A stretch of 64,000 nucleotides of DNA. It comes from Streptomyces sp. MUM 178J (GTDB lineage: Bacteria; Actinomycetota; Actinomycetes; Streptomycetales; Streptomycetaceae). Under the pieces are notes generated by a model, which was given only the letters and a program-made list of their open reading frames with translations, searched no databases and had not been told where the DNA came from. Made by a program: the position numbers and the translations under genes. Shown piece by piece: positions 1 through 64,000 of the stretch (positions within the stretch are counted from its first letter, which is position 1; every line of letters begins with the position of its first letter). The stretch covers positions 62,001 to 126,000 of the forward strand of contig NZ_JADWYQ010000006.1 in NCBI RefSeq assembly GCF_022414575.1, given 5' to 3'.

Positions 1-111
1 GCCGGCCAGGTCTACCCCCGAGTGACGGAGCCGATCTTCTCGTATGACAAGTGCGCGGTGATCCTGGAGGACCTCGCGGCCGCCATCGAGAAGGCCGGGA
101 AGGTCGCCTGA
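1..111 (+). CDS. C-terminal end of an upstream gene (possibly siderophore synthetase desD)
   Basis: An open frame enters from the left edge and stops with TGA at 109-111, giving 36 residues that end in a charged helix (LEDLAAAIEKAGKVA). The fragment is too short to recognise a family. If the remembered S. coelicolor order holds, the gene before the GH20 hexosaminidase is desD of the desferrioxamine operon, and the fragment would be its C-terminus. That is inference from synteny only. It converges on the hexosaminidase gene. Confidence 0.45.
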   Translation, partial: AGQVYPRVTEPIFSYDKCAVILEDLAAAIEKAGKVA

Positions 112-118
112 CGCGCCG

Positions 119-255
119 CCCGCCGTCTCCGGCCGACACGGACCGGAGACGGCAGGCTCCCCGGCACAGGACCGGAGACGGCAGGCTCCCCGGCACAGGA
201 CCGGAGACGGCAGGCTCCCCGGCACAGGACCGGAGACGGCAGGCTCCCCGGGGCA
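119..255. repeat. Four tandem 29-bp repeats between convergent genes, with terminator potential
   Basis: The unit beginning ggaccggagacggcaggctc occurs four times, starting at 140, 169, 198 and 227, with a fixed 29-bp period and no spacers. The preceding bases at 119-133 (ccgccgtctccggcc) are nearly the reverse complement of the start of each unit. The first arm could therefore pair with any of the four copies to form alternative hairpins. The array lies between the stop codons of two converging genes, so a bidirectional terminator role is plausible. Confidence 0.75.
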
Positions 256-280
256 GTGGCCCCGGGGGCGCCCGCCTCCG

Positions 281-1918
281 TTATGGCGACGACTGCGACT
301 GCGGCCAGTCCACCTGCGGCGAGCGGTAGAAGTCGATCCCCATCGCCTCCAGCCGCGGTCCCTGCGCCGCCAGCCGCTCCCGGTACGCCTCCCAGTCGTG
401 CGCGGACGCGGGCGACCAGCCGAGTTCGGCGATTCCCGGCAGCCGCGGGAAGGCCATGAACCCGATGTGGTCGTCGGTCGAGATGGTCTCCGACCACAGC
501 GGGGCCTCGACTCCGGCGATCGCGGACGGCGGCGCACCCGGCAGCAGCGTCTCCGGATCCCAGTCGTAGGACCGCCGCACCTCCACATAACCGGCCCAGT
601 CCAGGCCCAGCGGCGTGTCCTTGTTGTACTTCATGTCGAGGTAGGAGCGGTCGGCCGGCGAGAGGATCAGCCGGGCGCCGTTCCGCGCGGCCGCCGCCAC
701 CCGCTCCTTCTCCGCGGCGCTGGTCTTGTCCCTGCCCCACCACTGCACGACCGCGCCCTCCACGGGCACGGCGGTGGTCAGCTGATGCCAGCCGACGACC
801 GTCTTGCCGTATGTCGCGACGGTCTTCTGCGCCCGCTCCATGAAGGCCACATAGTCCTGATGGCTGGTGGAGTGGGCCTCGTCGCCGCCGATGTGGAGGT
901 ATCGACCGGGGGTGAGGGCAGCCACCTCGCGGATCACATCGTCGATGAAGTCGTACGTCACCTCCTTGGGCACGCACAGCGAGCTGAAGCCGACGTCGGT
1001 TCCGGTGTAGAGCGGCGGGGCGACGCCGTCGCAGTTCAACTCGGCGTACGAGGCGAGGGCCGCGTTGGTGTGGCCCGGCATGTCGATCTCCGGGATCACC
1101 TCCATATGGCGGGCGGCCGCATGGCGCAGGATCTCCCGGTACTGGTCCTTGGTGTAGTAGCCTCCCGGTCCGCCGCCGACCTGTGTGGAGCCGCCGTAGC
1201 TCGCCAGCCGGGGCCAGGAGTCGATCACGATGCGCCAGCCCTGGTCGTCGGACAGGTGCAGATGCAGTTTGTTGACCTTGTACAGGGCGAGCTGGTCGAT
1301 ATAGCGCTTGACCTGCCCGACGGTGAAGAAGTGCCGGGAGACGTCGAGCATCGCGCCGCGGTGGGCATAGCGCGGGGTGTCGGTGATCACACCGCCCGCG
1401 ATGAGCCAGGGGCCGGGCTGCCGGGTGTCCTTCTCGATCGCGGCGGGCAGCAGCTGACGGAGCGTCTGCACCGCGCGGAAGAGCCCTGCGGGCTTGTGCG
1501 CGGTGAGCGTGACGGATCTGCGCGAGGAATCCAGGCGGTAGCCCTCGTCGCCCAGCGAGCTCGCGCCGTCGTCGAGCCGCAGCCGGATGGCGTCGGCCGT
1601 TCCGCCCCCATCGGTGACCGGCAGGGAGTAGCCGGTCGCGGGCCGCAGCAGCCCGGCGAGGTAGTCGCCGACGGCCCGGCCTTCCCGGGAGCCCTTGTCG
1701 ACGCGGATGCGGGTTTGAGCGGACAGTGCGTACGGGGGCCCCTTGGGCTGCACGGAGGCCGGTACGGGGATGATCTGGCCGAGCGGCCGCGCGGCGGGGG
1801 CGGACTCTCCCACGGCGGCCCCCGCACCGGTGATGCCGCCGGCCGCCACGAGCAGCAGCGCGCCGAGCAGACGGGGAAGTCGGGGAAGTCCGGGGAGGAG
1901 TGATCCGGGCTGACTCAC
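281..1918 (-). CDS. Secreted beta-N-acetylhexosaminidase, glycoside hydrolase family 20
   Basis: The 545-residue product is a GH20 exo-beta-N-acetylglucosaminidase that would split chitobiose and chitooligomers to GlcNAc outside the cell. A hydrophobic signal-like segment (LLGALLLVAAGGITGAG) lies near the N-terminus. A GH20b-type N-terminal domain and a TIM barrel follow. The catalytic Asp-Glu pair sits in HIGGDEAHS (about D346, E347), the hallmark of substrate-assisted GH20 enzymes. I chose the GTG at 1918 because GAAGGGA lies just upstream and the signal peptide follows directly; longer frames to 2278 read into the divergent gene. A dre-like site at 2002-2017 suggests DasR control. It probably corresponds to SCO2786 of S. 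coelicolor. Confidence 0.93.
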   Translation of the reverse strand: MSQPGSLLPGLPRLPRLLGALLLVAAGGITGAGAAVGESAPAARPLGQIIPVPASVQPKGPPYALSAQTRIRVDKGSREGRAVGDYLAGLLRPATGYSLPVTDGGGTADAIRLRLDDGASSLGDEGYRLDSSRRSVTLTAHKPAGLFRAVQTLRQLLPAAIEKDTRQPGPWLIAGGVITDTPRYAHRGAMLDVSRHFFTVGQVKRYIDQLALYKVNKLHLHLSDDQGWRIVIDSWPRLASYGGSTQVGGGPGGYYTKDQYREILRHAAARHMEVIPEIDMPGHTNAALASYAELNCDGVAPPLYTGTDVGFSSLCVPKEVTYDFIDDVIREVAALTPGRYLHIGGDEAHSTSHQDYVAFMERAQKTVATYGKTVVGWHQLTTAVPVEGAVVQWWGRDKTSAAEKERVAAAARNGARLILSPADRSYLDMKYNKDTPLGLDWAGYVEVRRSYDWDPETLLPGAPPSAIAGVEAPLWSETISTDDHIGFMAFPRLPGIAELGWSPASAHDWEAYRERLAAQGPRLEAMGIDFYRSPQVDWPQSQSSP

Positions 1919-2001
1919 AGGCGGGTCCCTTCGACGGGCGTCACATCCGTGTGCAGAGCAACCGAACGCTTGGCATGCGTACCGCGCGCCCCAACGGGGG
2001 T

Positions 2002-2017
2002 CAAGGTGTAGACCACT
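2002..2017. promoter_or_regulatory. DasR-responsive element (dre)-like palindrome
   Basis: The 16 bases caaggtgtagaccact match the dre consensus ACTGGTCTAGACCACT at 12 of 16 positions, including TAGACCACT. The site lies in the short divergent promoter region between the hexosaminidase gene (start 1918) and the DUF4429 gene (start 2049). DasR is known to repress chitin and GlcNAc genes and to be released by GlcN-6-P. The hexosaminidase is the obvious target; control of the DUF4429 gene is also possible. Confidence 0.65.
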
Positions 2018-2048
2018 TGCTCGTTCGGCGGATGGAAGAATCCTTCCC

Positions 2049-2981
2049 ATGGCGGAAATCATCCAGAAGGACGGGACTTGGGCGTTCGACGGCGAGACGG
2101 TGCGCATCGTGCCCGGCAGCGACCGGGGCGTGAGCCTGCTGCGCAGGGCGCTTGGCGAGGTCGCCGTTCCGCTGCACGCCCTGGCCGGCATCTCGTTCGA
2201 GCCCGGGAAGCGGTCGGGCAGGCTGCGGCTGCGACTGCGGAACGGCGCGGACCCGCTGCTCCAGATAACCCAGGGCAAGCTGGATGACGCCCTTGACCCC
2301 TACCGCCTCGTCGTGGAGGGCGACCGCAGCGGCGTCGCGGAGTACTTCGTGGACGAGGTCCGCAACGCGCTGCTGCTCGACCAGGTGGACGACGGGCCGA
2401 CCGGGCGCTATCTGCTGCCCGGCCCCGCACTGCCGATCGCGGCGAGCGCGGGCGACGGCACGGTCGCCTTCGACGGCGACCGGATACGGCTGTCGTGGAA
2501 CTGGAAGACCGAGGAGTCCAAGTCCTCGGGCGGTGAGCGGAGTCTGGAGCTGGCCGACGTGGAGGCGGTCGAGTGGCTGCCCGCGGCCGGGCTGGAGAAC
2601 GGCTTTCTGCGTTTTGTGTCGGCCAGGAGCGCGAACCGGACCCCGCCCAAGTACGACCCGCACGCAATCGATCTGTGGGGCTTCCGCAAGGACCCGCTGA
2701 TGGCCCTGGTGGCGGCGGCCGTGGCGGCCCGTCTGCCGCATCCGTACGCCACCGCAGCCCCCGCCGCGCCCCCCGCCTCCGCCTCCGCCTCCCCGCTGGA
2801 CGCCGCCTTTCCGACGGCGGTCGCCCCTCCCGCCACCGGGAGCGAGGCGGCCCCCCAGAGCAGCGACGATCATGACGCCCTGCTGAGGCGACTGCGCGAA
2901 CTGGGCGAGCTGCATCAGGCCGGGATACTGACGGACGAGGAGTTCAGCCTCGCCAAAAAGGCCGTTCTCCGACGTATGTAA
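2049..2981 (+). CDS. DUF4429 protein with C-terminal SHOCT domain
   Basis: This 310-residue cytosolic protein has two similar beta-rich halves (about 1-110 and 130-240), each starting with a pattern such as WAFDGETVRI or VAFDGDRIRL, typical of DUF4429. A Pro/Ala-rich linker of about 40 residues follows. The last 32 residues (LLRRLRELGELHQAGILTDE and onward) form a SHOCT domain, a short helix pair often found at the C-termini of bacterial proteins with oligomerisation or membrane roles. The function is unknown. It is transcribed divergently from the hexosaminidase gene and shares the promoter region holding the dre-like site. The ATG at 2049 overlaps a weak Shine-Dalgarno sequence. Confidence 0.88.
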   Translation: MAEIIQKDGTWAFDGETVRIVPGSDRGVSLLRRALGEVAVPLHALAGISFEPGKRSGRLRLRLRNGADPLLQITQGKLDDALDPYRLVVEGDRSGVAEYFVDEVRNALLLDQVDDGPTGRYLLPGPALPIAASAGDGTVAFDGDRIRLSWNWKTEESKSSGGERSLELADVEAVEWLPAAGLENGFLRFVSARSANRTPPKYDPHAIDLWGFRKDPLMALVAAAVAARLPHPYATAAPAAPPASASASPLDAAFPTAVAPPATGSEAAPQSSDDHDALLRRLRELGELHQAGILTDEEFSLAKKAVLRRM

Positions 2982-3058
2982 CCTTGATCACGCAGGATTC
3001 TGCCCGGAATCGGGCAGGAATCTTGCGCACGCACGGGCGCTGCCCTCAGTATCTACGA

Positions 3059-3337
3059 GTGCTCGAACGCCGCCCCCCGTCCCATGAGGACCTCATCGAC
3101 CACCTGGTGCGCAGCACCGCGCTGACGCGCGGCGAGGCCGCCCGGGTGGTGCTCGACGTGCTGGCGTACTTCGACGAGACGACCGAGGAGTTCGTCCGCC
3201 GCCGCCACCGCGAGCTCAAGGCAGGCGGCGCGGTCAACGCGGACATCTTCGAACGGATCGCCGCCGAGCTGCCACACCGTGCGGTGGCGCCGCCGGAGCT
3301 CTCGCTCCGCCAGCTGCGCCGCATCGTCTACGGCTGA
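3059..3337 (+). CDS. Small conserved hypothetical protein
   Basis: The reading frame encodes a mostly helical acidic/basic protein of about 92 residues, with HLVRSTALTRGEAARVVLDV and FDETTEEFVRRRHRELKAG as recognisable stretches. It lies between the DUF4429 gene and glmS in the same direction. The frame is open back to a TTG at 2984, but the first 25 residues look non-coding, so I chose the GTG at 3059. No strong ribosome-binding site supports either start. The alternation of LTRGEAARVV suggests a DNA-binding or HU-like helix pair, but I do not recognise a family. Confidence 0.7.
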   Translation: MLERRPPSHEDLIDHLVRSTALTRGEAARVVLDVLAYFDETTEEFVRRRHRELKAGGAVNADIFERIAAELPHRAVAPPELSLRQLRRIVYG

Positions 3338-3399
3338 GCGGCCTTCCCGGCGGACGGCCGGGCACACACCTGAACACTTCTCGGAGGGGCAGAAACTCT

Positions 3400-5217
3400 A
3401 TGTGCGGAATTGTCGGTTACATCGGCAGGCGTGACGTTGCTCCGCTGCTGCTCGAAGGTCTGCAGCGACTGGAGTACCGGGGCTATGACTCCGCGGGTCT
3501 GGTGATCACCGGGCCCAAGGCCGCCGGCCTGAAGATGGTCAAGGCCAAGGGCCGGGTCCGGGACCTGGAAGCCCGCGTCCCCAAGCGCTTCGCCGGCACG
3601 ACCGGCATCGCCCACACCCGCTGGGCCACGCACGGCGCCCCCAGCGACGAGAACGCCCACCCCCACCTCGACCCCGAGAACAGGGTCGCCGTGGTCCACA
3701 ACGGCATCATCGACAACGCCGCCGAGCTGCGCGCCAAGCTCGGGGCCGACGGCGTCGTCTTCGCCTCCGAGACCGACACCGAGGTGCTCACCCATCTGAT
3801 CGCCCGTTCCGAGGCGGACACGCTGGAGGAGAAGGTCCGCCAGACGCTGAAGCTGATCGAGGGCACGTACGGCATCGCCGTCATGCACGCCGACTTCGCC
3901 GACCGCATCGTGGTGGCCCGCAACGGCTCCCCGGTGGTGCTCGGCATCGGCGAGAAGGAGATGTTCGTCGCCTCGGACGTCGCCGCGCTGGTCACCCACA
4001 CCCGGCAGGTCGTCACCCTCGACGACGGCGAGATGGCCACCCTCAAGGCCGATGACTTCCGCACGTACACCACCGAGGGCTCGCGTACGACGGCCACGCC
4101 GACCACCGTGGAGTGGGAGGCCGAGTCGTACGACATGGGCGGCCACGACACGTACATGCACAAGGAGATCTGCGAGCAGCCCGACGCCGTGGACCGGGTG
4201 CTGCGGGGCCGTATCGACGACCGGTTCTCCACCGTCCACCTGGGCGGGCTGAACCTGGACGCGCGCGAGGCCCGCTCCATCCGCCGGGTGAAGATCCTCG
4301 GCTGCGGCACCTCCTACCACGCCGGGCTCATCGGCGCGGGGCTGATCGAGTCCCTGGCCCGCATCCCGGCCGACGCCGAGCCCGCCTCCGAGTTCCGCTA
4401 CCGCAACCCCGTCGTGGACCCGGACACCCTCTACGTCGCGGTCTCCCAGTCGGGAGAGACGTATGACGTGCTGGCCGCCGTCCAGGAGCTCAAGCGCAAG
4501 GGCGCACGGGTGCTGGGCGTGGTGAACGTCGTCGGCTCGGCGATCGCCCGCGAGGCCGACGGCGGCACCTATGTGCACGCCGGGCCCGAGGTCTGCGTGG
4601 TGTCCACCAAGTGCTTCACCAACACGGTCGTCGCCTTCGCGCTGCTCGCCCTGCACCTGGGCCGCATCCGCGATCTGTCGGTCTCCGACGGCAAGCGGAT
4701 CATCGAGGGCCTGCGCCGGCTGCCTGCCCAGATCTCCGAGATCCTCACCATGGAGGACGAGATCAAGAAGCTGGCCAAGGAGTACGCGGACGCCAAGTCG
4801 ATGATGTTCATCGGCCGGGTGCGCGGCTACCCGGTGGCGCTGGAGGCCTCCCTGAAGCTGAAGGAGATCTCCTACATCCACGCCGAGGCCTACCCGGCCT
4901 CCGAGCTGAAGCACGGCCCGCTGGCGCTGATCGAGCCGGCGCTGCCGACGGTCGCGATCGTGCCGGACGACGACCTGCTGGAGAAGAACCGCGCCGCCCT
5001 GGAGGAGATCAAGGCCCGCAGCGGCCGGATCCTGGCGGTGGCGCACCAGGAGCAGGAGAAGGCCGACCACACGATCGTGGTGCCGAAGAACGAGGACGAG
5101 CTGGACGCGATCCTGATGGGCATCCCGCTGCAACTCCTCGCGTACCACACGGCGCTGGAGCTGGGCCGGGACATCGACAAGCCGCGGAACCTGGCGAAGT
5201 CGGTCACCGTCGAGTGA
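3400..5217 (+). CDS. glmS: Glutamine--fructose-6-phosphate aminotransferase (isomerizing)
   Basis: This 605-residue enzyme makes glucosamine-6-phosphate from fructose-6-phosphate and glutamine, the entry to UDP-GlcNAc, peptidoglycan and chitin-derived aminosugar pools. The N-terminal MCGIVGYIG gives the catalytic Cys2 of class II glutamine amidotransferases, followed by HTRWATHG. Two SIS sugar-isomerase domains follow (about 290-420 and 460-600), with GCGTSYHAG, SQSGET and the C-terminal KSVTVE of the family. Its length equals the usual 600-610 residues. The ATG at 3400 follows GGAGGGG with good spacing. Location next to the hexosaminidase fits aminosugar metabolism. Many streptomycetes carry a second glmS elsewhere. 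Confidence 0.97.
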   Translation: MCGIVGYIGRRDVAPLLLEGLQRLEYRGYDSAGLVITGPKAAGLKMVKAKGRVRDLEARVPKRFAGTTGIAHTRWATHGAPSDENAHPHLDPENRVAVVHNGIIDNAAELRAKLGADGVVFASETDTEVLTHLIARSEADTLEEKVRQTLKLIEGTYGIAVMHADFADRIVVARNGSPVVLGIGEKEMFVASDVAALVTHTRQVVTLDDGEMATLKADDFRTYTTEGSRTTATPTTVEWEAESYDMGGHDTYMHKEICEQPDAVDRVLRGRIDDRFSTVHLGGLNLDAREARSIRRVKILGCGTSYHAGLIGAGLIESLARIPADAEPASEFRYRNPVVDPDTLYVAVSQSGETYDVLAAVQELKRKGARVLGVVNVVGSAIAREADGGTYVHAGPEVCVVSTKCFTNTVVAFALLALHLGRIRDLSVSDGKRIIEGLRRLPAQISEILTMEDEIKKLAKEYADAKSMMFIGRVRGYPVALEASLKLKEISYIHAEAYPASELKHGPLALIEPALPTVAIVPDDDLLEKNRAALEEIKARSGRILAVAHQEQEKADHTIVVPKNEDELDAILMGIPLQLLAYHTALELGRDIDKPRNLAKSVTVE

Positions 5218-5244
5218 CGACCGCCTGCGCGGTCCGTGTATGAG

Positions 5245-5287
5245 GCGGTCCCCCAGTGCGCTGCCACCAGGCGCACAGGGGGACCGC
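5245..5287. terminator. Bidirectional terminator hairpin after glmS
   Basis: gcggtccccc (5245-5254) pairs with gggggaccgc (5278-5287), and the inner gtgcgc (5256-5261) pairs with gcgcac (5271-5276) around a 9-base loop. There is one A/A mismatch. It lies between the converging glmS and acetate-transporter genes. Confidence 0.8.
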
Positions 5288-5329
5288 TCGTGTTCGCCGG
5301 CGTAGCCCTCAGCGCCGGCGGACAGCTGC

Positions 5330-5899
5330 TCAGCCAGTGGCCGTCACTCCCCGGCCGGCAGCTCGCCCTGAGAAGGCAGGCCACTTGGCAAGGGCCGCCG
5401 TCGCGCCGTACCAGGCCGCGAGACCAGCCACCGCGCCGACCCAGCCGCCCGCCTTCGCCAGCCCCTCACTCCCGGCGAACGATGCCACGCCGATGAGCAG
5501 CAACGACAGGAACAGCAGCCCGTAGACACCCTGGCCGAACAGACCGCTCCCCGCGGACGCGGCCGTCAGGGTCAGCGCCAGCAGCGCGAACAGCAGCAGG
5601 AACAGGCCGGCCGCCTCCGCCGAGACCTCGGCGCCCGCGGAGGCGCCCCAGGTGAACCAGAAGGCGCCGAGCCCGGCGAAGGCCGTGCCCGCGCCGCCGT
5701 GGCCTGCACGGAACTCCAGCAGTCCGACGACGAACAGGGCGACACCGCCGATCCAGGTCGCGAGGACGGCCGCGTCCCCCGGGGCCACGTTGTCGATGAC
5801 GCCGGTGTGACCGACCCCGAACGCCAGCAGGGTCAGACCCAGCGCGAGGTGGCCGAGAGTCGAAGTAGTAGCTCTTCCCGCAGAGACGTCGCTGTCCAC
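5330..5899 (-). CDS. GPR1/FUN34/YaaH (SatP) family acetate/succinate transporter
   Basis: The 189-residue protein has six hydrophobic segments typical of the small acetate uptake porter family, for example LGHLALGLTLLAFGVG, ATWIGGVALFVVGLLEFRAG, FAGLGAFWFTWGASAG and GLLFLSLLLIGVASFAG. The pattern GLLEFRAG followed by a FWFTWG helix is characteristic. It would sit in the cytoplasmic membrane and take up acetate or a related monocarboxylate. The GTG at 5899 is preceded by AAGGAG. It converges on glmS. Confidence 0.85.
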   Translation of the reverse strand: MDSDVSAGRATTSTLGHLALGLTLLAFGVGHTGVIDNVAPGDAAVLATWIGGVALFVVGLLEFRAGHGGAGTAFAGLGAFWFTWGASAGAEVSAEAAGLFLLLFALLALTLTAASAGSGLFGQGVYGLLFLSLLLIGVASFAGSEGLAKAGGWVGAVAGLAAWYGATAALAKWPAFSGRAAGRGVTATG

Positions 5900-6245
5900 G
5901 GCGGGCTCCTTCCCGTTCTGTGCAGTGGTGCTGCAACCCAGCGACCCTTATGTACCCTTCACAACCTCACAATCCACCTGTACGCGCCGGTAGATTTATC
6001 TGCGCCGGGAGGAAGTTGACGCCGCCTCACCAGGGTGGACGCGACCGAGACGGCACGGCGACACCCAGCCGCACGGGGAGGGAAGCGGGGGTGGTGCACG
6101 CCGGGCGGCGGCGGGCGCACGGGGGCGCACGCGGTGGGCGTCGAGCAGCGAGCAGACATGTCAGGGAATCAGCGACCGCGGTCACGGGCCACGAGGTCAC
6201 GACCAGAACCAGACCAGAACCAGACCAGGCCAGGCCAGGCCAGGG
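5900..6245. other. Intergenic region with short degenerate repeats
   Basis: I see no gene in these 346 bases between two leftward genes. Bases 6198-6248 are low complexity: tandem accagaaccag-type 11-mers pass into tandem ccagg 5-mers directly after the stop codon of the universal stress protein gene. The acetate-transporter promoter should lie in the right-hand AT-richer part near 5940-6010. Confidence 0.5.
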
Positions 6246-6767
6246 TCAGGGAATCACGATCACGGGGCGCTGGGCTCGGCGCGCCAGACGGCCGGCGACG
6301 GAGCCGAAGATTCGGCCCACGATGCCATGCGTGGAGCCGACGACGATCGCGTCGGCGGAGTACTCGCGGCCGACCTCTTCCAGTTCATGGCAGATGTCGC
6401 CGCCGCGCTCGACGAGGATCCACGGCACTTCGGACAGATAGTCGGCGCAGGCCAGTTCAAGCCCGAGCACCTCGGTGCGATGGTCGGGGACGTCCACGAA
6501 GACCGGCGGCTCACAGCCCGCCCAGACGGTCGTCGGCAGCCGGTTGGCGACATGGACGATGATCAGGCCGGAGCCGGAACGTATCGCCATGCCGATGGCG
6601 TAGGCGAGCGCGCGCTCGCTGGAGGTCGATCCGTCGAAGCCGACGACGACGCCGTGCCGGAACGCGGGGTCGCAGGACGGGCGCACCTCTTCCGCCGCCT
6701 GCAGGTCCGACATCGGATCGGCGACCTGCTTGCGGTCCGCGGGTTCGGAGTATTCGTGACCGGCCAT
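6246..6767 (-). CDS. Universal stress protein (UspA family)
   Basis: The single-domain product of 173 residues has a Rossmann-like nucleotide-binding fold: GVVVGFDGSTSSERALAYAI at the first strand and helix, and VVGSTHGIVGRIFGSVAGRL as the ATP-binding G-2x-G-9x-G-(S/T) motif, ending with RPVIVIP. Such proteins bind ATP and act in stress survival and dormancy. The ATG at 6767 gives a 35-residue extension before the domain; an internal ATG at 6713 is an alternative start. The upstream region contains tctatagatc, a possible promoter element. Confidence 0.9.
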   Translation of the reverse strand: MAGHEYSEPADRKQVADPMSDLQAAEEVRPSCDPAFRHGVVVGFDGSTSSERALAYAIGMAIRSGSGLIIVHVANRLPTTVWAGCEPPVFVDVPDHRTEVLGLELACADYLSEVPWILVERGGDICHELEEVGREYSADAIVVGSTHGIVGRIFGSVAGRLARRAQRPVIVIP

Positions 6768-7167
6768 CGGTGTCTCGACGAAGAGGGTCCTCTATAGATC
6801 TACGGAAGCGGAGCTGTGTCCGGGAATCACCTTCCCAACCCCATACCGCCAAGGGTACGGGGACACTCCTCTCCTGCCCAGAGCCTGCAGGCTCATGCAC
6901 GCCGTTCCCGGCGTTCCAGGGAGCATGCCCGAGCCGGCCCTGTATGGCAATGCCACGGCCGCCGCACGGGCCCACAGTCCGCGCCGCCCCGTGGCTCCGG
7001 GCCGGCCGGGATCCACGGGCGGCCGCCGCCGCGGCGGTCGGCGCCGCCTCACCACCGTCGGCGACGCACGACGCCTCCGCGACCGTCAGCGCCCGCGGCG
7101 GTCAGTGACCGGGAGGCTCCGCTCTTCGTTGGGCACTGCGCCACCCCGTCGCCCCCTGGGAGCATCC

Positions 7168-7620
7168 GTGTCTGCTGCACCGTCCGCCCCACGCTCGCGG
7201 CGGGCCAGGCGCCGCGCACCCTCCTTCGCCGCCCCCGGAGCCGCCCGGCACACTCTGCGCAGCCTCCGGGCGCCGGGCACACCGAACACACCCGGGGCCG
7301 CCTCCGGAGCCGACGACCCCGCCGGCGATGTGGTGCGCTGGGCCGCCTTCAGCTGTCTGCTCGTACCGCTCGTGCTGGTCGCGTACGGAAGCTCGGTCGG
7401 CGGAGCGGCCGCGACCGCACTGGGACTCGCGGCCATCACGACGGCCTGCCGCGCGCTGCTGCGCCACTCGGAGCGGACAGCCGCGCGTACGGCCTCTCGG
7501 GCGGCACGGCCGCCCGTCGCGGGAACGCCCGGGGCGCCGACCCCCCGGGCGCACCGCGGCGGACGACGCCATGGTGCAACGCACCTCCGACGACCCCTGC
7601 CACACCCCCCGAAAGGCTGA
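7168..7620 (+). CDS. Small membrane protein upstream of adpA
   Basis: The 150-residue product has a basic, Arg/Pro/Ala-rich N-terminal 65 residues. Two adjacent hydrophobic segments (WAAFSCLLVPLVLVAYGS, then GAAATALGLAAITTA) and a basic Pro-rich tail follow. I chose the GTG at 7168 because ctgggag precedes it and the frame upstream looks non-coding, although the frame is open back to 6895. It lies just before adpA in the same direction, as a conserved hypothetical does in other streptomycetes. The function is unknown. Confidence 0.6.
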   Translation: MSAAPSAPRSRRARRRAPSFAAPGAARHTLRSLRAPGTPNTPGAASGADDPAGDVVRWAAFSCLLVPLVLVAYGSSVGGAAATALGLAAITTACRALLRHSERTAARTASRAARPPVAGTPGAPTPRAHRGGRRHGATHLRRPLPHPPKG

Positions 7621-8004
7621 CGGGTTCGCACACACGCACCCGTATGTTTTCAGCCAACTTCCCGCCCCTGGCGGTTCCCTGGAGAAATGGCCTGCCAACC
7701 CCCTTGCCACCTGGGAAGAAAGGACCATTCGCGGCTCTGGCACCCTACGGGGACGGGCCATGCATGAGACGCGCACTTCCCTGTGGGCCCCGCGAGTGGA
7801 ACGCTTCGTGATCGAATGCTTCGCGCCAAGTTGCCATGTCGACATACCGGCGCATGCCGAACTTGTCACACCGGCACGACGGGACACAGTAGATTCGATC
7901 ATGAGATCGCCGGCTGGGACTCGTGCAAAAACGAGGGGAAAAGTGCAGGAGCGAAAGGCCCGAAAAGAACGGGGAGACGCGAACACCGAGGGGGGCTTAG
8001 CGTC
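7621..8004 (+). promoter_or_regulatory. Long upstream regulatory region of adpA
   Basis: These 384 bases hold no gene. adpA of other streptomycetes is known to have a long leader and to be regulated by gamma-butyrolactone receptors, BldD and itself. A TTGTCA hexamer occurs at 7863-7868, with TAGATT at 7890-7895, but the 21-base spacer is too long for a standard promoter. A single-mismatch AdpA-type box (TGGCCCGTCC on the minus strand) lies near 7757. I cannot fix the transcription start. Confidence 0.4.
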
Positions 8005-9213
8005 ATGAGTCAGGACTCCGCCGCACCGGAGGCGGCACGGAAGCTCTCCGGGCGCCGACGCCGGGAGGTCGTCGCGGTGCTGCTGTTCAGCGGCGGCCCT
8101 ATATTCGAAAGTTCCATTCCACTCTCGGTGTTCGGGATTGACCGCCAGGACGCCGGAGTGCCTCGCTACCGCCTGCTCGTCTGCGGTGGCGAAGACGGCC
8201 CGCTGCGGACCACCGGCGGGCTCGAACTGTCCGCGCCCTACGGACTGGAGGCGATCGGCAGGGCCGGCACCGTGGTGGTGCCCGCCTGGCGTTCGATCAC
8301 CTCCCCGCCGCCGCTCGAGGCGCTGGAGGCACTGCGCCGGGCGCATGAGGAGGGCGCGCGGATCGTGGGGCTGTGCACCGGAGCGTTCGTGCTGGCCGCG
8401 GCAGGGCTGCTGGACGGCCGTCCGGCGACCACACACTGGATGTACGCGCCGACGCTGGCCAAGCGCTATCCGTCGGTCCATGTCGACCCGCGGGAGCTGT
8501 TCGTCGACGACGGCGATGTGCTCACCTCCGCGGGCACGGCGGCCGGAATCGATCTGTGCCTCCACATCGTGCGGACCGACCACGGCACGGAGGCCGCCGG
8601 GGCGCTCGCCCGCAGGCTGGTCGTGCCGCCGCGGCGCAGTGGCGGGCAGGAGCGCTACCTGGACAGGTCTTTACCCGAGGAGATCGGCTCGGACCCGCTC
8701 GCCGAAGTGGTGTCCTGGGCCCTGGAGCACCTTCACGAGCAGTTCGACGTGGAGACGCTGGCAGCACGTGCGTATATGAGTCGGCGCACCTTCGACCGGA
8801 GGTTCCGCTCCCTCACCGGCAGCGCGCCGCTGCAGTGGCTGATCACCCAGCGGGTGCTGCAGGCACAGCGGCTGCTCGAGACCTCCGACTACTCGGTCGA
8901 CGAGGTCGCGGGACGCTGCGGCTTCCGGTCCCCGGTGGCGCTGCGCGGCCATTTCCGCCGGCAGCTCGGCTCGTCCCCGGCGGCGTACCGGGCCGCCTAC
9001 CGGGCGCGACGCCCCCAGAGCGGAGAGTCAGGAAACCCTCCGGCAGTGGACGCGGTAGTGCCGGCCCAGGCGAGACGGGCCGGAGCGGTGGCAGGGCCCC
9101 TCGGCTCCGGCGCCACCGCGGCCATACCGCCTGAGCTGGGGAAACCGCCGTCCGACAGTTATATGTCAGGTCCCGGCCGTCCGAGCCTGCCCGGCCAGCG
9201 GAGTGCGCCATAA
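8005..9213 (+). CDS. adpA: AdpA, AraC-family master regulator of development
   Basis: The 402-residue protein matches AdpA/BldH in length (398-405) and layout. An N-terminal DJ-1/PfpI-like dimerisation domain (about 15-200, with [17 protein letters not shown]) is followed by a C-terminal AraC double helix-turn-helix (about 235-330, with [16 protein letters not shown] and [18 protein letters not shown]). AdpA controls sporulation, secreted enzymes and antibiotic genes. A TTA leucine codon at 8671-8673 (codon 223, within SLPEE) lies between the domains, as in other adpA genes, so translation should depend on the bldA tRNA. The ATG at 8005 follows GAGGGGGG. The orn gene follows 10 bases after the stop, as in S. 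coelicolor SCO2792-SCO2793. Confidence 0.97.
8671..8673 (+). promoter_or_regulatory. TTA codon in adpA (bldA control point)
   Basis: The in-frame TTA is the rarest codon in streptomycetes and is read only by the bldA leucyl-tRNA. It lies in the linker between the two domains, the position known for adpA. Confidence 0.95.
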
Positions 9214-9223
9214 GGTAGGACGC

Positions 9224-9835
9224 ATGAACGATCGCATGGTGTGGATCGACTGCGAGATGACCGGGCTCTCGCTGGCCGACGACGCACTCATCGAGGTGGC
9301 CGCACTGGTCACCGACTCAGAACTGAACGTGCTCGGTGAAGGGGTGGACATCGTCGTCCGCCCGCCGGACGCGGCGCTCGAGACGATGCCCGAGGTGGTG
9401 CGCGAGATGCACACCGCCTCGGGCCTCCTCTCCGAGCTCCCGAACGGCACCACGCTCGCCGACGCCGAGGCCCAGGTCCTCGCTTACGTACGCGAGCATG
9501 TCAAGGAGCCCGGCAAGGCCCCGCTCTGCGGAAACTCCGTCGGCACCGACCGGGGCTTCCTGGCGCGCGACATGCCCACGCTGGAAAAGTATCTCCACTA
9601 CCGGATCGTCGATGTCTCCTCGGTCAAGGAGCTGGCACGCCGCTGGTACCCGAGGGCGTACTTCAACAGTCCGGAGAAGAACGGCAACCACCGCGCCCTC
9701 GCGGACATCCGCGAGTCCATCGCGGAGCTGCGCTACTACCGGGAGGCGATCTTCGTTCCCCAGCCGGGCCCCGACTCGGACACCGCGAAATCCATCGCGG
9801 CCAAACACGTCCTCCCCGCCGCCCCGACCCCCTGA
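9224..9835 (+). CDS. orn: Oligoribonuclease
   Basis: This 3'-to-5' exoribonuclease degrades 2-5 nt RNAs and the linear c-di-GMP product pGpG. The 203-residue product has the DEDDh active site: WIDCEMTGL (Asp, Glu), then [15 protein letters not shown], then [14 protein letters not shown] with the catalytic His and Asp. The C-terminus carries an additional 20 or so Streptomyces-type residues. The ATG at 9224 is preceded by AAGGTAGGA, which overlaps the adpA stop, so the two genes are probably cotranscribed. As an Orn, it would complete the c-di-GMP breakdown begun by EAL enzymes such as CdgA in this window. Confidence 0.96.
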
Positions 9836-9940
9836 CCCGGGTTCCCGCTCCCCGGACCACCCGATCCGAAACCCGGGCGCGAGCACCCTCCCGGACCCTG
9901 TACACTTTTTCTCGGCCGGTCGGGAGAAGGACCGGTCGCG

Positions 9941-10013
9941 GTGGGTATAGCTCAGCTGGTAGAGCACCTGGTTGTGGTCCAGGATGTCGCGGGTTCGAGT
10001 CCCGTTACTCACC
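9941..10013 (+). tRNA. tRNA-His (GTG)
   Basis: A full cloverleaf can be drawn. The acceptor GTGGGTA pairs with TACTCAC and the discriminator is C. The D-arm is GCTC/GAGC. The anticodon stem CCTGG/CCAGG closes loop TTGTGGT, giving anticodon GTG at 9974-9976. The T-arm is GCGGG TTCGAGT CCCGT. The G at 9940 supplies the G-1 expected of tRNA-His. CCA is not encoded. The island remnants that follow make its 3' end a likely attachment site. Confidence 0.97.
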
Positions 10014-10019
10014 CTGATC

Positions 10020-10064
10020 GATCAGCCGCTGACCTGCGGAAACAGGTCAGCGGCTGATCTTTTT
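10020..10064 (+). terminator. Rho-independent terminator after tRNA-His
   Basis: A perfect 17-bp stem (10020-10036 with 10043-10059) with loop cggaaa is followed by TTTTT. This is an unusually canonical terminator for a streptomycete. Confidence 0.93.
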
Positions 10065-10117
10065 CGTTCCTGGCCAAACCGTGGCCAAACCCGCCGAACG
10101 CGCGGACGGCCCCCGCC

Positions 10118-10250
10118 ATGGCCACCGTCAGGAAGCGCGAGCGCAAGGACGGTCCGCGACCCACCAAGTCCGTTGACTCCAGGGCGGACGAGGGAGACGC
10201 AGGAGTCCGACAAGTTCGGCGACGAGGACAGCGTTCAGTTCAGCGCAGGC
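10118..10250 (+). pseudogene. N-terminal remnant of a phage/ICE-type tyrosine integrase
   Basis: The ATG at 10118 opens MATVRKRERKDG, the usual start of an arm-binding domain of actinobacterial tyrosine integrases. After about 15 codons the similarity moves to another frame, where GRTRETQESDKFGDEDSVQF (about 10190-10249) resembles the GGTR...QSEKFGDEDSA segment of the same domain. The catalytic domain is absent. The piece lies 54 bases after the tRNA terminator, where the integrase gene of a tRNA-His-integrated element would sit. I read it as an internally deleted, frame-broken leftover. The family match is by eye only. Confidence 0.55.
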
Positions 10251-10614
10251 GGATGCATCACCATCATGCTCGCCGCGGGAGCGGTCGGCGGACCATCAGC
10301 AGCCTCCCCAGAAGCCGACGTACTCACGGCGTGGACTACAGGCTGCGCCGCCCTGTGGTGGGCCACCCAACGCGGCGGTCCGATTCTTCCGCCACTCCCC
10401 CACCGAAAGAGACCTTCACTCGACGCCGAAGCCGCGGGTCAGGACTACACCATCGTGCAGGACCTCGCCCCCCCATGCCGCCACCATGCCCTGAAACAGA
10501 GACCACGAGAGCCCTGCCACCCAGCGGGGCTCTCGCCGTTCCCGGGCCGAACATGGCGTCACAGAACGATCACACGCACCACACAGCCCGTAACCACACT
10601 GAGAACCTGAGCCA
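10251..10614. other. Gene-poor stretch after the integrase remnant
   Basis: I find no credible gene here. A hairpin with stem cgagagccc/gggctctcg (10506-10514 and 10527-10535) near the right end resembles a terminator, perhaps of the lost gene. The rest is decayed sequence of unclear origin. Confidence 0.4.
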
Positions 10615-11190
10615 ATGCGAATCCATCACGCAGCCGCCGCAGTCACTTCTGCCGCCATGCTCGCCGCACTGACCGGCTGCTTCGGCCCCAGCGAGGTCAC
10701 CACCGAGCCCAACAAGCCCGCCGTCAAAGCAGCCGACGAGGCCAAGGCACCCGCCGAGAAGAAAGCCGCCAAAGTCGCCGCCGTAGGCGACACCATCACC
10801 CTCACCGGCCACGACGAAGGCCTCAAGGTCGACGCCACCCTCAAGCAGTGGCTCGACCCCGCCAAGAGCGCCGACGAGTACATTCAGCCGCAGGACGGAA
10901 AGCGCTGGGTCGCCGCCCAGTTCGAGCTCGCCAACACCGGAACCGCGGTGTACGACGACAGCCCCAGCAACGGCACTCAGGTCGCCGACGCAGACGGCCA
11001 GCGGTTCCACTCCGGATACGGCGAGATCAGCGCCGGGCCGCTGATGACGTCGGCCGCGAAGGTGCCGCCCGGCGACAAGGTGCTCGGCTGGATCGTGTAC
11101 GAGGTCCCGAAGGACTCGAAGATCACAAAGGTGCAGTTCGGCCTCAACTCCGGCTTCGCCGACCAGACCGGACAGTGGGCCGTGAAGTAG
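10615..11190 (+). CDS. Secreted lipoprotein with DUF4352-like domain
   Basis: The product has 191 residues. A signal peptide ends in the lipobox LTGC (Cys22), followed by a Lys/Ala-rich linker (about 30-55). A beta-sandwich domain of the DUF4352/telomeric-repeat-binding-factor-like type covers about 60-190 (GKRWVAAQFELANTGTAVYD, then GWIVYEVPKDSKI). Such lipoproteins are common in actinobacterial mobile elements and have no assigned role. The ATG at 10615 has a weak upstream GAGAA. It stands alone inside the tRNA-His accessory region. Confidence 0.82.
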   Translation: MRIHHAAAAVTSAAMLAALTGCFGPSEVTTEPNKPAVKAADEAKAPAEKKAAKVAAVGDTITLTGHDEGLKVDATLKQWLDPAKSADEYIQPQDGKRWVAAQFELANTGTAVYDDSPSNGTQVADADGQRFHSGYGEISAGPLMTSAAKVPPGDKVLGWIVYEVPKDSKITKVQFGLNSGFADQTGQWAVK

Positions 11191-11629
11191 CCCTGCTCGC
11201 AGCACCCGATCCGGCCCGGCCGGCCCCCTCGTTGCGGCCGGGCCTTGCCATGCCCGGGAGATCCTCCCTAAGGGCGGACAGGACGCCCGCGTCACCCAGG
11301 CCGACTACGACGCCGTACGCCATCTCCACGCGGCTGCAACTGGAGTGATCGGTGTCAGGCACCGGCTGCCCTGGGCCAGTTCGGGATGCGATAGGGGCGT
11401 GATACTGGTGTGATCGCCTAAACAACAGTCGCCGGTTCCCCGAGGAACCCAGCGAGCCGGTGACCGACTACGGTCCGCCAGCGGCGTATCGGCTCAAGAT
11501 CCCGCCGGTCTCGTTGCGGAGCTGGGTGGTGGTCTTGCCGTAGTAGCCGCGAGCGTCCGCGGCGACGGGTGCAGGATTCGGCACGGGGCGGGAGAACAGC
11601 TGCGAACGGCGGGTGTTAGCTTCCTTCCC
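11191..11629. other. Intergenic stretch with possible HTH-gene scraps
   Basis: There is no intact gene in these 439 bases. At about 11290-11345 a frame reads VTQADYDAVRHLHAAATG, reminiscent of the start of a site-specific HTH protein, but it soon loses similarity. A second scrap, 11460-11543, is listed separately. Both suggest eroded mobile-element genes. Confidence 0.35.
11460..11543 (+). pseudogene. Possible truncated excisionase/MerR-type HTH scrap
   Basis: A GTG at 11460 opens 27 codons with PPAAYRLKIPPVSLRSWV before a TAG TAG double stop. The pattern A-Y-R-L-x-I-P-x-x-S-L-R-x-W resembles the helix-turn-helix of small excisionase or BldC-like proteins, which are usually 60 or more residues long. 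I consider it a truncated remnant. The match is short and could be chance. Confidence 0.25.
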
Positions 11630-12259
11630 GTGGTGACGCACCAGGACGAGACCAGGGCGGCCTACGACGGGGTCGTCGAACTGTATGCGTCGATGTTCGC
11701 TGATCGACTGGAGACGCAGCCGTTCTCGCGGAACATGATCGGCATCTTTGCCGAGCTGGTGCGCGGGACGGGGAACCTGCGGGCAGCCGATGTCGGCTGC
11801 GGACCCGGACATTTGACGGCCATGCTGCATGACCTGGGGCTGGACGCCTTCGGACTCGACCTCTCCCCAGCCATGGTCGACCACGCCCGGCGGGCCCATC
11901 CGGTGCTGCAGTTCGACGAGGCGCGGATGGAGGCCCTGCCAGTCGAGGACGGCGCGCTCGGCGGCGTGCTCGCCCACTACTCGATGATCCACACCCCTCC
12001 CGGGGAACTGCCCGCGCTGCTCGCCGAGCAGGCGCGTGTCCTGGGCCCAGGGGGCCTGCTCCTGGCCTCGTTCTTCGCGACCGACGGGCCCGAGCCGGTC
12101 CGCTTTGACCACAAGGTGACGCCCGCCTATAGCTGGCCGGCGGACCGGTTCGCCGAGCTGCTGACCCGGGCCGGGCTCGTCACGTTCGCCCGGCTGCTCC
12201 ACGACCCGGCCTCTGAGCGGGGCTTCCTCGACGCCCACTTGCTGGCCCGCGTCCGCTAG
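11630..12259 (+). CDS. Class I SAM-dependent methyltransferase
   Basis: The 209-residue product has the methyltransferase type 11/25 fold. Motif I is ADVGCGPGHLTAML (about 52-65), the acidic motif II is FGLDLSPAMVDHAR, and LPVEDGALGGVLAHYSMIHT is the post-motif region. The N-terminus (TRAAYDGVVELYASMF) matches the family of small-molecule or unknown-substrate methyltransferases common in Streptomyces. No substrate can be assigned. The GTG at 11630 is followed by a second GTG, so the start is uncertain by one codon. It lies between two remnants in the tRNA-His accessory region. Confidence 0.87.
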   Translation: MVTHQDETRAAYDGVVELYASMFADRLETQPFSRNMIGIFAELVRGTGNLRAADVGCGPGHLTAMLHDLGLDAFGLDLSPAMVDHARRAHPVLQFDEARMEALPVEDGALGGVLAHYSMIHTPPGELPALLAEQARVLGPGGLLLASFFATDGPEPVRFDHKVTPAYSWPADRFAELLTRAGLVTFARLLHDPASERGFLDAHLLARVR

Positions 12260-12332
12260 AGCATGGCCTTCTACTGGTGTCCTCGCGTACTCAAGTGTCG
12301 CCAGGTGCCCGACGAGGACATGGCGCGGGACG

Positions 12333-12480
12333 GTGCAGACCCGGCCGCTCCACGCCTATCTGTGCTGGCGCAACGCCAAGCCCGCCACCCCGACGTCCTC
12401 GCCGCACAACGCAAGGAACGCTCTCGCATTCGCACGAGAAGGGCATCCGCTGGGGCGGCAGACCAGCTCTCACGGCGTGA
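12333..12480 (+). pseudogene. Frame-broken C-terminal remnant of a transposase-like gene
   Basis: Three successive frames read as one protein tail. RPLHAYLCWRNA (12339-12374) continues in the next frame as RHPDVLAAQRKERSRIR (about 12382-12432). That continues in the third frame as HEKGIRWGGRPALTA and a stop (12433-12480). The joined sequence resembles C-termini of Streptomyces transposase-type proteins (…WRNANARHPDVLAAQRRERARI…GIRWGGRP) that I recall. Two single-base shifts, near 12376 and 12433, would break the gene. The family name is uncertain; the decay is visible directly. Confidence 0.5.
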
Positions 12481-12900
12481 TCAAGAACCCTCAAGCCTTT
12501 CTGGCTGGAGGCAGCGGGCCCACTGTGCAGCCAGGCGGTACCGACTCCCGAACCGGTGCCGCTCTCCGCAGTGACACCGTGGGGTTTCGCAGCAGCGGCC
12601 AGCCTAGGCAACCGGCCCGCATCAGGGATGCAACTCCTCTCGAAACCCGCCTCGGAGTCGACATGCTCCGCGGCCACCACCCGAGGCGGAACCACACACT
12701 CTGCCGTGATCACGAATCCCCCTTCACCGTGAGGCACACCTGAAGGTCATGATCAGGTCAAGATACGGGGCGGAATCGGCCCCACCAGACATCACAAGGC
12801 TCACACGCCTCATACGCCATGGTCTTGTGGATGGATGCGCGGACCAGTGTCCGCCGCGCTGACCAGATGCAGTTCCGTTACCACGTAGAGGGGGAACATC
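12481..12900. other. Lower-GC intergenic stretch
   Basis: I see no gene. Base composition is clearly less G+C-rich than the surrounding chromosome (for example gatcaggtcaagatacggggcg around 12752), which continues into the next genes and suggests transferred DNA. The promoter of the operon starting at 12901 should lie here; GAGGGGG at 12887-12894 is its ribosome-binding site. Confidence 0.45.
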
Positions 12901-13506
12901 GTGATCGGAAGACTGGCTCGCTCCCATCCTAGCCGTGTGGCCGTCGGTGTCGCCGCCGCAGGTCTGCTGGCTGCTGGATACCCATCCTCCGCCGCAGGAC
13001 AGGAAACCGACAGGATCTCTACCGCCACGACTGCCAGCCTGCCGGTCGAGACTTCAAAGGAACCAGCCGATTCCTTAAACGCCGTCGCGGGTGTGCCTAT
13101 CTCTGCCACAGCGACCACGGAAACGCGCAAGATAGCCGCGGACTCTCCCCAGGCGGTGAAGGCCACGTCCAACCTGTGTGGGTCTGGATTCAACCTCCAG
13201 CATGCCGAGCGGCTTCCGGACGAACGCCGGTTTGGAACCCTGTACACGTATCAGCGGAACTACAGTCCCTTTGAGAGCTGCGCAGTGTTCGACAACAACC
13301 TGGGGACGCGCAAGTACATGAAGCTGAAGCTTTGCCCCAGCAGCCTCCTCAAGCCTTGCAACGTAGATGAGGGCAACTTTACCCAGTACGCCGGTCCGGT
13401 GCGCCTAAAGGACGGCTGGTGCTCTCGCGTTACGGCGATCATGAAGGACTACAAGTCCTCCGGCGCGGCTCTGATCGACCGCCAGTTCACCATTCGCTGC
13501 AACTGA
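12901..13506 (+). CDS. Secreted cysteine-rich protein, SapA-like
   Basis: The 201-residue product has a signal peptide (VAVGVAAAGLLAAGYPSSAA), a Thr/Ser-rich spacer and a compact domain from about residue 95 with six cysteines. NLCGSGFNLQ, then NVDEGNFTQYAGPVRLKDG, recalls the spore-associated protein A (SapA) fold (CG-GY … DSG-Y-YYAGPV … KC). The GTG at 12901 follows GAGGGGG. Codon 59 (13075-13077) is TTA, implying bldA dependence. Gaps of 13 and 83 bases to the next two genes indicate an operon with the NucA/NucB protein. The role is unknown; SapA-like identity is inferred by eye. Confidence 0.7.
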   Translation: MIGRLARSHPSRVAVGVAAAGLLAAGYPSSAAGQETDRISTATTASLPVETSKEPADSLNAVAGVPISATATTETRKIAADSPQAVKATSNLCGSGFNLQHAERLPDERRFGTLYTYQRNYSPFESCAVFDNNLGTRKYMKLKLCPSSLLKPCNVDEGNFTQYAGPVRLKDGWCSRVTAIMKDYKSSGAALIDRQFTIRCN

Positions 13507-13519
13507 AAGGCGTGAGGGC

Positions 13520-14095
13520 ATGCCGTCTTCCACGATCGACCGCGCAGCCGCCGTGCTTGTCTCGGCTGTGGCGCTTGGTGCTCTGACCACCGGTTGCGGG
13601 GCGCCTCCAAGCGATCCAGTGGCCAGTTCCGTGCAGGAGCCTGCAGCGCTCGCCGGGACCACACCCTCTGCCCCGTCGCCGTCTCCGTCGCCGGATGTGG
13701 AGCAGGACGAGGTGAGTAGGGAGCGGGCAGAACGCGAAGCGGTGCCGGGCGCCGTTCCCGTCACGCCGGGCGTGGCGCAGGACAGTGAGGACCCCGGCGA
13801 CCCTGTCGCGAAGCAAGGAGACGTGGCCGTGTTCGCTCCGGTGCGGAGCGGCAACGAGGTCACAGTTCCGGTGAACATCACGAATACAAGCGGAAAGCGG
13901 ACGGTGTACCGCGTTGAGGTACGGGCGACCGGTCCAGGCGGCTTCGACGTCACGCAGTCCATGGAGACCGGAACGGTAGGCGTCTATCCGGGCGCGTCAT
14001 GGCCGACTGAGCTGACGTTCACCGATCCCGGCAAGCCGGTTCCTGACAATCCTCGCATCACCATTGTCAGGGCCAGTACCGAAGTCATCGACTGA
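13520..14095 (+). CDS. Lipoprotein of unknown function
   Basis: The 191-residue product has a signal peptide ending in the lipobox LTTGC (Cys26). A Pro/Ser/Glu-rich disordered linker (about 35-100) follows. A small beta-sandwich (VTVPVNITNTSGKRTVYRVE and onward, about 110-190) is of the FxLYD/DUF4352-like type that extends surface proteins. It begins 13 bases after the SapA-like gene and precedes the NucA/NucB gene, so it is probably cotranscribed. The charged E/R stretch SRERAEREA lies in the linker. It might tether or chaperone the large protein on the surface, which is speculation. Confidence 0.7.
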   Translation: MPSSTIDRAAAVLVSAVALGALTTGCGAPPSDPVASSVQEPAALAGTTPSAPSPSPSPDVEQDEVSRERAEREAVPGAVPVTPGVAQDSEDPGDPVAKQGDVAVFAPVRSGNEVTVPVNITNTSGKRTVYRVEVRATGPGGFDVTQSMETGTVGVYPGASWPTELTFTDPGKPVPDNPRITIVRASTEVID

Positions 14096-14178
14096 CCGCC
14101 ATTCAGGGCCAGAGCACGCACTGTTGTGCGCGCTCTGGCCCTGGCCGTCTTGGAAGACCATACGAACGGGAGACCTCT

Positions 14179-17100
14179 TTGAGAGTCCGCACACGGCGGG
14201 TGCACATACCCATCGCTCTCGCCCTGGCGACTGTGATGTCCGTTCCGCTCACCCTGCCGGCACAGGCACAGGATCCGACTACTCCTCCCAAGAGCGCGGC
14301 GAACGGACCCGCCGAGGCCAAAAGGCCGGACAAGAAGTACCCGTCGGCGATACCCAGCCACAAGCGCAAGGAAATTACTGGCGCGGCAAGTGATCGGGCA
14401 CTGACCACGTCCGGTGACGGAACCGGATTCCACCTCTTGACCGCTGAGGGAGGAGCCGGTTACGAGTGGAAGACCGCGGCGACCTTATCCGAGCCCGGTT
14501 TTGAGGCCGGGACGTGGATCGGCAACGCGTGTGTGACGGGTTCGGGGAAGCGGGCGGCTGTGGCTTACGCCCCGCGTACGTTCACCAACAAGCCCGAGCT
14601 GATGGTGCGGGGCGCGTTCGCCGCTGTTGTGGACCTTGAGTCCGGGAATGTGAAGAAGTTGCCGTTCCAGGCGTCGCTGGCCTATTTCAGTCCGGGCTGC
14701 GGCGCCGGCGAAGAGGTCGTGTTCACGCAGCTGTCGCACGACGGCGATGCCGAGCAGCAGACCCGGTTGATCAGTGTGGACGCGGCCACGGGTAGGGCGG
14801 CGGAGCCGGTCGCCTATCCGGGGCAGGTCACGTCGGCCGTGCCGGTGAAGGACGGCATCGTGGCCGCGCACGGCAGCCGTGTCGTCAAGGCCGGGGCGAA
14901 CGGGAAGCTGACGCAGGTTGCCCGCACCACGTCTGTGCCGTTTCAGCTCACTGTGGACGCCGATGGCGGCATCACGTACATCGATCGCACCAGGGCCGAC
15001 AGCAGCGGCCGGAAGTCGATCAGTTTCGCCCGGCATCTGGCGTCGGGTCAGCTCCGCGAGCGCAACGCCGTGCCGGTCACTGTGGCGTCCGGCCGCCTCA
15101 CCGACTGGGACCTGGCCTCCACCGCCGAGGGCACCGTGTTCATCACGGGCAAGGCCAAGACCAACGGCAGGCTGCCCAAGCGGGTGAAGAACCCCGGCGG
15201 CATCGCCAAGGGAGCCCGGCTGTCCACACGCGGGCAGGCGGCCGTCACCACCGCGTGGGCCGACGGCAAGGACACCCGTATCCGGCCCGACGAGGCGCTG
15301 ATGGAGCGTACGGCCCGCACCAGCCTGCGCATCCTCACCACCGGCAAGACCGTGACCCTCGATGCGTTACCGGGAAGCAAGCGGATCGGCGGGGCCAAGG
15401 CCGAGCAGCAGGGGCGGTCAGCATCCCCGGCGCTCCCCCAGCCCGCCAGCGGTCTGTCGGCCCAGACGGCCCGCACGCGCGCTGTGGCGGCCTCGCCGTC
15501 CGATCCGGGTGAGGGTGAGTCCGAGCGGACCTGTTCGGTGGGCCGTAATGATGTGCGCAAGCAGGCGTTCCAGCCCACGCCGCGTCAGGTGGAGTGGGCG
15601 GTGGACCAGGCCGTGGTCGGCAGGCTGGACTTCTACCGGTCGCCGAACTGGAAGAACACCGGCACCGGCGGCTACACACCGCAGAACCTCTTCCCGCCGA
15701 TCCTCCTGGAAGGCGACCCCAACGGGACGCTGGACTCCGAGGACGGCGACAACGACCGCTGGCACATCCCTGCCCAGATCCTCCTCGGCGTCACCGCCCA
15801 GGAATCCAACATGTGGCAGGCAACGAGGTTTGCTGTTCCCGGCGTCACCGCCAACTCCCTGATCGGCAACTACTACGGCGTCGACTACGCCGCCTCCGGC
15901 GAACAGCTCGACCCCTGGCGGATCAACTGGGACGACGCCGACTGCGGCTACGGCATCACCCAGGCCACCGACGGCATGCGCCTGCCCGGCCATGGCCAGC
16001 CCACGCTCAGCCGGCTGAAGCAAGAAGCCATCGCCCTGGACTACACCGCGAACATCGCCGCCGGCGCGCAGATCCTGTCCGAGAAGTGGAACCAGACCCG
16101 CAACGCCGGGATGAGCGTCAACGACGGCCACCCCAAGTGGATCGAGAACTGGTTCTTCGCCCTGTGGGCCTACAACTCCGGCTTCTACCCCACCCCCGAC
16201 TCCGCAGGACACTGGGGCGTGGGGTTCACCAACAACCCCGCCAACCCGCTGTGGAAGGCCAACCGCACCCCCTTCCTGGAAAACCACTCCGGCGGGGACG
16301 ACTACAGCCACGCCGCGCACCCGCAGGACTGGCCGTATCAGGAGAAGGTCATCGGCTGGGCAGCCCGCCCCATCGCCGCACTCTTCGGCCCCGGCGACAT
16401 CAAGGCCGGATACCGCCCCGCCTGGTGGAACACCGCAGCCGACCGCACAGCCGCCAAACCGCCGATCGACCTGTTCTGCAATGAATCCAACTTCTGCGAC
16501 CCGGGCAGGATCGGCGAGGGCGACTCCAACGACCCCGGCCAAGGCGCCTGCCTCATCGACGGCGACAAAACCAACCCGCACTGGCTGCACTGCTGGTGGA
16601 ACCAACCCGTCGAATGGAAAAGCTGCGACCGCGGAGCACAATGCGGCTACCAAGTCCACCGCTTCAACACCAGCTACCCCGAACAACCCGACGCCAACTC
16701 CTACCCGCCCCGCTGCTCCACCGGCCTCCCGGCCAACGCGCTGATCGTCGATGACGTGAAGGCAGGCGTGACCCCGGCCGGATCTGATGCCAGAAGCTGC
16801 GGGCCCGTGAAGTCCGACGGCACCTTCACCTTCGACTTCACCGAGTGGCAGGGCACCTATCCGGGGAAGATCGACACCCACCAGATCGGCGCCGGCTACC
16901 AGAACCACTTCTGGTTCACCCACACCCGCCAGCCCGAAGCCTTCCCCGGCAACGCCAACCGCATGAAGATCACCGGCACCTGGAAACTCGGCCAGAAGAT
17001 CACCTCCCACGGCGGCCAGGCCAAGGTCTACGCACACATACCCGACCACGGCGCACAAACCAAGGAAGCCATCTACACAATCAAGCACGCCAACGGCACC

Positions 17101-18612
17101 GCCACCAAGAAGATCTCGCAAACGGATAACGAGACCAACAAGTGGGTCGACCTCGGGGCCTACCAGTTCAATGACACGGTCCCTGAGGTGAGCCTCTCCA
17201 ACTTCAACAGCAGCGGCAACGGCGACAAGGACGTCGCATGGGACGCAATCGCATTCGTCCCCGGCGACTACGACGGGCTGCCGGAGGTCCGCTTCCCCGA
17301 GGCCGACCCGAACGCTCCCCCGGTCGACTTCGAGGACAGCCAGGTTGCCAAGGAAGCTGGCCCCACGGGCACGCGAATATCCGCACCACGGGGCCACAGC
17401 GCTACCCCCAGCCCATCGGCCGGTGCTAGCAGCGGCAGGCCATGCCAGACCGACAAGGGCGGGGTCACCGTCTGTGCCGAATACAGGGCTGTCGCCGACT
17501 CCAAGAGCGAGGACGAAAAGGCAGGAAAGGCACTGGCTGCCCCGCAGCGCGGGTCAGTAGCAGCAGGACCCGTCGGCTGGTGCAAGAACGTCAATGGCGC
17601 CTTTATGTACACCCGCACCGAGGGCTGTCTGCGCGGCCTGATCGTCCTGACCGCGACCCGCAACGGGAAACCGATCGGCAACGCCACCATGAACATGGTT
17701 CAGGAGATTGACCTCAACCCGAAGTCGAGCCAGTTCACGACCTGGACGGAAATCTCCCTGGTCAACATGACTGGCATCTCCTCCACGACGCTCACATCAT
17801 TCAAGGAGGAATGCTGGCCCACGACGGGCTGCGCCGAATCCGTCGGCCCGTGGACAGGTACCACGACGTGGACGGCGGGGGACTCCCACGTAGCGACCCG
17901 CACCAATACCTACGCGTGGAACAAGGTCACCGGTGGTATGGGGACCCTGAACTTGGACTGGACCACTAGTTGGTCCACCCCGCAGGCGGTCATCCAGGCC
18001 GTGCCGAAGTGGAGCCACCAGGCATTCGACATCCGCTGCGACAACAAGGTGGGCGGCAACACCGGCTGCGTGTTCCCCAAGTACACACCCACGCTGACCA
18101 TGAACACAGCCCAATACCCGGCCGCAGCCGCCTATTACTGGGTGCTGATGCAAAAGCTCGCAACTCATCCCGGCAGCGAGGAGCACAACAGGCCCCTCCA
18201 CCGCCTCGCGGACGAGACCAAGGCCAAGGAAAACAGAGACAAGATGTGCTTCAAGGCAGTCGCCGAGTGGAACCCCCACCCGAATGCAACCGGAAAAAGC
18301 TGTGACGAGTACCCCTTCGCGAAATCCCGCGAAAGCGGTGGAATGACCCTCACTTCGGGCAAACACTGCGTTCAGATGTACTCAGAGAAGCAGGCTGACA
18401 GTTCATGGCTGCTTGAACTAGACAACAACTACCCATATCCGCATTGGAAGGAGATTTGCGGCCGGGCGGCAGTCCCGAAGCAACAGAACACCGATGCTGG
18501 CGGCGACCTCGGTCGCTTCACCTCGGAGATCCGCCTCATGGATAACGACCCGTACTTCGTCCAGACCGGATTCGAATTCTGCGACATCAAAAAGGTCTGC
18601 AACATCAGCTGA
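14179..18612 (+). CDS. Giant secreted protein with transglycosylase-like, golvesin-like and C-terminal NucA/NucB nuclease domains
   Basis: The product has 1477 residues. A signal peptide (IPIALALATVMSVPLTLPAQ) is followed by a beta-propeller-like region (about 60-400). A lytic-transglycosylase-like segment comes next (about 450-720, with PAQILLGVTAQESNM and GYGITQATDGM). A golvesin/xanthan-lyase C-terminal-like beta domain covers about 925-1030. The last 175 residues are of the NucA/NucB DNase type, with SCDEYPFAKSRESGG near 1373. The layout, a long secreted carrier with a terminal nuclease, is that of a polymorphic toxin or nutrient DNase. The TTG at 14179 follows GGGAG. Codons 103 and 397 are TTA, implying bldA control. 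A SUKH gene converges from downstream. Confidence 0.82.
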   Translation: MRVRTRRVHIPIALALATVMSVPLTLPAQAQDPTTPPKSAANGPAEAKRPDKKYPSAIPSHKRKEITGAASDRALTTSGDGTGFHLLTAEGGAGYEWKTAATLSEPGFEAGTWIGNACVTGSGKRAAVAYAPRTFTNKPELMVRGAFAAVVDLESGNVKKLPFQASLAYFSPGCGAGEEVVFTQLSHDGDAEQQTRLISVDAATGRAAEPVAYPGQVTSAVPVKDGIVAAHGSRVVKAGANGKLTQVARTTSVPFQLTVDADGGITYIDRTRADSSGRKSISFARHLASGQLRERNAVPVTVASGRLTDWDLASTAEGTVFITGKAKTNGRLPKRVKNPGGIAKGARLSTRGQAAVTTAWADGKDTRIRPDEALMERTARTSLRILTTGKTVTLDALPGSKRIGGAKAEQQGRSASPALPQPASGLSAQTARTRAVAASPSDPGEGESERTCSVGRNDVRKQAFQPTPRQVEWAVDQAVVGRLDFYRSPNWKNTGTGGYTPQNLFPPILLEGDPNGTLDSEDGDNDRWHIPAQILLGVTAQESNMWQATRFAVPGVTANSLIGNYYGVDYAASGEQLDPWRINWDDADCGYGITQATDGMRLPGHGQPTLSRLKQEAIALDYTANIAAGAQILSEKWNQTRNAGMSVNDGHPKWIENWFFALWAYNSGFYPTPDSAGHWGVGFTNNPANPLWKANRTPFLENHSGGDDYSHAAHPQDWPYQEKVIGWAARPIAALFGPGDIKAGYRPAWWNTAADRTAAKPPIDLFCNESNFCDPGRIGEGDSNDPGQGACLIDGDKTNPHWLHCWWNQPVEWKSCDRGAQCGYQVHRFNTSYPEQPDANSYPPRCSTGLPANALIVDDVKAGVTPAGSDARSCGPVKSDGTFTFDFTEWQGTYPGKIDTHQIGAGYQNHFWFTHTRQPEAFPGNANRMKITGTWKLGQKITSHGGQAKVYAHIPDHGAQTKEAIYTIKHANGTATKKISQTDNETNKWVDLGAYQFNDTVPEVSLSNFNSSGNGDKDVAWDAIAFVPGDYDGLPEVRFPEADPNAPPVDFEDSQVAKEAGPTGTRISAPRGHSATPSPSAGASSGRPCQTDKGGVTVCAEYRAVADSKSEDEKAGKALAAPQRGSVAAGPVGWCKNVNGAFMYTRTEGCLRGLIVLTATRNGKPIGNATMNMVQEIDLNPKSSQFTTWTEISLVNMTGISSTTLTSFKEECWPTTGCAESVGPWTGTTTWTAGDSHVATRTNTYAWNKVTGGMGTLNLDWTTSWSTPQAVIQAVPKWSHQAFDIRCDNKVGGNTGCVFPKYTPTLTMNTAQYPAAAAYYWVLMQKLATHPGSEEHNRPLHRLADETKAKENRDKMCFKAVAEWNPHPNATGKSCDEYPFAKSRESGGMTLTSGKHCVQMYSEKQADSSWLLELDNNYPYPHWKEICGRAAVPKQQNTDAGGDLGRFTSEIRLMDNDPYFVQTGFEFCDIKKVCNIS
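14485..15369 (+). promoter_or_regulatory. Two TTA codons in the NucA/NucB gene
   Basis: In-frame TTA codons at 14485-14487 (codon 103) and 15367-15369 (codon 397) would make translation depend on the bldA tRNA. Two in one gene is unusual. Together with the TTA in the SapA-like gene upstream, they tie the operon to late development or reflect foreign codon use. Confidence 0.85.
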
Positions 18613-18634
18613 CGGGCAGACCCTTGCAGACGTT

Positions 18635-18667
18635 CAACCCGCCAGGTCCAGAGGACCTGGCGGGTTG
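18635..18667. terminator. Bidirectional terminator between nuclease and SUKH genes
   Basis: A perfect 15-bp stem (18635-18649 with 18653-18667) closes an aga loop, between two converging stop codons 14-22 bases away. Confidence 0.88.
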
Positions 18668-18680
18668 CCTGTTTCGGGGG

Positions 18681-19286
18681 TCACAACGTAGGCCACTCCA
18701 GCATCCGCCCCTCGTGCACCAACGGGTACACGCCGATCTCAGGCAAGCCAGTCATGCCCTCTACCGCACTGCACAAATCCCTCAGCATCAAACCCAAACC
18801 GGGCCACAACAGTTGGTACTCAGGGGAACCAAACGACATCTCCCCGACTTCCCCAAAGTGACCATCCCGGTGATCAACGAACAGCACATCACCTGTCACG
18901 CCCTGAGCGAACGGAACCCATCGGGTGTGAGCAATGCGCCCGACTGCCTCCTCATAGCCGTCCTCCACAAACCCCTCCGCCATTGAGGAAAGGTATCTTT
19001 GCCCCTCCAGAATCTCAACTGTACCGAGAAGGCTATAGCCGAGGATAAAGGCCCCTGGATCCATGCTCGATACACGTTGCACAACACCATCACTCATTGC
19101 AAGAAGCGCCTTCAGGTCACCATTCAGCGGGAATCCAATATCACTCTCCAATCTGGATATCTTCTCTCTAGAGGCACCCGGATGCAGGGTCCCGTAATCC
19201 CCGGGAGCATGCAGCTGGAGCCAGCCTTTGAAGCGCTGCCACAATTCCTGCAGATCGTATGCGTCGTCCGGCCTCGAATGATTCAT
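18681..19286 (-). CDS. SUKH (SMI1/KNR4) family protein, probable immunity protein
   Basis: The 201-residue cytosolic protein opens with LWQRFKGWLQLHAPGDYGTL and REKISRLESDIGFPLNGDL, then KALLAMSDGVVQRV, the conserved pattern of the SUKH-1 family. SUKH proteins are known as the commonest immunity proteins to secreted nuclease toxins. The gene converges on the NucA/NucB gene with only a terminator between, which supports a toxin-immunity relationship. However, immunity genes are usually in the same direction. I chose the ATG at 19286 because GGAGGA lies 10 bases upstream; a GTG at 19304 lacks one. GC content is low for the genome. Confidence 0.85.
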   Translation of the reverse strand: MNHSRPDDAYDLQELWQRFKGWLQLHAPGDYGTLHPGASREKISRLESDIGFPLNGDLKALLAMSDGVVQRVSSMDPGAFILGYSLLGTVEILEGQRYLSSMAEGFVEDGYEEAVGRIAHTRWVPFAQGVTGDVLFVDHRDGHFGEVGEMSFGSPEYQLLWPGLGLMLRDLCSAVEGMTGLPEIGVYPLVHEGRMLEWPTL

Positions 19287-19451
19287 TCCGTCCGCGTCCT
19301 CCACTGTTGTCCACGTGGGTCGGCTTCCTTAGCTCCTATCAACGCGCCGCCGGCCACAGTAGCCCCGTCCGGCTTCTGGTGCGGGCTACGGCCGATAACA
19401 GACTTCGTTTCCTTCCCCGGCACCGGCTTCGGTTGGACACCGCGGGCTGAG

Positions 19452-19703
19452 TCAACAGGCCGCCCAAGGGACGCGGCACGCGTGGGGCGCGTTCCCTTCG
19501 GGGCACAGGGCCAGGAGGACGCCCTGGCGGAGGGAGCGCCAGGTGCGCAGGAAGCAGATGACACTCATTCGCAGCTCGACCGGCCTGCGGGCGCCGGGGT
19601 CCTGGCCGGGGTGCTCGTAGGCCCACTGCTCGACGAGGTAGTCGCAGCTGTCGTCGTCCGGCGGGACGGGCGTCTCGGACCAGCGGACGGTGCCTGGAGG
19701 CTG
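19452..19703 (-). pseudogene. Orphan C-terminal fragment of a conserved Streptomyces-type protein
   Basis: A minus-strand frame opens just after a TAG (plus 19704-19706) and runs 83 codons to TGA. It contains TVRWSETPVPPDDDSCDYLV, QWAYEHPGQDPGARRPVELR and CFLRTWRSLRQGVLLALCPE. Third positions are nearly all G/C in this frame. No start codon occurs before an internal Met, so the 5' part is missing. I do not recognise the family; it looks like the tail of a chromosomal gene cut by the accessory region. The neighbouring frames look non-coding. Confidence 0.45.
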
Positions 19704-19706
19704 CTA

Positions 19707-20177
19707 CCGGACCCACGTGCCCATGTTCCGACATGGACGGAATCATGTGGAAAAGCCAGCATGCCAGGGAATCAGAACAGTGGATCGATGAGCCTCTTTC
19801 CTCACTGGCGCAAGCAGAATCGCCTCATGAATGAGGATAGATATTGGCTCGACGTGCCGAAGCCGTGAACTACAGGTAGCGGCATGGGCGCAATAGCAGA
19901 ACGGCGAGCCCATCACGGGCACCGCCCAGCGGATCGACATGTCCGCCTCCATGAGCGGCGCGCGTGAGGAGAGGATCTGTACGCGCACCCGTCGTGCGGG
20001 CCGCGGACCCGGTCCATCAGGCGCGCCGCACCACGCCGCCCCCGCGGGCGGTGTGCCCCTGTCTGCTGCCGTGGCTGCGGCGGCCGGCCGAGGACAGGAT
20101 CGAATGTCTGTATCGTTGCTTGGCCTGCGCGAGCAGGCCGGGCCTTCGTCGTACCCGTCTCGACATGGGAGCGCCTC
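19707..20177. other. Stretch without a recognisable gene
   Basis: These 471 bases mix lower-GC sequence (19760-19880) with GC-rich sequence further right. The composition step near 19880 may mark the right edge of the accessory region. I found no repeat of the tRNA-His 3' end here. GGGAG at 20166-20170 is the ribosome-binding site of the next gene. Confidence 0.4.
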
Positions 20178-21152
20178 GTGCACCAGCTCAGCTACGCCGA
20201 CGTCAAGACCGCCGGTGACCGGGTCGCCGGACGAGTGCGCCCGGTGGCCGTCGTCCGCGACGAGCTCCCGGCGGGTGGGGGCGAACCGTACGATCTCTGG
20301 CTGGCGCTGGAGTTCATGCAGCACACCGGGTCCTTCAAGGCCCGCGGGGCGCAGAACTTCCTTCAGGCTCACCGTGAGGCGGGCACCCTGCCGGAGGCCG
20401 GGGTGACGATCGCGTCCGGGGGGAACGCCGGGCTGGCGTGTGCGTGGGCCGCGCGGCAGCAGGGGGTGCGGGCCACCGTGTTCCTGCCCGAGACCGCGCC
20501 GCGCGTCAAGGTCGCCAAGCTGCGCGCGTACGGCGCGGACGTCCGCCTCGTCGGCGTCGAGTACGCGGAGGCCGCGAGCGCCTGCGCCGACTTCGCCGCC
20601 GACAGCGGGGCGCTTCCCTCCCACGCCTACGACCACCCGCTCATCGCGGCCGGAGCCGGGACCCTCCTGGAGGAGATCCGCAGGCAGATCCCCGGGCTCG
20701 ACACGGTCGTCGTCGCGGTCGGAGGCGGCGGCCTGTTCGCCGGAGTGGCCACGGCCGCCCTGCACCACGGCATCCGCACCGTCGCGGTCGAGCCGGAGAA
20801 CTGCCGCGCCCTGAACGCCGCCGTCGAGGCCGGTCGTCTCGTCGACGTCACCCCGGACTCCGTCGCGGCCGACTCCCTCGGCGCACGCCGCGCCTCGGCT
20901 GCGGCGCTGCGCGCAGCCCAGCAGGACCGGGTGCACTCCGTGACCGTGCCGGACGGGGAGATCGTCCGCGCCCGCCGGGCGCTGTGGGAGCAGCGGCGGA
21001 TCGCCGTCGAGCACGGCGCGGCGACGGCGCTGGCCGCGCTCGCCTCCGGCTTGGGATACCGGCCGCAGCACGGGGAGCGGGTCGCCGTGGTGCTGTGCGG
21101 GGCGAACACGGACCCGAGTGACCTCGAGGGAGTACATCCCCCGAACGGGTGA
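20178..21152 (+). CDS. Threonine/serine dehydratase-like PLP enzyme (fold type II)
   Basis: This 324-residue tryptophan-synthase-beta-fold enzyme probably deaminates threonine or serine to a 2-oxo acid. GSFKARGA carries the PLP-binding lysine (about Lys56). ASGGNAGLACAWAA is the phosphate/substrate loop, and VVVAVGGGGLFAGVATA is the glycine-rich PLP phosphate loop. A regulatory ACT domain is absent, as in catabolic or biosynthetic short forms. The GTG at 20178 has GGGAG at a good distance. It is followed by a hypothetical gene and another fold-type II PLP enzyme, which suggests linked amino-acid chemistry. Confidence 0.9.
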   Translation: MHQLSYADVKTAGDRVAGRVRPVAVVRDELPAGGGEPYDLWLALEFMQHTGSFKARGAQNFLQAHREAGTLPEAGVTIASGGNAGLACAWAARQQGVRATVFLPETAPRVKVAKLRAYGADVRLVGVEYAEAASACADFAADSGALPSHAYDHPLIAAGAGTLLEEIRRQIPGLDTVVVAVGGGGLFAGVATAALHHGIRTVAVEPENCRALNAAVEAGRLVDVTPDSVAADSLGARRASAAALRAAQQDRVHSVTVPDGEIVRARRALWEQRRIAVEHGAATALAALASGLGYRPQHGERVAVVLCGANTDPSDLEGVHPPNG

Positions 21153-21233
21153 GTGTGATCAGTACCGGAGGTATGACGCCCGGCCGCGTATGACGCTGGC
21201 ACGGAGAGTCTTACCGAAGGGTCGTGAACTCAT

Positions 21234-21638
21234 ATGCGCCCGGCTCGTTTTGTCGACTTCGCCGTCGAGCTTGTGAAGAACCGGACCGACGCCTCCCGCG
21301 TACAGCCGCTCGCGGAGGCCGGGGTCGCCGAGCTGCCGTTCGGTGTGGTGGTCGAGCGGGGCGGGCGGGAGGAGCGGTGGCAGTTCATCGGGCAGTTGGC
21401 CGACGGGGAGAAGCACGAGCATCCGGAGAGGCCCGTCGAGGGGGCGTCCACGGATGCGGGCGGCCTGCCGGAGGGCGGCGAGGGTGAGGCCTGGTTCGCC
21501 GCGGCGGTGGCAAGCGCGGGGTGCGGGGAGGTCGCCGGGGTGGAGCGGTGGTCCACGCGAGCGGGGGCCCGTGCCGACCACCGCGGAGTGACCGTCAGGT
21601 TCCACAACGGGGCGCGGATCTTCGCCCGGCTGTTCTGA
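21234..21638 (+). CDS. Conserved hypothetical protein
   Basis: The 134-residue product has no signal or membrane segment. Recognisable stretches are RFVDFAVELVKNRTDASRVQ, GVVVERGGREERWQFIGQLA and GVTVRFHNGARIFARLF. The central part is Gly/Glu-rich and of low complexity. I believe similar proteins occur in other streptomycetes, but no function is known to me. It lies between two PLP-enzyme genes in the same direction, with no clear ribosome-binding site at the ATG. Confidence 0.6.
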   Translation: MRPARFVDFAVELVKNRTDASRVQPLAEAGVAELPFGVVVERGGREERWQFIGQLADGEKHEHPERPVEGASTDAGGLPEGGEGEAWFAAAVASAGCGEVAGVERWSTRAGARADHRGVTVRFHNGARIFARLF

Positions 21639-21764
21639 CCGGGCGGGCCTACGACGAGGCGCGGACGACCGGCTCCGTGGGGAGGACCGGCTGCGGGCGC
21701 TCCGACGCCAGCTGATCGAGGCGGCCCGGGTGGACGGCGCGCCGGAACGCTTCCGGAAGCAGTC

Positions 21765-21890
21765 CCGGACCCCCGTGGACCCGGCCCCCCCTCGTAGACC
21801 CGAACCCCTCGTAGACCCGAACCCCTCGTAGACCCGAACCCCTCGTAGACCCGAACCCCCGTGGACCCGGACCCCTCGTAGGCCGACACC
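21765..21890. repeat. Tandem 17-bp repeats before a PLP-enzyme gene
   Basis: The unit ctcgtagacccgaaccc is repeated exactly at 21791, 21808, 21825 and 21842. Degenerate copies on both sides carry gtggacccgg in place of gtagacccga. The array sits in the 264-base gap before the gene at 21903. It has no obvious hairpin and no spacers. The promoter of the following gene must lie within or before it. Confidence 0.85.
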
Positions 21891-21902
21891 CCGTCCGCGA
21901 CC

Positions 21903-23210
21903 ATGGAGCCCATGGAAGACACGACGACAAGCGCGACGGCACACACGGCGACACATGAGGGCAAGGCGACGGCCGACGCCCCGGCGGGCGCCTCTCTGGC
22001 GACCGCGCAGCGCTCGCTCGGCGACCGGTCGGCCGCCTTCCCCCTGTGGCCCGTGCTGACGGCGGGCTGCCCGAGCTCCAGCACCGCCGACGTCTCCTAC
22101 CCACTCGAGGTGGACTACGCCTACGACCGGGCGCACCCGGGGCTGTTCGACACCTTGCCCTCGCCCCGCAGCCAGGGCCTGGAACGCTTCGAGCCGCTGA
22201 TGCCTCCGCTGCACGCGCCGGGGCTCGCAGAGGGCGGAACGCCCCTCGTCGGCGTCGGCGACGGCGTCTACATCAAGGACGAGTCCCGCAATCCGACCTG
22301 GAGCCACAAGGACCGGCTCAACCGCTGCACGGTCAGCGCGGCCGTCGGCAGCGGCGCGCAGGGCGTCGTCGTCGCCTCGTCCGGCAACCACGGCGCGTCA
22401 GCGGCGGCGTTCGCGGCCCGGGCGGGGCTGAGGTGCGTGGTGCTCACCGCCGTCAACGCACCTCCGGCCATCGTGTCGTTCCTCCGGGCGTACGACGCGG
22501 TCGTGCTGCCCGTGCCCCTGGAGGAGAGCTGGCCCCTGCTGCGGAAGCTGTCCGACCGGCTCGGGCTCCATCCCGTCAGCAACTCCACCCCCACGCACAC
22601 CGGCCACCCCTTCGGCCCCGAGGGCTATAAGTCGATCGCCTACGAGATCCACGAAGAGGTGGGCGTCCCCTCGGCCGTGTTCGTGCCGACGGGGTACGGG
22701 GAAATGCTGTTCGGCGTGTGGAAGGGGTTCAGCGAGCTGCGGCGACTCGGCGTGGCCTCTCGCACTCCGCGGATGTTCGCCTGCGAACCCGCCGCCGGGG
22801 CACCGCTCGCCGCCGCCCTGCGCCGGAACCTGCCCGCCGCCCGGGTCCCGGTCGGCCCCACCGACGCGTATGCGATCAGCTGTGAGGTGAGCGGCTACCG
22901 GGCGGCCGTCGCCGTACGGGAGAGCGGCGGAGACGCGCTGCCGGTCGACGACGAGGCCATGCGCGCGGCGCAGCGGGAGCTGGCCGGCCACGGGCTGTGG
23001 GCGGAGTTGTCGAGCGCGGCGGGGCTGGCGGGGCTGCGCGTCCACGGCACACGGCGGCAGACTCCCGGATTCGACGGTCCGGTGGTGTGCATCTCGACAT
23101 CCAGTGGTTTCAAGGGCCGTGGCGTGGGCGCGCAGTCCGCGGAGCCGGCCGACCCGGGCTGGGACGCGGTGGTCCGCAGGCTGCGAGCGGCCGGGCTGGA
23201 CACCGCCTGA
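21903..23210 (+). CDS. Threonine synthase-like PLP-dependent enzyme
   Basis: The 435-residue product belongs to the fold type II PLP family near threonine synthase and cysteate synthase. The N-terminal part (YPLEVDYAYD) resembles threonine synthases. YIKDESRNPTWSHKDR holds the catalytic lysine. ASSGNHGASAAAFAARAG is the substrate loop, and VPTGYGEMLFGVWKGF the phosphate loop. The reaction cannot be fixed; beta-elimination or replacement on O-phosphorylated or acetylated amino acids is likely. The first 35 residues are a disordered Thr/Ala extension. An ATG at 21912, with GGAG upstream, is an alternative start. Confidence 0.85.
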   Translation: MEPMEDTTTSATAHTATHEGKATADAPAGASLATAQRSLGDRSAAFPLWPVLTAGCPSSSTADVSYPLEVDYAYDRAHPGLFDTLPSPRSQGLERFEPLMPPLHAPGLAEGGTPLVGVGDGVYIKDESRNPTWSHKDRLNRCTVSAAVGSGAQGVVVASSGNHGASAAAFAARAGLRCVVLTAVNAPPAIVSFLRAYDAVVLPVPLEESWPLLRKLSDRLGLHPVSNSTPTHTGHPFGPEGYKSIAYEIHEEVGVPSAVFVPTGYGEMLFGVWKGFSELRRLGVASRTPRMFACEPAAGAPLAAALRRNLPAARVPVGPTDAYAISCEVSGYRAAVAVRESGGDALPVDDEAMRAAQRELAGHGLWAELSSAAGLAGLRVHGTRRQTPGFDGPVVCISTSSGFKGRGVGAQSAEPADPGWDAVVRRLRAAGLDTA

Positions 23211-23322
23211 GCAGGGGGTGCGGCAGGGGCGCGCCCCGGCCGGGGGTGTGGGGGAAGGAGCCCGGCCGGGGCGCGCAGTGGAGGGAGGGCGGGTACGCCC
23301 GGGTGGAGCGGTCTCCTCGGGC

Positions 23323-24828
23323 CTACTTGTACGCGGAGAAGGCCTTGGTGAACGCGAGCGGCTGCTGGAGGATCGAGCTGCATGTCGCGTCGGCGTGGGC
23401 GACCTCACCCGCGGCGCACTGCTTGTCGCGGGTCGAGGACCACATCGACAGCCAGCCGATGCCCTGGGACCGGGCGAAGTCCACCAGCTGGGTGGCGTCG
23501 TCGACCCGGAAGATCTCGGTGGTCACATCGTTGACGCCGATCATCGGGGTGACGGCGAGCGTCTTCCAGGCGGCCTTGTCCGACAGCCCGAGCACGCCCT
23601 TGATCTGCGCCTGCGTCGCCGTCGCCGCCTGGATCGCGTACTCGCCCATGTCGCCGCTGTACGCGGGGCCGTAGTCCATCGCCATGATGTTGACGGCGTC
23701 GACGCGTACGCCGTTCTTCCCGGCGTCGGCGAGGAGGTCCACTCCCGGCTGGGTCAGCCCCTCGGGCATGACGGGCAGGGTGAACGACACATCGAGCTCC
23801 GGGTGGGCCTTCTGAAGCTGGGCGATGGCCTGGGAGCGGCGGGAGTTGGCTGCGGTGTCGGGCAGTGCCGCGCCCTCGACGTCAAAGTCGACCTTGGTGA
23901 GCCGGTACTGGTCGATGACCTTGCCGTACGCCTTCGCCAGCTCGCCGGCCGAGGAGCAGTTCAGCGCCAGCTCGCGGCCGGCGGCTCCGCCGAACGAGAC
24001 ACGCACGTCACCGCCCTTGGCGCGCAGGGCGTCGACCTGGGCGGCGACCTTGTCGTCGGCGAGGCCGGTGACGCCGCCCCACAGGGGGGTGCAGCCGCCG
24101 CCGGCGGTGATGAAGGCGAGGTTGAACTCCTTGACGCCGGTCTTCGCCGCCGTGTCGAGCATGTCGTAGGCGGGATACAGCGAGGTGTCGATGTACGGGG
24201 CGAACCGCGCGGACCGCGCCGTCCCGCCGTCCCCGGGCGTGCCCGTGGGCGTGGGGGACGGATCCTCGGTGGGCGTCGGCCCCGTCGTCGGCGTCGGATC
24301 CTCGGTGGGCGTCTGCGTGGGCGTGGGCGCCTCCGTCGGGGTGGGCGTGGGCTGCTCGGTAGGGCGGCCGCTGGGCTGCGGGGTCGCGCCCGGGTCCGCC
24401 GAGCAGGCGGCCCCGTTGACACGGCAGCCGGCCGGATCGCCCGCCGTGCCGTCGGCGGAGGTCACAAAGCCGACGGTGACGGAGGCGCCGGGCGCGAGCT
24501 CCTTGTTCCAGCTTGCGGGCTTGACGGTGACGCGCCGCCCGTCGACCGTGTGCTCGCCGTTCCACAGCGAACTGATCCGGGTGCCCTCGGGCAGCTCGAA
24601 CTCCAGCGTCCAGCCGGACTGCACGGCGTCGGTGTCATTGGCGATGACGTACTGCCCGGTGTAGCCGCCGTCCCAGGAGCTGGTCCTGGTGTACGCGGCG
24701 CCCACGGCGGCCGCCTGGGCGGTGCCGGTGAACGCGAACGCCGCGCCGCCGATGACGGCTGCCGCGACGACCGCGCCGATGGCCTTGGCGGTGCCGCTCG
24801 CCTTGCGCCGGTGCGTACTGCTGCCCAT
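23323..24828 (-). CDS. Secreted GH18 chitinase with N-terminal CBM2-like domain
   Basis: The product has 501 residues. A signal peptide (AIGAVVAAAVIGGAAFAFTG) precedes a cellulose/chitin-binding CBM2-like domain (about 45-140, with YTGQYVIANDTDAVQSGWTL). A Pro/Thr linker (about 150-205) leads to a GH18 barrel with KVDFDVEG, the D-x-D-x-E catalytic motif. SFGGAAG and MAMDYGP are further GH18 strands. It hydrolyses chitin outside the cell, feeding the hexosaminidase at 281-1918. No convincing dre site is visible within 130 bases upstream, unlike the other chitin genes here. Confidence 0.94.
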   Translation of the reverse strand: MGSSTHRRKASGTAKAIGAVVAAAVIGGAAFAFTGTAQAAAVGAAYTRTSSWDGGYTGQYVIANDTDAVQSGWTLEFELPEGTRISSLWNGEHTVDGRRVTVKPASWNKELAPGASVTVGFVTSADGTAGDPAGCRVNGAACSADPGATPQPSGRPTEQPTPTPTEAPTPTQTPTEDPTPTTGPTPTEDPSPTPTGTPGDGGTARSARFAPYIDTSLYPAYDMLDTAAKTGVKEFNLAFITAGGGCTPLWGGVTGLADDKVAAQVDALRAKGGDVRVSFGGAAGRELALNCSSAGELAKAYGKVIDQYRLTKVDFDVEGAALPDTAANSRRSQAIAQLQKAHPELDVSFTLPVMPEGLTQPGVDLLADAGKNGVRVDAVNIMAMDYGPAYSGDMGEYAIQAATATQAQIKGVLGLSDKAAWKTLAVTPMIGVNDVTTEIFRVDDATQLVDFARSQGIGWLSMWSSTRDKQCAAGEVAHADATCSSILQQPLAFTKAFSAYK

Positions 24829-24982
24829 GCCTGCCTGCCTCTGTGGTGCGGGGGTGGGGGGTGGTGCGACAGCACGCTAGCGATCTCGAAACGGACAAAT
24901 ATCTGTATTCGCACGGCGGTTGGAAGCCTTAGCTTCCGCTTAAGGAAGGCATCGGGCCCGATTAAAGATCAGCGCCCGGTCC

Positions 24983-25105
24983 GGCCGACCCTCGTCCGGG
25001 CCGGCGCCGCTCCCCCGGTCAGGCCGACCCTCGTCCGGGCCGGCGCCGCTCCCCCGGTCAGGCCGGCTCCCCCCCTGGTCCGACCGGCGACCGCTCCCCC
25101 GGTCA
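24983..25105. repeat. 39-bp tandem repeat between chitinase promoter and sensor-kinase stop
   Basis: The unit starting ggccgaccctcgtccgggcc is present as two perfect 39-bp copies (24983-25021 and 25022-25060), followed by a third divergent copy to about 25105. It abuts the end of the leftward sensor-kinase gene and could influence termination through its GC-rich inverted parts (ccgggccggcgccg). Confidence 0.8.
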
Positions 25106-26509
25106 GGCCGGGACACGCTTGCGACGGCGTACGGCGCCCCCGCGATGCCCCGTCCTGCGCCGCGCCTCCCGGGGGGTACGGCCGCCGAAGCCGTCGAGAC
25201 CGATCCAGACCCGCACTTCCGTGCCGCCGAGCACCGACCTGCCGATCCGCACATCGCCGCCCGTCGACTCCGCCACCCGGCGCACGATGTCCAGGCCGAG
25301 CCCCGTCGAGCCGTCTTTGCCGGTGCTGTTGCCGCGGGCGAGCGCGGCCTCGGGGTCGGCGATGCCCGGTCCGGCGTCCGAGACCAGCACGATCACCGCG
25401 TCCTCGCCGTTGTGCACATCGACCGAGAAGGCCGTGCCCTCCGTGGTGTGGCGGAAGACGTTGCCGAGCAGCGCGTCGAGGGCGGCGGCGAGTTCGGGGC
25501 GGGCGACGGGGATGCGTACGGGACGGTCCACGCCTGCGACGCGCACCTTGCGCCCCTCGTCCTCGGCGAGCGCCGACCAGAAGTCCATGCGCTCCCGTAC
25601 GACTTCGGCGGCGTCACAGCCCGCTCCGGGCCCGGCGGCCGCGGTCTGCGGCTTGGCCTCCCGGGCCGTGCGGATGATGGTGTCGACTTCGCGCTCCAGC
25701 TGCTCGACGGCCGCCCGGGTCTGGTCGGCGGCGGGTCCGTCGCCGAGGGAGGCGGCGTTGAGGCGGAGCACGGTGAGCGGCGTGCGCAGCCGGTGCGAGA
25801 GGTCGGCGGCCAGTTCGCGTTCGTTGGCGAGAAGCTGGACGACCTGGTCGGCCATCGAGTTGAAGGCCACAGCCGCCGACCGCAGTTCGGACGGGCCTTC
25901 CTCGGGGACGCGGGCGCCGAGCTTGCCCTCTCCCAGGGCGTGGGCCGCGCCGGCCAGCCGCTGGGCGGGCTGGACCATCCGGGCGCCGAGCCGGTCGGCC
26001 ACCGCGACCGAGCCGAGGACCAGCGCCACGCCGACGCCCGCGAGAAGCAGCCAGGCCGTGGTGACGCCGGCGGCGACGTCGTCCTCGGGGACGTACACCT
26101 CCACGATGGCGATCTTCCCGGAGGCGATGGCGGTCGGCTGGAGCAGCGCGAATCCGCCGGACGCCTCGCTCACGGAGGCGCGGCCCAGACGCCGCGCGGT
26201 CGCCAGGTCCAGCTGCGCGGCCCTGCGGGTGCCGATCTCCAGGGCCCGGCTGCCGGGCTCTCCCGAGGCCGGGACGTGTACGGCGATCCGCCCCGCGGCG
26301 CCCGCCTGTGTGGAGGCGACGGCCCGCTCCAGCGGGCCCCGTTCCGCGGTGATGGAGAGCGTGGGGCCGATGGCGGCGGCCTGTCGCTCCGCGTTGGAGA
26401 ACGCACGGTCCCGGGCCATCTCCTTGATGACGATGCCCAGCGGCACGGCGAACGCCACGACGACCATGGTCGTCACCGCCAGCGCCACCTTGACCAGCGC
26501 CCATCTCAT
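25103..26509 (-). CDS. Two-component sensor histidine kinase
   Basis: The membrane-bound kinase has 468 residues. Transmembrane segment 1 is at about 8-28, an extracellular sensor region at 30-150, transmembrane segment 2 at about 151-172 and a HAMP linker at about 173-225. The dimerisation/phosphoacceptor motif DLSHRLRTPLTVLRL has His239. A HATPase domain has GNVFRHTTEG (N box), VSDAGPGI (G1) and GSTGLGLDIVRRV (G2). The tail is basic. It lies 7 bases downstream of its response-regulator gene, so the pair forms one operon. The signal is unknown; the upstream chitinase neighbour is transcribed in the same direction but separated by repeats. Confidence 0.94.
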   Translation of the reverse strand: MRWALVKVALAVTTMVVVAFAVPLGIVIKEMARDRAFSNAERQAAAIGPTLSITAERGPLERAVASTQAGAAGRIAVHVPASGEPGSRALEIGTRRAAQLDLATARRLGRASVSEASGGFALLQPTAIASGKIAIVEVYVPEDDVAAGVTTAWLLLAGVGVALVLGSVAVADRLGARMVQPAQRLAGAAHALGEGKLGARVPEEGPSELRSAAVAFNSMADQVVQLLANERELAADLSHRLRTPLTVLRLNAASLGDGPAADQTRAAVEQLEREVDTIIRTAREAKPQTAAAGPGAGCDAAEVVRERMDFWSALAEDEGRKVRVAGVDRPVRIPVARPELAAALDALLGNVFRHTTEGTAFSVDVHNGEDAVIVLVSDAGPGIADPEAALARGNSTGKDGSTGLGLDIVRRVAESTGGDVRIGRSVLGGTEVRVWIGLDGFGGRTPREARRRTGHRGGAVRRRKRVPA

Positions 26510-26516
26510 CGCGGTC

Positions 26517-27203
26517 TCACCTCGGGGGCTCCAGTTTCACTCCCACACCCCTGAGGGTGTGCAGATAGCGGGGGCGCGCGGCGGTTTCACCGAGTTTGCG
26601 GCGCAGCCAGCTCAGATGGACGTCGATGGTCTGGTCGTCGCCGTAACTCTGCTGCCATACCTCGGCGAGCAGCTCCTTGCGCGGTACGACCACTCCGGGG
26701 CGTCCGGCGAGAAAGGCCAGCAGATCGAACTCCCGCCGGGTGAGGTCGAGTTCCGTCCCGTCCAAGTGGGCCTGGCGGCGCAGCGGATCGATGCTGAGCC
26801 CGCCGACCTGCAGAACGCGCGGCGGCGGGGCGTCCCCCGCGGAGCGGGCCCGGCGGAGCACGGCGGCCATCCGGGCGGAGAGGTGCTCCACGGAGAAGGG
26901 CTTGGTGAGGTAGTCGTCCGCCCCGTCGTTGAGGAGCCGTACGATCTCGGTCTCGTCATCGCGCGCGGTCGCGACGATCACCGGTACGTCGGTGATGCCA
27001 CGCAGCATCTTCAGCGCCTCCGACCCGTCCAGATCGGGCAACCCGAGATCGAGAATGACCAGATCAAAACGGAAATGGGCCACTTCACGCAGCGCCTCGA
27101 GGGCCGTTCCGACGCTCCGTACGGTGTGGGACGCCTCGGTGAGATGCCGGATGAGGGCGGAGCGCACGAACTGGTCGTCCTCGACCACGAGCACACTTGC
27201 CAT
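26517..27203 (-). CDS. OmpR-family response regulator
   Basis: The 228-residue product has an N-terminal receiver domain (VLVVEDDQ with Asp9/Asp10, phosphoacceptor Asp52 in VILDLGLPD, and the switch lysine in LTKPF). The C-terminal winged helix is of the OmpR/PhoB type (LTRREFDLLAFLAGRPGVVV, then YGDDQTIDVHLSWLRRKLGE). The ATG at 27203 begins the receiver domain directly; longer frames give a disordered extension. It is the first gene of a two-gene operon with the histidine kinase, and is divergent from a secreted-protein gene at 27291. Confidence 0.95.
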   Translation of the reverse strand: MASVLVVEDDQFVRSALIRHLTEASHTVRSVGTALEALREVAHFRFDLVILDLGLPDLDGSEALKMLRGITDVPVIVATARDDETEIVRLLNDGADDYLTKPFSVEHLSARMAAVLRRARSAGDAPPPRVLQVGGLSIDPLRRQAHLDGTELDLTRREFDLLAFLAGRPGVVVPRKELLAEVWQQSYGDDQTIDVHLSWLRRKLGETAARPRYLHTLRGVGVKLEPPR

Positions 27204-27290
27204 GGGCGGCACCGTACGCCATTCGGGGGACAGGGGTCCTCTCTGGGACGACGGCGGTGGCGGTGGTGCAGGTGAGGCGCGTGGTGCAGT

Positions 27291-27869
27291 ATGGCCCGGA
27301 TGCGGAGAGGTCTTGTCCATGCCCTGGCGTGGTCGCTGTCCACGGGGGCGGCGACGGCGTTGTCATGGTGGGGCGTTCATACGGTGATGGCGGGGACGGC
27401 GTACGACCCGCCGCGCGCGGTGGCGCTGCCCGCCGACGGCTCGGCTGACGCGGCCGGCTCCCCGGCGGCGGGGAACTCTCCCACGCCGGTGGCCTCGTCG
27501 ACGAGCCGTCCGCCGAAGTCCTCAGGCCCGTCGGCCTCTTCGCAGAACCCGTCCGCCTCGGCGACGTCGTCGGCCTCCTCGAAGCCGGAGAAGTCGACGC
27601 CCTCCACCACTCCCCCGGCGTCCTCCTCCGCCCCCTCCGGAAGTTCCGGGGACGTCAAGGGCTACACGGTCGACGGCGGCCGCGTCGTCTTCGATCTCGG
27701 GGAGACCTCCGCCGAACTGGTGTCGGCGACGCCGGCGGCCGGCTGGCAGATGCAGGTCTGGAAGCAGCCGACCTGGATCCGGGTGACCTTCACCGAAGGC
27801 GGGCGCGAGGTGTCGGTGTTCTGCACCTGGCACGACACCGCGCCTCGGGTGCAGATCGACGAGCGCTGA
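27291..27869 (+). CDS. Membrane-anchored or secreted hypothetical protein
   Basis: The product has 192 residues. One N-terminal hydrophobic segment (ALAWSLSTGAATALSWWG) acts as signal or anchor. A Ser/Pro/Thr-rich stalk covers about 50-120. A small beta-rich domain follows (about 122-192, with GGRVVFDLGETSAELVSATP and GWQMQVWKQPTWIRVTF). It is divergent from the two-component operon with an 87-base gap, so it may be a target of that response regulator. No family is known to me. Confidence 0.8.
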   Translation: MARMRRGLVHALAWSLSTGAATALSWWGVHTVMAGTAYDPPRAVALPADGSADAAGSPAAGNSPTPVASSTSRPPKSSGPSASSQNPSASATSSASSKPEKSTPSTTPPASSSAPSGSSGDVKGYTVDGGRVVFDLGETSAELVSATPAAGWQMQVWKQPTWIRVTFTEGGREVSVFCTWHDTAPRVQIDER

Positions 27870-27903
27870 CGGGCGCTGACGGGCGCCGACGGGCGGGAAC
27901 GGG

Positions 27904-28764
27904 CTACTGGAACACCGCGGGCGGCGGTACGGGGGAGTCTTTGGCGCCCGCGTCGGTCACCGGGGCCGCGCCGCCCGTGAAGTCGACGAGGGCGCGGCCG
28001 TGTTCGACGCGTCCCGGGTGCGGGTCGCTCGCAACACGACGGGTCAGCTCGGCGACGGGCAGCGGCACGTCCGCCGCGAGCAGCACGGCGTTGCCGAATC
28101 GCCGCCCGCGCAGCACAGCCGGGTCGGCGACGAGGGCGAGCTCAGGAAAGGCCGCGGCGGCGGTGGCGACCTGGGCGCGGAGGTGGGCCAGCGGGGGGCC
28201 GTCGGTGAGATTGGCCGTGTACCAGCCGCCGGGCCTGAGCGCCCTGCGGACCTCGGTGAGGAACTCGACGCTCGTCAGATGCGCGGGGGTGCGGGCCCCG
28301 CTGAACACATCGGCGATCACCAGGTCCGCCCAGGCGTCCGGGACCTTCCCCAGACCCGCGCGGGCGTCGGCGGTCCGGATGCGAATGCGCGCCTTGGGGT
28401 CCAGCGGCAGCCGGGCGCGGACCAGCTGGACAAGCGCCGCGTCGATCTCGATCACCTGCTGGGTGGAGCGGGGCCGGGTGGCCGCGACATAGCGCGCGAG
28501 GGTGCACGCCCCGCCGCCCAGATGCACGACGTGCAGCGGCCGCCCGGGCGGGGCCGCGAGATCGGTGACATGGCCGAGCCGCCGCTGGTACTCGAACGAG
28601 AGATGCGTCGGGTCGTCGAGGTCGACATGCGACTGCGGCGCGCCGTCGATGTGCAGGGCCCACGCGCCGGGGCGGTCGCGGTCGGGTACGAGCTCCGCGA
28701 GGCCGGTGTCGACGGGGGCGCGGTGGGTGGGGGGCGGGGAGGGTCGGCGCGTGCGTTTTGCCAC
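27904..28764 (-). CDS. Spermidine synthase-like (SAM-fold) protein
   Basis: The 286-residue product has a Rossmann-type fold of the spermidine synthase superfamily. HVVHLGGGACTLARYVAATR is motif I, VIEIDAALVQLVRARL binds the adenosyl ribose, and ADLVIADVFSGARTPAHLTS holds the catalytic-face Asp. FEYQRRLGHV matches the family N-terminus. Actinobacterial members are often annotated spermine/spermidine synthase, but most lack a proven polyamine role; a methyltransferase is equally possible. The GTG at 28764 has GGAG only 2 bases upstream. The C-terminus is Pro-rich. Confidence 0.85.
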   Translation of the reverse strand: MAKRTRRPSPPPTHRAPVDTGLAELVPDRDRPGAWALHIDGAPQSHVDLDDPTHLSFEYQRRLGHVTDLAAPPGRPLHVVHLGGGACTLARYVAATRPRSTQQVIEIDAALVQLVRARLPLDPKARIRIRTADARAGLGKVPDAWADLVIADVFSGARTPAHLTSVEFLTEVRRALRPGGWYTANLTDGPPLAHLRAQVATAAAAFPELALVADPAVLRGRRFGNAVLLAADVPLPVAELTRRVASDPHPGRVEHGRALVDFTGGAAPVTDAGAKDSPVPPPAVFQ

Positions 28765-29147
28765 GGCTCCATTATCGGCCTCGGCTCCCCCGGGGGCCGC
28801 TCCCGCGAAGGCGCGGGCCGTTGCGGCCCGGGCGGGTGCTTCTGCGGGGCAGGGGCGCGGGGGCCAAGCCCCACGGGACGGCTGGTGCCGCGACCGGCGG
28901 TGTCTGCCCGTCGGGGAGCATCGTCCGGCGCCTTCGGGCGCCACCGCGTCCGAAGGGCTGCGGGGGAGATCGCAAGACGGCCGGAAGTCCTCGCAGCGGA
29001 GCTACTGGGGCTTGGCCGACGCAGCGTGGGGACGCCATCCCGGGCCCGCAGGGCCCAGGGGGTGGGGGGTGGGGGTCCCGCCCACGCCGGAGGCTGTGGG
29101 GGAGCGCGCAGGGCGGCGCGAGTGGGCAAAGCCCGCCGGGAGGGGCG
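28765..29147. other. GC-rich intergenic region
   Basis: No gene is supported in these 383 bases between two leftward genes. The sequence is the Gly/Pro-like repetitive GC-rich type common between streptomycete genes, with small inverted repeats such as cgccttcgggcg near 28939. Confidence 0.45.
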
Positions 29148-29552
29148 CTAACGGCAGTTGTCGGCGGCCTCGATCAGACGGGCCGCCTCTCCCAGTGCCT
29201 CGCGCAGCACCGCCGGGTCCGTGACCGGGCCCGCGTCGTCCGGGGGAAGCAGCCAGTCCGCGCCTTCCGCACGGGGGCTCGCCACAAGCCGTAGGCCCCG
29301 GCCCGAGGTCTGGGTGCAGGCGCTGCCGGGCATGTCCCAGCCGTCCGCCGTGCCCGGCGGCACGAGGAAGCCGAGGGTGTCGCTCGCGTCGTCGTGAAGC
29401 ACCGGCCCCACCGAGGGCGCCGCCCCCCGGCGGAGGATGTCCACCGCCTCCAGGCCCTGCCGGGCGGGGACGGTCACCAGGTCCGGCAGCACGCCGCCGT
29501 CCGGATGGGTCCCGTGCCGCGCGCCGGTCTGCGTGCTCTGCAGGCTCTCCAT
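29148..29552 (-). CDS. Conserved hypothetical protein, divergent partner of an HTH/TPR regulator
   Basis: The 134-residue acidic protein has LPDLVTVPARQGLEAVDILR, VGPVLHDDASDTLGFLVPPG and CTQTSGRGLRLVASPRAEGA. The cadence (VLHD…LGFLVPPGTADGWD…GS.C.…G..L) matches a small Streptomyces family I recall as related to the N-terminal part of bifunctional DNA primase/polymerase proteins, without their catalytic core. I chose the ATG at 29552, preceded by GGAGG at 6 bases. The frame beyond it to 29651 looks non-coding. It shares a divergent promoter region with the regulator at 29807. Confidence 0.75.
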   Translation of the reverse strand: MESLQSTQTGARHGTHPDGGVLPDLVTVPARQGLEAVDILRRGAAPSVGPVLHDDASDTLGFLVPPGTADGWDMPGSACTQTSGRGLRLVASPRAEGADWLLPPDDAGPVTDPAVLREALGEAARLIEAADNCR

Positions 29553-29806
29553 GCCGACCTCCAACAAGGGGATCGCCTCCTCTGCTCGAGCGGAGCCCGC
29601 GCCTCGGACGCGTACGGGAACTCCACATGGTTCAACGCACGGGTCCGTCAAGGGCTACGGCAGCACACCGCCGCAAAGGGTGGCAGTTCATGGCAGATCG
29701 CGGGCGATATGCCCCTTATATAGCTAAACGCTAAGTGGGGGCGTCGACACAGCAGGTACGTTCTTGCTCCGCCGGAACACGGCTCTACGCAAGAGAGGGC
29801 TCGGCC
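29553..29806. promoter_or_regulatory. Divergent promoter region with an AT-rich core
   Basis: The stretch ccttatatagctaaacgcta at about 29713-29732 is strikingly AT-rich for this genome. It lies 75-95 bases before the regulator's start. It probably holds the -10 region of the regulator gene; TAAACGCTAA could be part of an operator. Confidence 0.45.
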
Positions 29807-31138
29807 ATGGCGGTTCCCAATCTCGCTTTCCGTCGGCTGCGCGGCAATCGCTCGGCGGGCGAGTTCGCGGCGGCGGTGCGCAAGGCCGCCCGAGAGATCG
29901 GCGAGCAGGTCTCGTGCGACGCGCGTTACGTCGGACGCGTCGAGTCCGGCGAGATCCGCTGCCCCAACTACGCGTACGAGCGAGTGTTCCTGCATATGTT
30001 TCCCGGCCTGACCCTGGAGGACCTGGGGTTCACAGCCCGGGAGAGAGTACGCGGCCGGGCGGCCGCGGCATGCCCGGCCCGCTCGGCACACCCGACGGCA
30101 CCCGACGGCGACATCGACATAAACGAGGAGAGCGACGTGCTGCGTCGCGCATTCATGACGGGCGGCTCCGCCACCGTGGCGGCCGCGTCTCTCGGGTTCG
30201 CGCTCGGGCCCGGGGCCGCACCCCCGCCACGGCAGGTGGGCGAGGCGGAGGTGAAGGCCGTCGAGGAGGCGGTGCGGCGCATCCGGCTGCTCGACGACCG
30301 GCACGGCGCGCAGCGGCTGTACGAGCAGGCGGCCCAGCCGCTGCGCGCCGCGTACGCGCTGCTCGACGCCGGTGCGGGGAGCCGCCGTTCGACCGTGGAC
30401 CGGCTGCACGTGGGCGCAGGCGAACTCGCCATCTCCGTCGGCTGGCTGGCACATGACTCGGGCCGCTTCGAGGACGCCCGCTCGCACTACGCGGAGGCGC
30501 TGGCGACGGCCCGCGTGGCGGGCGCCGCGGCGCTGGAGGCGCACGCCTTCTGCAACACGTCCTTCCTGGCGCGCGACACCGGGCGTCACCGGGAGGCGGT
30601 GCGCGCGGCGCAGGCGGGCCAGCGAGCGGCCGCACGCCTGGGTTCGGCGCGGCTGCTGTCGCTGCTGTCGCTGCGCGAGGCGGGCGGCTGGGCCGGGCTC
30701 GGGGACCGTGCGGGCTGCGAGGGGGCCCTCGCCCGGGCGCACGCCTACTTCCAGCGGGGCGCGTCGGAGGCGGATCCGGAGTGGATGTCGTTCTTCGGCG
30801 AGCCGGAGCTGGAGGCGCTGCAGGCCCAGTGCTGGGGGGCGCTCGGCGAGTGGCCGCGGGCGGCACGGCACGCCGCGCGTGCCGCGGGCCTGCAGAACCG
30901 CCGCTTCGCGCGGAACCTGGCGCTGTACCGGGCGGAGCTCGCCATCGACCTGGCCCGCTCCGGCACGCCCGACGAGGCGGCCGCCGCCGGACACCAGGTG
31001 CTGGACCTGGTGGGCGAAGTACAGTCCGCGCGCATTCAGTCGATGCTCTCGGGCACGGCGCGGCTCCTCGGTCCACAGCGCACCGCCCGGGACGTGGCGT
31101 CCTTCCTCGACCGCCACGCCACCGCGCTGCGCATCTGA
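29807..31138 (+). CDS. Putative regulator with N-terminal HTH and TPR-like repeats (NsdA-like)
   Basis: The product has 443 residues. The N-terminal region (about 1-75) is an atypical HTH (LRGNRSAGEFAAAVRKAARE, then CDARYVGRVESGEIRCPNYA). A hydrophobic Ala/Gly stretch at about 120-140 begins with RRAFMTGGSATVAAASLGFA, a pattern seen in this family rather than a true signal. A helical tetratricopeptide-like domain (about 150-430) has A-x-x-Y/F repeats. The plan resembles NsdA, a negative regulator of sporulation and antibiotics, but length and locus differ. The ATG at 29807 follows GAGAGGG. It is a cytosolic regulator by inference. Confidence 0.8.
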   Translation: MAVPNLAFRRLRGNRSAGEFAAAVRKAAREIGEQVSCDARYVGRVESGEIRCPNYAYERVFLHMFPGLTLEDLGFTARERVRGRAAAACPARSAHPTAPDGDIDINEESDVLRRAFMTGGSATVAAASLGFALGPGAAPPPRQVGEAEVKAVEEAVRRIRLLDDRHGAQRLYEQAAQPLRAAYALLDAGAGSRRSTVDRLHVGAGELAISVGWLAHDSGRFEDARSHYAEALATARVAGAAALEAHAFCNTSFLARDTGRHREAVRAAQAGQRAAARLGSARLLSLLSLREAGGWAGLGDRAGCEGALARAHAYFQRGASEADPEWMSFFGEPELEALQAQCWGALGEWPRAARHAARAAGLQNRRFARNLALYRAELAIDLARSGTPDEAAAAGHQVLDLVGEVQSARIQSMLSGTARLLGPQRTARDVASFLDRHATALRI

Positions 31139-31200
31139 GGCGTGCGGCGGCTCTCAGACGCGCGGCGCTCTGAGACGCACAGCCTCGCCCCCTGAGCTCG

Positions 31201-31272
31201 CGGCATCACTGCGGCGCACGGCATCACTGCGGCGCGCGGCATCACTGCGGCGGGCGGCATCGCTGCGGCGCA
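31201..31272. repeat. Four tandem 18-bp repeats between convergent genes
   Basis: The unit cggcatcactgcggcgca recurs at 31201, 31219, 31237 and 31255 with one or two base changes. It lies between the regulator stop (31138) and the convergent phosphatase gene stop (31297). There are no spacers. Confidence 0.85.
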
Positions 31273-31296
31273 CCGCGCCTCCGGGACGCCCGCTGC

Positions 31297-31890
31297 CTAC
31301 TCCAGGTGACCCGTGTCGTTCCAGCGGCCGAGCGCCGGCTTTCCGTAGGCCCAGTCGAGGACCGACAGGCTGGTCGGAGCGAGCTTGACCCGGGCGCCGA
31401 AGGAGACGTCCTCCCCCAGCCAGCGGGCGGCGACGGCCCGCAGGATGTGGCCGTGGGCGAAGACGAGCGCGTCGCGCTCGGCCGAGCACGCCCACTCCAC
31501 CACCGCGTCCGCCCGCGCTGCGACCTGCGCCAGGGTCTCGCCGTCCGGGACGCCGTCCCGCCACAGCAGCCAGCCGGGGCGCTGAGCGTGGATCTGCTCG
31601 GTGGTCAGCCCTTCGTACGCCCCGTAGTCGTACTCCATCAGCGCGTCCCACGGGCGCGCCCGGTCCGCGAAGCCCGCGAGCGCGCAGGTCTCACTGGCGC
31701 GGACCAGGGGGCTCGTGCGCACCTCGACGTCCGGCAGACCGAGCCAGGGGGCGCGGTGGAGCCGCTCGCCGAGCAGTTTGGCGCCGCGCACCCCCTCGTC
31801 GAGCAGCGGGATGTCGGTCCTGCCCGTATGTCTGCCGAGCTGCGACCACTCGGTCTGGCCGTGCCGGGCGAGCAGGATGCGCGGTGCCAT
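31297..31890 (-). CDS. Histidine phosphatase (phosphoglycerate mutase-like) family protein
   Basis: The 197-residue product carries the phosphohistidine motif [12 protein letters not shown] (His10), [10 protein letters not shown], the acidic [16 protein letters not shown] and a second His in [19 protein letters not shown]. This is the complete branch-1 catalytic set. Such enzymes dephosphorylate sugar phosphates or small phosphoesters. The substrate is unknown. It is convergent to the regulator gene and divergent from the PAP2 gene. Confidence 0.93.
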
Positions 31891-32097
31891 GAGGGCTTCT
31901 CCCTGAAAGTTCGCGTCCGGAGGAGTTCACCGTCCGATGGCTTTCCATCATCGCTCACCTGAACGGGAGGCAACCTCCTGGGGGATTCCGGCGTCCCCTC
32001 CTAGGTTGGCCGCCCCCGATCGCGCACACGCTGGCACATCGTACGGTTGAACACTGCTGGTTAGTTGCCTTAACAGACTATGGAGAGAGACACTCGG

Positions 32098-33072
32098 ATG
32101 CCGGATACCGCGACCGTGCCGGATACCGCGACCGCAGGCCGGCGGCCCCGCTGGCAGCCCGAGCTGCTGCTGATCGCCGCGGTCTACGCCGCGTACTCCG
32201 GCGGCCGGCTGCTGGCCCGCGGCGACGTGACGACGGCGGTCGACCACGGCCTGGCGATACTCCGGGCCGAGAAGGCGCTCGCACTCGACCTGGAACATCC
32301 GCTGAACCGTCTCTTCAGCTCCACCCCCGCCCTCGGCATACCGGCGGACTTCGTATACGCCTCCCTGCACTACCTGGTCACGCCCGCCGTCCTCATCTGG
32401 CTCTTCCGTCGCCACCCGGCCCGCTACCGCGCCGCCCGCGCCTGGCTGATGATCTCCACGCTCCTCGGCCTCGTCGGCTTCACACTGGTGCCGACCTGCC
32501 CGCCGCGGCTGCTGGACGCCGCACACGGCTTCGTCGACACGATGGCTCAGTTCAGCTCGTACGGCTGGTGGGGCGGCGAGGCCAGCGCCCCGCGCGGCCT
32601 GGGCGGCATGACCAACCAGTACGCGGCGATGCCCAGCCTGCACGTGGGCTGGGCGCTGTGGTGCGGAGCAGTGCTCTGGCGGCACGGCCGCACCGCTCCC
32701 ACCAAGGCGTTCGCCGTCGGCTACCCCCTGCTCACCGCCGTCGTGGTGATGGGCACCGCCAACCACTACTTCCTCGACGCGGTCGCCGGTGCCGCCGTCA
32801 TGGGCGTCGGCGCGCTGCTGACGCGGCCGGCGACGCGGCTCCTCGACCGGGTGAGCGCGGTCCTGCCCCGGGAGGCGAACTCCCGCGCTGTCAGTGACGG
32901 ATGCAAGACTTCGGCGGGTGAGCGAATCCCTGGACAGCGGACCTCCTCCGCAGCCTCCGCAGAAGCGGAATGCACAGCGGACCCCAAAGCCGCCGTCGGC
33001 GCAGGCTCCGTCAGCGCTGCCGCCGACGCCGGCGGCGGGGCCGACGACAGCGCTCCGGCAGCGACTCGCTGA
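32098..33072 (+). CDS. PAP2-superfamily integral membrane phosphatase/transferase
   Basis: The 324-residue protein has about six membrane segments. The PAP2 signature is spread over PTCPPRLLDAAHGF, MPSLHVGWALWCGAV (motif 2 His) and ANHYFLDAVAGAAV (motif 3 His and Asp). This form is close to the inositolphosphotransferase/Aur1-like group, acting on lipid phosphates. I chose the ATG at 32098, with GGAGAG about 10 bases upstream, over 32080. The last 60 residues are low complexity and overlap the next gene by about 155 bases in another frame. That is unusual and suggests the natural stop was lost or the tail is dispensable. Confidence 0.88.
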   Translation: MPDTATVPDTATAGRRPRWQPELLLIAAVYAAYSGGRLLARGDVTTAVDHGLAILRAEKALALDLEHPLNRLFSSTPALGIPADFVYASLHYLVTPAVLIWLFRRHPARYRAARAWLMISTLLGLVGFTLVPTCPPRLLDAAHGFVDTMAQFSSYGWWGGEASAPRGLGGMTNQYAAMPSLHVGWALWCGAVLWRHGRTAPTKAFAVGYPLLTAVVVMGTANHYFLDAVAGAAVMGVGALLTRPATRLLDRVSAVLPREANSRAVSDGCKTSAGERIPGQRTSSAASAEAECTADPKAAVGAGSVSAAADAGGGADDSAPAATR

Positions 33073-34819
33073 GCTGCGCGGGCCCGGCGCGCAGCCGCAC
33101 CCGCTCGACGCCCGCGCGCTGGCCGCCCTCGCCGCAAACCCCGGCTGCCGCCGACGCGCGCTGCTCGACGGCGCGGGGGTGGACAAGGCGGCGCTCGCCG
33201 CCGCGCTGGGGTCGCCCGCCGCCTTCGGGCAGTCGCAGTTCGCGTTCGTCCGGGGCAATGCCTTCGAGGCGAAGGTCAAGGCGGACGGCGGAGCGGAGCT
33301 GCTCCGGCTGCTGGGCGTGGACGCCCCCGGGGAGGTCCGCACCCCCGATCTGGCGGCCGCCGGCCCCCAGGGGCGCGCCGCACGCACCTCGCTCGCGCTG
33401 CGGGAGGCAACGCAGGCCGCGGCGGAGGGTGGCGCATGGACGATGCTGGACCATCCGATGCTGGCCCTCGATGTGGCCGGATCGCCCGCCTATCTGGAGC
33501 CGGACGCGGTGGTGGTCCGGCCCGACGGCCGCTGGACGGTCGTCGAGATCAAGTCCTTTCCGATGGTCGACGCGGCCGCCGACCCGTCGAAGGTCGGCGC
33601 CGCCGCCCGGCAGGCAGCGGTGTACACGCTGGCCCTGGAGCGGATCGCGGCCATGACGGGCGGCGCCCGGGTGGAGACGTCGGTGCTGCTGGTGTGCCCC
33701 AAGGACTTCTCCAACGTGCCGACGGCGTCGGTCGTGGACGTACGCAAGCAGCTCGCGGTCACCCGACGCCAGCTGGCCCGGATGACCCGGATCGAGGACA
33801 TCGCCGCCGCGCTGCCGGAAGACGTGAGCTTTGATCTGGAGCAGCCGGCGAGCAAGCTGACCACGGCCGTCGAATCGGTGTCCGCGGTGTACGCCCCCGA
33901 GTGCCTGGCCGCCTGCGAACTGGCCTTCCACTGCCGGGACCGGGCCCGCGCGGAGGGTGCGGTGGCGGCGCTGGGGCGCGGGGTACGGGGCGAGCTGGGC
34001 GGGCTCGCGACCGTGGGGGCGGTGCTGTCCGCGGCCAGGGGCGCGTCGGGCGACCCGGACGATCCGGCGGTGGCGGCGCTGCGCCGCGCCGCGGCCCTGC
34101 GGGCGGAGGCGCTGTCCGCGGCGGACCGCCATCCCGGGGGACCGGGACCCGCGCTGCCGCACGCACGCGCAGTCCCGGAACTCCCGGAACGGGTCCACTC
34201 GCGCGCAGTCCCGGAGCGGGACACCGGGATGGCGGCGGTCCCGCACTGCGGTATCCGGGATGTGCCGACCGCGGTGGGCGGGACGGCGTCGGGGACCACC
34301 CGCGGGGACGGCCACACGGCCGATGCCGAGGGTGCGGCACGCCCCGAGACCGCGGCGCCCGGCGCACTGCGCCAGCCTGCGGGCCGCGCCGTCGAGGGAA
34401 GCGCACGGACCGACCGCCCCGCCGACGCCGGGCGCGCCTCGGAGGGCGGTGCCGGACGCCCCTCAAAGGACACGGCCGCCGTCGGCAACCGCGGAAGAGC
34501 CCCCGGGCGCGTGACCGATACCGGGCATGCGGCCGATACCGGGGCCGATACCGGGCATGCGGCCGGCGCCGAGACCGCGGCACGCGCCCAAGGCGCGGCG
34601 GCCGGCGGGTTGCGCCCGCCCATGCGCCGGGCCGTCGCGGGGAGCACGCCGGCCGACCTCTCCGCCGACTCCGGACGCCCCGCGGAGGGCACGGCCGTCA
34701 GCGACCGTGGCAGAACCACGGGGCGGGCAGAGGGACATGAGGCAGCAGGGCGGGAGACATCAGGACGTGAAGGCGGCGCCCCCGGCGCTCGCGGCGTCGG
34801 CGGGGAGGTGCACGGCTGA
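32918..34819 (+). CDS. Cas4/RecB-like PD-(D/E)XK nuclease with predicted Fe-S cysteines
   Basis: The product has 633 residues. The nuclease core is PAYLEPDAVVVRPDG with Asp196, then WTVVEIKSF with Glu210 and Lys212. ARQAAVYTLALERI follows as the conserved motif IV-type helix with Gln. Cys77 (NPGCRRR) before the core and Cys329, Cys333 and Cys339 (ECLAACELAFHC) after it are arranged as the four cluster ligands of Cas4, AddB, AdnB and Dna2. Residues about 400-633 are an Arg/Ala/Thr-rich repetitive tail. The start is uncertain (GTG 32918, or 32894). It overlaps the PAP2 gene. The next gene's ATG overlaps its stop, and an SF1 helicase lies further downstream. Cleavage of DNA ends is inferred. Confidence 0.82.
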   Translation: MSESLDSGPPPQPPQKRNAQRTPKPPSAQAPSALPPTPAAGPTTALRQRLAELRGPGAQPHPLDARALAALAANPGCRRRALLDGAGVDKAALAAALGSPAAFGQSQFAFVRGNAFEAKVKADGGAELLRLLGVDAPGEVRTPDLAAAGPQGRAARTSLALREATQAAAEGGAWTMLDHPMLALDVAGSPAYLEPDAVVVRPDGRWTVVEIKSFPMVDAAADPSKVGAAARQAAVYTLALERIAAMTGGARVETSVLLVCPKDFSNVPTASVVDVRKQLAVTRRQLARMTRIEDIAAALPEDVSFDLEQPASKLTTAVESVSAVYAPECLAACELAFHCRDRARAEGAVAALGRGVRGELGGLATVGAVLSAARGASGDPDDPAVAALRRAAALRAEALSAADRHPGGPGPALPHARAVPELPERVHSRAVPERDTGMAAVPHCGIRDVPTAVGGTASGTTRGDGHTADAEGAARPETAAPGALRQPAGRAVEGSARTDRPADAGRASEGGAGRPSKDTAAVGNRGRAPGRVTDTGHAADTGADTGHAAGAETAARAQGAAAGGLRPPMRRAVAGSTPADLSADSGRPAEGTAVSDRGRTTGRAEGHEAAGRETSGREGGAPGARGVGGEVHG

Positions 34820-36510
34820 TGTCTTTGATCTCCGCACTCGCCAGGCTTGAGGCCGTCGAGGCGGGGCGGGCGCAGCCGCTCGCCACCGTGCGGCACCGGC
34901 ATCTGTCGGAGCGGCCCCTCGTGCTCGTACCGCTGACCACCGCGGGCGAGGCGGGCGCGCCGCTGGGGGCGCTCGTGGGCTCCGACCCGGAGGAGCCACG
35001 GCTGCTGGCGGTGCCACAGCCGCGGGACCGGGATCTGCGGTCCGCGTTCCTGGCGCAGCTGGCGGACGCGGTGCTGCCGCATCTGGAGTCGTACGCCGAC
35101 GATGTAGAACCGGCCGAGCGCAAGGAGACCGACCCCGAGACCGGCAAGCGGGTCACGGTCCAGACCGAGCTGTGCGCGGACGCGCCGCAGCTGATCGTTC
35201 CGAGCCGCGCGGGTGTGGAGTACGTGCGGCTGCTGGGCCGCTCCATGCGCTTCCGCCGCACCGCCGAGCAGGACCCGGACGCCCCCTATCCCGCGCCGCC
35301 CCGGGTGCCGTTGCTCGGCCGCTGGCTGACGCACTACGGAGAGCGGGCACGGGTGCCGGGCTCCTCGCTGCTGCTCGCCGCGACGGACCTGCTGAACCGG
35401 CACTGGGCCACCGGCCAGTCGAATCTGGAGGACCAGCATCTGGGGGCGCTGCTCGCCTGGGTCGACCCCCCGGAGGCGGAGTCGGGCGCGGCGGCCGCGC
35501 TGCGCGCGGAGCTGGCGCGGGACTCCGGGGGGCAGCTGCTGTGTCCCCCGGCGGGCCCCGCCACCGATCCGGCCTTCGACAACCGGCTCCTGGCCCCTGC
35601 GATGGAGCGGTACGACCGGGCGCGCATGGCCCTCGCGACCGCGGAGGACGGCGCTGCGGCGGATATGCGGCTGGGTGAGCTGACCCGTGCGGAGCGGGAG
35701 ATCCGCGAGCTCCTGGCAAGTCAGCTGCGGCCCACGTGGCGGGCGGTGTGGCGGTGCATCGAGCTGCTGCGGGAGCTTCCGGAGGGGCCGCGGGCGGACG
35801 GGCGGTGGACGCGTGACCGGTGGTCGTTCACGGGGCACCGCGACCGGGTCCGGGCGGGCGAGCCGCCGCAGCCGCGGCGGGACGACGCGGTGACGGCGGC
35901 GCAGAAACTGGCCACCCGCGAGACCGCCCAGGCGCAGCTGGACGCCCAGGAGGCTCTGGACGATCCGCTGGTGATGGCCGGGCGCAGGCTGGTCGGGGAG
36001 GCGTTCGCCTCCGAGGTGACGGATGTGGTGATGGCCTGGTCGGAGTCGAAGCGGCCGAGCCCCCGGCCGCTGGTCACGGTCCGCACCGACGACCGGCCGC
36101 ATCTGGGCGGAGACGGTGGCCCCGGTGGAGACGGTGGCCCCGGTGGAGACGGTGACGCCGCCGACGACGGAGCCGGAGACGGAAGCAGCGCGGGCGGAAA
36201 CAGCGCGGGCAGGGGGACGAAGGTGTTCCGCGTGCTGGCCGACGGCAAGTCGCAGACGGCGGAGTTCGTCGGCCGGGAGGCGGACGGCTCACTGGTGCTG
36301 CGGCTCACCGACCGTATGGGCCGCTCCAAGGAGCCCGCCGAGGGCTCCGTCCCGGACAAGGGCGACCGGATCGTCTGGACGCTCTTCGAACATGACCAGA
36401 GGGGCGGCCCGAAGCTGCCCGACCCGGAGGAGACCCCATGGACCCACGGCGGCCCGCCGACGACGGAGCCGCAGCTGCCGGACGCGGTCACGGCGGAGGA
36501 CGTGCTGTGA
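34819..36510 (+). CDS. Unknown protein of the nuclease-helicase operon
   Basis: The 563-residue cytosolic product has no motif I recognise. The N-terminal part (about 1-120) opens with SLISALARLEAVEAGRAQPL and ends with a charged KETDPETGKRVTVQTE stretch. The middle (120-420) is helical with many Arg/Glu. A Gly/Asp linker (about 432-465, repeats of GGDGGP) leads to a small beta domain (about 468-525, with KVFRVLADGKSQTAEFVGRE and GDRIVWTLFEHD) resembling an OB or SH3 fold. The ATG overlaps the nuclease stop (TGATG), implying translational coupling and a complex or ordered pathway. GGGGAGGTG precedes it. Confidence 0.8.
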   Translation: MSLISALARLEAVEAGRAQPLATVRHRHLSERPLVLVPLTTAGEAGAPLGALVGSDPEEPRLLAVPQPRDRDLRSAFLAQLADAVLPHLESYADDVEPAERKETDPETGKRVTVQTELCADAPQLIVPSRAGVEYVRLLGRSMRFRRTAEQDPDAPYPAPPRVPLLGRWLTHYGERARVPGSSLLLAATDLLNRHWATGQSNLEDQHLGALLAWVDPPEAESGAAAALRAELARDSGGQLLCPPAGPATDPAFDNRLLAPAMERYDRARMALATAEDGAAADMRLGELTRAEREIRELLASQLRPTWRAVWRCIELLRELPEGPRADGRWTRDRWSFTGHRDRVRAGEPPQPRRDDAVTAAQKLATRETAQAQLDAQEALDDPLVMAGRRLVGEAFASEVTDVVMAWSESKRPSPRPLVTVRTDDRPHLGGDGGPGGDGGPGGDGDAADDGAGDGSSAGGNSAGRGTKVFRVLADGKSQTAEFVGREADGSLVLRLTDRMGRSKEPAEGSVPDKGDRIVWTLFEHDQRGGPKLPDPEETPWTHGGPPTTEPQLPDAVTAEDVL

Positions 36511-37012
36511 GGCGGACGGGGGCGGTGCGCGTGCCGGATGCTCCCCGGCGCCGGGCACCGGACCGCGCCCACACGCGGTGCTGCGACCACACCCGGGACC
36601 GCGCCCGCGCGGAGGGCCGCATCCGCACGCGGAGCGATATCCGCACGCGGGATTGTGCCAGTACGCCAGGCGGCGACCGCACGCCGGACCGCGTCCGCAC
36701 GCCAGGCTGCGTCCGCACGCCAGGCTGCGTCCGCACGCCGGGCTGCCACCACACGCGGGACCAGACCCACGCGCCAGGCTGCGTCCGGACGCCGGGCGGT
36801 TTCCAGGCGCCGGAGCGGGAGCAGGGCGGCGTTCCCGCCCCGCGCCATGTGCCCGGCCGACCCCGTTTCGCATGCGCCGCAGGCGGGTTCGCCGCCGCCG
36901 GGTTCGCCGCCGCCGGGTTCGCCGCAGGCGACGTCCTCGCGGCCGGGGTCACCGCGAGCGCCCGCGTGTCCGCGAGGGCCGGCCGGTGTGCGGTCCGCGA
37001 AGGAGGCACCAG
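36511..37012 (+). other. Low-complexity repeat-rich gap between operon genes
   Basis: The 18-bp unit gcgtccgcacgccaggct occurs at 36691, 36709 and 36727 and again near 36780. A 15-bp unit gttcgccgccgccgg is repeated at about 36888-36925. One frame (36438-37016) stays open as 192 residues of TPGCVR-like repeats. Its TGA overlaps the helicase GTG, as a coupled gene would, but the composition looks unlike a protein. I leave it uncalled. It may be a degenerated extension of the preceding gene. Confidence 0.5.
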
Positions 37013-38344
37013 GTGAACGCCTTCGATCCCGGCGCGGCCGCTGCACGCGCCACCGAGGCGATCCTCGCCGACACCCTGCACAGCCCGCACCGCGGCGTCG
37101 TCGTCGACTCGCCGCCCGGCGCCGGCAAGTCCACGCTCGTGGTGCGCGCCGCACGCGAGCTGGCCGCGGCCGGTCGGCCGCTGATGGTCATCGCGCAGAC
37201 GAACGCACAGGTAGACGACCTTGTCCTGCGGCTCGCCGAGAAGGACCCGCGGCTGCCGGTGGGCCGGCTGCACAGCAGCGATCCCGACCCGTACGACAAG
37301 GCGCTGGACGGCCTCGACAACGTCCGCACCTCCGCGAAGGCAGCAGATCTCTCCGGGCTCGACGTGGTGATCTCCACCGCCGCGAAGTGGGCGCATGTGC
37401 AGAACGTGGAGCCCTGGCGGCACGCCATCGTCGACGAGGCGTACCAGATGCGCTCCGACGCGCTGCTCGCCGTCGCGGGGCTGTTCGAGCGTGCGCTGTT
37501 CGTGGGCGACCCGGGGCAGCTCGACCCGTTCTCGATCGTCGGCGCGGAGCAGTGGGCGGGGCTGTCGTACGACCCGTCCGCCAGTGCGGTCTCCACCCTG
37601 CTCGCACACAATCCGGACCTGCCGCAGCACCGGCTGCCGGTGTCGTGGCGGCTGCCGGCGTCGGCCGCGCCGCTGGTGTCCGACGCGTTCTACCCGTACA
37701 CGCCGTTCCGCAGCGGGACGGGCCCCGAGGACCGGCGGCTGGCCTTCGGCACGGCCTCGGACGGCTCGGCTGCGGACCGAGTGCTGGACGAGGCGGCCGA
37801 GTCGGGGTGGGGCCTGCTGGAGCTGCCCGCCCGGCACACGCCGCGTACGGACCCCGAGGCGGTACGGGCAGTGGCCCTGGTCGTCCGCCGGCTGCTGGAC
37901 CGCGGGGCGGCGGCGACCAGCGAGCGTTCCCCGGAGCCGATGCCGGTGACCGCGGACCGGGTAGCGGTCGGCACGGCCCACCGCGACCAGGCGGCGGCGG
38001 TACGGACGGCGCTGGCGGAGGCGGGCGTGAGCGGGGTCACCGTGGACACGGCGAACCGCCTTCAGGGGAGGGAGTTCGACGTCACGGTTGTGCTGCATCC
38101 GCTGTCGGGGCGTCCCGACGCGACGGCTTTCCACCTGGAGACGGGCCGGCTGTGCGTGCTGGCTTCCCGGCACCGGCACGCGTGCGTGGTGGTGTGCCGG
38201 GCGGGGGTGACGGACCTGCTGGACGAGCATCCGTCGACGGAGCCGGTGCAGTTGGGGGTGACGGTGAAGTTCCCCGACGGGTGGGAGGCGATGATGACCA
38301 CACACGATCACCTGTCCAACCACAGGGTGCCGTGGCGACCGTGA
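37013..38344 (+). CDS. SF1 (Upf1/Dna2-like) DNA/RNA helicase
   Basis: The 443-residue product has all superfamily 1 motifs: Walker A DSPPGAGKST (Lys39), Ia AQTNAQVDDLV, Walker B IVDEAYQM, motif III FVGDPGQLDPF, motif IV SWRLP, motif V TVDTANRLQGREFDVTVV and motif VI ASRHRHACVVV. The Q(M)DP…GREFD pattern places it with Upf1/Dna2/NAM7 helicases rather than UvrD. It is compact, without a fused nuclease. The GTG at 37013 follows AAGGAGG at ideal spacing. With the Fe-S nuclease two genes upstream, it would make a split Dna2-like pair. Translocation polarity and substrate are unknown. Confidence 0.9.
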   Translation: MNAFDPGAAAARATEAILADTLHSPHRGVVVDSPPGAGKSTLVVRAARELAAAGRPLMVIAQTNAQVDDLVLRLAEKDPRLPVGRLHSSDPDPYDKALDGLDNVRTSAKAADLSGLDVVISTAAKWAHVQNVEPWRHAIVDEAYQMRSDALLAVAGLFERALFVGDPGQLDPFSIVGAEQWAGLSYDPSASAVSTLLAHNPDLPQHRLPVSWRLPASAAPLVSDAFYPYTPFRSGTGPEDRRLAFGTASDGSAADRVLDEAAESGWGLLELPARHTPRTDPEAVRAVALVVRRLLDRGAAATSERSPEPMPVTADRVAVGTAHRDQAAAVRTALAEAGVSGVTVDTANRLQGREFDVTVVLHPLSGRPDATAFHLETGRLCVLASRHRHACVVVCRAGVTDLLDEHPSTEPVQLGVTVKFPDGWEAMMTTHDHLSNHRVPWRP

Positions 38345-38874
38345 TGTGCGCGCCGGCCTGACCGGCGCGGCGTACCGAACCACACCCGCACCCGCAATCG
38401 CGCCCGCGCCGGGCTGCCGCCGGCACGCTGCCGGAGGCGACCCGGGGGCCAGGGGCCTGATCCCCACCCTGATCCCCGATCGATCCTTCCCCTTCCCGAA
38501 ACAAGGACCTCCGTCCCCAGCCCCTCTCCCGCAAGGGGCAGCGGCGGCTTCATGCCGCCGCCCGGAGCCGCCGCGGAACCGCGTCCGGCCGGTCTCCGCA
38601 CAGGCCGCGGAAGCCCGCACAGGCCGGGGGGAGGAGCTACCGCGCTCCGTCGCACCACGGCGGCAGGCGCGGTGCGACGGACCACGGCGGCAGGCGGCAG
38701 GGACCCCGCCCGCGCCGCACGGGCCGAACGTTCACGAGGTACCCGGCCCCTTTGGTCCACCCGCGTTCCGAGCTCACCCGGCAGGGGTCGGGCGACGCGT
38801 ACTTGCGGTGGGCGGGACAATGAGAGGGCAGCGGGGGCGATCTTCGGTGGAGTGGGTTGAGGAGGAGAGTGCGC
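38345..38874. other. Intergenic region after the helicase gene
   Basis: No gene is supported in these 530 bases. The middle (38452-38545) has C-rich sequence typical of streptomycete 3' regions. AGGAGGAG at 38861-38868 is the ribosome-binding site of the next gene. Confidence 0.45.
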
Positions 38875-39213
38875 ATGGCGGAATCCGAGCGGGGCGAGCG
38901 CAGGCTGCGGCCGGCGCCGTTGATCTTCGAGCCTGCGGAGGCCGCCGCCGACCCCGAGCACTTCTTCGATCTGGAGTCGATGGAGGATCCACGCGAGCTG
39001 CTGGCGCGGGCCACGGAGCTCACGCTGGCGTTCCGGGCCGCGACGGACCGGGCCATGGAGTTCCAGGCCGTCGCCGCCGCGCAGCTCGCCGACCCCCGGC
39101 GGTTCGACCGGCTCACCGCCGCGGACATCGCCGCCCGTGCGGAGTGGACCGAGGACTACGCCCGGAAGATGATCGAGTTCGGGCGCGATCTGCTCCGGGA
39201 CGCGACCCCGTGA
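38875..39213 (+). CDS. Small helical hypothetical protein
   Basis: The 112-residue soluble product has an acidic stretch (PLIFEPAEAAADPEHFFDLE) followed by long helices (LLARATELTLAFRAATDRAM, then EFQAVAAAQLADPRRFDRLT and WTEDYARKMIEFGRDLL). The last region could be a UBA-like or HTH-like three-helix unit (TAADIAARAEWTEDYARKMI). The ATG at 38875 is preceded by AGGAGGAG. It is 530 bases from the helicase, so membership in that operon is doubtful. The family is unknown to me. Confidence 0.72.
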   Translation: MAESERGERRLRPAPLIFEPAEAAADPEHFFDLESMEDPRELLARATELTLAFRAATDRAMEFQAVAAAQLADPRRFDRLTAADIAARAEWTEDYARKMIEFGRDLLRDATP

Positions 39214-39216
39214 ACG

Positions 39217-39267
39217 CTGCGCCGTGAGCACGGTGCCGTGAACACGGTGCCGTGAACACGGTGCCGA
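39217..39267. repeat. Short 14-bp tandem repeat
   Basis: The unit gtgaacacggtgcc occurs at 39238 and 39252, with a degenerate copy before. Each copy is partly palindromic (cggtgccgtgaacacggtgc). It follows directly after a stop codon and may help termination. Confidence 0.7.
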
Positions 39268-39441
39268 AGATCCGCCGGACACCCTCGCAGGGCCTAACGG
39301 CCGCACGCACGTGCGGCACTACGCCACTGGCACCGCAGCCCCGCATATGCCGGGGGGCAAGATACCCCCTCCCGCACTCCTGTGTCCGCGTTTTCCCAAC
39401 TCTCGGAAACCGGCTTCTCACTCTCGGTAGATCTTGGAGCC

Positions 39442-40032
39442 ATGACTACCTCGTCTGCCCGGCTCCCGGACACACCCCTCCACGTCGGCCAGGTCACCGC
39501 CCCCGGGGCGGAGTGGCTGGCCTCCGCCGAGGCGTGCCCGAGCGGTGCGCTCTGGGCATGGCGGACGCAGCCGACCGCGCCCGCCGCGCTGCCCTGCGGC
39601 ACGGTCTTCGACGTCGTGAACGCGCCGGCGGTCTTCGGGCGGCGGATGCTCGACCGGCTCTGGGAGGAGGGCCCGGGATCGGGTCCCGCAGCCGTGCACC
39701 GGGGCCGGATGCTGCTCTTCGCCGCGCCCGGGGCCGCCCAGCGACTGCCGTCCCTGCTGCGCTGGGAGGCATGGGGCGACAGCGTGCCGCCGCTGATCTG
39801 CCATGGCGCGGGGGACGCCGTGACCGTTCCGCCGCTGACCCCGTCGGACCCCGCCGGGCCGCGATGGCTGGTGGCGCCGGACACCCGCAACCCCTGGCTG
39901 CCGGGGCCCGAGGTGCTCGTCTGGGCAGCCGTGCGAGCGGCGCGTGCGGCCGGCGCCGCAGAGGTCCGCGTATCGATTTTTCCTCCCGCCGATCAGGATG
40001 CTAAGGTCTACGACGTCAGCAGGCGCCGCTAG
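39442..40032 (+). CDS. Conserved hypothetical protein whose 3' end overlaps tRNA-Lys
   Basis: The 196-residue product has PAALPCGTVFDVVNAPAVFG, RRMLDRLWEEGPGSGPAAVH and RWLVAPDTRNPWLPGPEVLV. The pattern CGTVFDVV…LGRR…DRL resembles the N-terminal half of actinobacterial bifunctional DNA primase/polymerase-like proteins, without a visible catalytic triad. The ATG at 39442 has GGAG 2 bases upstream. Its TAG stop (40030-40032) lies inside the acceptor/D-arm of the following tRNA-Lys gene, so the last three codons overlap the tRNA and the tRNA promoter must lie in the coding region. Confidence 0.75.
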   Translation: MTTSSARLPDTPLHVGQVTAPGAEWLASAEACPSGALWAWRTQPTAPAALPCGTVFDVVNAPAVFGRRMLDRLWEEGPGSGPAAVHRGRMLLFAAPGAAQRLPSLLRWEAWGDSVPPLICHGAGDAVTVPPLTPSDPAGPRWLVAPDTRNPWLPGPEVLVWAAVRAARAAGAAEVRVSIFPPADQDAKVYDVSRRR

Positions 40033-40096
40033 CTCAGTTGGTTAGAGCAGCTGACTCTTAATCAGCGGGTCCGGGGTTCGAGTCCCTGGCGGCGCA
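40023..40096 (+). tRNA. tRNA-Lys (CTT), copy 1
   Basis: The acceptor GCGCCGC pairs with GCGGCGC and the discriminator is A. The anticodon loop CTCTTAA gives CTT at 40057-40059. The T-arm GGGGTTCGAGTCCC is canonical. CCA is not encoded. Identical in all 74 bases to the copies at 56890 and 61896. The first ten bases overlap the end of the preceding coding sequence. Confidence 0.97.
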
Positions 40097-40103
40097 CAGA
40101 CGA

Positions 40104-40141
40104 CAAGAAGGCCCTATCGCCTCGTGCGAGGGGCCTTCTTG
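40104..40141 (+). terminator. Terminator after tRNA-Lys copy 1
   Basis: Stem caagaaggccc (40104-40114) pairs with gggccttcttg (40131-40141) around a 16-base loop. It lies 8 bases after the tRNA and also faces the convergent metalloprotease gene. Confidence 0.8.
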
Positions 40142-40164
40142 CGTACACCGCGCCGTCGGCACGG

Positions 40165-41421
40165 TCAGACCGTGCTGATCCGCACCGTCCACGCGCCCGT
40201 ACGCGTCCGCTCCGCGACCTCCACCCGGGTCCGCTTCCCCGGCGCGCCCGGCGTTGTGAAGGTCTCGCCGACGCCCAGAGGCGCGTCCGCGAGCGGCGGG
40301 TAGACGGACTCGTCCCAGCAGGCCTCGGTCTCCGGGTGGGTGTCGATCACCTGGACGGGGCCTCGGCCCGAGGCCGCCGCCGCCCGTACGCGGTACAGCA
40401 GCACCCCCTCGGTACAGGTCTCCTCGTCATTGCCGGCCGCGCCGCGGGCCTCGACCGCCAGGACCGTGTCAGGGCCGGTCCGCACGACTGCGAGCCGGGT
40501 GCCGAGGCTGCCGCCGGGCGCGGGCGCGGCCGCGATCGGCTCCAGTGTGATCAGCGAGGTCCCCGTGACACAGTGCACGGCCGTGCGGTCCAGCCAGCCC
40601 AGCTTCCACTTGTGCCAGCCGAACAGCTCGGGCGCCATGCCGAACTGGCTGCCCATCACGTCCCAGTCCCCCACATGGGTGTCCCAGTCGCCCTTGCCGT
40701 CCGTCGGCCGGTGGTAGAGGTCGGGTAGGTCGAAGACATGGCCGGTCTCATGGGCCAGCACATGGCGGTCCGGCGGGTGGCGTTCGAAGACCGTGACCAC
40801 CCTTCTGATGTCGACGCCGTCCGCACGCAGCGGCCGCTCGAAGTTGACGACCTTCGTGGCGTCGGAGTCGACGCCCGGAGCGTCCGGGTCGGCCACGAGA
40901 TACACGATGTCGTAGCGGGAGTAGTCGACCTCCGGATCGGTCACGGCGAGCGCGTCGCGCAGATAGGCGCTGCGTCCCTCGGGGCCCCAGTCCCGCCTTA
41001 TCGCGTACGCGGTGGAGGGTTCGGGCATCGTCACCCACCGCGGCTGTGGGTGCGCGCGCAGGGTGAACCCCCCGTACGAGGCCTGGTGGAAGAACTCCGT
41101 GGTGGCCGGGAAGTGGTCGGCCGCCAGCTCGCTCGGCCGGTACCGGGGCGTGGAGTCGGGGAACGCCAGGAAGACCATGACCGCGTCCAGCGCCGCGGCC
41201 GGCCTCGGATAGGCGGAGTTCCAGGAGTCCAGGCCGAGCGAGTGGTGGGCGCCCGTACGGCGCAGCGCGCAGGGCTCCGAGGAGCTCTCGGCCGCTGCGG
41301 GGCCGGCCACGAGGGATGTGGCGGCCAGGGCGATGAGCGAGGTGAAGGCGGCCGCGGCGCTGCGCAGTCTCGTGAGTTCCACTCCCTCGGGTGTTCCCGC
41401 GGGTGCATGCTGACCCTCCAC
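40165..41421 (-). CDS. Secreted M6-family-like zinc metalloprotease
   Basis: The product has 418 residues. A signal peptide (AAAAFTSLIALAATSLVAGP) precedes a catalytic domain with HVLAHETGHVFDLPDLYH: the HExxH zinc motif, the third His, and the F-D-L-P-D-x-Y continuation typical of immune-inhibitor-A/M6 peptidases. DWDVMGSQFGMAPELFGWHK holds the family's Met-turn-like segment. A beta-rich C-terminal domain follows from about 290. It is a secreted protease of unknown substrate. I chose the GTG at 41421, with GGAGG 5 bases upstream; a GTG at 41382 is a possible shorter start. Confidence 0.88.
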   Translation of the reverse strand: MEGQHAPAGTPEGVELTRLRSAAAAFTSLIALAATSLVAGPAAAESSSEPCALRRTGAHHSLGLDSWNSAYPRPAAALDAVMVFLAFPDSTPRYRPSELAADHFPATTEFFHQASYGGFTLRAHPQPRWVTMPEPSTAYAIRRDWGPEGRSAYLRDALAVTDPEVDYSRYDIVYLVADPDAPGVDSDATKVVNFERPLRADGVDIRRVVTVFERHPPDRHVLAHETGHVFDLPDLYHRPTDGKGDWDTHVGDWDVMGSQFGMAPELFGWHKWKLGWLDRTAVHCVTGTSLITLEPIAAAPAPGGSLGTRLAVVRTGPDTVLAVEARGAAGNDEETCTEGVLLYRVRAAAASGRGPVQVIDTHPETEACWDESVYPPLADAPLGVGETFTTPGAPGKRTRVEVAERTRTGAWTVRISTV

Positions 41422-41818
41422 GTGGACCTCCGGCTGCGGAACGAGCGACACCTCTCCCAGCCTGTGCGGAATCGCAGGCGTTTGCCCTGTTCCACTGCAC
41501 CGCCCGGGTGACCGAGCCGGCGCCCGGTCGACACCGAGCCGAGACCGTGGGTCAACGAGCGTCAGGGAGGGACATCCGGCGACACTCCGATGACTCCCTG
41601 AACGTCACATTCAGTCAGTACGGGGATAGCCCCTGTTCTCACCCGCGCAGAAACGATCGGCCCTTGTTCGGGGGCAGTCCGCCCCAGGGGTGAGAGGCTG
41701 GAAGGGCTGCCGGACAAGCCTCTATGCTCGGCACACTTTCCCCCAGTTCGACCTGGCCAGCCTTTCCCGACCACATGTGAACGGCCTGTACGACTCAACT
41801 GCACTGCGGGAGTGAGCG

Positions 41819-43900
41819 GTGAGCGGATTCTCCGAAGGACCAGGGCCGGCGGGAGTCGCAGCGCCCGTCGGCACGCTGATTTCAGTGACAGAGAGTGGCG
41901 AGGAGCGGCGGACACGGGCCGCCGGCTGTCTGGCGGTGGACTGCCGCGCCGCCCAGCATCCGGCCATGGACGGCCGGGTCATGGACGGCCGGGTCATCGA
42001 CCACCTGGCCCCGGACGGCCGCGACACGGACGACCGGCACGCAGACGGCGGCGGCCCGGAGTGCCGGCACGCAGACGGCGGCGGCCCTGAGAGCCGGGCC
42101 GCGGGCCGCCGCGCCACCCGCTCTGCGGCGTCCGACTACCGGGCCGCCTTCAACGCCGCCCATATGGCGATGGCCGTCGTCGACCACGAGGGCCTGGTGG
42201 TCTCGGCCAACGACGCGCTCGCTCTGCTGCTCGACGCCGAGCCGTCCGGCCTCGATGGCCGCTGCGCGGCCGAACTGGTCGACGTCGCCTCGGACGGGCG
42301 CACTTGGCACGCCTACCGCGAGGTCCTGCGCGGCCGCCGCTCCCGGTTCCGCTGCACCCGCCGCCTCAAGTACCCCGACGGCCGCCCCCTGTGGGCCGAG
42401 ATCACCGTGACCCCCATGGCCGGCGACGGCCGTACGGTCCTGCTGTCCGTCGCCGACATCAGCGACCGACGCGAGCTGCGCGCGCGGCTGCGCCACCTCC
42501 AGATGCACGACCAGGTGACCAGGCTGCCCAACCGCACCCTGTTCTTCGAGCGGCTCACCGCGGCGCTGGAGTCATCGGCGTACGACGAGGGTTCCACGGG
42601 CCGGATCGGGCTGTGCTACCTGGATCTCGACGGCTTCAAGGCGGTGAACGACACCCTCGGCCACCGGGTCGGCGACCGACTGCTCGCCGCGGTCGCCGCG
42701 CGGCTGTCGGAGTGCGTGGCGAGGGCGGCGGGCGGCCAGGGCCGCGGGGGCGAGGGAGCGGCCCCCCGGGGCGACGGGCGCGGCAGGGGCGGCGCAGGCG
42801 GCGGACATCTCGCGGCCCGGCTCGGGGGCGACGAGTTCGCGATCCTCGTCGAGGACTCGACGGGGACGGAACAACTCGCCGACCTCGCCAGGACCGTGCT
42901 CACCGCACTGCAGCAGCCGTTCGACCTCGCCGGCCAGCGGCTGTCGCTCTCCGCCTCGATCGGAGTCGTGGAGCGCCCGGTGGCGGGCACGTCCGCCACC
43001 GGGCTGATGCAGGCCGCGGACACCACCCTGTACTGGGCCAAGGCGGACGGAAAGGCCCGCTGGACCTTCTTCGACCCCGAGCGGAACGCGCACCGGATGA
43101 CCCGTCAGGCGCTGGCCTCGACGCTGCGTCCAGCGGTGGAGCGGGGCGAGTTCCAGCTGGAGTACCAGCCGTTGGTGGGCCTCGCGGACGGGGTCGCGCA
43201 CGGGGTGGAGGCGCTGGTCCGCTGGCGGCACCCGCAGTTCGGCACGCTGACGCCGAATCGGTTCATCGGAATCGCCGAAGAGGACGGGTCGATCGTCCAG
43301 CTCGGGCAGTGGGTGCTGCGGACCGCCTGCCGGCAGGCCAGGCGGTGGCAGGAGGACCATCCGAAGGCGCCGCCGCTGTTCGTCAGCGTCAATGTCGCGG
43401 TGCGCCAGGTCTGGGACTCCGACCTGGTCGCGGATGTGGCCGGAATCCTGGCGGAGACCGGGCTCGCGCCTCATCTGCTCCAGCTCGAGCTGACCGAGTC
43501 CGCGGTGATGGGCTCGGCGGGCCGTCCCCTCCAGGCGCTCCAGGCGCTCAGCGACATGGGTGTGCGGATCGCCATCGACGACTTCGGAACCGGGTACTCG
43601 AACCTGGCGTATCTGAGCCGGCTGCCGGTGTCCGCGCTGAAGCTCGACGGGTCCTTCGTCCGCGGCTTCCAGGACGAGGCGCACCCGAACCCGGCCGACG
43701 AGACGATCGTCGAGGCGATGGTGGACCTCGCGCACCGGCTGGGGCTGACAGTCACCGCGGAGTGCGTCGAGACGGCGGGGCAGGCGGAGCGGCTGCGGCG
43801 GATCGGCTGCGACACCGGGCAGGGCTGGCTGTACTCCAGAGCCGTCGCCCCGGAGCGCATCGACCACATGATCGGCGCGAGCCCGCTCCCGGTCTGTTGA
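41819..43900 (+). CDS. cdgA: CdgA, PAS-GGDEF-EAL cyclic di-GMP enzyme
   Basis: The product has 693 residues. A disordered N-terminus with MDGR/HADGGGPE repeats (1-100) precedes a PAS domain (about 108-225) and a GGDEF domain (about 235-415, catalytic LGGDEF intact, with a Gly-rich insertion of about 35 residues before it). An EAL domain covers about 435-690, with VEALVRWRHP, VNVAVRQ and IDDFGTGYSNLAYLSRLP. Both halves look catalytically complete. The layout and neighbourhood match CdgA (SCO2817) of S. coelicolor, which affects development and is in the BldD regulon. No RxxD inhibitory site is visible five residues before GGDEF. The GTG at 41819 follows GGGAG. Confidence 0.93.
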   Translation: MSGFSEGPGPAGVAAPVGTLISVTESGEERRTRAAGCLAVDCRAAQHPAMDGRVMDGRVIDHLAPDGRDTDDRHADGGGPECRHADGGGPESRAAGRRATRSAASDYRAAFNAAHMAMAVVDHEGLVVSANDALALLLDAEPSGLDGRCAAELVDVASDGRTWHAYREVLRGRRSRFRCTRRLKYPDGRPLWAEITVTPMAGDGRTVLLSVADISDRRELRARLRHLQMHDQVTRLPNRTLFFERLTAALESSAYDEGSTGRIGLCYLDLDGFKAVNDTLGHRVGDRLLAAVAARLSECVARAAGGQGRGGEGAAPRGDGRGRGGAGGGHLAARLGGDEFAILVEDSTGTEQLADLARTVLTALQQPFDLAGQRLSLSASIGVVERPVAGTSATGLMQAADTTLYWAKADGKARWTFFDPERNAHRMTRQALASTLRPAVERGEFQLEYQPLVGLADGVAHGVEALVRWRHPQFGTLTPNRFIGIAEEDGSIVQLGQWVLRTACRQARRWQEDHPKAPPLFVSVNVAVRQVWDSDLVADVAGILAETGLAPHLLQLELTESAVMGSAGRPLQALQALSDMGVRIAIDDFGTGYSNLAYLSRLPVSALKLDGSFVRGFQDEAHPNPADETIVEAMVDLAHRLGLTVTAECVETAGQAERLRRIGCDTGQGWLYSRAVAPERIDHMIGASPLPVC

Positions 43901-44005
43901 TCCCCCGGCTCCTCTCACTCAGGGGTGTGCCCCTATCCGATATGGATCTATCGTGATGAAAAGGGGGGACATCTGCACGGCTCGGCTGGAGAGGAAGTGA
44001 TCACC

Positions 44006-44398
44006 ATGGCCGGCCGGAACCGAGGAGAGATCGAGTCGGAGATCAAAGAGACCCTGGGGCTCGTTCCCGCCTTCTTCGCCGAGATACCCGACAGCCTGCT
44101 CGAGGCCGAATGGGAGATCTTCAAGACCCTGGAGCTCGGCGAGACGCTCATTCCGAACAAGTACAAGGAACTGATCGGGATCGCCCTGCACTCCGAGACC
44201 AAGTGCCGCTACTGCACGCTGTTCCACGCCGAGGCCGCGAAGCTGTTCGGCGCCACGGACGAGGAGATACAGGAAGCCGTCCACTACGCCAAGAACAGCC
44301 TCGGCTGGAGCGCCTACCTCAACGGCATGCGCGTGGACTACGACGGGTTCGCCCAGGAGCTCGACCAGATCAAGGACTACCTCAGCTCGAAGGCCTGA
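44006..44398 (+). CDS. Carboxymuconolactone decarboxylase/AhpD-like family protein
   Basis: The 130-residue product is all-helical, with ETKCRYCTLFHAEAAKLFGA, the redox-active CxxC followed by His of the AhpD-like fold. A conserved N-terminal LGLVPAFFAEIPDSLLEAEW precedes it. Such proteins act as alkylhydroperoxidase partners or thiol reductants. The ATG at 44006 follows GAGGAA; a GTG at 43997 is an alternative. It is 105 bases downstream of cdgA and may be cotranscribed with it. Confidence 0.9.
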   Translation: MAGRNRGEIESEIKETLGLVPAFFAEIPDSLLEAEWEIFKTLELGETLIPNKYKELIGIALHSETKCRYCTLFHAEAAKLFGATDEEIQEAVHYAKNSLGWSAYLNGMRVDYDGFAQELDQIKDYLSSKA

Positions 44399-44430
44399 TC
44401 CGCGATGGTCCTCGACTGGGCTCGCCCCGG

Positions 44431-44604
44431 GTGCTGAACGTCACGTCGCATGCGTACGAGTTCGCGGCCTTGGTCGCCGCGGCGCGGTATGTGGCCGAGG
44501 CCGCGCCGGAGGACATCCCGCCCGAGGCGCTGCGGCAGCTCCGGGGCATTCTCGACGACTACGACACCCAGATGGCGCGTCTGCGCGACGGCGCGCCCGG
44601 CTGA
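44431..44604 (+). CDS. Small hypothetical protein downstream of the AhpD-like gene
   Basis: The GTG at 44431 opens 57 codons: TSHAYEFAALVAAARYVAEA, then IPPEALRQLRGILDDYDTQM. Length and helical amphipathic composition fit a real small protein, and third positions are strongly G/C. There is only a weak ribosome-binding site. It begins 32 bases after the AhpD-like gene, suggesting cotranscription. The function is unknown. Confidence 0.55.
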   Translation: MLNVTSHAYEFAALVAAARYVAEAAPEDIPPEALRQLRGILDDYDTQMARLRDGAPG

Positions 44605-44673
44605 CGCACACCGCCCCCCGACCGTTCCTCCGGTCGGGAGGCGGCGGCCTGCGGGGGCAGCAGACAGCGGGGG

Positions 44674-46395
<1,722 letters not shown>

Positions 46396-46476
46396 GTGCT
46401 GCCTCCGGGGGTTGCGCGGAACGGTGGTCTCACATGGGAGTTGGAGCAGTGATAGCGATCCGGCCAACCGCGCGTC

Positions 46477-46509
46477 AATGGTCTGAACCAGATCGAGGAC
46501 TAGACCAAT
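46477..46509. promoter_or_regulatory. Two adjacent dre-like (DasR) sites before the chitinase gene
   Basis: aatggtctgaaccaga (46477-46492) and cgaggactagaccaat (46494-46509) match the dre consensus ACTGGTCTAGACCAGT at 12 and 11 of 16 positions. Centres are 17 bases apart. They lie 82-114 bases before the chitinase GTG. Paired sites suggest cooperative or graded DasR control. Confidence 0.65.
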
Positions 46510-46552
46510 CTGGAAGGAAACGCGCTCGTCAGAGACGTGGGAACAGCGAACC

Positions 46553-46584
46553 AAACCGCTCGCCACCGGGGTGACGAGCGGTTT
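46553..46584 (-). terminator. Terminator downstream of the LLM oxidoreductase gene
   Basis: Stem aaaccgctcg (46553-46562) pairs with cgagcggttt (46575-46584) around a 12-base loop. It lies 70 bases after the stop of the leftward oxidoreductase gene and insulates the chitinase promoter. Confidence 0.65.
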
Positions 46585-46653
46585 AAGGATCTATTAAGCG
46601 CAGGGGGCGCGGACGGGCTCCGCTTGGACCAATCTCGCGGGGAAACCCAGGTT

Positions 46654-47790
46654 TTACCTTCCGGGCGCCGCCTCCGGCAGCCCGCCGGCGCCCGGCAGCC
46701 CGTACGCGTCCGCGATCAGCTCATAGCTGCGCACCCGCTCCTCACCTCCGTGGACGTTGGCGGTGATCATCAGCTCATCCGCGCCGGTGCGCTTCTGCAG
46801 ATCGTCCAGGCCCGCCCGGACGGCGTCGGGGGTGCCGTGCACGACGTTCGCCAGCCAGCCGTCGGCGAACTCCCGCTCCGGCGGGGTGAAGGGATACGCC
46901 TCCGCCTCCTCCGGCGTGGGAATGAGCCCCGGCCGCCCGGAGCGCAGCCGGAGCATCGACAGCGCGCCCGTCAGCGCCTGGCGGCGGGCCTGCCGCGCGT
47001 CCTCCGCGGCCAGCGCGGAGACGCCGATCAGCGCATACGGGGCGTCCAGCACAGCCGAGGGCCGGAACGTCTCCCGGTACAGATCGAGCGCCGGGACCGT
47101 GTTCCGCGCCGAGAAGTGGTGGGCGAAGGCGAAGGGCAGTCCCAGCGCGGCGGCCAGCCGGGCGCTGAAACCCGAGGAGCCGAGCAGCCAGACCGGGGGG
47201 CGCGCGGAGGGACCCTGCACGGGGCCGGGGACCGCGTGGACACGGGAGTACGGGTGCCCGTCGGGGAAGCCGTCGTCGAGGAAGCGGGTCAGCTCGGACA
47301 GTTGCTGCGGGAACTCGTCCGCCCCCTCCGCGAGCCGGTCGGTGCGGCGCAGCGCGGCCGCGGTCGCGCCGTCCGTGCCGGGGGCGCGCCCGAGCCCCAG
47401 GTCGATCCGGCCGGGGGCCAGCGCTTCCAGGGTGCCGAACTGCTCGGCGATGACCAGCGGAGCGTGGTTGGGGAGCATCACCCCGCCCGAGCCGAGGCGG
47501 ATGTGGTCGGTGTGGGCGGCGAGGTGGGCGAGGATCACGGCCGGCGAGGAGGAGGCCACGCCCGGCATGGAGTGGTGCTCGGCGACCCAGTGGCGTTGGT
47601 AGCCGCGCCGTTCGGCGAGCCGGGCTATCCGCACACTGGTCGCCAGGGCCGCGGACGCGGTGCTCCCGCTGCCGACCGTCACCAGATCCAGTACGGACAC
47701 AGGGACGGGGGCGGCGCCGTGCGCCGTGCCCCGTACGCCCGTCGGCGCCTCTGCGGCCTCTGCGGCCTCTGCGGCCTCTGCGGCGTCCAC
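46654..47790 (-). CDS. LLM-class flavin-dependent oxidoreductase
   Basis: The 378-residue product has a luciferase-like TIM barrel of the MsnO8-like branch. VSVLDLVTVGSGSTASAALA, YQRHWVAEHHSMPGVASSSP, RLGSGGVMLPNHAPLVIAEQ and RIDLGLGRAPGTDG are the family landmarks. It would use FMN or F420 for a mono-oxygenation. I chose the GTG at 47790 because GGAGG lies 8 bases upstream. This gives an odd N-terminus, VDAAEAAEAAEAAEAP, encoded by 9-bp repeats, before the barrel. The gene follows the two racemase-like genes in the same direction after 121 bases. Confidence 0.9.
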   Translation of the reverse strand: MDAAEAAEAAEAAEAPTGVRGTAHGAAPVPVSVLDLVTVGSGSTASAALATSVRIARLAERRGYQRHWVAEHHSMPGVASSSPAVILAHLAAHTDHIRLGSGGVMLPNHAPLVIAEQFGTLEALAPGRIDLGLGRAPGTDGATAAALRRTDRLAEGADEFPQQLSELTRFLDDGFPDGHPYSRVHAVPGPVQGPSARPPVWLLGSSGFSARLAAALGLPFAFAHHFSARNTVPALDLYRETFRPSAVLDAPYALIGVSALAAEDARQARRQALTGALSMLRLRSGRPGLIPTPEEAEAYPFTPPEREFADGWLANVVHGTPDAVRAGLDDLQKRTGADELMITANVHGGEERVRSYELIADAYGLPGAGGLPEAAPGR

Positions 47791-47911
47791 CGGTGGTGCC
47801 TCCTGCGCTTGTGCTGCGGGTCTGAGCTGACAGATGTCAGAGCAGCAAACAGGAGGCAACCTCCGGTTATTCCCGTACCCCGCCGGCCCCCGGCCGGCCC
47901 CCGCGCTCCGG

Positions 47912-48649
47912 TCAGTCCCCGCGCTCCAGGCGCTCCGGGCGGGCGAACAGCGTGCCCAGGCCGTCCCCCCAGGCCTTCCGGTCGGCCAGCCTCAGGCCCT
48001 CCCACACGGTCACCTGGTTGGCCGTCAGCACCGGTTTGCCCAGGGCCTCCTCCAGCTCGTCCAGATACGCTGCGGTGTGCAGCGCGGTGTCCGGCATCAG
48101 CACCGCCTCGGCGTCCGGATGGTCTCCCGCGCTGGCCAGCCGAAGGACCTGCTCACGTTCCCAGGCGCCGACCTCCTCGGCGGTGACGATGCCGCTCGAG
48201 CGGTTGCCGACCACCTCGGCGCCGGAGGCCTTGAGGAAGTCGGTGAACAGATCCGTCACGTCCTGCGGATAGGTGGCGGCGACGGCCACGCGCCGTACGC
48301 CCAGCTCCCGCACGGCGTGGGCGAAGGCGAAGGACGTGCTGGAGGCCGGCAGGCCCGCCGCCCGGGCGAGCGAGCGGATCTGGTCATGGGCGCCCTCCCA
48401 CCCGTAGACGAAGCTGCCGCTGGTGCACGCCCACACCGCCGACTCGGCGCCCTGCAGACGCAGCTCCTCCACCCGTGCGGCCAGCCGATCGGCCGAACCC
48501 ATCTCCAGCAGCGCGTCGACCCGGTGGGCGTCCTCGCCGATGTCGGTGTGGACGACGGCCAGTCTGATGTCGCTGTCGAGCATCACCTCGATGCGGGGGT
48601 AGTCGTCCTCGGCGGAGTGCCCGGGATAGAGAAGCCCGACGATCGTCAT
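47912..48649 (-). CDS. Asp/Glu racemase or maleate isomerase-type protein (second copy)
   Basis: The 245-residue product has the two-domain racemase fold. AESAVWACTSGSFVYGWEGA carries the first catalytic Cys. The second-half position is AEAVLMPDTALHTAAYLDE, where Cys is replaced (PDT in place of CTN). GKPVLTANQVTVWEGLRLA is the closing motif of maleate cis-trans isomerase and arylmalonate decarboxylase relatives. Loss of one of the two cysteines suggests decarboxylase-like or one-sided chemistry. Its ATG overlaps the stop of the preceding paralogue (ATGA), so the two are coupled and may form a heteromer. Confidence 0.85.
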   Translation of the reverse strand: MTIVGLLYPGHSAEDDYPRIEVMLDSDIRLAVVHTDIGEDAHRVDALLEMGSADRLAARVEELRLQGAESAVWACTSGSFVYGWEGAHDQIRSLARAAGLPASSTSFAFAHAVRELGVRRVAVAATYPQDVTDLFTDFLKASGAEVVGNRSSGIVTAEEVGAWEREQVLRLASAGDHPDAEAVLMPDTALHTAAYLDELEEALGKPVLTANQVTVWEGLRLADRKAWGDGLGTLFARPERLERGD

Positions 48650-49692
48650 GCCCAGCCTTCCTGTTCATCGGTCGGAGTCGGCGGAAACGGCGGCAGCTGC
48701 GAGGGGTCGGCCTGCGGGTCGGCGGGGCCGGCCGCGGCCGCCGTCGAGGCGGCCGGGGCGATGGGCGGCCCCGGCGGCACGGGAGGCACGGGAGGCAGGG
48801 GAGGCAGGGTCGGCGCCTCGGGGCTCCCCAGTTCGTCCAGGCCGACCTCGAAGCGGGCCTCCAGCCCCTCGTCCAGCCGCGCCTCCAGACGGCCCTCCAG
48901 CCCCTCCTCCAGCCGCGCCTCCAGGGGGCTCTGCGGCGGCCGGGGCTCCGGCTGGATCAGCAGCTGCTGGTACGGGCCGACGGCGTGCACCCCCACCCGG
49001 CGCAGCGCGGCCCACATCGTCACCTGGTTGGCGGAGAGCACCGGCATGCGAAGCTCGGCCTCCAGCTGCGGGATGGCGTCGTACGTCGGCAGATTCGTAC
49101 AGCTGATGAAGAGCGCGTCGGCCGCGCCCACCACCGCCTGTCGCGCCATGTCCACCACCGAGCGGTACGGAACCTTCCAGATGTGCCGGGTCAGCCCGAG
49201 AAAGGCGCGGCCCGTGACCGTTACCCCGGCCTCGCCCAGATACTCCTCCAGGGACCGGGTCACCGACTCCGTATAGGGGGTGACCAGGGCTATTCGGCGG
49301 GCGCCCAGCTCGTCGAGGGCTTCGAGCAAGGCGCCGGAGGTGGTCACCGAAGGCACTTCCCCCGCGGAGTTCATCGCCTCACACATCGCGCGCTCCCCCG
49401 CGAGGCCGCCGACGAAGCTGCCCGAGGTACAGGCGTAGGCCACCACTTCCGGCTCCGTTTCGCCGAGCGCCCGGATGGCCTCGCACAAGGTCTCGTGCTC
49501 GCTCACGAGACGGGCCAGGTCGAGGGACACCTCCACGGGCACATAGGGGGTGCGGGTCAGGCGCAGCGAGACGTCGTCGGGGACCCAGCGCCATAGCTCC
49601 CGGTCCAGCGCGAAATCGAACGGGGCGACCACGCCGACGCCGCGCTGCGGCTGTGGTCCGCCGAGAAAGGAGACTTCCAGGGAGACGTCCAT
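48646..49692 (-). CDS. Maleate isomerase/Asp-Glu racemase-type protein (first copy) with Pro-rich tail
   Basis: The 348-residue product has both catalytic cysteines of the family: VVAYACTSGSFVGGLAGERA and ADALFISCTNLPTYDAIPQL, with MPVLSANQVTMWAALRRVGV after them. It resembles maleate cis-trans isomerase, EutA and arylmalonate decarboxylase relatives. A low-complexity tail (about 240-348; LEARLEEGLEGRLEARLDEG, then Pro-rich) is unusual for the family. The ATG at 49692 has GGGG upstream. It is the first gene of a leftward operon, divergent from the D-2-hydroxyacid dehydrogenase. Confidence 0.87.
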   Translation of the reverse strand: MDVSLEVSFLGGPQPQRGVGVVAPFDFALDRELWRWVPDDVSLRLTRTPYVPVEVSLDLARLVSEHETLCEAIRALGETEPEVVAYACTSGSFVGGLAGERAMCEAMNSAGEVPSVTTSGALLEALDELGARRIALVTPYTESVTRSLEEYLGEAGVTVTGRAFLGLTRHIWKVPYRSVVDMARQAVVGAADALFISCTNLPTYDAIPQLEAELRMPVLSANQVTMWAALRRVGVHAVGPYQQLLIQPEPRPPQSPLEARLEEGLEGRLEARLDEGLEARFEVGLDELGSPEAPTLPPLPPVPPVPPGPPIAPAASTAAAAGPADPQADPSQLPPFPPTPTDEQEGWA

Positions 49693-49789
49693 CGCAGGCC
49701 CCCTTTGACGTGTTGTTGACGACGTTAGGTTCGGGTGCAAGCGTGGGTCAATCCGTACATGTACGACGTTACGAAACGGCTTCCGCTTG

Positions 49790-50740
49790 ATGTCCGAACC
49801 CACCCTTCTCGTGCTCGACGCCGACCCCTCTCCACGGCTCGGCCGACTGGCCGGACGGGTCCGCGTTCAGTACGCGGACGAGGAGAGCCTCGCCTCCCAA
49901 CTCCCCCATGCCGAGGTGCTGTTGGTGTGGGATTTCACTTCTGATGCGGTGCGCCGCGCCTGGCCGGGCGAGGGCCCGAGACCACGCTGGGTGCACACCC
50001 CGAGCGCCGGTGTGGACCGGCTGCTCTGCCCCGAGCTGATCGATTCCGATACGGTCGTCACCAATGCGCGGGGGATCTTCGAGGCGCCCATCGCCGAATA
50101 TGTGGCCGCACTGGTGCTGGCCATGGCCAAGGATCTGCCGGGAACGCTGGAGCTCCAGCGCCAGCGGCGCTGGCGGCACCGCGAGGGGCTGCCGGTAGCG
50201 GGCACCCGGGCGGCGGTCGTGGGCGCAGGGCCGATCGGGCGCACGGTGGCCGAGTCCCTGCGGGCGCTCGGAGTCGAGACGGCGGTCGTGGGGCGCACCG
50301 CGCGCCCCGGCGTGCACGCCGGGGAGGATCTGGACCGGCTGCTCACCGGCGCGGACTGGGTGGTGTGCGCGGCGCCGCTCACCGACGCGACGCGCGGGAT
50401 GTTCGACGCGCGCCGGTTCGCGCTGATGCGGCCGTCGACGCGGTTCATCAATGTGGGCCGGGGGCCGCTGGTCGACCAGAACGCCCTGGTCGCGGCGCTC
50501 AAGGAGCGGCGGCTGGCGGGCGCGGCGCTGGACGTCTTCGAGACCGAGCCGCTGCCGCCGGACAGTGAGCTGTGGGATGTGCCGGGGCTGCTTGTCTCAC
50601 CGCATATGAGCGGGGACACGGTGGGCTGGCGGGACCGGCTGGGCGAACAGTTCGTGGAGCTATTCGAGCTGTGGGAGGCGGGAAAGCCGCTGCCGAACGT
50701 GGTGGACAAGAAACGTGGGTACGTCCCCATGCATGACTGA
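49790..50740 (+). CDS. D-isomer specific 2-hydroxyacid dehydrogenase
   Basis: The 316-residue product is an NAD(P)-dependent oxidoreductase that reduces 2-oxo acids or oxidises D-2-hydroxyacids. AVVGAGPIGRTVAESLRALG is the nucleotide-binding motif. The catalytic Arg lies in FINVGRGPLVDQNALVAAL, Glu in ALDVFETEPLPPDSELWDVP, and His in LLVSPHMSGDTVGWRDRLGE. The ATG at 49790 was chosen over TTG 49787. The amidase start codon overlaps its stop region (ATGACTGA), showing coupling. Confidence 0.93.
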   Translation: MSEPTLLVLDADPSPRLGRLAGRVRVQYADEESLASQLPHAEVLLVWDFTSDAVRRAWPGEGPRPRWVHTPSAGVDRLLCPELIDSDTVVTNARGIFEAPIAEYVAALVLAMAKDLPGTLELQRQRRWRHREGLPVAGTRAAVVGAGPIGRTVAESLRALGVETAVVGRTARPGVHAGEDLDRLLTGADWVVCAAPLTDATRGMFDARRFALMRPSTRFINVGRGPLVDQNALVAALKERRLAGAALDVFETEPLPPDSELWDVPGLLVSPHMSGDTVGWRDRLGEQFVELFELWEAGKPLPNVVDKKRGYVPMHD

Positions 50741-52166
50741 TCCGCAGACGCCACAGCCCGCGCAGCCCTCCTCCCTCGCCGATCTCACCGCACGCCGACT
50801 GCTGGCCGGCTACGAGCGGGGCGACTTCTCGCCCGTCGACGCCGTGCGCGCCGTGCTGGAACGCATTGAGACCGTGCAGCCGCTGGTCAATGCCTTCGTC
50901 CGGGTCGACGCCGAGCAGGCGCTCGCCCAGGCGGAGGCGTCGGCGGCGCGCTGGCGCGAGAAGCGGACGCGGGGGCTGCTCGACGGGGTGCCCGTAACCG
51001 TCAAGGACATCCTGCTGCAAGCCGGAGGGCCCACGCTGCGCGGCTCGCTCGCCGTGAGCCGGGAGGGGCCCTGGGGCGAGGACGCGCCGTCGGTGGCGCG
51101 GCTGCGCGAGCACGGCGCGGTTCTCCTCGGCAAGACGACGACGCCGGAGTTCGGCTGGAAGGGCGTCACCGACTCACCGCTGAGCGGGGTGACGTGCAAT
51201 CCGTACGACCCGAGCCGCACCGCCGGCGGCTCCAGCGGCGGCAGCGCGGCGGCGGTGGCGCTGGGCGCGGGGCCGCTGTCGCTGGGCACGGACGGCGGGG
51301 GGTCGGTGCGCATCCCCGCCTCCTTCTGCGGCGTCTTCGGGTTGAAGCCGACGTACGGGCGGGTGCCGCTGTACCCCTCCAGCCCCTTCGGGACGCTCGC
51401 CCATGTGGGGCCCATGGCCCGGGACGCGGCGGACGCGGCCCTGCTGCTCGACGTGATCAGCGGGGCGGACTGGCGCGACTGGTCCCAGCTGGGGCCCGCG
51501 CCGAGCCTGCGCGGCACTCTCGCGGAGGGCGTCAAGGGGCTGCGGATCGGCTACTCGCCCTCCTTCGGCGGCCAGGTCCCGGTGCGTCCTGCCGTGGCTT
51601 CGGCGGTACGGCGGGCGGTGGAGGCCCTGGCGGAACTGGGCGCGTACATCGAGGAGTCCGACCCCGACCTCGCCGAGCCGACGGAGGCCTTCCACACGCT
51701 GTGGTTCAGCGGGGCCGCCCGGCTTGTGCAGCACTTCGGGACCGAGCAGCGGGAGGCCCTGGACCCCGGGCTGCGCGAGATCTGCGAGATCGGCGCGCGG
51801 TACAGCGCGCTGGAGTATCTGGCGGCGGTGGACGAGCGGATGGCGCTCGGCCGGCGGATGGGCCGCTTCCACACCTCGTATGACCTGCTGGTCACCCCGA
51901 CTCTTCCGATCACGGCCTTCGAGGCGGGCGTCGAGGTCCCGGCCCACTCGGGCCACCACCGCTGGACGGGCTGGACGCCCTTCACCTACCCCTTCAACCT
52001 CACCCAGCAGCCCGCGGCGAGTGTGCCGTGCGGCGTGGACGAGGACGGGCTGCCGATCGGGGTGCAGCTGGTGGGGGCGAGGCATGGGGATGGGGTGGTG
52101 ATGCGGGGGGCGCATGCGCTGTATGAGGCGGGTGTGACGGCGATCCCCCGTCCGGGGGAGGTGTAG
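50733..52166 (+). CDS. Amidase (amidase-signature family)
   Basis: The 477-residue product has the Ser-cisSer-Lys triad: Lys in GVPVTVKDIL, cis-Ser in RTAGGSSGGSAAAVALGAGP, nucleophile Ser in LGTDGGGSVRIPASFCGVFG. It hydrolyses a carboxamide to acid and ammonia; the C-terminal TYPFNLTQQPAASVPCG is typical of AtzF/GatA-like members. GatB/C are absent nearby, so it is a catabolic amidase. It overlaps the dehydrogenase end by 8 bases. Together with the racemase, DUF3830 and importer genes it suggests uptake and breakdown of a small amide or dicarboxylic compound. Confidence 0.93.
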   Translation: MTDPQTPQPAQPSSLADLTARRLLAGYERGDFSPVDAVRAVLERIETVQPLVNAFVRVDAEQALAQAEASAARWREKRTRGLLDGVPVTVKDILLQAGGPTLRGSLAVSREGPWGEDAPSVARLREHGAVLLGKTTTPEFGWKGVTDSPLSGVTCNPYDPSRTAGGSSGGSAAAVALGAGPLSLGTDGGGSVRIPASFCGVFGLKPTYGRVPLYPSSPFGTLAHVGPMARDAADAALLLDVISGADWRDWSQLGPAPSLRGTLAEGVKGLRIGYSPSFGGQVPVRPAVASAVRRAVEALAELGAYIEESDPDLAEPTEAFHTLWFSGAARLVQHFGTEQREALDPGLREICEIGARYSALEYLAAVDERMALGRRMGRFHTSYDLLVTPTLPITAFEAGVEVPAHSGHHRWTGWTPFTYPFNLTQQPAASVPCGVDEDGLPIGVQLVGARHGDGVVMRGAHALYEAGVTAIPRPGEV

Positions 52167-52359
52167 GGCCGCCTGCGGCACTTGTCCCCTCCCCGCCCCT
52201 TCCCGAACTGAGGGGCAGGCCCCCAGACCCCCGTACGGCCTCGGCCGTGTCCTCAAACTCCCCCAGACTTCGTCCGGGAGGCGCCCCCAACGGGCTGGAT
52301 CTTCCAGCCTCGCCGGTGTTCGAGGCGCGGGGTCCGGGGGCGGAGCCCCCGAAAACCCG
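52167..52359. terminator. Convergent intergenic region with GC-rich hairpin
   Basis: gggggcgg-agcccccgaaaa at about 52338-52357 and neighbouring inverted GC-rich segments form hairpins between the converging amidase and DUF3830 genes. The motif GGGGCGGAGCCCC is a frequent streptomycete 3' repeat. Confidence 0.5.
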
Positions 52360-52860
52360 TCAGGCCCGGCGGAAGCTGAGCGTCTCCCCCCTCGCGCCCG
52401 CCCGCCACAGGTCCTGGCATGCGTCGGCCATCCGGTCGAGGCCGTCGACCACCGAGCCCCAGACGATCCCCGGCACCCATCCCATGTCGCCGTTGAGCAG
52501 CAGGTTGTTGCGCTCGTAGAAGAGCGCGAGGTCGACCACCGTGGGACGGTCCCGGTGGGCGGCCGCGTCGCCGTAGCCGTAGGAGGCCGTGCCGAGCTGC
52601 ACATCGGTGAAGGTGAAGTAGCACAGGTCGCCCGGAATGGGCGTCACAGTGGGGTTCTCCAGCGGGGGTTCGGCCTCGGCGAAGGCCGGGAGCAGGGCGT
52701 AGATCTCATTGCGGGCGTACTTGGCGTGGTAGACGTCCCCGGCGAGCGGCAGAGCTTCCCAGACCGCCGCGCATGTCAGGGGGGCCTTGTCGTCGAGGAG
52801 CCGAGCGGTGCACTCAACTCCGCGCTTGTCGAGGGCTACGGTCACATATCGGTCGGCCAT
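52360..52860 (-). CDS. DUF3830 family protein
   Basis: The 166-residue product matches DUF3830, a small cyclophilin-like-fold family: APLTCAAVWEALPLAGDVYH, AKYARNEIYALLPAFAEAEP, IPGDLCYFTFTDVQLGTASY and VVDLALFYERNNLLLNGDMG. DUF3830 genes usually accompany hydantoin, amide or racemase catabolic genes, as here. The enzyme activity is unproven. The gene is divergent from ehuB, with only 42 bases between the start codons, so promoters must overlap. Confidence 0.9.
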   Translation of the reverse strand: MADRYVTVALDKRGVECTARLLDDKAPLTCAAVWEALPLAGDVYHAKYARNEIYALLPAFAEAEPPLENPTVTPIPGDLCYFTFTDVQLGTASYGYGDAAAHRDRPTVVDLALFYERNNLLLNGDMGWVPGIVWGSVVDGLDRMADACQDLWRAGARGETLSFRRA

Positions 52861-52902
52861 TCCCTACGCATACCCTGCTCACGGCCGGGTAGCCGCGCGC
52901 CC

Positions 52903-53802
52903 ATGGCTCGAACACGAGGAACAGGATCGCGGCAAACAGGTGTGCTCCGCAGACGCTCCCTGCTGCTCGGCTCCGCTGCCCTCGGCGCGCTCGGCGTCGC
53001 GGGCGCGACGGCCGGTTGCAGCCGGGTGCCGTCGGGCGATGCGCTGGCCCGGCTGAAATCGCAGGGCACCGTACGGCTCGGCATCGCCGGCGAGGTGCCC
53101 TACGGCTATGTCGACGAGAAGGGCGAGTTCACCGGGGAGGCTCCGGAGCTCGCCAAGGTGATCTTCCAGCGGCTGGGCATCGGCTCCGTCCAGCCGGTCG
53201 CCACCGACTTCGCCTCGCTCATCCCGGGGCTCAACTCCCAGCAGTTCGACGTGGTTTCGGCCGGGATGTACGTCAACCCGGAGCGGTGCGAGCAGGTGAT
53301 CTTCTCGGATCCGGAGTACCAGATGCTCGACTGCTTCATCGTCCGCAAGGGCAACCCCAAGGGGCTGCACTCCTACGAGGACATAGTGCGCACCAAGGCC
53401 AAGTTCGGCACCGGCACCGGGTACGCGCAGATCGGCTATGCGGTGGCCAACGGCTACCCGGAGGGCGACATCGTCATCCTCCAGGACCAGGTGGCCGGGC
53501 TGAACGCGGTCGAGGCCGGCCGTGTCGACGCCTTCGCCGCCACGCCGCTGACCGCCCGCGGGGTGGTGCAGAACAGCACCAAGGCCGAGGCGACGGAGCC
53601 GTTCGCCGCCGTCGTGGACGGCGAGGAGCAGATCGACGGCGGGGCTTTCGCCTTCCGGCCCACGGACACCGAGCTGCGCGACGCCTTCAATGTCGAGATC
53701 CACAAGATGAAGAAGAGCGGCGAGCTCTTCCGGATACTCAAGCGGTTCGGCTTCACGGAGAACGAGATGACCACCCTCACTGCCGAGGAGCTGTGCCGAT
53801 GA
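52903..53802 (+). CDS. ABC-transporter substrate-binding lipoprotein, EhuB-like
   Basis: The 299-residue product has a twin-Arg-like N-terminus (LRRRSLLLGSAALGALGVAG) ending in a lipobox AGC at about Cys41. A family 3 solute-binding domain follows (VRLGIAGEVPYGYVDEKGEF, FDVVSAGMYVNPERCEQVIF, KFGTGTGYAQIGYAV). It is related to ectoine/hydroxyectoine EhuB, but ectoine catabolic genes (eutD/doeA) are not near, so the ligand is open. It heads a tightly overlapped operon with two permeases and an ATPase. Confidence 0.88.
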   Translation: MARTRGTGSRQTGVLRRRSLLLGSAALGALGVAGATAGCSRVPSGDALARLKSQGTVRLGIAGEVPYGYVDEKGEFTGEAPELAKVIFQRLGIGSVQPVATDFASLIPGLNSQQFDVVSAGMYVNPERCEQVIFSDPEYQMLDCFIVRKGNPKGLHSYEDIVRTKAKFGTGTGYAQIGYAVANGYPEGDIVILQDQVAGLNAVEAGRVDAFAATPLTARGVVQNSTKAEATEPFAAVVDGEEQIDGGAFAFRPTDTELRDAFNVEIHKMKKSGELFRILKRFGFTENEMTTLTAEELCR

Positions 53803-54473
53803 CAGCGGGACTCTGGCAGAACTGGGTGCTGCCCGGCATCTGGATCACGATCCAGCTGCTCGTCTACAGCGCGGCGCTGGCTGCGGTCGTCGCCTTCGGC
53901 GTCGGCATGGCACGCACCCACAGCTCGCGTTTCGTCCGCTTCCTGGCGGGCTTCTACACGGAGATCTTCCGCGGCACCTCCGCCCTGGTGCTGATGTTCT
54001 GGCTGTTCTTCGTGGTGCCGCCACTGCTGGGCTGGCAGCTGGTGCCCATGTGGGCCGCGGTGCTGGCCCTCGGTCTCTCCTACGGTGCGTACGGCGCCGA
54101 GATCGTCCGCGGCGCGCTGAACGCCGTCGCACCCGCTCAGCGCGAGGCGGGGGTCGCGCTCAGCTTCACCCCCTGGCAGCGGATGCGGCTGATCCTGCTG
54201 CCGCAGGCGGTGCCCGAGATGATGCCGTCCTTCTGCAATCTGCTGATCGAGCTGCTCAAGGGCACGGCGCTGGTGTCTCTGCTGGGCGTGGGCGATGTGT
54301 CGTTCGCCGCCTACCTGGTGCGGCTCGCCACCCAGGAGAGCGCCCAGATCTACACGATCGTGCTGGTCATCTACTTCGTCCTGGCCTTCCTCGTGACCCG
54401 GTCCATGAAGGCGCTGGAGAACAAGACCAAGCGGAACATAGGAATCAGCGTGGCGGGAGGCGCGTCCAAGTGA
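53799..54473 (+). CDS. Polar amino-acid/ectoine-type ABC permease, EhuC-like
   Basis: The 224-residue permease has about five membrane helices (ILVY-type repeats such as GIWITIQLLVYSAALAAVVA). The EAA loop is VAPAQREAGVALSFTPWQRM, and EIFRGTSALVLMFWLFFVVP is the family 3 importer motif (HisMQ type). The ATG overlaps the stop of ehuB (ATGA). It works with the next permease as a heterodimer. Confidence 0.9.
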   Translation: MTAGLWQNWVLPGIWITIQLLVYSAALAAVVAFGVGMARTHSSRFVRFLAGFYTEIFRGTSALVLMFWLFFVVPPLLGWQLVPMWAAVLALGLSYGAYGAEIVRGALNAVAPAQREAGVALSFTPWQRMRLILLPQAVPEMMPSFCNLLIELLKGTALVSLLGVGDVSFAAYLVRLATQESAQIYTIVLVIYFVLAFLVTRSMKALENKTKRNIGISVAGGASK

Positions 54474-55120
54474 ACTGGGACTGGTCCGCGATAGCGGACT
54501 TCATGCCGCGCTTCTGGGACGGCGTTCTGATCACGCTGCAGATCCTGGTGCTCGGCTCGCTGATCTCCTTCACGCTCGGCCTGGTCTGGGCGATCGGGTT
54601 CCGGGCGCCGACGCGCTTCATCCGATGGCCGGTGCATGCCGTCACGGAGTTCATCCGCACCACTCCCCTGCTGGTGCAGCTGTTCTTCCTGTACTTCGTG
54701 CTGCCGGAGTGGGGCGTGCAGTTCTCCGCGCTGACCACCGGCACGATCGCGATCGGACTGCACTACTCGACATACACCGCCCAGGTCTACCGGGCGGGCA
54801 TCGACGCCGTGCCCGTCGGCCAGTGGGAGGCGGCCACCGCGCTCAGCCTGCCCGCCCACCGCACCTGGATCGCGGTGATCCTGCCGCAGGCGATCCGGCG
54901 GATCACCCCGGCGCTCGGCAACTACGTCATCGCGATGCTCAAGGACACTCCGCTGCTCGCCGCGATCGGCGTGCTGGAGATGCTGCAGCAGGCCCGGCTG
55001 GAGAGCGCCCAGACGTTCCAGTACACCGAGCCGCTGACCCTGATCGGCATCGCCTTCATCCTCATCGCCTACCCGGCTTCTCTTCTCGTACGAGCCCTGG
55101 AGCGCCGCCTTGTCCGCTGA
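54470..55120 (+). CDS. Polar amino-acid/ectoine-type ABC permease, EhuD-like
   Basis: The 216-residue permease paralogous to its neighbour has TEFIRTTPLLVQLFFLYFVL and the EAA loop VPVGQWEAATALSLPAHRTW. The GTG start overlaps the previous stop (GTGA). Its own stop lies 11 bases inside the ATPase gene. This overlap chain shows strict coupling of the transporter subunits. Confidence 0.92.
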   Translation: MNWDWSAIADFMPRFWDGVLITLQILVLGSLISFTLGLVWAIGFRAPTRFIRWPVHAVTEFIRTTPLLVQLFFLYFVLPEWGVQFSALTTGTIAIGLHYSTYTAQVYRAGIDAVPVGQWEAATALSLPAHRTWIAVILPQAIRRITPALGNYVIAMLKDTPLLAAIGVLEMLQQARLESAQTFQYTEPLTLIGIAFILIAYPASLLVRALERRLVR

Positions 55121-55889
55121 CACCGCACCCGAGACGACCGACACGACCTCCGCCAAGCCGCTGATCCGCTTCGAGAACGTGACGAAGCGCTTCGGTGAGA
55201 ACACCGTGCTGGACAATCTGTGTTTCTCGGTGCAGCCCGGGAAACACGTGACCCTGATCGGCCCGTCCGGCTCCGGAAAGACCACGATCCTGCGGCTGCT
55301 GATGACCCTGGCCTCTCCCGACGAGGGCACCATCGAGGTCAACGGCAGACATCTCTATCCGGCTCAGGAGAAGGAGCGCCGAGAGGCCCGCAAGCAGATC
55401 GGCATGGTGTTCCAGCAGTTCAATCTGTTCCCCAACATGACCGCGCTGCGCAACATCACCGAGGCGCCGGTGCGGGTGCTCGGGCTGTCGCGGGACGAAG
55501 CGGAGGCGCGCGCCAAGGAACTGCTGGAGATGGTCGGCCTGGGCGACCGCTGCGACGCCAAGCCGACGCAGCTCTCCGGCGGACAGCAGCAGCGGGTGGC
55601 GATCGCCCGGGCGCTGGCGATGCGGCCCCAGGTGCTGCTGCTGGACGAGGTGACCTCGGCACTCGACCCGGAGCTGGTCGCCGGCGTCCTCGATGTACTG
55701 CGGGACATCGCGCACTCCACCGACATCACCATGCTGTGCGTCACTCACGAGATGAATTTCGCCAGGGACATCTCGGACGAGGTGCTCATGTTTGACGCCG
55801 GCAGGGTGATCGAGTCCGGATCGCCGGAGAAAATCTTTTCCGACCCGGAGCAGGAACGCACACGCGAGTTCCTCAGCGCAGTGCTCTGA
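55110..55889 (+). CDS. Polar amino-acid/ectoine-type ABC transporter ATPase, EhuA-like
   Basis: The 259-residue ATPase has Walker A GPSGSGKTT, Q-loop MVFQQFNLFPNM, signature LSGGQQQRVAIARAL, Walker B VLLLDEVTSALDPELV and H-loop CVTHEMNFA. The TTG at 55110 has GGAG 7 bases upstream and overlaps the permease gene by 11 bases. The next in-frame start would remove essential sequence. It energises the importer of this operon. Confidence 0.94.
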   Translation: MSADTAPETTDTTSAKPLIRFENVTKRFGENTVLDNLCFSVQPGKHVTLIGPSGSGKTTILRLLMTLASPDEGTIEVNGRHLYPAQEKERREARKQIGMVFQQFNLFPNMTALRNITEAPVRVLGLSRDEAEARAKELLEMVGLGDRCDAKPTQLSGGQQQRVAIARALAMRPQVLLLDEVTSALDPELVAGVLDVLRDIAHSTDITMLCVTHEMNFARDISDEVLMFDAGRVIESGSPEKIFSDPEQERTREFLSAVL

Positions 55890-55936
55890 CCTGTCGCTCC
55901 GCGACCAAGTTTACCCCTGGCATATGCCAATGAGAT

Positions 55937-55963
55937 GCGCCCCAGCGTATGGCGCTGGGGCGC
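55937..55963 (+). terminator. Terminator of the importer operon
   Basis: Stem gcgccccagcg (55937-55947) pairs with cgctggggcgc (55953-55963) around loop tatgg, followed by an AT-rich stretch. It lies 47 bases after the ATPase stop. Confidence 0.75.
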
Positions 55964-56054
55964 CTCATCATTTACGCCAACAGCCGCCCACCAAGCGGCT
56001 CTTGGCCGCTATCGTGGTACGGAAGCTTGCGGTCACAACCTTGTAGGGGGAACC

Positions 56055-56816
56055 GTGGCGCTGAAACCCGAGCCGCCGACCGCGCCGTTCCACTCGGTGC
56101 AGTACGTCCTGCGCGTTCTGGAGACCATCTCCAAGCACCGCGGCGGAGTCTCGGATGTCCAGATCGCGCGCGAGACGGGCCTGCCGACCGGCCATCTCTC
56201 GCCGATGCTGGCCATGCTGCGCCACGAGAGCTATGTGGAGCAGGTCACGGACGGCGCCTATGTGATAGGCGACTCCCTCATCCTGCTGGGTTCCGGCGCC
56301 GCCCGGCAGCAGGCGCTGGAGGCCAAACTCCAGGACATCCTGACCGAACTGCGGGACTCGGTGGGCGCGGCGGTCTACATCAGCCGCTATATCGACGGCG
56401 AGGTGAAGATCACCCAGTACGCCGACGGGCCGCGCGCCCCGAAGGTGAACGAGTGGGTGGACTTCCGCTCGGCGGCCCATGCGAGCGCGGTCGGCAAGTG
56501 CCTGCTCACCCAGCTCGACGTCAACGGCCGCCGCGACCACCTCTCCCGTCACAAGATCGCCCGGCTCACCTCGCGCACGATCACCAGCGAGAAGCTGCTC
56601 TTCTCCAAGCTGGACGCGCAGCCGCCGACCGTCCCCATGCTGGACCTCCAGGAGTACGCCGTGGGCACGGTCTGCGCCGCGGTCCCGCTGACGGCGGGCG
56701 CTTCGGTGGGCTGTCTGGCGCTGTCCATGCCGGTCGAGCACGCCCACCGGCTGCGCTCCGCGGCCGACACGCTGAACAGGCGAGCGGCGCCGGTGGTGCT
56801 CTCGCTCGCGATCTGA
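56055..56816 (+). CDS. IclR-family transcriptional regulator
   Basis: The 253-residue product has an N-terminal winged HTH (HSVQYVLRVLETISKHRGGV, then SDVQIARETGLPTGHLSPML) and a C-terminal effector domain (about 85-250). Unlike most IclR effector domains, a Cys or His cluster is not evident. VSDVQIARETGLP is the recognition helix. The GTG at 56055 follows AGGGGG. It lies directly after the importer operon and is its likely repressor or activator, with the two divergent promoters (49693-49789 and 52861-52902) as probable targets. Confidence 0.92.
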   Translation: MALKPEPPTAPFHSVQYVLRVLETISKHRGGVSDVQIARETGLPTGHLSPMLAMLRHESYVEQVTDGAYVIGDSLILLGSGAARQQALEAKLQDILTELRDSVGAAVYISRYIDGEVKITQYADGPRAPKVNEWVDFRSAAHASAVGKCLLTQLDVNGRRDHLSRHKIARLTSRTITSEKLLFSKLDAQPPTVPMLDLQEYAVGTVCAAVPLTAGASVGCLALSMPVEHAHRLRSAADTLNRRAAPVVLSLAI

Positions 56817-56889
56817 GACCTCGGCCCCGGCCGATTCCGGCGTGGTCGGGAGCACCCCTCGGGACCGGGTATTATTTACGGGTCAGCAT

Positions 56890-56963
56890 GCGCCGCTAGC
56901 TCAGTTGGTTAGAGCAGCTGACTCTTAATCAGCGGGTCCGGGGTTCGAGTCCCTGGCGGCGCA
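56890..56963 (+). tRNA. tRNA-Lys (CTT), copy 2
   Basis: Identical over 74 bases to copies 1 and 3. The three bases after it are CCA (56964-56966), so this copy encodes or mimics the 3' CCA. TATTAT about 17 bases upstream (56869-56876) may be its -10 element. Confidence 0.97.
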
Positions 56964-56974
56964 CCACTGATCTT

Positions 56975-57005
56975 CTGGGGCTTCTCGGTCATCGAGAAGC
57001 CCCAG
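56975..57005 (+). terminator. Terminator after tRNA-Lys copy 2
   Basis: A 13-bp perfect stem, ctggggcttctcg (56975-56987) with cgagaagccccag (56993-57005), around loop gtcat. Confidence 0.85.
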
Positions 57006-57182
57006 AGGCGTTTCCGGGGCCGGGCAGTCTATGACACGGTCATGCCATGGCCGCACTCGGCCCGCTCGGCGACCGCCAGACGGGTGGCGCTCAACCCCCT
57101 GACGGGGTCCGCCGTCGGCGGGCGCGGACGCCGGGGTACGGGGGCCGGGGACCCCCCGTCCGGCCCGGAGCCGTGCGAAACC

Positions 57183-57223
57183 GCCGCCGCGCGCGGCCTT
57201 TCAGAAGCACGGCGCGCGGCGGC
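57183..57223 (-). terminator. Terminator after the LPMO gene
   Basis: A 12-bp stem, gccgccgcgcgc (57183-57194) with gcgcgcggcggc (57212-57223), around a 17-base loop, lies 17 bases downstream of the leftward LPMO stop codon. Confidence 0.7.
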
Positions 57224-57239
57224 GACCGGATGCCGCTCG

Positions 57240-57827
57240 TCAGAACCGCACGTCCGAGCAGGCGTAGAAGGCGTTGCCCGTGTCATGCACGGTCCACACG
57301 GCCAGGATCAGATGGCGTCCGGACTTGTACGGCAGGGCGCCGGAGTGGGTGAGGGTGGGCGGAGGCTGGTTCCCGCCGTAAGGAACGGTCAGGAACGGCT
57401 GCGGCTCAAGCGCGGCACGGGTCAGCCGCTGGCTGGGGTTCCAGCCGTTCTTGGTGATGAAGTACTTGAAGTCCGTGGTGCGGTGGCGGGCGGTGAACTG
57501 CCAGCGGAAGGTGTAGTTCTGCCCGGACGTGACGCTGGTGGCGGGCCAGGCGCCGCCGCGCGGGTCATCCAGCTCCGCGAACCGGCTGTTTCCGCCGGCG
57601 CAGATGGCGCCGTCGGCTGGGCCGGCTGCCGGGAAGCCTTTGGGGCCCTCGACGCTCTGCGGCTCCCACTGGATCTGGCCGCAGCCCGAGACGGTCTTGT
57701 TGGCGCAGAGCTTCTGACGGCTGATGGGCGAGTCGGTGTAGCCATGGCTGCTGGCGCTGCCGGTGGCGAGCAGGGATACGCCGGTCACGGCGAGGCCGAC
57801 GACGGCCGCGCCTATCTTTTTGCGCAT
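57240..57827 (-). CDS. chb: Secreted chitin-binding lytic polysaccharide monooxygenase (AA10)
   Basis: The 195-residue product is cleaved after ASS to expose His28 (HGYTDSPISRQKLC), the N-terminal His of the copper histidine brace. The second brace His is in the RHRTTDFKYF segment. WEPQSVEGPKGFPAAGPADG and WNPSQRLTRAALEPQPFL are typical of single-domain Streptomyces CHB proteins. It oxidatively breaks crystalline chitin and helps the two chitinases. The ATG at 57827 follows AGGAG. A near-perfect dre site lies 107 bases upstream. It probably corresponds to SCO2833 (Chb). Confidence 0.95.
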   Translation of the reverse strand: MRKKIGAAVVGLAVTGVSLLATGSASSHGYTDSPISRQKLCANKTVSGCGQIQWEPQSVEGPKGFPAAGPADGAICAGGNSRFAELDDPRGGAWPATSVTSGQNYTFRWQFTARHRTTDFKYFITKNGWNPSQRLTRAALEPQPFLTVPYGGNQPPPTLTHSGALPYKSGRHLILAVWTVHDTGNAFYACSDVRF

Positions 57828-57933
57828 GCTTCGCTCCTGAGAAGAACGTGGGGGAGTTCTGTGAGCCGTGCTGCACGCGTGCGGTGTCGCTTGTGGCGCG
57901 ATCCGAGGTTGGCGGTGCCGCGGGACACGCCGA

Positions 57934-57949
57934 TCCAGGTCTAGACCAA
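57934..57949. promoter_or_regulatory. DasR dre site before the LPMO gene
   Basis: The sequence ccaggtctagaccaag contains the perfect dre core GGTCTAGACC and matches the 16-base consensus at 11-12 positions. It lies 107-122 bases upstream of the LPMO start. This is the strongest of the three dre loci in the window. Confidence 0.82.
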
Positions 57950-58014
57950 GTTTCAATGTATGGAACGGAGTTCAACCTGTCCAGACCATTCGCTCCCCTG
58001 CGCTGCCCGCGCCC

Positions 58015-60156
58015 TCAACTCTCCGGCCGCTGTGAACGCCCCGTGTAGAAGGCCACGGTGAGGTCCTTGACGAGCGCCTTGCGTTCGTAGTCGTCGAGTT
58101 CGACCAGGCCACGTGAGGTCAGCCGACTGACCGTGTCGTCGACCGCGTCCACGACCGACGTCAGCACGCTGTCCCGGTGCTTGGCGTCGATCGCCGCGAT
58201 ACGCCTACGCTGCATGGCCTCGGCCACCTCGGGCGCGTAGTCGATTCGGGTGGGCTGTGCGGAGAACACCTCGATGCCGATGGTGCGGCACTCCGCCTGG
58301 AGCAGCCGGGTGAGCGAGTCGCCCACGGCCTCGGCGTTGCGCAGCGTCGGAGCGTCCTGGTTCAGCTGGTGGAAGACGTCGGCGGGAAGCTGGGACAGCA
58401 CCCGCGCCACCGCGGACTCCACATGCTCGCGCAGAAAGCGTTCATGGTCCTCCACGCCGAGCGCCGCACGCACCGTGTCATTGACCCGCCACACCACGAG
58501 CACCACGGCGCGCAGCGCCGTGCCGTCCGCGTCGACCACGGGCATCGGATCGCTGCGCCAGTGCCGCAGCCTCACGTCCACGCGGCGGCGGAGCAGCAGC
58601 GGGCTCACCCAGAGCAGACCGGTGCGGCGGACGCTCCCGCGGTACTCGCCGAAGAGCGTCAGCACCATGGCGTAGCCGACGCGGCCGCGACCGAGGCCGC
58701 CCAGGCCGAAGAGGGTGAGCAACACGCCCAGCGCGAGCAGGCACCAGACGCCGAAGCCGATGCCGTTGTACGTGTACGAGGGCAGCCCCAGCAGCCGGGT
58801 CAGCCAGCCGGGCAGCACCCCGGCGCCCCACAGCACAGCGCCGATCCCGGCGGCGGCGGCCGACCCGGCGACCACCCCGATCCAGCCCGGCAGGGCCGGT
58901 CCCGGCCGCTCGGCCAGCTTGGGATCGAGGGGCGGCGCGGCCCGCGGCGTCAACGGCTCCGGCGCGGCCGGCCGCACCCTGGGCAGCTGCACCTTGGGGA
59001 ACTCCCCGGTCAGGGACTTCCGGTTCACCACGGCGGGTGGCAGCGGGACCGAGCCCGTGTCGTCGTCGCGGAACAGCAGATGCACGGGGATCTCGGTGGT
59101 CGTCTCACTCGCGATGAGGGGGTCCCGGCGGGAGCGGCCGCCGGCGGTTTCAGCGCCCGGTCCGCCGCCCGGTCCGCCGGGGGGCGCGCTGTCGGACGGA
59201 GCGCCCGAGAGCAGGCTCACGTCCGACACGGCGGGTACGTGCGGGAGGCCGTCCGGACCGCCCGGGGCCGGGGCGCCCGTCATGCCCTGGTATCCGGCGG
59301 CGGTCTCTTCGAGCAGGTCGGCGGCGGAGTGGCCGGTCGCCACCATGAAAACGGACCGACCGGACGAGCCCTCTGACCCGGTTCCCGCCGCCGCCCGGTC
59401 CGGCCCGCCCGACGCGGCGACGGCGATCCCGGCCTCGTACCGCGGTCGCATCGCCGAGGACTTGCCGGCGGAGCCGATGTACACACGCCCGCCCCGCCCG
59501 GCGGCCGACGCCGAACGAGCGTCGGCCCCCGGCCGGGCCGCGACAGGCCCCACCTCATACCCGGCCGCCGACGCCGACCGATCACCACCGCCACCGGCGG
59601 CACCGCTGGCACCGCTGGCACCGCTGGCACCGCTGGCACCGCTGGCACCGCTGGCACCGCTGGCACCGGCGGTCGAAGTACCCGAGGAACCCGAGCCCAA
59701 GCCGCCATTCGGCTCCGGACCCGCACCAGCCCGCCGCCCCGCAGCAACAGGCCCCGCCGCCGCTCGCCCCTGCGCGCCGGCGCGGTCGCCGTCGAAGCCG
59801 CCGGCCGCATCGACGGTCGGCGTCCCGGCCGCACCGGCGGAGGCCGAGCCACCGGCCGGTCCCGTGAACGAGGGAGCGGACGCGCCTCCGGTCCGGCCGC
59901 CCCTCGCCGCGTACGCGTAGGCGTTGCCTGCGGCGCCGGGGCGGCCCGTCGGCGAGGACGTGCCCATCGCGACCGCCCCCGCGCCGCCTTCGAGCGGGCG
60001 GACGTGCACCGGAGGGTCGACCTGCTCGCACGGTGCGCCCCCGTACGGCGAGGCGTGGGCTGGGGCCGCGTCCAGGTGCTCGGGCGGGGCCTTCGGCGGG
60101 ATCTCGGGCGGCGGCTGGGGCTCGCCGTACGGCTCTGCTGGTGGGGTGGTGTTCAT
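58015..60156 (-). CDS. SPFH/Band 7 domain membrane protein with long disordered N-terminus
   Basis: The product has 713 residues. Residues 1-430 are Pro/Gly/Ala/Ser-rich and probably disordered, including seven GAS repeats near 165-187. Membrane segments follow (GWIGVVAGSAAAAGIGAVLW, then GIGFGVWCLLALGVLLTLFG). An SPFH/stomatin-like domain covers about 500-680 (VSPLLLRRRVDVRLRHWRSD, then SQLPADVFHQLNQDAPTLRN). SPFH proteins scaffold membrane microdomains or protease complexes. The ATG at 60156 begins MNTTPPAEPYG. The next gene, for an NlpC/P60-like protein, lies upstream on the same strand after 77 bases. Confidence 0.9.
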   Translation of the reverse strand: MNTTPPAEPYGEPQPPPEIPPKAPPEHLDAAPAHASPYGGAPCEQVDPPVHVRPLEGGAGAVAMGTSSPTGRPGAAGNAYAYAARGGRTGGASAPSFTGPAGGSASAGAAGTPTVDAAGGFDGDRAGAQGRAAAGPVAAGRRAGAGPEPNGGLGSGSSGTSTAGASGASGASGASGASGASGASGAAGGGGDRSASAAGYEVGPVAARPGADARSASAAGRGGRVYIGSAGKSSAMRPRYEAGIAVAASGGPDRAAAGTGSEGSSGRSVFMVATGHSAADLLEETAAGYQGMTGAPAPGGPDGLPHVPAVSDVSLLSGAPSDSAPPGGPGGGPGAETAGGRSRRDPLIASETTTEIPVHLLFRDDDTGSVPLPPAVVNRKSLTGEFPKVQLPRVRPAAPEPLTPRAAPPLDPKLAERPGPALPGWIGVVAGSAAAAGIGAVLWGAGVLPGWLTRLLGLPSYTYNGIGFGVWCLLALGVLLTLFGLGGLGRGRVGYAMVLTLFGEYRGSVRRTGLLWVSPLLLRRRVDVRLRHWRSDPMPVVDADGTALRAVVLVVWRVNDTVRAALGVEDHERFLREHVESAVARVLSQLPADVFHQLNQDAPTLRNAEAVGDSLTRLLQAECRTIGIEVFSAQPTRIDYAPEVAEAMQRRRIAAIDAKHRDSVLTSVVDAVDDTVSRLTSRGLVELDDYERKALVKDLTVAFYTGRSQRPES
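59601..59672. repeat. 9-bp repeats coding for GAS in the SPFH protein
   Basis: caccgctgg is repeated seven times without change from 59601, plus one degenerate copy, in-frame for Gly-Ala-Ser on the minus strand. It is a likely site of slippage and length variation. Confidence 0.9.
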
Positions 60157-60233
60157 GGCTGCCGCCTCTGCTGGTCGTTCCGGCGTTTCTGTCGTGTGGG
60201 TGCGGTGCGTTCCCGTGGTCGGATCCCGTCGGG

Positions 60234-61700
60234 TCAGTTGAAGAGCCGCCGCCAGGTCTCCGGGCCCGGATAGCCGTCGGCCGCGGCGCCGCGCCAGCCC
60301 TGGGCGCGCTGGAAGGCCGCGACGTTGCGGCGGTCGGCCTCCGTCCAGCGGGGGCCTGGCCCGGACCGGTAGTGCGTTCCGTATCCGCGGGCGACGAGCT
60401 GCTGCCCGAGGCGGGCCACATGGGCGTTCGACCGGCCGGGGCGGAAGTGGGCCCGCCCCGGGAAGGCCGGGGGCTCCGCCGCAGTCCCGCCCGCACCGCC
60501 GGACCGCGCCGCCGGGATGTCATGGCCGTCCCCCGTCACCAGCCGCCGCCAGGTCTCCGGGCCGGGGATGCCGTCGGCGTCCGCGCCCCGCCAGCCCTGG
60601 GCAAGCTGGAACGCCTCGGTGGCGCGACGGTCCGCCTCGCTCCAGCGTGGACCGGGGGCCACGCTGTAGAAGCGCCCTCCGCCGCGCTCGACGAGCATCT
60701 CGCCCAGCCGGGTGAGGTGGGCGTTGTCAGCGCCCGGCCCGAAGGCCTCGGCGCCCGGGAACACGTCGACCGTGCTCTCGCTGCCGCCGGCGCCGCCGGT
60801 GCTGCTGGTGCCGGTGCCGGTGCTGCCGGTGCCGGTGCCGGTGCTGCCGGTGCCGGTGCCGGTGTCGCTGGTGCCGGTGCTGCCGGTGCCGGTGTCGCTG
60901 GTGCCGGTGCTGCTGCCGGTGCCGCTGGCGCTGGCGCTGGTGTCGCTGGTACTGGCGCTGGTGTCGCTGGTCAGGCCTTTGTAGCGGTAGGCCACATAGC
61001 TGTCGGAGTTGGTCCAGTACGCCATCGGCGTGGCCTGCTTGCGGGTATGCGGTGGGGTCTGCTCGTACGCGACGTAGTAGTCGTGCGTGTAGTCCGTCCA
61101 GCCGCCGAAGATCGTGACATGGGACCCGATGGTCGGGTTCAGCGGGTTGTGGAACAGCAGGATGTCGCCGGGCTGCAGGTCCTCCCGGGAGATCTTCGTG
61201 GCAAACAGCGCGAGGCTGCCCGTCCACTCGTTCCTCGGCAGGTTCCACGCCATGGAGACATAGCCGGAGCAGTCCTGGCGGTACCCGTCCGACCAGTACT
61301 TCTCCATGCTGTACGGGACCTTGGCCGCCACCCACTTCTTGGCCCGGTTGATGATCTCGGCCCGGGTCATGGGGCGGAGCGGCTCGGCCTCCTGCCCGTC
61401 GGCCGAGCCGACGGCGGGGCCAGCGAGCGGGCGTCCGTGCAGGGGGCCCGTGCCGCCCTGCACGGAGGGCGGGTCCGGCTCCGCCACCCGGTCCGGCCCG
61501 GTGGGGAGCCCGACCGCAGCCGCACCCCCTCCTCCGGCGCCGCCGAGCACCACGCCCGCCGCGGTCACCACGACCAGTGCCCGCCGACAGCCGTGCGCAG
61601 CCGGGTGCCCGCCCGCCGCGAGGGCCCTGCGCCGCTCGGCGCAGCCCGGGCAGTCGCAGTCGGCGGCCGGCTCGTACTCCTGGAACACCGGGACGGTCAT
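60234..61700 (-). CDS. Peptidoglycan-binding protein with NlpC/P60-like domain
   Basis: The product has 488 residues. The N-terminal region has a Cys-x-Cys-x2-Cys cluster (AADCDCPGCAERRRALAAGG), a membrane-anchor/signal segment (ALVVVTAAGVVLGGAGGGG) and an NlpC/P60-like amidase region (about 105-240) with RQDCSGYVSMAWNLP (catalytic Cys) and GSHVTIFGGW (His). A Thr/Gly/Ser linker (245-320) leads to two similar peptidoglycan-binding modules, each with RWSEADRR or RWTEADRR, AQGWRGA and GPETWRRL. The ATG at 61700 follows GGGGAG. It may hydrolyse cell-wall peptides at the envelope. The N-terminal cysteine cluster before a membrane segment is odd. Confidence 0.88.
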   Translation of the reverse strand: MTVPVFQEYEPAADCDCPGCAERRRALAAGGHPAAHGCRRALVVVTAAGVVLGGAGGGGAAAVGLPTGPDRVAEPDPPSVQGGTGPLHGRPLAGPAVGSADGQEAEPLRPMTRAEIINRAKKWVAAKVPYSMEKYWSDGYRQDCSGYVSMAWNLPRNEWTGSLALFATKISREDLQPGDILLFHNPLNPTIGSHVTIFGGWTDYTHDYYVAYEQTPPHTRKQATPMAYWTNSDSYVAYRYKGLTSDTSASTSDTSASASGTGSSTGTSDTGTGSTGTSDTGTGTGSTGTGTGSTGTGTSSTGGAGGSESTVDVFPGAEAFGPGADNAHLTRLGEMLVERGGGRFYSVAPGPRWSEADRRATEAFQLAQGWRGADADGIPGPETWRRLVTGDGHDIPAARSGGAGGTAAEPPAFPGRAHFRPGRSNAHVARLGQQLVARGYGTHYRSGPGPRWTEADRRNVAAFQRAQGWRGAAADGYPGPETWRRLFN

Positions 61701-61895
61701 GCGCTCCCCTTCCACACCCATCAAGATCTTCTGACGCGCTGTCACGTGCGCCAGTGTCTCAATCGTCTGGACATAACGCATTTTGACGGAAGAAAAGGAA
61801 AAAATGACAACACGACAGGCCGGTGAACCGCGAAGACGATCACACGACGGTCCGGAGCACCCTTCGGCATCGGGTAGAGTTGTGCAGGTCAGCAG

Positions 61896-61969
61896 GCGCC
61901 GCTAGCTCAGTTGGTTAGAGCAGCTGACTCTTAATCAGCGGGTCCGGGGTTCGAGTCCCTGGCGGCGCA
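61896..61969 (+). tRNA. tRNA-Lys (CTT), copy 3
   Basis: Identical over 74 bases to copies 1 and 2. TAGAGT about 19 bases upstream (61875-61880) may be its -10 element. CCA is not encoded. Confidence 0.97.
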
Positions 61970-61980
61970 CGCGCAAGCCG

Positions 61981-62012
61981 AGACCCCCCTCACCAGCAGG
62001 TGAGGGGGGTCT
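61981..62012 (+). terminator. Terminator after tRNA-Lys copy 3
   Basis: A 14-bp perfect stem (61981-61994 with 61999-62012) with loop agca. Confidence 0.85.
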
Positions 62013-62127
62013 GGTCATGTTCTGGGCAGTTTTTCTCCCTACGCCCCCCGGGCATCGTGCAACCGCGGAGCGAAGGCCGTGTGTCTGTAGAGACAGCGCG
62101 CAGCCGACACACTGCGGGGGGTTACGG

Positions 62128-63873
62128 ATGGCATCTGAGACCGGGCACCGTCCCGGCCGCCCGGCGACGGCCCTGCCGCGGTACGACTACGAGCACCACA
62201 GCCGACTCGCCGGCCCCCTCACCGGCCCCGACGACGACTCCCCAGGCGCCGCCGGCCGGCCCTACCGGGTGCGCTACCGCTCGCTGCTGTCGCAGGAGCC
62301 GCACCGCATCCGCGCCGCCCTGCTGCTGGGCGCCGCCCCCCTGGTCTCGCTGGGGCTGCTCGTCTGGCTGATGCAGCCCCGCCACTGGACCGAGCGGGAC
62401 CCGAACCTCGACAACGACGCCCTCCTCGTCCTCGACGCCGTCATGCTCGTCTCGATCGGCCTGATCGAGCTGTTCCGCACCCTGAACGTCCTGTCCAACG
62501 CGCATGCGACGCTGGTGGCCCGCGACCCCGTCCCCGTCGTCCCCGAGACCGGCACCCGCGTGGCCTTCCTCACCTCCTTCGTCCCCGGCAAGGAGCCGCT
62601 GGAGATGGTGACGAAGACACTGGAGGCGGCCGTCCGCATCCGGCACCGCGGGCCGCTGGACGTCTGGCTGCTCGACGAGGGCGACGACCCGGCCGTCAAG
62701 GAGGTCTGCGCCCGGCTGGGCGTACGGCACTTCTCCCGCAAGGGCGTCCCCCACTGGAACCGGCCCACGGGCCCGCACCGCGCCAGGACCAAGCACGGGA
62801 ACTACAACGCCTGGCTGGATGCCCACGGCGACGCCTACGACTTCTTCGCATCCGTCGACACCGACCACATACCGCTGCCCAACTACCTGGAGCGGATGCT
62901 CGGCTACTTCCGCGACCCGGACGTCGGCTTCGTCATCGGCCCGCAGGTCTACGGCAACTACGACACCTTCGTCACCAAGGCCGCCGAGTCCCAGCAGTTC
63001 CTCTTCCACGCGCTGATCCAGCGGGCCGGCAACCGCTACGGAGCGCCCATGTTCGTCGGCACCTCCAACGCGGTGCGCATCCGTGCGATCCGGCAGATCG
63101 GCGGGCTGTACGACTCGATCACCGAGGACATGGCCACCGGCTTCGAGATCCACCGGGCCCGCAACCCGGCCACCGGGCGGAAATGGCGCTCCGTCTACAC
63201 CCCCGACGTGCTGGCCGTCGGCGAGGGCCCGAGCGCCTGGACGGACTTCTTCACCCAGCAGCTGCGCTGGTCCCGAGGGACCTACGAGACGATCCTCAAG
63301 CAGTACTGGAAGGGCTTCTACTCGCTGCCGCCGGGCAGGCTCTTCAACTACACCATGATGGTCATCTTCTATCCGATGTCCGCGCTCAACTGGATCCTGG
63401 CGGCTCTGAGCTGCGCACTCTTCCTGGGGATGGGCGCCTCGGGCGTGCATATCGACCCGGTTGTCTGGATGATGCTGTACGGCAACGCCTCCGCGCTGCA
63501 GATCGGCCTGTACGTCTGGAACCGCCGGCACAACGTCTCGCCCCACGAGCCGGAAGGCTCCGGCGGCCTCGCGGGCATGGTGATGTCCGCGCTCTCCGCA
63601 CCGATCTACGCGCGCTCGCTGCTGGACGCGGTGCTGCGCCGCAAGAGCTCCTTCGTGGTGACGCCCAAGGGCGACTCCTCCAGCCCCGACACGCTCTTCG
63701 GGACTTTCCGCATCCATCTGTTCTTCCTCGCCGTCTTCGGCGGATCGCTGGTCTCCTCGTTCTTCTTCGGGCACGACCACCCGGCGATGATCACCTGGGC
63801 GGCGCTCGCCCTGCTGATTACGGCGGCTCCGATCGCGGTCTGGCGGCACGAGACCCGGGGGCACAGGACATGA
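62128..63873 (+). CDS. cslA: CslA, cellulose synthase-like glycosyltransferase family 2
   Basis: This 581-residue membrane enzyme makes the beta-glucan deposited at Streptomyces hyphal tips. Two N-terminal membrane helices (IRAALLLGAAPLVSLGLLVW, LLVLDAVMLVSIGLIEL) precede the GT2 domain with DEGDDPAVKEV, SVDTDHIPLPNYL (DxD), ITEDMATGFEIHR (catalytic TED) and the QQLRW acceptor motif. Four or more C-terminal helices follow. The gene matches SCO2836 in order, with glxA overlapping its stop. The ATG at 62128 follows GGGGGG. CslA and GlxA act together in tip glycan formation, aerial growth and pellet formation. Confidence 0.95.
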   Translation: MASETGHRPGRPATALPRYDYEHHSRLAGPLTGPDDDSPGAAGRPYRVRYRSLLSQEPHRIRAALLLGAAPLVSLGLLVWLMQPRHWTERDPNLDNDALLVLDAVMLVSIGLIELFRTLNVLSNAHATLVARDPVPVVPETGTRVAFLTSFVPGKEPLEMVTKTLEAAVRIRHRGPLDVWLLDEGDDPAVKEVCARLGVRHFSRKGVPHWNRPTGPHRARTKHGNYNAWLDAHGDAYDFFASVDTDHIPLPNYLERMLGYFRDPDVGFVIGPQVYGNYDTFVTKAAESQQFLFHALIQRAGNRYGAPMFVGTSNAVRIRAIRQIGGLYDSITEDMATGFEIHRARNPATGRKWRSVYTPDVLAVGEGPSAWTDFFTQQLRWSRGTYETILKQYWKGFYSLPPGRLFNYTMMVIFYPMSALNWILAALSCALFLGMGASGVHIDPVVWMMLYGNASALQIGLYVWNRRHNVSPHEPEGSGGLAGMVMSALSAPIYARSLLDAVLRRKSSFVVTPKGDSSSPDTLFGTFRIHLFFLAVFGGSLVSSFFFGHDHPAMITWAALALLITAAPIAVWRHETRGHRT

Positions 63874-64000
63874 GCACCTCCACCCACCGCAGCAGGCGTG
63901 CACGCCGCATCGCCGTCGTCGCCGCCGTGGTGATCGCCCTGGCCGGGATGAACGGTCCGGCCCTGTGGCGCTTCGCCTCGGAGCAGTACCACGAGTTCCG
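63870..64000 (+). CDS. glxA: Start of glxA, galactose oxidase-like copper enzyme (partial)
   Basis: The ATG at 63870 overlaps the TGA of cslA (ATGA). Only 43 residues lie in the window: a basic N-terminus (STHRSRRARR), a membrane anchor (IAVVAAVVIALAGMN) and WRFASEQYHEF. The fit to GlxA rests on position after cslA and the membrane anchor; the copper-radical domain lies outside the window. GlxA is known to be required for CslA-dependent glycan deposition. Confidence 0.8.
   Translation, partial: MSTSTHRSRRARRIAVVAAVVIALAGMNGPALWRFASEQYHEF

Follow-up and report, generated by a model that had tools for sequence, protein, structure and literature searches.

A conserved three-gene operon of Streptomycetaceae and its defence-island paralogs, which likely encode a split DNA2-like helicase-nuclease

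The window analysed here is a 64,000-nt stretch of DNA from Streptomyces sp. MUM 178J. Three open reading frames, termed g1, g2 and g3, are found on its plus strand. The following features are given in window positions; L and G numbers in the text denote loci and genomes.

32894..34819, plus strand: g1, 641 codons from the longest start (GTG at 32894; alternative start GTG at 32918), predicted Cas4/RecB-type PD-(D/E)XK nuclease
33146..33148, plus strand: Cys85 codon of g1, the first of four predicted Fe-S ligands, C in 15/15 aligned sequences
33503..33553, plus strand: g1 catalytic stretch with Asp204 (33503), Glu218 (33545) and Lys220 (33551)
33902..33934, plus strand: g1 Cys337, Cys341 and Cys347 codons, C-x3-C-x5-C, kept in 15/15 and in 54/54 sequences
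34817..34821, plus strand: TGATG stop/start overlap of g1 and g2 with one shared base, read directly from the sequence
34819..36510, plus strand: g2, a 563-aa partner without a significant family match
34909..35970, plus strand: g2 residues 31-384, tentative RNase H/PolB 3'-5'-exonuclease-like domain plus helices
35944..36405, plus strand: g2 residues 376-529, modelled helix and beta-barrel like the 1B domain of IGHMBP2/SETX/Sen1
36511..37012, plus strand: gap between g2 and g3, 502 bp, low-complexity, with tandem repeats at 36623-36797
37000..37006, plus strand: ribosome-binding site AAGGAGG, 6 nt before the g3 start, read directly
37013..38344, plus strand: g3, predicted 443-aa UPF1/DNA2-type SF1 helicase core (AAA_11/AAA_12), start GTG at 37013
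37118..37135, plus strand: g3 Walker A, GAGKST, invariant in 16/16 aligned sequences
37433..37447, plus strand: g3 Walker B (motif II), DEAYQ, with D, E, Y and Q invariant in 16/16 aligned sequences

An initial annotation had described three genes in one operon, a one-base overlap of g1 and g2, and a Upf1/Dna2-like helicase gene with an ideal ribosome-binding site, and all of these are present. That annotation started g1 at GTG 32918, eight codons after the longest start, and its residue numbers are 8 lower than those used here. Its g1 residues are all found as well: Cys77 is C85, Asp196 is D204, Glu210 is E218, Lys212 is K220, and Cys329, Cys333 and Cys339 are C337, C341 and C347.

The trio is flanked on the plus strand by a PAP2 phosphatase gene upstream, which is overlapped by the 5' end of g1, and by a small conserved ORF downstream. 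The gap between g2 and g3 is 502 bp versus at most 299 bp in 76 named loci (among the best 80 of 452 confirmed). Likewise g1 has 641 codons, where 17 full-length relatives have 372-525; its extra length comes from a low-complexity tail that starts at about residue 415. Low-complexity growth in the window, i.e., in the g1 tail (about 34140-34800) and the repeat-filled gap (36511-37012), is thus bigger than in the relatives measured. No terminator was found in a promoter and terminator scan, which gave a single promoter-like site, on the other strand; an SOS-box pattern has no match in the window. The small ORF (38857-39213) has no Pfam hit and is matched in 74/80 named core loci (best 80 of 452 confirmed). 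A Prim-Pol domain gene (PF09250, E 6.5e-6) lies 3' of the operon at 39382-40032, with a tRNA-Lys at its end, and this gene and the small ORF may belong to the same neighbourhood as the operon. There are three tRNA-Lys (CTT) copies in the window (40023-40097, 56890-56966 and 61896-61970) of identical sequence, the middle copy alone differing in its encoded CA end. They could be integration sites or the result of a plain duplication. The gene at 41819-43900 encodes a PAS-GGDEF-EAL protein and is an ordinary cyclic-di-GMP gene.

Judged by its sequence, g1 is a nuclease of the Cas4/RecB/AddB type with four conserved cysteines, and it contains the PD-(D/E)XK core of the RecB/Cas4 type. C85, C337, C341, C347 and D204 are invariant in 15/15 aligned g1 sequences with identities down to 43%. 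Thirteen of the 15 retain E218 and K220, the exceptions being L036 and L039 (the same as L151 and L154), which are loci linked to the pPIWI-RE system. All seven residues are kept in 77/78 g1 genes of the named loci (best 80 of 452), and the remaining one has L in place of C85. Because these residues are invariant or nearly so in the aligned relatives, the pattern is more than chance. The cysteines stand in the order expected for DNA2 and Bad and may hold an Fe-S cluster. Database models give little: Pfam PDDEXK_1 matches g1 below cut-off (E 0.019) and hits 3/15 family members (best 0.0021), NCBIfam has no match for g1 or g2, and a Foldseek search with the g1 model gives no match at E<=0.001. 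In that model the C-terminal cysteine region has a pLDDT of about 36-53; the order of the cysteines is correct and their closeness is modelled without confidence. Relatives of g1 and g2 are named hypothetical or uncharacterised in the databases, with a few named "secreted protein" and one "PE-PGRS family". A CRISPR-adaptation Cas4 was considered for g1 and rejected, there being no Cas4 match in PADLOC or Pfam.

The third gene, g3, is a predicted minimal DNA2/UPF1-type helicase. Pfam AAA_11 and AAA_12 match it above cut-off, and it is the sole AAA_12 match in the window's genome. A g3 profile compared with the PDB gives DNA2 (E 1e-9) and IGHMBP2 (E 1.4e-9) as best matches, then UPF1, and the protein has the features of an SF1B helicase of the UPF1/DNA2 type. 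Since g3 begins shortly before motif I, there is no room for the 1B part. It also matches the NCBIfam model "PLuB", a name for which none of the paper titles listed was relevant, and PHROG 25411 (function unknown) at 1.5e-16; a search of phage records with g3 found nothing. PADLOC-DB 2.0.0 gives partial hits of g3 to the helicases of Mokosh, DpdJ, GajB and mad8, and no hits for g1 and g2.

The AlphaFold model of g2 has a pLDDT of 89 and a pTM of 0.87. Its C-terminal part resembles the stalk-and-barrel (1B) domain that is absent from g3, a resemblance that the model supports but does not prove: the 1B-like match ties within 1 Z with ferredoxin-reductase barrels. The polymerase match is barely above the level reached by models without relatives, and by eye the usual catalytic acids of an RNase H/PolB-like fold are not evident. 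Foldseek with the g2 model gives no match at E<=0.001, and a sequence search of g2 against the PDB found nothing relevant.

The trio is highly conserved in Streptomycetaceae. The g3 gene is present in 244/249 genomes and 17/17 genera of the family, paralogs also being counted. A g2 match occurs in 44/61 relatives, including 37/37 of the same genus (own genome counted), and the nearest relatives among the matches listed are from Streptomyces, with 98% identity at best. An even sample of the phylum has a g2 match in 14/396 genomes, 12 of which are of the same genus. The named loci are the best 80 of 452 confirmed; 79 are titled Streptomyces and one "Actinobacteria bacterium". The order g1-g2-g3 on one strand is found in 76/76 of these loci that span all three genes, and the remaining four of the 80 miss g1 or g3, all at contig ends. 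The neighbourhood survey proposed with the initial annotation finds the trio kept together and in order wherever this can be seen among the best 80 of 452. Of the first 20 loci, 19 have the trio; L027 has g2 and g3 with no g1 seen, and its g2 frame is broken. Relatives whose genes were called also have three separate ORFs. In the named loci (best 80 of 452) this copy occupies one syntenic place with ordinary genes around it. The near-universal presence of g3 and the kept order imply that the trio is a core operon of the family. A phage or plasmid origin of the window copy was rejected: g2 has no match in 50,697 phage records and none confirmed in viral contigs. A plasmid collection has g2 paralogs in three records (37.7-46.1% identity), one of which, at 11.85 Mb, is chromosome-sized.

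Beyond what the initial annotation described, defence islands contain paralogs of the g1-g2-g3 operon, most of which have an additional gene, g0. The 48 non-core stretches were sampled unevenly, 30 coming from a g0 search, 15 from g2 searches and 3 from the plasmid collection. By tblastn under one rule, g1 is present in 46, g2 in 46, g3 in 45 and g0 in 43 of the 48, the g0 count being inflated because most of the stretches came from the g0 search. L205 and L218 have g0 only, which leaves 46 non-core loci with trio genes, and L216 and L217 are the two ends of one chromosome (G680). L156 (G261) has g1 and g2 followed by a different 777-aa gene, with no g3 detected. The g0 gene (L150:7285-8130 and homologues) represents a family of about 280 aa with a coiled-coil-like start, positioned before g1 in island copies. 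It has no match in Pfam, NCBIfam or PADLOC (one member scanned); in the order, 35/391 genomes carry it, and a search of the genome of the window found none.

The neighbours of the island copies are of three kinds. Their labels are from tblastn to representatives identified by PADLOC, NCBIfam, Pfam or record annotation, and island genes were called by codon scoring. An extra SbcC-SbcD (Mre11-Rad50) pair is present in 24/46 non-core loci and SbcD alone in one more, so that SbcC is found in 24 and SbcD in 25, always on the strand opposite to g2 (tblastn). The SbcC of L138 is a short broken piece. Each of twelve scanned genomes has one SbcD outside the island; the eight with an island SbcD carry that one additionally, with weaker scores. 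The island SbcD is thus an extra copy, because every scanned genome also has SbcD elsewhere. PprPDDEXK, PprRE and PprDinG occur together in 12/46 loci, again on the strand opposite to g2 and in no case alongside SbcC or SbcD. In the one locus that was extended and scanned, PprDinG is followed by pPIWI-RE itself. Of the 46 loci, 11 show Wadjet genes. Type I JetA-B-C-D is present in 3 non-core loci and JetC2 in 6, of which four have JetA2 and JetB2; L189 and L191 have another JetC2 subtype (PADLOC; tblastn), and L148 and L201 have a JetC2 relative only. JetC2 is on the opposite strand in L189, L191 and L201, and L149 has decayed JetA pieces. In two Streptomyces plasmids the paralogous trio is directly upstream of JetABCD. 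In the stretch read, nine of the 46 loci lack both SbcC/D and genes of the pPIWI-RE system. When the same island references were compared with 80 core loci (best 80 of 452; 1.01 Mb, shorter stretches) and the window, none hit except g1-g3. Jet genes have no match in the window, and no DUF3375 JetA was found in the window's genome.

The SbcC-linked copies on four single-contig chromosomes are 18-25 kb from an end (G680 L216/L217, G778 L201, G720 L208 and G474 L210). In G680 such a copy is present at both ends, consistent with terminal inverted repeats, and in G757 it is on a 75-kb contig. An association of the whole family with telomeres is not supported, as pPIWI-RE-linked copies in G499, G552 and G615 are more than 1 Mb inside. 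Downstream of g3 there is a recurring 718-749-aa gene in L200, L201, L208, L209 and L210, the L208 member of which hits restriction-type helicase models (PADLOC). L195, L196, L197 and L199 have instead a recurring 1,064-1,069-aa gene and a further gene. In L195 these genes give a weak type III restriction model hit (3e-7) and a strong type III methyltransferase hit, which recalls the methyltransferase beside Bad.

A comparison of 54 g1 sequences (9 core and 45 non-core) shows that C337, C341 and C347 are kept in all of them. D204, E218 and K220 are all kept in 9/9 core and 31/45 non-core sequences; in eight of the 54 rows the Cys85 column is empty because the called start falls after that residue. 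All 12 pPIWI-RE-linked g1 genes have two of the three catalytic residues changed with the C-terminal cysteines intact: eight have E218L and K220R (and E125H), and four have D204Q and K220R. The other altered non-core genes are in L202 (D204Q, K220R) and L211 (D204E, K220R), and no catalytic change is found in 23 SbcC-linked g1 genes. The helicase motifs are intact in the two pPIWI-RE-linked g3 sequences aligned (L036 and L039). A g2 plus g3 tree was built on 930 columns from 52 loci, all with g2 called and with g3 400-520 aa long. It places the 9 core copies in a single clade (support 1.0), and the 12 pPIWI-RE-linked copies together with L202 form another group with L211 adjacent; the SbcC-linked copies are not one clade. 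The substitutions suggest that the nuclease beside pPIWI-RE is dead, in which case only the helicase function would be left. In Bad, unwinding is unmasked once the nuclease is lost, so that a helicase-only role beside pPIWI-RE would be a natural idea.

The reading of the locus as a split Dna2-like nuclease-helicase gains support from the g1 nuclease core, the g3 helicase core and the conserved trio. The gene products are probably subunits of one DNA2-like helicase-nuclease, with a core copy that is chromosomal and paralogs recruited to defence islands. The three-chain complex would load on a 5' single-stranded end, where g3 would be the ATP-driven SF1B motor that pulls, with 5'-3' polarity expected from its family. 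UPF1/DNA2-type motors carry a stalk and 1B barrel themselves; here g2 may supply both in trans as a clamp, and may bridge to g1 through its RNase H-like N-terminal part, which appears catalytically degenerate. The g1 protein would be an Fe-S-stabilised single-strand nuclease cutting the strand exposed by the motor. The window copy, as the Streptomycetaceae core version, most likely processes broken, flapped or stalled chromosomal DNA, with ends that would arise from replication or repair. Island copies may act on ends generated by the SbcCD (Mre11-Rad50) encoded there and break down DNA that Wadjet has opened. Where pPIWI-RE is the neighbour, the nuclease is seemingly dead, and unwinding would be the only activity.

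The three genes could instead form a transcription unit of DNA-metabolism enzymes with no single machine, g1 and g3 being independent and g2 a partner of only one of them. Such an arrangement would account for the lack of detectable homology of g1 and g2 to fused proteins and for L156, with its g1-g2 and no detected g3. However, the association and order of the three genes are preserved across families, at the core locus as well as in islands, and g3 has no 1B domain while g2 seems to have one, which makes independent enzymes unlikely. It is also quite unlikely that all copies, including that of the window, are a defence module against plasmid or phage DNA, a proposal which differs from a chromosomal DNA2-like machine only on the role of the core copy. 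The paralogs beside SbcCD, Wadjet I and II and the pPIWI-RE system would fit it, but the core copy is near-universal in the family and sits at one syntenic place among ordinary genes, which is unusual for defence genes; its loci (best 80 of 452, and the window) are without such neighbours, and neither g1 nor g2 matches a PADLOC model. That the helicase acts on RNA or R-loops, like UPF1/IGHMBP2, with the nuclease as a regulatory partner, is improbable. In its favour, IGHMBP2 and DNA2 are equally near to g3 in sequence, and the pPIWI-RE-linked version, with its altered nuclease site, lies by a DinG helicase system for which a role at R-loops has been proposed (PMC3702460). Against it, the intact catalytic residues of a RecB/Cas4-type nuclease in the core copy and the SbcCD and Wadjet links point to DNA.

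A helicase-nuclease of three subunits could also be part of a larger scheme, which is offered tentatively. SbcC-SbcD, the coiled-coil-like g0 and g1-g2-g3 might represent a modular actinobacterial counterpart of Mre11-Rad50 plus DNA2 resection. Its sensors could be Wadjet I/II, which would open plasmids, or pPIWI-RE, with the nuclease dead and the helicase alone, while an ancestral or domesticated trio would serve core genome maintenance in Streptomycetaceae. A three-subunit machine would offer a testable answer to the fate of plasmid DNA after Wadjet cutting. The natural nuclease-alive and nuclease-dead forms would be material for studying self-inhibition of DNA2-type helicases, and the core copy would be a near-universal DNA-processing operon, annotated mostly as hypothetical proteins, in the main antibiotic-producing family.

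The motors of AddAB, AdnAB and RecBCD are UvrD-like SF1A helicases. The trio motor is of the UPF1/DNA2 type, and the trio was rejected as an AddAB/AdnAB because the helicase class differs. In end resection eukaryotic DNA2 acts with Mre11-Rad50-Nbs1. It combines a nuclease and an SF1B helicase as in the trio, and the islands encode an Mre11-Rad50 homologue next door; the trio, however, is split, and joint action with the island SbcCD is a proposal from gene neighbourhood. UvrD-Cas4 fusions and neighbouring pairs tie a Cas4-like nuclease to an SF1 helicase, some in defence contexts, but the motor is UvrD-type and no third protein is described in the available part of PMC5704561.

Proteins of the TM0106/COG2251 group combine a DUF83 (Cas4-like) nuclease with AAA domains and with an RNase H-like domain related to that of the PolB exonucleases (PMC3985635), and they are one chain, with frames of 1,131-1,393 residues in 19/20 stretches. 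In a profile comparison confined to sequences within set length ranges, g3 aligns with their helicase end (E 4e-22), and the g1 and g2 profiles are not significant (E 0.034 and 0.035), scoring no better than six unrelated control profiles (E 0.014-0.52, with best values of 0.014-0.33). The best g1 stretch falls on their cysteine cluster, a hint only, as the match is not significant. TIGR03491 has no match for g1 or g2 and none in the window's genome; it matched 45/148 genomes of the class, 39 over cut-off, and only G239 among those sampled from the same genus, weakly (E 9.5e-4). No such trio is described in the available text of PMC3702460, PMC10586767, PMC7641849 and PMC5704561, within a literature coverage that excludes most subscription papers and preprints.

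The closest layout is that of Bad from Geobacillus, in which a single chain carries an Fe-S nuclease of the RecB family (an "iron-staple" nuclease), a structurally uncharacterised middle domain and an SF1B helicase. According to the part of PMC7430649 that is accessible, its 5'-3' helicase activity is hidden by its own nuclease and is unmasked on nuclease loss, its occurrence is sporadic, and the authors suggest a link to restriction. The trio has a similar layout of nuclease, middle part and SF1B helicase. By the single-chain criterion it is not a member of the DNA2/Bad group, because its nuclease and helicase are on separate genes. DNA2 and the bacterial relatives found in the literature searched are single chains, and a three-subunit version, if true, would show how motor, 1B clamp and nuclease can be separated. 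Bad is one polypeptide of sporadic occurrence, whereas the trio consists of three genes and is near-universal in one family, and its island paralogs are linked to SbcCD, to Wadjet and to the pPIWI-RE system.
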